The position numbers and the translations under genes were made by a program. Shown piece after piece: positions 1 through 22,407 of a DNA stretch of 22,407 bases. Source of the stretch: Saccoglossus kowalevskii (taxonomy: Eukaryota > Hemichordata > Enteropneusta > Harrimaniidae); NCBI RefSeq assembly GCF_000003605.2, contig NW_003116454.1, forward strand, positions 585,715 through 608,121, written 5' to 3'. A model generated the notes under the pieces. That model searched no databases. It saw only the letters and a list, made by a program, of their open reading frames with translations, and was not told the origin of the DNA. The stretch's first letter is position 1. Each line of letters opens with the position of its first letter.

Positions 1-99
1 CATCTCTTTTATTCCAACTTTCTTCAAGGTGGGCATTGTAATCATTAAGTCTCCTCAGCAATCTAGAGGCTCTACTACCTCGACAACAGGTATACAGAG

Positions 100-731
100 A
101 ATCATATCTATATACATATAACAATGTAAACTATATTTAAGCGTTCTAGTTTTTTTTGACAAGGCACTGTGTTTATGTTACGATGGGCATTTTGAATTAA
201 TTAATAGATAGTCTGGGTAAATTTGGCTTGTCACGTGAAAGTGATGTTAGTGGGGAATTGAATGTGTTGTATTCAGTGGAAATTGCTTTGTTGAATTACA
301 GGGCGGTGGCTTTCGATTACGAGTTCCAGTTATGGACCCATGAATGACTGATGTACCAAATACATTGAGGTCGTGCCATTTGTAAATATCGCTGTATGAC
401 ACAGTATACTAACCAGAATATACTATGTATGTATCAGTATGAATTTGTATAAATGCAATACAAATTTTAGACTAAATTGTTAAAAACTACATTCTTGTAA
501 GTTCTGGGAAATTTATTTTAGTTCATTCTGATTTGATTTTTAAATAAATACAAGAATTGAATATTTGAAGTAGTTTGTTGTATCCACCTGCCTACCAATT
601 TGGCAAAACACTTGTAGTGCTATATTTTCTCAAGTCTGAATTTACCAAACCCACTCTTATTTTTAAAGCATGGCAGAGTGTGCTGCCTGATTGATGGCAA
701 GTACAATAATGAAACGTTTGTATTGTACTTA
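100..731 (+). repeat. Dispersed repeat, copy A (inverted partner at 18994-19810)
   Basis: Read forward, this aligns over almost its whole length to the reverse complement of 18994-19810. Near-exact islands include tttttttgacaaggc, ttgtattcagtgg, gacccatgaatgactg, cttatttttaaagcat and atgaaacgtttgtattgtac. Weak similarity may continue upstream to the window start. No coding potential was seen. It contains a small inverted repeat (gtacaata / tattgtac, 701-728). It is probably a non-autonomous transposon or other interspersed family; I do not recognise the family. Confidence 0.85.
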
Positions 732-1189
732 TCTAGACCCTAAAAAGTACCATCTCATTGTGAGACAAAGGTGGTCAATATACTAGCAACTGACGACAAT
801 TTAACCTAAATGCAGCTATGTTATGTGGAGTCTCAAGCCATGGTGTCCTATTAATTTCAAGAATATGTGCAATGCAATGCCTGCTTATTGCTATGGAGAG
901 GGGCACCCACAGAACTCAAATTAGACATTCTATCACTGCTAAAACAAGACAATAGTGCTGGAAATGAAATACACATACACCAAAATATCAAGTTAAACCT
1001 CTTGGTTTAATACATCTCAAAATAATTACAAGAAACGCACAGAAAAATACAATGAAAAAATTCACTAAAATATGGGGTTGCCTGGGGAAGTGTGCATTGT
1101 GCAAGTGCACTGAGGGTTCCAGGGTGTGGAAATGGATGACAGTCAATGGTTTCTGCAACACAACGATGAAGAAATACAGGAGTCTTGCT
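732..1189. other. No gene seen; spacer between repeat A and the gypsy remnant
   Basis: AT-rich sequence with short open frames that show no family resemblance. Its 1000-1190 part may be more decayed RNase H or downstream pol sequence, but I cannot align it. Confidence 0.4.
835..870. repeat. 36-bp direct repeat, copy 1
   Basis: Matches 2066-2101 in the same orientation at 31 of 36 positions (shared core aagccatggtgtcct). The two copies bracket the Ty3/gypsy remnant. They may be duplicated parts of the same element. Confidence 0.6.
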
Positions 1190-2060
1190 TGCAAAGGAAC
1201 GCTGGAGGACACTTATTACAGAATAAGACTTCTCTCTGGCTAGCAATTTACGACTGGCATATGCCACTGGAAATTTTCCTTCCTCATATTATTGCAATAA
1301 AACTGCACCAAGCCTAACTTTTGGTGCAACGCTTCTCATAATAAAACTCTCAGTAAAATCAGGCAACCTTAAAATTGGTTGCTTACTCAATAAAACTTTC
1401 AAGTGATTAAATGTACGTTCCTGGCGATCTCCCCTGACTATTTTTTTTTCTTGGCTGACCTTTTCTGGTCAAATCACTGAGAGCAGCTGCTATGAAAAAT
1501 GCTGAAAAATGACCTTACTTGCTTCACTGTTTCCGGCCGGGCTGCATACTATATGGCTTCTGTTTTATCTGGTAATATTTGCAAAATACCGTCACCTAAC
1601 TGATGACCAGTACACTATACATTAGTAAAACCAAAGAAACATTGAAGGTTTTGTGGTTAATTCTGCCTTTCTTAAACGAGCCAACACGTCCTGTACTATT
1701 GAATAAATGAAAATGTCATCAATTAAATTCTCAACTTTACCATCAAGACCTACCAACAAAATTCGCATCGTACGGAAAAAGCGGCTGGTGCATTGATAAG
1801 CCCGAAATGCGTTCACATAAACTGAAATAAACCATCAGGTGTGAGAAAGGCTGTCTTTCTTTAGCCGCCTTTTTTAGATCAATTTTACCGACCCTCTTTT
1901 AATCGTGAAAATATGTCTTCGGGTGGTGGCATTGGTATTGCATCGAACACTGTGACGCCATTGAGTTTGCGAACATTGCAAAACCCAACAACCCCTTCTT
2001 TCTTATTTACCAAAAGAATGAGTGTGGCATAAGATGAATTTTGTGGTTCTTGTCGAAACA
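1190..2060 (-). pseudogene. Degenerate Ty3/gypsy LTR-retrotransposon pol fragment (RT to RNase H)
   Basis: Read on the minus strand across several frames, this shows the order of a Ty3/gypsy pol. From about 2025 there is a LLVNKKEG stretch and RKLNGVTVFDA. Next come a TAFLTPDGLFQF stretch near 1850 and the catalytic YxDD equivalent NLIDDIFIYS near 1720. Then follow the RT thumb (ARPETVKQVRSF near 1530) and the start of RNase H (LGAVLLQ near 1295, VAYASRKLLAREKSYS near 1235). Multiple stops and frameshifts interrupt it, and the WQI part of the RT core is missing. No LTRs, gag or integrase were recognised. The element is dead and lies immediately 3' of the transporter gene. Confidence 0.88.
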
Positions 2061-2065
2061 GTCTA

Positions 2066-2101
2066 AAGCCATGGTGTCCTTTGAGTTTCAGGAATATATG
2101 C
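2066..2101. repeat. 36-bp direct repeat, copy 2
   Basis: Partner of 835-870. It lies at the upstream (minus-strand) edge of the reverse transcriptase remnant. Confidence 0.6.
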
Positions 2102-2291
2102 TCTGTTCACCAATTACATACACACATACCATATACATTTACAATAATCGGACACAAAATATACTATTTGGGATATCATTTTAGAACTAATAGAGGTGGT
2201 TTCTACATGGCAGCATTACGGTGCGAGTTATTATTTACAGTGACATCGGTGTTACAGTCGTAAGCTTCCAGGTGACAGTGTGCAGTTATTT
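2102..2291 (-). other. Probable start of the SLC28-like 3' untranslated region
   Basis: About 190 bases follow the stop codon before the Ty3/gypsy remnant. I see no canonical AATAAA in it. The nearest ATTAAA on this strand is near 1899-1904, inside the remnant. The 3' UTR may therefore run into transposon-derived sequence. Confidence 0.3.
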
Positions 2292-2395
2292 CTAAATGAC
2301 AGTTGTAAGGCCCTGACTGTCCGTATTATTGGTAGCATTCAAAGTAATATTCACTATCACTGGAATAATGTCCATGTTTTCCTGATAAAGAATGC
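2292..2395 (-). CDS. SLC28-like gene, last coding exon with stop codon
   Basis: The acceptor attatcaattgtag ends at 2396. Two bases complete Gly602, then 33 codons begin ILYQENMD and a TAG stop lies at 2294-2292. CNT3 continues GIL after CIAG at this point, so the join is supported by homology as well as phase. The tail carries three overlapping or adjacent N-glycosylation sequons (NIT 617, NAT 621, NNT 624), consistent with the extracellular glycosylated C-terminus of CNTs. It is much shorter than the tail of human CNT3. Confidence 0.88.
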
Positions 2396-5300
2396 CTACA
2401 ATTGATAATATAAACAAAATGTTATTAGCAGGTTACAAAGGTAAAAATCAATATTTTTAGCTTTTTCGCTAGCACGCTTAGACCGATTTTATTCAAATTT
2501 GGAATGAATATCATCCAACATCACCGACATACATCAGTTATTTTCAGATTTAATTTTATTTTAAAATGACTGACTAGTAGCATTTGTGATTTTATTTTCA
2601 TGTGTCTTGGTCCATTTATCTATATTAGTTTGATTTATTTTGTACAGAATAAGCACAAAACACAACATAATAATTTGTATATGCACACTTGCTTCAACTT
2701 GTTTCACAGGTGTACCTGGCCCTGTTGTCAGCACTACTAAACAAGGCTAACGCAATAGGAGTTGTATTTGACCATTTGCAAATGCCACAAATCAGACCCA
2801 GATGAACAGACTTCACAGATGGGGGCACGACAGTAGGGTGATGTTGTTAATCGTGATGCCCAATTGCTGAATTTATTTTTGACGCTCAACATGGATCACT
2901 CTTCGCGTGTTGACAGAGCCCGTGGCACTGAAAGAACCATCACTACATATTTGGACATGATTCAGTAGATGTACCAAATCTAGAATGTGCGAATTGACGA
3001 TATATTTGACATAACAGAGCGCCCCATCGCCTGAGGATGGATTCTCTAAAAAAATCGACTATTGTAAGTACTAATATTCATTCATCAATATGTATTTCCG
3101 TCTTTCCTTACCTGCTATGCAAGCTGTCATAAAGTTGGCACAATTCCCGGCAATAAGTGCCCTGACAACGATGGCATTGATATCGTTCTTGCGTTCAGGA
3201 CAAATGCTTATGAGCGTCCCCAATGCAATACCAATACCAGCCAGATGAGAATGCCCACACATAGCATATGTAGCGATGAGTTCAGAACGAGGCTATAAAG
3301 GCATAGTACATGTTATGTTAAATAATGGAGAAGATACAGGTAAACGTATGCATTTACAACTCGTGTTGATCCATTGTTATATCCTACTATGGGCTGGTCA
3401 GATGGCAGTCCTCCGCCGACCTGATTTCTAAGAAATAGTAGTTTATAAATAAATAAACGCTGCTCGGACTGATAAATATGATATATAGAAGAAAGTGTAC
3501 ACTTTCTTCTATGCTATCGATAAAGAGCCATTGCTCGAAACGTCTAGCTATTGTCAATAGTTATTTAGGACTACGATTACCAAATATTATCTTCTATATA
3601 TCTGATTTCTGAGAAGGTGCATTGATAACCCAGGCGCATAAATTATTACCTATATGTGGTAAACATTTCATTGAAAAAGAGAGTTCTTCTTTTTTTTAAA
3701 CATAGCATTAGCTTACATTAGATGAGGTAATTTCCAATTTAAAAATCACTAGTATGCGATAAAATGTTTTGTTATTTGTCTTACGTCTAGCTCGGTATCA
3801 ACAGCGCTGTCAGAAACATGTGAATTTTCAAACGTATGAATGTAAATATCCCCCACCAAATGCTGTCCATTTTACAACAACTTACCGATATTGTCGGAGT
3901 CAACCCAAGATCACGGTTTGCTACTATGACAGAAAGTTTATCATATGACACCAATACACTGGTAAAGATCTTAATGCCGATGAGTTCAGCCACGATAGCA
4001 CAGTCTTCCCAGTCAACTCCCATTACAAACGCTAGTGGTATGAACACCCATGAGCAAATTACCTAGAATACACATTTAAGTTAATTTAAGTTATGTACTA
4101 CATACATACTACCATTGTTTTTTATGGAAAATCAGAAAAGTATTAATAAGAATTTCATCTTACAGTCAAATCGAAAATAATGAATTGCCTATAGAATCTC
4201 TTCAGTGGCAACTTTTACATTCAGTGACCTCTTTTATGAGTTCCTGCCTTTCAATCACTAAACAATTACTTGCACAATTTTGTTGCCAATGGTTCAATTG
4301 TTACTACATGGTGTGCAGTACATTTTGAAATATATTCAATTTGTAGTCACACAGATCAAAGGTTACACTGGTTCATTTGAATATTTATAAAATTGTGGGA
4401 GCATCATAATCATTTGTATTCCCACTCAAAGGTTTTGCATTTCTTCTGTCTGAAATGGACGTAATTTTATTCTTTCCAGTTTTCTAGTTGTAAATTTAGT
4501 TTACCATTATTACATCGCTGAACCTCACGTTCCCTTTACCTATACAAATCTGAGATTAACACAACTCACTATTATCGGCGGTGAAAATCTTTATCAGAGA
4601 CTCTGCTTTATGAAACAAACCCTTAAGGGCACAGACAATAACCTAATGTTTATAGTTTGACGCGTTCTATTTTTTCTTGACTCAATGGTTGGCTTGTACC
4701 AGTAATAAATTCGACAATGAACTAGTACTAACCTCATAGCTCAGCTCTGGATAACCCACCATTCCACCTGCCCATGACAAAACAGCATTCAAAAATGCGA
4801 GTATGGCCAGAAACACAATGAAATTACAAGCAATGTTGACAAGAAGCGTGACTGCGGCCAATCCACCACTCGAAATAGCGTCGAGCACATTCTGGTGTTT
4901 TCTGTGATGTGAACAAATATAGTCTTGTCATAAGAGTTATGTATATATAATATGAAGAAAAGAACTTAATTTATTGATAATTGACAGTAAGTCGGCAAGT
5001 AAAGCATTCATGTACATGAGTGTTCAGTTCACTATTTTCATACTTTATATTTCTACAAAACTGTAAGGTATGTAAAGCAAAGCATGCAATACAGGTGTAG
5101 ATAAGTCATTTGTATATAGCGCTCGTGTTTCATTTATTTGTAGCATTATTTATGGCAGAAAATTGTTACTCATAACTACAATCTCTTAATGAGACAGGTA
5201 ATTCAAATCAAATGTTCATATGTGTGTCAAAAATATGATATCAAAACGGAGTCTGGAAAACATGCAGAATTTTATGTCAAATTTAATAATGTTTCTATGA

Positions 5301-8300
5301 AGCATCTTAAACGGAAAAAAGTTCGGAAAAAAAAATTCTCTAAAAAACCTTGGCTAACTAGAGGACTATTGAAGTCAATCATCACAAAACACAAATTATT
5401 TATTAAAATGAAAAATAACCCTAAAGATCTCCAAAATGCACACGAATATAAACAATATAGAAACGTCTTGACTAAGTTGCTAAAGTCGGCTAGAAAAGAC
5501 TTATTACTCAAATAAATTTGTTGTTACCCGCGGGAACACAAATAAAACATGGCAGGTTATAAATGAGGTTCTAAATAAAACAAAAACAAAATCAGCCCCC
5601 CATGAATTAAATTCATCCAACGACAAACTCTTAACGAAAAGTTCTGATATCGGTGAAGAATTTAATAAATATTTCACAAATATTGGTCCGAGCCTTGCCG
5701 CTAGTGTAACGAACACGTGTGACTTTCGACAATATCTCACCGGGAGTCAAATAAACTCGTTATTTTTCCACCCAGTAAGTGAGTCCGAAGTTTTCAATCA
5801 AATCAAATCCCTTAATCCCAATAAATCAGCAGGACATGACAAAATACACCCTAAAACATTAATTCATTCAGCTAAAATTATTGCCCGACCCATTGCTCAC
5901 ATTATCAATTGTTCGTTAAGCCAAGGTGTTTTCCTGATGACTTAAAAATTGCTAAGATAACACCCATTTACAAAAAAGGTACCCAGTACCCAGTAACTAT
6001 CGCCCTATTTCAATCCTACAAATCCTTAGCAAAATATTTGAATCGATTGTGAATAAACAATTTATAAGTTTCCTTGAAAAAAATCACATACTTTCAAACA
6101 CGCAATTTGGTTTTCGCAAAAAAAAATAACACTAAACTCGCCCTAGCTGACCTGGTCACCAACATCGCAGATAATATGGACACTGGCTGCATTACTTTCG
6201 GAATTTTTATTGACCTGAAAAAAGCATTTGATACAATTAATCACAAAATCTTATTCCACAAACTTGAACATTATGATATCAGAGGTCTTCCGTTACAATG
6301 GTTTGAAAACTACCTTTACAATCAGTCAATATTGATAACACACTATCTTCTTTCAAAGAAATAAAGTGTGGTGTTCCACAAGGATCGATTTTAGGCCCTA
6401 TTTTATTTCTAGTTTATATCAATGATATTACAAATTCCAGCGATGTTTTCGATTTTTGTCTTTTTGCAGACGACATAACTCTGTTTAAATCTGTCAAGGA
6501 CAACACAATCTATTTCTCGGACATTAAAGACGAATTCCAGAAAGTCTGTGAATGGTGTAATGCTAACCAACTAACTATTAACAGAAAACAAACTACATGA
6601 TTATAAAGTCACCACAAAAAACAGTTACTACAGAGGGCAGTTTGATCATTAATGGGTCACCAATAGAGGGCGTTCGTTCCACAAAGTATTTAGGCGTGAC
6701 AATTGACTGTAATTTAACGTGGAAACCTCATATAGATTTTCTAACTAAATTAATCTCCAGGAAAGTGGGTATTATCTCACAGATTCGACATTATGTTCCA
6801 AGATCAATTCTTCTTCTTCTGTATAATTCTTTAATATTTCCCCATATTTCTTACTGTTTAGAGATTTGGGGAAACACATACTCGTCTTTCCTTGAACCAA
6901 TCTTGCGCCTCCAGAAAAAAGTCGTACGTCTCATCACATTCTCCGACATGCATGCTCACACTGCCCCCTTGTTTAAAAAACTTGGAATATTAGATGTTTA
7001 CAAGTTATGTAAACTTCAAACATGTCTATTTGTTTTTGATGTAAAAAATTGTCGTTTTGCACATACAATAAATCATTATGCAACACGTTTAGCCATGGCT
7101 GATAGTTTTTATATCCCCAAAAGGAATCTAATTTTATGCCAAAAAACAATTAAATTTACTGCAACACGCCATTGGAATTCCCTTCCTAGCACAATCAAAA
7201 ATGAAATGAACAGACACACATTTAAATTCAAATTAAAAAATGCTCTCCTAAGTCAGTGAAACGACGAAATGTCTACTATAATTTCATTTCATATGTTTTG
7301 TTTTGTTTTTTGTATATATATATATTTGTTTATTGTTACTATTCTAACTTTAGATGATTACGTTGTTCATTTTCTTTCATCTCTTTTGTTAATTTAAGAT
7401 TTTGAATCTATTCAATTATTTAAATGTACAACTATGTACCTGTATATGACTTATTAATATTATTATTTATTGTTTATTTTGTTCATTCTTTATAAGGGTC
7501 ATGGACTAGACTAGTTCCAGGGAACTATTTCCATGATCCTCACTATAAACAATTTATAAAAATATCTAAAAAAATACATATATCTAAAATTCAAATTATA
7601 GATTTATTTATTTAATTTTATTTACTCATCTGTTTATATATCACATTTATTTGAATATTATTATATGTATATATGTTTATAGTGAAATAAACTTCATTCA
7701 TTCATTCATTCATTCATGTGACCAGATAATTCAGCGTAGGCCATGAATATTATACGATTGCTACTGTTGTAAAAATTATCCAGTCACTTACGGTATACTT
7801 GTTTGAATGGATATGTTGTCTGATGGTGATTTCTCTGTTTCTGGATAAAACAGCTTAGATATAGCTAAAGATGCAGGTGCTGACATAACTGAGGCAGTGA
7901 TTAGGTATGAAGGACTGAGGCCAAATGCAATAGCAGCACCCATGACACTTCCAGAGATAGTCGCATACCCTCCAGTCGCCACAGCATGAATTTCAGATAC
8001 CGACATTTTCTTTATGTACGGTGCTACCATGAGAGGTGCCTCTCCCTAAAAAAAATATTTTTAGTAATAATGACTTAGTATCCTGTATGCAACATATTTT
8101 AATGCAAATATTTTAATGCAACATATTAATTATTTGTCTATTAAAATTGTGGAAACAAACACGGGTTTTATTTTGAGTGAGGTTTAAAATATTCCATTGG
8201 CTATATTTAATTTCATTGGAATTTTTAGCAAAAATTTTACCTCTTACATTTCCTCAAAGCTACAACATCTTTACAATACATAAATACATGGACAATGGCT

Positions 8301-11300
8301 ATAACATGGATATATAATTGAAATTTCTTGTATTTGGATACTAACTCCACTGAGAAAGATGTTCCCAGTCGCGTTTATAGATTCCGTCGCTGATGATCCC
8401 ATTGTGAACTGTAGGAACCACGCCAGTTTACTGATAACCACCTGCATTATGCCCACGTGGTACAACAATGCAACCATGGAACTTAGGAACAGCATGATGG
8501 GTAGTATCTTGGACAAAAAAAAACAAAACAATGGACGTGACAACGCCATCTGTAGATTTCTACCGAATTCGTTTATTTGAATGATCTTCCTTTGAATTGT
8601 TTGTTAAAGCGTGGTTTGTTGTATCATTATTCGAGTTGCCGCTTGTTGAAAGTTTCTAGTGTTACATACAATCTTGATGACGTTAACTTCATCGACAAAC
8701 TTTCAAATCAGAGAAAGTCAACCTAATACCGCTACTGACCTTGAAGGCAAATCTGTGGATATAATACTGCGGTCCAAATACGAACGTTGTCCCAGCGTCT
8801 GTGTAATCGAGGAATACACGAATTTCTTTTCCAAGGAAATTAAAAGCGTCAAATCCCCACTGAGTGCGTAAGATGATTATAGCCAGACAAAACTGGATCA
8901 CCAGTCCCCATATCACTGGCCGCCACCAAATCTACAATTAAAGTGTATGATGTGTGGTTAATTTCGTAATTTGTTGAATGAAATAAACAAACAATAATAT
9001 GCCTTATTTAGCATAAAGCATTGTTATGACGTCAATATTACGTATATCACAAGTGATCAGTTGCTACGTTAACGTTTGAGATTTCGGCACGTGCCGACAT
9101 TGTTAATCATTCGTATTTGCAGAGGGTCACATCAGTTTCGTTCAAGTTAGTCGGGATCCAATCGGAAACAACTCGAATCGTGTCAAATTCGCGCCCTATT
9201 CGTTGATCTGTTATTTGACCCAATCATGAAAAGCATTACGCATGTGATGATAATATTAATTGCTATACTAGTACTTAAATTATATCCATTTGCTATTATG
9301 GTATAATTCATTACGTCAAATATATATTGTTATTCAATACGTCAAAGGAAGATTCGAAAAACAGTTATTTTTAACGTCGCTGTAGCATTATAAGAAAAAC
9401 GAGTTGCAGCCTATACACATGCGTCACATACAACGTTGTGCATTTCATTTCTTTTCAACCATTAGTGTGGACTGTCGACAGTCCCCGAGCCTATTGTTTC
9501 CAGGAATTTCACGCGAGGGAATTTAGTCCCGAGAGATTGTCCCCGTCTACAGGCTTCTAGTTGATATGAATAGTTGATGCAGACGTCACGAAATAAATGA
9601 TATTAACATAATGCATGCAAACTGATTCTTAATGACCTCTTAAATGCGTTGGTTGTTCACGTCAAGATTTGTTTGTGACATCAAAAACTGCTGTGGAAAG
9701 TGTCGTGACCGCGTATAGTACAGTAAAAACAAGCTTCGCATAATTCGTGGGCGATCCTAGTAGCCGGCGACCCCTGACCCTTTTCACGATTGGCCACGAT
9801 AAAATGATAGACATCTGCGCGACTATTCATTTGCATATGAAAGTACCCGGATCTGGTAAGAAATCTTACCAGTGAATTGCAGCGACAGTCGTTCGTGCCT
9901 AACAGCACTTCATACTTCCTGCCCGGCGTTGGCAATTTATTCACGCCTATTACATTTATACAAAATATGTATTAATAATAACAGATTAATATTAGGTACG
10001 ACCGACTGTCGACAGTCTACCGTTAGTGCAGCATCTGAACACATCTAGCTGCACTTCCCTAAATCGTCATGTCATACTAGTAGGAATCAGTATACGTTCT
10101 CTACAATTCACCACAGAGGCGTGATTCCGGTTCGTGTCAATTGTCCAGGCAGTACATTTCGGTACGTGCCGCGTTTCGGTCCCGAGCATCGATCGGGACG
10201 TGATCGAGTTTTTTTCAGCACGTGCCGAGATCTCAAATGTGAACGGTACTTGTATCAAGGCAACAGCAGTGTAGTTTTGTAGTCCTTTGTTATTTAGTTT
10301 ATACTAAATATCAAAATTGTATCTCAGTGAAAATTACATAGGATGATTTGATAGTTTTTCGTTCACATATATATACCTTAGAGGGATGCTTGGAAAATAT
10401 GAAACAGAATAAAATGATGGTAACTAGTCCGACTAGTGACAGCATATTTGTTGGATTCTTGGACGTGTCTACTGCAATCCAAATTATAAGTAGCACTAAC
10501 ACGACAATACCGCTCAACCTGCGAATGAGAACAAACTGATTTGTTACAAGTCATCGCTACTTTAGACGATCCGTCCCGGTGTTGTCACTTAGATAACACT
10601 AGGACAATGGTCTGGGGCAGGTCAGTGTGCACAATACACCAAAGACGACCGAGGAAAACCTTTCTTTCCGATTTCTGCTATAATACTGTACACATTAATG
10701 AAAAATTTGAAAAAGAAAAAGACTGGTCACTGCACCATCTTTTTAAACAGAATTGTTGTTTAGTCTTACATATGGTTTGTATTTGGGTTTTCCATTAATA
10801 TTTTAAAAATAAAATGGAGTTGCTTTACCTTTATCGTACAAACAAATTGTTCAAGAATACAAACCTCTCAACCGACGCTAATTTGAGTCAACTGACACAG
10901 GACACACGTGACGCATTGCAGAAGCTACTCACCATCTCACTATGTTGTAATGTTGTATGATGAACCGTCTGATTGGCTTTATACATACACGGTACACGTT
11001 GTCACCGCAATGGTCTCTGATAAGAGCGTACATAACACAACATATCACGCAGCTTGTCAACACGACCAGTGACATGGCATTGTTTATATCATATTTCAGG
11101 GCAACCACGAAATAAACCACGAACATTGCGAGGAGGAGAACCTTTGTAGTTAACCACAGACAACGTCTGTATTTTGTGAACCACTTGTGTAGTGTGTCCT
11201 GGATCCTTTCTATTCCCTGGGGAAAAGGTGAGGGAAAAATTATTAAGGAATCTGCACGCCATAACTGTCCGTCAACCGATTCGATCAATGATTGATAACT

Positions 11301-13118
11301 TTGTGTATTTGTTACATTGTTTATGTAACTGTGTTTGATATTGTATTTTTGAAAAAAAAATATTTCTTGCTGTTAAATAAAAAAAAATCACAGAAGCATT
11401 TCTTCATCGCACGAATATAGATATGTTTGCGACCAATACATTTTGTATGGAATTCATACTGCTGTTTTTATAAAGATACAGAACTAAATAAAATAATTAA
11501 ACAAATATTTTTATCTGTAGTAGCATTGTATGTCCGTGGATTTGATTTAAATGCGCACCCTAGTACAACAGTTTTCGGCTGGCCCATCGTCAAGCCTTTC
11601 TTCAAGCTCGAGTTCCATGTTCTCCATGACGTTCTCTATGTGTGCTCCAGTGTCGTTGATGCGTGTATCGGTTTTGTGTCCTTCTTCCATACTACGAATG
11701 TCTCCATCAGGTTGGTTGATATCCTAAATTCAAATACATATTCAACAATGTAGCGCAATAATCAAATCATATCACTACGTGTATGAGGGGACTGACAATA
11801 CTAATATAATAATAACAGCAACGAAGCACCTATGTGGCATAAAATCGGCGTAGGAAGCAATGCCTTTTAAAACTATGGTCGTGATTAATTGTGTTTTCAT
11901 TTCTAGTAAAATATAATTGATCTCTAAGAACATTATTTTATGGGCGTATGACCACACATCAAAACACTATCATGCTTTCATTACCGACAGTCATTCACAG
12001 CACAAAGCTAGGTGGCGCAAATGTTATCAGAATGTATCACGTTATCATTGTGATAATTGGTACATGCTCCAATAGTTAAATTATACATATACTAGTATAA
12101 GCCACTGTTTTGACCTCCAGCTTATCTTTTTTTCCTATTTGTTAAGATTTTGTGGTCAAGTTTAGGTCATTTTGGCAAAAACGTCCTTTTAATCTAAATA
12201 GTGACCAACGTAAATCGTTTGCAGTTTAGTTTTCAACTGGCTGCTTAGCACTTCCGCCAAAACTATAATGTTTCCTATATGTGAGTACAATGTAAGCGCT
12301 TCTGTATCCCATGTAAGCTCCTTCTGTATGCTGTACTTGAAATCTAGCAATCAAAGTATAATATTAATAAGTCATTGGGAATGTCACAGCACCCTCTGCA
12401 ATGTCAACAATAATATGTCCCTTCTGATCAAGTGCATGTACCAGCTCTTCACTTGACTAATGACTCGGACTGCCTGACAATTTAACATTCATTGTAAATT
12501 ATAGTGCATTGTGGGGTTAGATATGTTAGGTTGTTGGAGAAGACGCGCTTTATAAGTGGTATTGAATTGAATTGTGCCAACTATATCAAAAATCCACATA
12601 CACATTCGTGAAAAATTATACTGCCTTTCTACCAAATCTGAATAAACCTATTGATCGTATATGAAAATGAACATAAATATGTTTTTTGATGAACAAAATG
12701 GCGCCAGTCGGCAAATTTAGTGAAAAACTGAAAGATAACTGATGTGCCTCAGTATCCAGCAATGCTAAGTTTGAACAGAATCGGCCAACACAGTCTGCAG
12801 AGTCTGCAGATAATGTTCGGCACATATAAAATGTTAGTTTTTAGGCTATTTTTGGGTCAAATATGGCCGGCAGTCGGCTTTTTGTATCTAAACAGAACAA
12901 ATTTGAGGCATATGTATACCATCATGCATTAACCATGTACAAAAGGTTAACAAAAATATATCAACTTCTAATTCGGACAGATGGGCCAAATCCATAAGGC
13001 CCTGGAATGAATATTAGGGGTGCACGTAACCCAGACTTACTTGACCGATTTGTACATTCGCATTTCCCTCTATCTGAGGCAAAACACCATATCTTTCACT
13101 TGTCTTCTTCATCTCCAT
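2292..13118 (-). CDS. SLC28/CNT-family concentrative nucleoside transporter-like protein, 11 coding exons, complete
   Basis: Coding exons in transcript order are 13118-13041, 11723-11559, 11216-10933, 10518-10377, 8931-8740, 8507-8346, 8045-7792, 4901-4733, 4062-3886, 3292-3112 and 2395-2292, giving 635 residues. Known vertebrate CNTs are about 650-690 residues, so this is near full length. Family members are multi-pass plasma-membrane symporters that drive nucleosides inward with sodium or protons. Visible family landmarks are FSKHP...WRPVIWG (about 216-236), LDYTDAG and FAFK (before 287), TGSS and GNIF (about 320-338), SAPASLA...PETEK (about 397-415), LIG.K (509-513) and RALIAG...FMTACIAG (about 580-602). 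The N-terminal 81 residues are acidic and poorly conserved, as usual for the cytosolic tail. The last 33 residues carry three N-glycosylation sequons. All introns are GT-AG, phases agree throughout, and no frame break is present. The substrate-site motifs are strongly altered, so substrate is uncertain. It is an SLC28 member by homology; I cannot assign it to CNT1, 2 or 3. Confidence 0.93.
2396..3111 (-). other. Last intron of the SLC28-like gene
   Basis: Runs from the GTAAGG donor at 3111 to the acceptor at 2396. A competing open frame inside it (2561-2721) is discussed under rejected items. No transposon was recognised. Confidence 0.75.
3112..3292 (-). CDS. SLC28-like gene, coding exon 10 (HP2 region, altered FANIGS motif)
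   Basis: Residues 542-601 plus one base of codon 602. The acceptor is ctttatag before 3292 and the donor is G|GTAAGG at 3111. [12 protein letters not shown] aligns to RSEIIATYALCG. The following substrate loop is HSHLAG (555-560), where CNTs have FANIGS. The exon ends with [20 protein letters not shown], the most conserved part of the C-terminal core. Confidence 0.97.
3480..3602. mobile_element. 123-bp palindromic, MITE-like element in an intron
   Basis: It is bounded by perfect 13-bp inverted ends (gatatatagaaga at 3480-3492, tcttctatatatc at 3590-3602). The left end runs into a perfect 28-bp palindrome at 3485-3512. The similar words ctgatttctaagaa (3421) and ctgatttctgagaa (3603) lie outside. 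It sits in the intron between coding exons 9 and 10. The internal gaaacgtc...ggactacg words recall retroelement 3' ends, but that resemblance is from memory only. Confidence 0.55.
3886..4062 (-). CDS. SLC28-like gene, coding exon 9 (core helix, altered NEFVAY motif)
   Basis: Fifty-nine codons (residues 483-541), phase 0 at both ends. The acceptor is gtattctag before 4062 and the donor is TCG|GTAAGT. It reads [20 protein letters not shown] and VAELIG, strongly CNT-like. The family signature (G/A)xKx3NEFVA(Y/M/F) appears here as [12 protein letters not shown] (residues 511-522): Gly, Lys, the second Val and Tyr are kept, but the Asn-Glu pair is Ser517-Val518. Confidence 0.97.
4063..4732 (-). 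other. Intron of the SLC28-like gene; nothing else seen
   Basis: Spans from the GTTAGT donor at 4732 to the gtattctag acceptor at 4063. It is AT-rich with no recognised element. Confidence 0.7.
4733..4901 (-). CDS. SLC28-like gene, coding exon 8
   Basis: Completes Pro426 and encodes residues 427-482. The acceptor is catcacag before 4901 and the donor is GAG|GTTAGT after 4733. The stretch [31 protein letters not shown] and then [16 protein letters not shown] aligns without gaps to the CNT segment NLLEA...LVANIAVNLIAFLALL...LSWFG. The 2.9 kb intron before it holds an antisense LINE. Confidence 0.97.
5189..7259 (+). pseudogene. Non-LTR retrotransposon reverse transcriptase, frameshifted (CR1/Jockey-like)
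   Basis: The linker between endonuclease and RT is recognisable first ([13 protein letters not shown], near 5340-5375). It is followed by RT blocks: [11 protein letters not shown] near 5815, [14 protein letters not shown] near 6000, [10 protein letters not shown] near 6205, [10 protein letters not shown] near 6370 and the catalytic FADD at 6463-6474. Then come [15 protein letters not shown] and the conserved C-terminal WNSLP in one open frame, 6597-7259. The reading frame breaks near 5500, 5932, 5985, 6118-6126, 6325 and 6595. The break near 5985 coincides with a tandem duplication of tacccag, and the one at 6118-6126 with a run of nine A. The endonuclease domain is absent, so the copy is 5'-truncated and inactive. 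It lies antisense to the host gene. Confidence 0.93.
5255..7717 (+). mobile_element. 5'-truncated LINE (CR1/Jockey superfamily-like) with (ATTC)n 3' tail, in an intron
   Basis: The element fills most of the intron between coding exons 7 and 8, in the opposite orientation to the gene. Its left edge is estimated from where the protein similarity starts and could be off by 100 bases. The right edge is the tandem ATTC tail at about 7694-7717, preceded by aataaa at 7685-7690. A short microsatellite tail instead of poly(A) is typical of CR1/L2-like elements. Between the stop at 7257-7259 and the tail lies a 440-base AT-rich 3' UTR with strong hairpins. No convincing target-site duplication was found. 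Confidence 0.88.
7495..7540 (+). other. Stem-loop in the LINE 3' UTR
   Basis: The outer arms agggtcatgga (7495-7505) and tccatgatcct (7530-7540) pair with one wobble. Inside, tagttcc (7512-7518) and ggaacta (7521-7527) pair perfectly around a two-base loop. LINE 3' hairpins are often the site at which their reverse transcriptase recognises the RNA. That role is inferred here. Confidence 0.6.
7792..8045 (-). CDS. SLC28-like gene, coding exon 7 (HP1 second half)
   Basis: Residues 342-425 plus two bases of codon 426. The acceptor is tttttttag before 8045 and the donor is CC|GTAAGT at 7791. It reads GEAPL, where the family has TE(A/S)PL, then SEIHAV...[13 protein letters not shown] and [22 protein letters not shown]. 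The catalytic-site Glu343 and the sodium-site Ser374 are kept. The Thr preceding the Glu is Gly342. Confidence 0.97.
8346..8507 (-). CDS. SLC28-like gene, coding exon 6 (start of transport core, HP1 first half)
   Basis: Fifty-four codons (residues 288-341), phase 0 at both ends and the same length as the matching stretch of human CNT3. The acceptor has a long T tract (tttttttttgtccaag) and the donor is GGA|GTTAGT. Conserved elements are [20 protein letters not shown] and GNIF (Asn336, the sodium-site Asn). The exon ends LSG where known proteins have V(S/G)Q, so the conserved nucleobase-contacting Gln is replaced by Gly341. Confidence 0.96.
8740..8931 (-). CDS. SLC28-like gene, coding exon 5
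   Basis: Sixty-four codons (residues 224-287), phase 0 at both ends. The acceptor is taattgtag before 8931 and the donor is AAG|GTCAGT after 8740. The sequence [14 protein letters not shown], then ILRT..GF..F..LG and [13 protein letters not shown], ending in FAFK, is a near-direct match to CNTs through the helix preceding the transport core. Confidence 0.96.
9027..9034. promoter_or_regulatory. Perfect CRE-type site TGACGTCA
   Basis: The eight-base palindrome TGACGTCA is the classic CREB/ATF site. It lies just outside the inverted-end block. A half-site gacgtcac occurs near 9581. Function is unproven. Confidence 0.3.
9084..9097. promoter_or_regulatory. 14-bp palindrome with CACGTG E-box core
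   Basis: TCGGCACGTGCCGA is perfectly self-complementary. Related words occur at 10157-10170 (ttcggtacgtgccg) and 10216-10228 (cagcacgtgccga). CACGTG is a bHLH factor site in animals; use as such here is inference. Confidence 0.35.
9469..9484. repeat. 16-bp palindrome, first copy of GACTGTCGACAGTC
   Basis: GGACTGTCGACAGTCC is perfectly self-complementary. Its 14-base core recurs exactly at 10004-10017, 535 bases away in the same intron. Confidence 0.8.
9853..9872. other. Perfect hairpin, 8-bp arms
   Basis: ctggtaag and cttaccag flank the loop aaat. It lies within the CpG-richer intron block. Confidence 0.7.
10004..10017. repeat. 14-bp palindrome, second copy of GACTGTCGACAGTC
   Basis: Exact repeat of the core of the palindrome at 9469-9484. 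Flanking sequences differ, so this is a shared motif rather than a longer duplication. Confidence 0.8.
10179..10199. other. Perfect hairpin, 7-bp arms
   Basis: gtcccga and tcgggac flank a seven-base loop. It is close to the right inverted end of the CpG-richer block. Confidence 0.6.
10377..10518 (-). CDS. SLC28-like gene, coding exon 4
   Basis: Completes Trp176 and encodes residues 177-223. The acceptor is cattcgcag before 10518 and the donor is AAG|GTATAT after 10377. It carries two hydrophobic helices and ends in IFSKHPSK, equivalent to the FSK(H/Y)PT(R/K) stretch of known CNTs. The 'WIAVDT' segment matches the family's 'WLxxDTA'. Confidence 0.92.
10933..11216 (-). CDS. SLC28-like gene, coding exon 3 (first two membrane segments)
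   Basis: Residues 82-175 plus two bases of codon 176. The acceptor is ttttccccag before 11216 and the donor is ATG|GTGAGT at 10932, phase 2. Hydrophobic segments lie at about 101-121 and 128-147, followed by a basic loop with KPIRRF. This matches the CNT N-terminal pair of helices, where vertebrate proteins have 'ACxLxFxRALxLFVIT'. An open frame continues upstream to 11288, but that part is intron read-through. Confidence 0.9.
11217..11558 (-). other. Intron between coding exons 2 and 3; nothing else seen
   Basis: Short A/T-rich intron with poly(A) tracts near 11352 and 11382. No element was recognised. Confidence 0.7.
11559..11723 (-). CDS. SLC28-like gene, coding exon 2 (acidic cytosolic tail)
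   Basis: Fifty-five codons (residues 27-81), phase 0 at both ends. The acceptor is gaatttag before 11723. The donor after 11559 is GTGCGC, the weakest in the gene. The peptide is rich in Glu and Asp, with a probable acidic helix near residues 55-72 ([17 protein letters not shown]). CNT N-termini are typically acidic and unconserved at this place. An alternative donor a few bases away cannot be excluded, but only this one keeps the frame with the next exon. Confidence 0.75.
11724..13040 (-). other. Intron between coding exons 1 and 2; nothing else seen
   Basis: 1.3 kb from the GTAAGT donor at 13040 to the acceptor at 11724. It contains a tandem tctgcagag pair near 12794 and scattered short open frames, none convincing. 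Confidence 0.65.
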
Positions 13119-13126
13119 GTTAACAA
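13041..13126 (-). CDS. SLC28-like gene, first coding exon with start codon
   Basis: A pyrimidine-rich acceptor (gttttctgtttcag) ends at 13127. The exon then has eight untranslated bases and an ATG at 13118-13116 in good context (aacATGG), encoding 26 residues that begin [10 protein letters not shown]. It ends at 13041 before a strong GTAAGT donor, phase 0, which fits the next exon exactly. The acceptor before the ATG means at least one untranslated exon lies further upstream. The protein sequence itself is not conserved in the family, so the call rests on splice signals, phase and position. Confidence 0.75.
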
Positions 13127-13569
13127 CTGAAACAGAAAACAAATGCAAATGAAAGTAACTGACATTGATGGAACAAATAGGCGAATATTTAATTAAGACT
13201 TCGAACAGGCTTGTGTCATTTTGCGTGTATCGCCCTCCCACCGAATCTAGTACACCATACCCCAAGTCTGAATGATTGGTCTCGATGGTCAGAGTTTGGT
13301 TGAATAAATGGTTTAAGTACACTGACAACATACACTTATTCAATATAATGATTCGTTCTATTCGTGGAAAGAAATTGAGAAGGTTTAAGTTTTGTTGAGA
13401 GCAATGTCCGAAACAACCAGTGTTGGACCAGGTCAATATAATTCCCATATTGACATATCCATATACTTGTACGTATACGTAACGTAATTATGGCCAGTAA
13501 CACCATGGCCTTTCTCTCTTTACTGCAATAAATCACCAGTTGCAACACAGTCACTGGTTGGCTACTCAC

Positions 13570-13600
13570 GTTGTACAATCCATTTAATTATATAGCCGAC
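13570..13600 (-). promoter_or_regulatory. Candidate 5' untranslated exon end of the SLC28-like gene
   Basis: An AAC|GTGAGT donor lies at 13569 on the minus strand, 440 bases upstream of the first coding exon's acceptor. A TATA-like tatataatt lies about 20 bases before it. A second AAC|GTGAGT donor lies at 14654. Either could end an untranslated first exon. Nothing in the sequence decides between them. Confidence 0.2.
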
Positions 13601-15600
13601 GATAATGTTATTGTCTGTCAAAGACAAAGTTACGATACCGTCCCCCAAAAGTTGACACAGACAAGAATATACAATGCCTTTTGCAGATTAACAGCTCTGT
13701 TCCTGACCAGGCTAATCAACGTTTCCCACGCTAATGAAAAATCCATTTGTCTTGTACTGACTTCCGTTCAGTCTTTGAGAATATGTAATTGCGATGTAGC
13801 GTAATTGACCATATATCGAAAATTGAAAGAATAATAATTATAATAGTGTCCGTCATTCAACGTGTTAATGCACAGGCCCTGGGGGTGTCCACACATAACT
13901 ATTTTGTATTTCAAGAAAATAAACTGAAATAACGCATCAAATGCAAAACAAAAAGTAAATTTGAACTAACGATTATTATACTATGCAATGTATTGTTCAT
14001 GGGGAAAATGTATGTATTCCCGATAGTTTGTTGTCATCACTTTGATAGGTAATTTATTAAATAGTCTTGCATATGATTGATTTTTTCATCATATTCTAGT
14101 GATACCAGAAACTGGTTCTATTTTCTTATTTTCGTCGAGGTGGGTAGGTTTTAACCACATATCATATAGGAACGCTGCATATGTTGGAAAGCTATATAGT
14201 TGGAAAGTTAAGTTGCCAACTTTGTTATGGCCCTGCATAATTTGGAAAACCATTTAGTTGGAAATTTGGTTGCAAAATTGTGGGTCCTTCATAAGCTAAC
14301 TATGGGGTTAGTTGGTTGAAAAGTTGACGCGCAATGAGTGTTTGTTTCACATACTAGTCTTTCACACATCAATATGTCCGACATGAGGTCACGCTACCAC
14401 TTTGCAAACAAGCGATTCTTGCGTTTTTATCTGCCGATTTTTACCGAAATATAGCCAGACTATGTACAAGCATAACATATTTATTGTCAGAAAATGATAT
14501 AGTTTGCTGGGTATTTTTGTAGCCATATAATCACAACCAGAAGATGAAAACAATTATGCAAATAATGTTCTCGAGACCTTAAATCAGTTCATTAAAAGTG
14601 ACTCCTCTCATTTATAATAATACAATGTCAAGATAAGCAATCGTGTTTACTCACGTTACATCAAGACTCTCGTGTTTATATAGGTAAACTAATTACATAA
14701 CGATATACAGGTTTTAAAAGGTTTGGTAGCGCAATTAAACAAATAACTAATGCTTCATGCTTTGTTTTACCATTCACAACTTTCTTCACAATGTAGCAGG
14801 TTTTATAATTTTAATTTACACAATAGCTGAATTCACCGGGATCATTCTTTTAAAAAATGACAAATATATCAAAGTACGTTACTTAAAAGGAAATATTTGC
14901 AGGTCCATGAATGGGCCTGGGACCATCACGTGACCCCATCAAGTAACGAAACTGTGGTGAAACCGCATATACTGTATTGTTCTATCTTCCATGGTTGAAA
15001 GTTGTTGAAAATGAAATGAACTGAACAGAAATACAACATCAGTAAACATGATGATTTGGATCTTGAATCGCCCGCCAGTTGACAAATATGGGCATGTGAT
15101 TTCTTAATTATTTAAGTGACTTTTGGTACTTACATACTGTCTTACATGATTGGATGCAAATTTATAGTTGGCTCAGGAATCGTATAGCAAATGTCAATCA
15201 TTAGTATGTCACTAAGCCTATATTATTATTGTTATGTACTGATCATGATCTATAAACTAAATGTACAAACAATACATCATACTAACCCGGAAGGTTTTAT
15301 GTTTTGCAATGCATTGCGTTTTTGTCACGGGCAGCCTGCCAAACTTAAGTTGGTGTAAAAACTACTAAACCCATATGCTTTCCCAAACGCAGTACATTTC
15401 GCAGTGTGTAAGTTACCTCATACCATATGCTGTTCTTGAACGAGCTATTGTATAATATATACTATATGATTTTTTTTTCATTTTCTGTAATCGCCATCTG
15501 CAAAATCATACAATAAAATGTCAGCATTGATATATCCTAATATTTAAATGTTGGTGTTTAAAAAACAAAACAAAGTGGTGAAATATTCCCATTTCATTAT
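13601..15600. other. No gene seen; probable upstream region of the SLC28-like gene
   Basis: Apart from the tandem repeat at 14184-14330 and the candidate donor at 14654, I see no exon, RNA gene or transposon. The cacgtgacc word at 14929 is a possible E-box. Confidence 0.4.
14184..14330. repeat. Imperfect tandem repeat, about 57-bp unit, 2.5 copies
   Basis: Units start at 14184 and 14242 (ttggaaa...tagttggaaa...), with a partial third unit around 14298-14330. Each carries the word tagttgg. Origin unknown. Confidence 0.5.
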
Positions 15601-15975
15601 TTGCTCTCACCCTTTATGATATGTGGTTTTTATATGTATATAAATAAACAAAGTCATTTATTTATATACTAATACCGTCATTATTGGGATATACTTATTT
15701 ATAAATCTGAGCATTCGTGATTCGCGAATCGTAGACCTTGATCCTACAAAATGAATGATACCACACAGAAAAATGTACATGGGACATTGCTCGAAATAAC
15801 CGAGAAATTGTATAAAATTGTATGAAATAGACAATACAGGTGAATCTGGATCTAAATAATGTTTCGTTGTTTTGACCTAATTGGCTGTAACATTGGTTTG
15901 TGTCCTCACTAAATATTCCCAATCTCAATATATTCAGAAAATTTGGCTATTCAAAATAACAAATCACGGAAAATA
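15601..15975 (+). repeat. Dispersed direct repeat, copy C (partner 20925-21372)
   Basis: Aligned forward with 20925-21372. Shared islands include tcatttatttatat, attgggatatacttatt, cgtgattcgc, aaaatgaatgatacca and tggctattcaaaat. No coding potential was seen on either strand. The family was not recognised. Confidence 0.85.
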
Positions 15976-18900
15976 CTTCCAAGTTGACATATATTTCGTG
16001 ATGTACGCTATCACATGAAAGTATATATTTAGTTTTTATGATTCACACAATATATCATATTTGCTCTTTATCGTGTGTATTAGTAGTTGTATTCTTGCAA
16101 TTCAATGGTACATCATATGCTTTTACAGTGTTTTGCATTGAATGATGCATCATTTTGACATGTGTGTGTTCAACATTGTTTTTTTATGGCGACTATGCAC
16201 TTTTTCATTGATGAAAAACAAAGTATCATCACCTGCACAATCTGAAAAATGTCTTTAATAATCAAAACTGTTTTGAAAATCTGAAAATTTCTCATGAACT
16301 TTTGTCTTCCTGATGCCATAACGTCACCAAATCGCTAGAATTCCTCGCAGTGAAAAATAATCAGTTTACAGTATATTAACCAAGTTAATCAGACACGAGA
16401 CAATGTTCAATTCGTATGTTATCTTCCTTGGTTATTAATTATCCACGCATCAACTAAGTCAAAGTTTGTGAAGGACAAGGTGGACACAGCTTAGTCATGT
16501 GCATACTACTAAACTGAATATCTATTATTATTCCTCCATTCATACATATATACTGCATGTAAACATCATAATATTCGTTGTCAGAAACGTTTGCTCTTTT
16601 TGGGGGAAAAAATTGTAAAAATCACTGTGACTTCCTGGGGCTCATGCGTCTCAATGAAATATTCAATGCTTTAAAAGTCACTACATCCTCTTGTCTCAAA
16701 GAGCTCAGTTAATTATTCACTGTTAACATTCATTTTGATATTTTCACTAACTGTAACAATTTGAAAAAACTTTGTCTCTTGCAAAGTTAAAAAGGTTTAG
16801 AGTAATTTAATCAACATGAGGAAATTATTGAATTTACTGGAATAGTTTAAGGTAGAGGAGATTCAGTTTACCTGACAGATATTTAATTAGTTAATTAGGA
16901 AACGAAGATGAACTCCCTTGTCCACAAAACTATATATTTTCGAAAAGTTTATTGTATGAATTTTATGGACACTGTAGCTTGAAATATGAACAAAAATGTG
17001 CTTTTTTGGTCAAAGGTGATTACAAAAAATACCTTCTAAAACATGCTCCTGTTTCTTGTCAAAATTGGTTTACTGGTACATCTGTTTACTATGAAGAAAG
17101 TGTCGTATTGAAAACTGTCTACCAGTTGTCAATTTTGCAGGGCAGAACCTCACATTTCACTACTTCAAGTTTATGCATAAATTAACACTCAGGCTTGTTG
17201 TCTGTACGATTGTTGTAACACTGTTCAACCAAAAACAATGCTCCGACGGCGTTTTGAAGATAAATTTCAAAACAAAAGGTCAAAGCGTCTAGGAGGTATT
17301 TTTTAAAGTTCTGGGATGTGCACTAAAAAGAAGCTGAGATAATTGCTAATTTGCATAACAATTCACTCAGTGTGAAGTTTGCTAATGCTCATAATTAAAA
17401 TAGATGTAACAGTTCCAAATTTAAATGTATTATCATTTTGTCAAATATAGTGCATCATATAGAGATCCGGTCATTTTTTTTCACCATCTTTCTTTTTTAT
17501 TATTAATGTACAGCCTTGCTAAATCTAGCTAAGCATTCAAAAGGGAGAATGTTTGCACCTGTTATCTATATTTAAAATCGTCTTTTGAGTATGTTCCACT
17601 ATTCATAATTCTACAAAATTGTAACAGTCTATAGCCAAGATTCACTCCCAAGTTCCTACGAACCTGCATCTCTACCTTAAGGGATGAGTTCTTTGTGAAG
17701 AAAATTGATTGATTGATTGATTGATTGATTGACTGAGATATAAGTATCTGGGTATCCAAACTCTTATCATGCGTTGATAAATTTACTTTCAGTTTACCCT
17801 ATTTGTTGTTAAGAGATTCTACTCTACTACAAACAACACATATGGAGAATCCTAATATGGCACGTCATATACATGCAGTCATGCATCTAAGTAAAAACAT
17901 CATTTGTCAGTAGTGATGTTGTGTGGTGCACAATAAACCTCTAATGCGATGCTGATATAAATAAATTAATTCTTTATGTGCTGTTCCACAAAAACCTTAA
18001 TATTTGGATCAACCTTTCAGTATTTTGCCATGTTATGCGTAATCTAAGCATGTTTGTGTTTTCTTTGTAGGTTTTCAAAACGCGTGTGTTAAATACACTA
18101 ATGGTAATGACATTTTAGTCCCAGATGGGATGGACGAGAAATGTTCATGGAAGAACTTGGATTAGACAGTGACTATGCAATTTAAATGACCTCCTATCTG
18201 AAGGTGGGCCACTATTATAGTCTGGTTTATATTCCGAGATCTACCTGAACCTCTGAAAACGATTTTAATATGGTTTTGCCGAGGGTGTACATGTAGGATA
18301 GTGATCTATAAATAGAACTCGTTTATATGTTTAATTATTTTAACAGTAATTTCATTCTACAAACCTTGCCCAGACTTAACACCAAGACCCCTATACTTCA
18401 TAGACCCCTAACCCTCACTCAACCCCTTCTACCTCAGAACTATCGTAATTATTGTAATTGTTTCCAGTGCAATTGAAAAAAGCGTTCTTATAGCGTGTAT
18501 GTATGTTAGCCATGTAAATAAAATACCAGCCATGTTAGCCATGTACCATAAAATAAAATACACATAAATTATCTTAGTAGCATGACACATTTCTCGTGCC
18601 TGGAAAGCCGGAGGTAATATCTTGAGATTTTAAAATTGCTTGACACGTTGGCAAAATAAGGACAACGAATTACATCAGAAATGCGATGGTATGCATTGAG
18701 ATTATGGATCCAATAAATTATTGACCGGCATTGTGTGGGTGCCGTATGTAATCAGCTAGAGCGGCCCTGAACAATGTGAACAACCACATTATATATTCAC
18801 CAGACAGGTTATATTGTTATTAATACCAGTTGCTCCCACGGTAAGCTTAACATTTCTATCTCTTTACATGTACGTACATTTACTACCAGCATATCTGAAC

Positions 18901-18993
18901 ATGTATAAGTATCTAAAATACACCCGGACAATGTGTTGACTAAGTGTTGTAAATATTCGTAATTGCTGTTTAGATCAGGGGAGGTACGAAGCC
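15976..18993. other. No gene seen in 3 kb of AT-rich DNA
   Basis: Contains a perfect 14-bp palindrome (aatgatgcatcatt, 16141-16154), the (TTGA)7 tract and a 77-codon open frame at 16952-17185 without recognisable homology. No tRNA or other RNA gene was recognised. Confidence 0.4.
17705..17732. repeat. (TTGA)7 microsatellite, possible retroposon tail
   Basis: Seven perfect TTGA units following ...gtgaagaaaa. Non-LTR elements of the CR1/L2 type often end this way, so the preceding 100-200 bases could be a truncated LINE or SINE 3' end. No protein similarity supports that. Confidence 0.9.
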
Positions 18994-19810
18994 AAGTACA
19001 ATACAAACGTTTCATTTTTAAAGGTGTTTCTTTCGTTTTATTTTATTTTATCGGTCATAAGTCAGGCAACAGGCGACTACTATGCTTTAAAAATAAGAAT
19101 TTACTAAAAAACAAAAGTGGGTTGGGCAAATTAAGAGTACAGAAAATGTATCGCTAATATGAGTTTGGTAAATTGGTAAGCAGGGCTGATACACCCTGGC
19201 ACATTTTATCCTATTCATGATAAATCAAACAATAGCTAACAAAAGAAAGTTTTCCACTTATTGGTAGAGGGAACTATACATCCATTACCCGAATCCAAAA
19301 TTAAATGTGTGCCAGTCAGTTTCGATCAACAAAACTACTTGTATTTTAAAATAATATAAGGAATAGTTTTCCCTTACAGGCGATCACAATCAACTAGAAC
19401 AAATAAGAATGTAGTTTTCAAGAATTGCATCCAAAATTTCATATATGCAAATACAAACATGAACTAATTAATACCATGTATATATTTTGGTTAGCATACT
19501 GTGTTATATGGCGATATCTACTAATGGCATAAACAATGACCCACACTACGACCTACATGTATTTGGTACAGCAGTCATTCATGGGTCAATAACTGGAGCT
19601 AATAACTGAACGCCACTGACCTGTAATTCAACAAAGCAATTCCCACTGAATACAACAAATTCAATTCCCAACTAAAATCACTTTCACATGACAAGCCCAC
19701 CATACTATCAACTCAAATGATATTTTAATTCAAAATGGCCACCCCAACACAGCGCCTTGTCAAAAAAAATAGAACGCTTTAATATAGTTTACATGAAGTC
19801 AAGCCCCTCC
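18994..19810 (-). repeat. Dispersed repeat, copy B, inverted relative to 100-731
   Basis: The reverse complement aligns with copy A from the atgaaacgtttgtattgtac end (near 18994) to the aaactat...aagcgttcta end (near 19790). Copy B has roughly 150 extra bases (about 19190-19330) absent from A, so either B has an insertion or A a deletion. The open frames in it are short and unconserved. Confidence 0.85.
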
Positions 19811-20924
19811 CTCTAATACCTGCTGCATTTTATATACACTATATTATGAATTATAATAACTGCTCTAATTCTCCATTACATTAGGGAATATTTGCAATAC
19901 AATATAATTATACTGAAATGAAAAATATATTAAAAAATATATATAGGTGCGTTCATCATCCAAATGAAATTAATTCAACAGTTTGATCCAGGAGGCCCAG
20001 GTAAAGGTTTTTCCGGTGACCCGTGAGAAAGACATCTATTTCGGTATAGTACTCGTATAGTACAATGCGACATATTTTACCCATACTACAACGCTTGAAC
20101 TTACCTTGATTGGCGTAACAATCCGATGACACTATGAAGATAAACAAATGTTTAGCTTCCTGCTGTAGTATATATCATGACACAATGGAACAGGTACACG
20201 TGAAATGACAGGTGTCCGTGGTGAAACCAAAGATTTTCGCAAATTTGAAAGTTATGTTTTTCAAGTATAAAGTCTTACGTAAAAATACAACATACCTTTT
20301 TTTTCGAATATTGTTAATACTCAGCAACAGCTCACCAAAATTCTTAAAGTAAAACACGTCGTTACTTAGTTGTAAGTTGGTGTTGATAAAACTAAAGGCT
20401 AATTATCATTAACTCAGACCGCGAATGAAAATTGACGAGTAGGCCAACCACGACGTTATCGATGTGCAGGCCGCGGAAAATGTTTCAGTTGTGATCCCTG
20501 AACCAAAATGTTTTCTAAATATAGACTCCTTTAATAAGTCGAGCGTCCTCAAACACTTCCTGTTTCAGAGTGACTATAGAAACTCTGCTGTCTACATAGA
20601 CAGGCACATCAGCCGTCCATATTGTTTTAAATGTAAGATTTTGATTTTGACCCAGTGATATGCTGACACATGAAGCCTGCACTGTGTTAATGAAGATTTC
20701 TGATTAGTTTTTTGTGTTTTAGGGGGAAAATGAAAAAAACATTGTTGACCACTTTCTGCTATAAAGTCAAGAAAACGTAGTACAGACTTCATTTTTCTGC
20801 ATAGCACTTGATCAAAATTGAAATAAATATTAATGAAAGGCTAATCTTAAATTTTGAATATTTTTTAAGGTGTCTTCAATACACTCAGCACACAGGAGTT
20901 CTTTCAAAATTGTCTTTGATAATA
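19811..20924. other. No gene seen
   Basis: AT-rich spacer. A strong isolated splice-donor word AAG|GTAAGT occurs on the minus strand at about 20104, without a supported exon. Confidence 0.4.
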
Positions 20925-21372
20925 TTTGCCCTCATCTTTTATGACATGTGTTTTTTTAGGTATAAAAGAATATACAATCATTTATTTATATATAATACTT
21001 CCGTTATAATTGGGATATACTTATTCATATATCTGAGCTTTCGTGATTCGCTGGAATTAATTTTCTGTGTTTTGTATGAAATTTATTTTTCACTGAATTT
21101 TGATTACCTTGATCGTAGAAAATGAATGATACCATCAAAAGAACAACTGTACATAGAATTCGTGCATTGCTCTAAATAACAACACGAACGTATGAAATAG
21201 ATAACTTTCAGGTGAATTTGGATCTGAAGAGTGCTTTGTTGTTTTTGGATCTAGTAGTATGTGACATTGGAGATTGGTTTGTGTCGTTACTAAATATTTC
21301 CAATAGTGTTTTTGCTTGTACCAGTAGAATTCTGAAAATGTGGCTATTCAAAATTGCAAACCACAGAAAATG
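20925..21372 (+). repeat. Dispersed direct repeat, copy D (partner 15601-15975)
   Basis: Same orientation as copy C, 5.3 kb downstream. It has about 50 extra bases near 21050-21105 and a few smaller insertions relative to C. Open frames here are not shared with copy C, so they are not genes. Confidence 0.85.
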
Positions 21373-22375
21373 CCCGGATGTATCTGATTTAATATATATA
21401 ATTTCAGATAATACTTCTTTGAATGTGGTATTAAGTTAAATATTTTGCTATGTTCATGTGCTGGGACTTAAAGTACAGAATGTGAGGTCAGTTGGTGAAC
21501 ACTTTGAAACATCTGGCTATATAACTGTCATTATGATTTAGTTGCGAACTAACTATATAAATAGGTGATGCAATTTTTTAGCAAATTTACATAATACTTT
21601 ACATCATTCTCATAACTATGACTAAACAAATTAGCATTTTGGGCATTGTATATCGTCACTGCCCAGCGATAGTAATATTCATGTGACCTGATATATTACC
21701 ATGCTTTCATATCGAGCCAATGATGTTTCTATTAATATTTTGACCTTTACAATTGTATTAATGAAGTTCGTAGCTTTTACAATTAGAGCTTCTGTTTACA
21801 TTGGCTTGGGGCATATACAAATTAACTGAATATTATGCATAAATAAGTACCAAAACATCAGAACATGAGGTATGTTTGTTATGTAGTACAATATAGGTAA
21901 ACTAATAACAATTCTCTAAAGAAAATTAGTAAAACTACAAAACAACATTACATTGTCATCTAAAATATACCAGATACATCGATATCGAAGACTATGGTGT
22001 TAGACATACTAGGTCTATGTAGTGGTTAGAAGTCAGCGCCCTGCATAATTGTGTTAATTTCCTACACGTACCTCATCAACAAGGGATGAAGTAGTGGGAT
22101 TAATCATATATACAATAACATACAGTAAATTGTGAATTGAATTGTTTGTCTAAATTATATTTCTCAGAGTGGTAATTAGCTCTGTTAATAACTATTGACA
22201 TTAATGTCATTCAAAGGCAGTAACGTGTATATAACTTCTATAACTTCTTCTTGCTTGCAGTACAGAGTCATCAATAGTTATAAAAGGTATTTATTCGGCA
22301 AACACAAATGGGCCATTTGTTTCTTAAAAGTGATGTAACTGGTCAGCTGGATATTTGGCATGTAGCATATAAAGG

Positions 22376-22378
<3 letters not shown>
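21373..22378. other. No gene seen
   Basis: AT-rich spacer. A good acceptor-like word (ttcttcttgcttgcag) on the plus strand ends at 22260, but the following frames close quickly and show no homology. Confidence 0.4.

Positions 22379-22407
<29 letters not shown>
22379..22407. repeat. (TA)n microsatellite at the window edge
   Basis: An uninterrupted TA run continues to the last base, so its true length is unknown. Confidence 0.95.

Follow-up and report, generated by a model that had tools for sequence, protein, structure and literature searches.

An intact CNT-type (SLC28) gene pair of Saccoglossus kowalevskii with a largely replaced nucleoside-binding site

To our knowledge, the CNT (SLC28) family is regarded as nucleoside-specific. 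The described systems closest to the locus considered here are human and bovine CNT3 (SLC28A3; PDB 6ksw, 8tz1) and vcCNT from Vibrio cholerae (3tij). In the part of PMC7440666 devoted to the hCNT3 binding site, eight residues are given as nucleoside contacts (Q341, T342, E343, V375, E519, F563, N565 and S568), and these are identical in vcCNT. According to the same source, uridine binding is abolished in the hCNT3 variants E519A, E519Q and S568P, weakened in E343A (about 1.19 mM) and retained in N565A (about 280 uM).

The window, that is, the whole stretch of 22,407 nucleotides analysed, lies on a 977-kb contig of the S. kowalevskii genome. From splice signals and reading frames, a CNT-type gene of ten exons was modelled on the minus strand (11690-2292), with a product of 598 amino acids. 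The N-terminus with its Met start is encoded by exon 1 (11559..11690; aa 1-44), and the rest of the N-terminal region by exons 2 (10933..11216; aa 45-138/139) and 3 (10377..10518; to aa 186). Exon 4 (8740..8931; aa 187-250) corresponds to the Nucleos_tra2_N domain. Exon 5 (8346..8507) carries the Gate domain with HP1 and the sodium-site residue Asn299 (hCNT3 N336), and ends in NIFLSG, the first half of an SGGE motif. The second half opens exon 6 (7792..8045), which starts with GEAPLM and also holds Thr333 and Ile334 of sodium site 1 and Val338 (V375). Exon 7 (4733..4901) corresponds to the Nucleos_tra2_C domain. In exon 8 (3886..4062), SVLVSY replaces NEFVAY, with Val481 for E519; in exon 9 (3112..3292), GHSHLAG replaces GFANIGS, with His518, His520 and Gly523 for F563, N565 and S568. 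Exon 10 (2292..2395) encodes the C-terminal tail and the stop codon. Every intron is of the GT-AG type, all phases are compatible and the frame is unbroken, in agreement with an earlier note on this DNA that had described a gene free of frame breaks. The span given in that note, 3112-8507, lies inside the gene but covers only exons 5 to 9, and its 635-residue product differs at the N-terminus, so that its motif numbers exceed ours by 37 (SGGE 303-306, SVLVSY 480-485 and GHSHLAG 517-523 in the 598-residue model). A retrotransposon insertion (5265..7716, plus strand, RVT_1 match) sits within intron 6, outside the gene product. A scan of the window with Rfam at gathering cut-offs gave 0 matches. 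The flanks outside the window are almost all N in the stretches examined (L036, L037).

On the basis of sequence, the window gene is a member of the CNT-fold family by descent. Its 379-residue core matches PF01773 (Nucleos_tra2_N, 67.7 bits), PF07670 (Gate, 49) and PF07662 (Nucleos_tra2_C, 230.4), all above cut-off, and the product scores 456.5 bits with NCBIfam TIGR00804 (nupC), for which the cut-off is 442 bits. The relatives of solved structure are bovine and human CNT3 and bacterial NupC-family proteins (9 distinct sequences). The core matches bovine and human CNT3 with E-values of 1e-120 or better, and vcCNT with 4.2e-73. It is 51% identical to bovine CNT3, with the Pfam domains in common, and can be aligned with vcCNT at 37% identity; in the comparison with bovine and human CNT3 gaps are confined to short loops, which bears out the nearly gapless alignment described earlier. 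In the N-terminal region, where animal CNTs have three additional membrane helices, the exons of the window gene are homologous to those of its paralogues.

Within this conserved frame, the substrate site is where the window protein departs from CNT3 and vcCNT. The eight contacts, QTEVEFNS in hCNT3, read GGEVVHHG: six of eight are replaced with respect to both CNT3 and vcCNT, and only the Glu and Val equivalents survive. The three altered motifs announced in the earlier note are thus all present in the spliced model, although its statement that only the QTE Glu is kept overlooks V375. Sodium site 1 (N336, T370, I371) is retained and agrees with that of vcCNT except that Thr takes the place of the vcCNT Ser. 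The earlier sodium-site assignment holds for Asn336; Ser374, its second residue, is not among the ligands listed in the relevant part of PMC7440666, and Thr333, equivalent to T370, is. V339 is Leu in the window protein, a residue that also stands there in 20 of the 87 bacterial and viral-contig relatives. At the putative second sodium site, S396, C561 and T605 are kept as in CNT3, and C602 is replaced by Asn; S369 is Ala. Both of these replacements match vcCNT. Since Asn also stands at C602 in 42 of the 87 bacterial and viral-contig rows, as in vcCNT, Cys at this position is not needed in every CNT.

About 73 kb from the window gene, in opposite orientation, lies a second intact gene (copy 2) of 595 amino acids with the same ten exons. 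Exons 1-4 are found in L034, 5-9 in L028 and 10 in L035, and a run of N occupies part of intron 4. The MEEG start, the donor of exon 1 and the C-terminal exon are all found again in copy 2, whereas the retrotransposon site is empty (L028). The two products are 86.4% identical over 595 aligned codons, and that of copy 2 also passes TIGR00804 (462.4 bits). Copy 2 has SVLVSY unchanged, GFSHLAG, one residue off GHSHLAG, and SIAE in place of SGGE. Its contacts read IAEVVFHG, so that three of eight are kept. Sodium site 1 and the Asn at C602 are as in the window protein. A role for the two pocket histidines pointed out in the earlier note is weakened, because His518 occurs in the window copy alone and is Phe in copy 2; the His at 565 is common to both.

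The existence of copy 2 bears on the possibility that the unusual motifs are an artefact of the gene model, canonical motifs being carried by other exons. The QTE position does fall at an exon junction, SGGE being split by the exon 5/6 boundary. Copy 2, however, has the same junction with the same kind of replacement, the other two motifs lie inside exons, and no second exon set was found in either locus; an artefact is accordingly hard to credit. A tblastn search for mutually exclusive canonical exons, in which the canonical-type cores of L029, L030, L033 and bovine CNT3 served as the four queries, found each core exon once in the window and copy-2 loci, with no alternative exon.

In the 572-Mb assembly (4830 contigs), PF07662 had 27 exon matches; by position these were grouped into seven genes, so that the genome holds at least seven CNT genes. 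A search with the full protein gave 56 matches and revealed two more partial copies on the window contig, near 554 kb and 661 kb. In the first, codon 2 is a stop and the frame is broken near residue 60; the second has no confident exon 1 in its readable part. The rest of both stretches, as examined (L125-L128), is N. The local copies on this contig therefore number two intact and two partial. The cores of the five other CNT genes were put together manually from exon translations. Their pockets read QTEVEFNS, QSETEYNS, QTEAEFNS, MTTVEFNS and MTAIEFNG, and all five retain NEFVAY or NEYVAY. The one with the full canonical pocket (L029, contig C1618) is 54% identical to the window protein in the core, with similar exon breaks there; with these five genes present, ordinary nucleoside uptake need not depend on the window gene. 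L032 and L033 (contig C2659) also have altered pockets, chiefly in HP1 (MTT and MTA for QTE), to which L033 adds Ile for V375 and Gly for S568. Unlike the window pair, they retain NEFVAY and GFSN, and they form a separate clade (100/100).

The rarity of the replacements was assessed against 94 reference rows: 80 bacterial (the best 80 of 116 confirmed genome relatives), 7 from viral contigs (confirmed in one scan), the 5 paralogues, bovine CNT3 and vcCNT. Outside or canonical animal rows number only two (bovine CNT3 and L029), and the set includes many close relatives of one another (cyanobacteria, Vibrio, Balneola and others), so that the counts are not independent events. Position 519 is Glu in 93 of 94 rows and Asp in the remaining one, but Val in the window protein and copy 2. 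N565 is retained in 93 of 94 rows, with His in both copies. No reference row loses both E519 and N565 (0/94); the pair loses both, together with Ser568. Departures from QTEVEFNS number 0 in 52 rows, 1 in 16, 2 in 16, 3 in 3 and 4 in 7, the maximum thus being four of eight contacts, to be compared with six in the window protein and five in copy 2. A bacterial or viral origin of the motifs was also considered, and is rejected as far as the relatives compared go: none of the 87 relatives in this limited sample (the best 80 of 116 and the 7 from viral contigs) carries them. A scan of viral contigs with the exon 9 region alone gave 19 stretches, none of which was confirmed. Among the titles and abstract openings of the PMC papers listed for SLC28 and CNT3, no such variant was found, which does not show that none has been published.

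Whether the changes cluster at the contacts depends on the reference set. With the three canonical rows (L029, bovine CNT3 and vcCNT), both copies are changed at 5 of 8 contacts and 23 of 119 other conserved columns (p 0.013). In the same 127 columns, the controls L032 and L033 jointly show 26 changes, of which 2 fall on the eight contacts; L030 alone shows 20, with 3 of 8, and L031 alone 26, with 1 of 8. Against seven rows, the pair is changed at 2 of 2 contacts and 9 of 57 other columns (p 0.032). Against the 94 rows significance is not reached at any level (3/6 and 15/87, p 0.084; 2/4 and 8/62, p 0.11; 2/4 and 7/39, p 0.19), while at the strictest of these five of the nine changed columns (340, 519, 520, 522 and 565) fall within the three motifs. 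In columns conserved at 90% or more, one changed contact is the most that any reference row shows; the window protein changes three and copy 2 two. A concentration of changes at the contacts is suggestive only. A tree was built from 23 of the 96 aligned rows; in it, the window protein and copy 2 group together (100/100) inside an animal clade of eight rows (100/100), within which the branching order of the animal genes is not settled. The stem of the pair is long (0.82); the changes thus arose on a generally fast-evolving branch, before the local duplication.

Between the two copies, dN is 0.071 and dS 0.278 (Nei-Gojobori, 595 codons), giving a dN/dS of 0.256 (0.192-0.342 in 1000 bootstraps); this value averages the two copies and is no proof that each by itself is constrained. 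The ratio is 0.215 in the core, 0.248 in residues 45-186 and 0.44 in the first exon and tail. Purely intronic aligned stretches are 68-78% identical, comparable with synonymous sites. These values can be set against the idea that the window copy alone is a decaying pseudogene. H518 is private to it, its end branch is longer than that of copy 2 (0.092 vs 0.055), and the stop in the partial copy near 554 kb indicates that decay does happen in this cluster. Nevertheless, both copies are intact and share most motif changes at a dN/dS of 0.26, so that decay of the window copy alone, the outcome that the earlier note had named as contrary to its reading, is disfavoured; for the shared changes it is largely refuted, and it has very little probability overall. 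The clade with shared motifs under purifying selection envisaged in that note is represented by two genes of one genome, which group at 100/100, but only SVLVSY is identical between them. The copies differ at 3 of 8 contacts and at 78 of 587 other sites (p 0.08), which could mean that the two pockets have diversified or that the pocket is under little constraint.

Given the retained fold, the kept sodium site 1 and the purifying selection, the findings are best explained by a functional transporter with a different solute as its substrate. We lean slightly towards a maintained Na+-coupled elevator transporter with the full-length CNT fold, which probably carries something other than a ribonucleoside; a ligand that is not a nucleoside at all is plausible. 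The protein would most likely be a trimeric sodium-coupled elevator like hCNT3 and vcCNT. Before duplication, the ancestor of the pair would have replaced the residues that bind ribose (Glu519 to Val, Asn565 to His, Ser568 to Gly), and small or hydrophobic residues would have taken the place of the Gln-Thr of HP1 that binds the nucleobase. It would have kept Glu343 of HP1 and Val375 as well as sodium site 1, and purifying selection would since have maintained its two daughter copies. With Val519, His565 and Gly568, and in view of the hCNT3 mutants as described in PMC7440666, ribose should not be held in the known way. Not every change need matter singly, as hCNT3 N565A still binds (PMC7440666). 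Continued transport, sodium drive and a small solute lacking the ribose diol are what we infer from this picture. With one carboxylate lost and one histidine gained, the pocket would be less negative, and a neutral or anionic solute is offered as a first guess. The earlier proposal of retained transport machinery with changed specificity stands for the fold and sodium site 1, both kept, and for the lost nucleoside site; the changed substrate itself is what we infer. The broader proposition, that a branch of animal CNTs abandoned nucleosides and put the sodium elevator to use for another class of solute, and that the two intact copies are still diversifying in the pocket, seems to us evenly balanced.

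Two other readings have to be weighed against the transporter for another solute. The pair may encode an altered or low-affinity transporter of nucleosides or their derivatives, with a rebuilt site involving, for example, His520 and Glu306. The retained HP1 Glu, Val375 and sodium site 1 are consistent with this, as are the base-stacking Phe563 of copy 2 and the passing of the NupC family cut-off (TIGR00804); moreover, base and ribose contacts are described as additive and able to compensate in the part of PMC4139061 that treats them. The loss of the whole ribose set (E519, N565, S568), the abolished binding of the E519 and S568 variants of hCNT3 (PMC7440666, as above) and the Glu or Asp at 519 in 94 of 94 reference rows make it rather unlikely. 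Alternatively, the protein could be a maintained but transport-dead pseudotransporter, which might regulate CNT trimers or dominate them as one of their subunits, or might leak sodium. Residues essential to nucleoside binding are indeed lost, CNTs are trimers (PMC7440666), and a low dN/dS indicates constraint, not transport. Yet both copies retain N336, T370 and I371, although nothing would oblige a dead protein to do so, and we consider this reading improbable.

What is new here is the set of at least seven CNT genes in this genome and the intact copy, 86% identical, in which the unusual motifs are met again. The two copies provide natural variants that differ at three of the eight contacts. 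If a branch without the ribose site has truly been maintained, it would serve as a natural experiment, telling us which components of a sodium elevator can be separated from the choice of substrate. As its product passes TIGR00804, automatic annotation would name the window gene a nucleoside transporter, and such a branch, if true, would call for caution in naming function from family models.

Intron 6 of the window gene, a ten-exon CNT/SLC28-fold gene, contains an element (window 5265-7716, plus strand) that is a retrotransposon, probably non-LTR. It includes an RVT_1 match at 6074-6364 (E 5e-7) and ends in a TTCA repeat (7693-7717), and no single open frame spans the whole element. The intact copy of the gene located about 73 kb away (copy 2) carries the corresponding empty site, at position 5124/5125 of L028, the locus holding its exons 5-9. 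Therefore, either the duplication preceded the insertion of the retrotransposon, or copy 2 has lost the element.

A retroelement remnant is found on the minus strand at window 1010-1468. An RT_RNaseH_2 match covers 1292-1468 (E 7e-8), and the 1010-1288 part shows sub-cut-off matches. Close to this remnant, the sole match of the 1625-1834 segment, FIGL1_N, is also below the cut-off. On the contig of the window (C1000), sequence matches to the subfamily of the window gene reveal that its exons 1-2 are partially copied at two further places, near 554 kb and near 661 kb (L126 and L128), beyond which the remaining sequence examined consists of N; one of these copies has a stop in codon 2. The 17,037-base mitochondrial contig of the same genome (C4830) carries COX1 on one strand and, on the opposite one, the other protein genes recognised by eye.

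Pocket variants are also observed among the relatives. In the alignment of 87 rows (the best 80 of 116 confirmed genome relatives and seven CNT genes on viral contigs), proline replaces the glutamine of the HP1 hairpin, giving GPTE, in 12 rows, 10 of which are cyanobacterial (L046, L049, L054, L056, L058, L059 and L062-L065 carry it). NFANIGS accompanies GPTE in eight rows. GPTE, with NFANIGS in these eight rows, is a cyanobacterial CNT variant. Five of the seven viral-contig genes (L118, L120, L122, L123 and L124), which may be phage or flanking host genes, share the unusual pocket ASEIEFNV.

Finally, two CNT genes of the S. kowalevskii genome, L032 and L033, adjoin each other on contig C2659. 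Their HP1 QTE is replaced by MTT and MTA, respectively, so that the nucleobase-facing Gln and Glu are both gone; E519, F563 and N565 (hCNT3 numbering) are retained. Judging from these residues, L032 and L033 represent a second pocket change in this genome, different from that of the window gene and copy 2.
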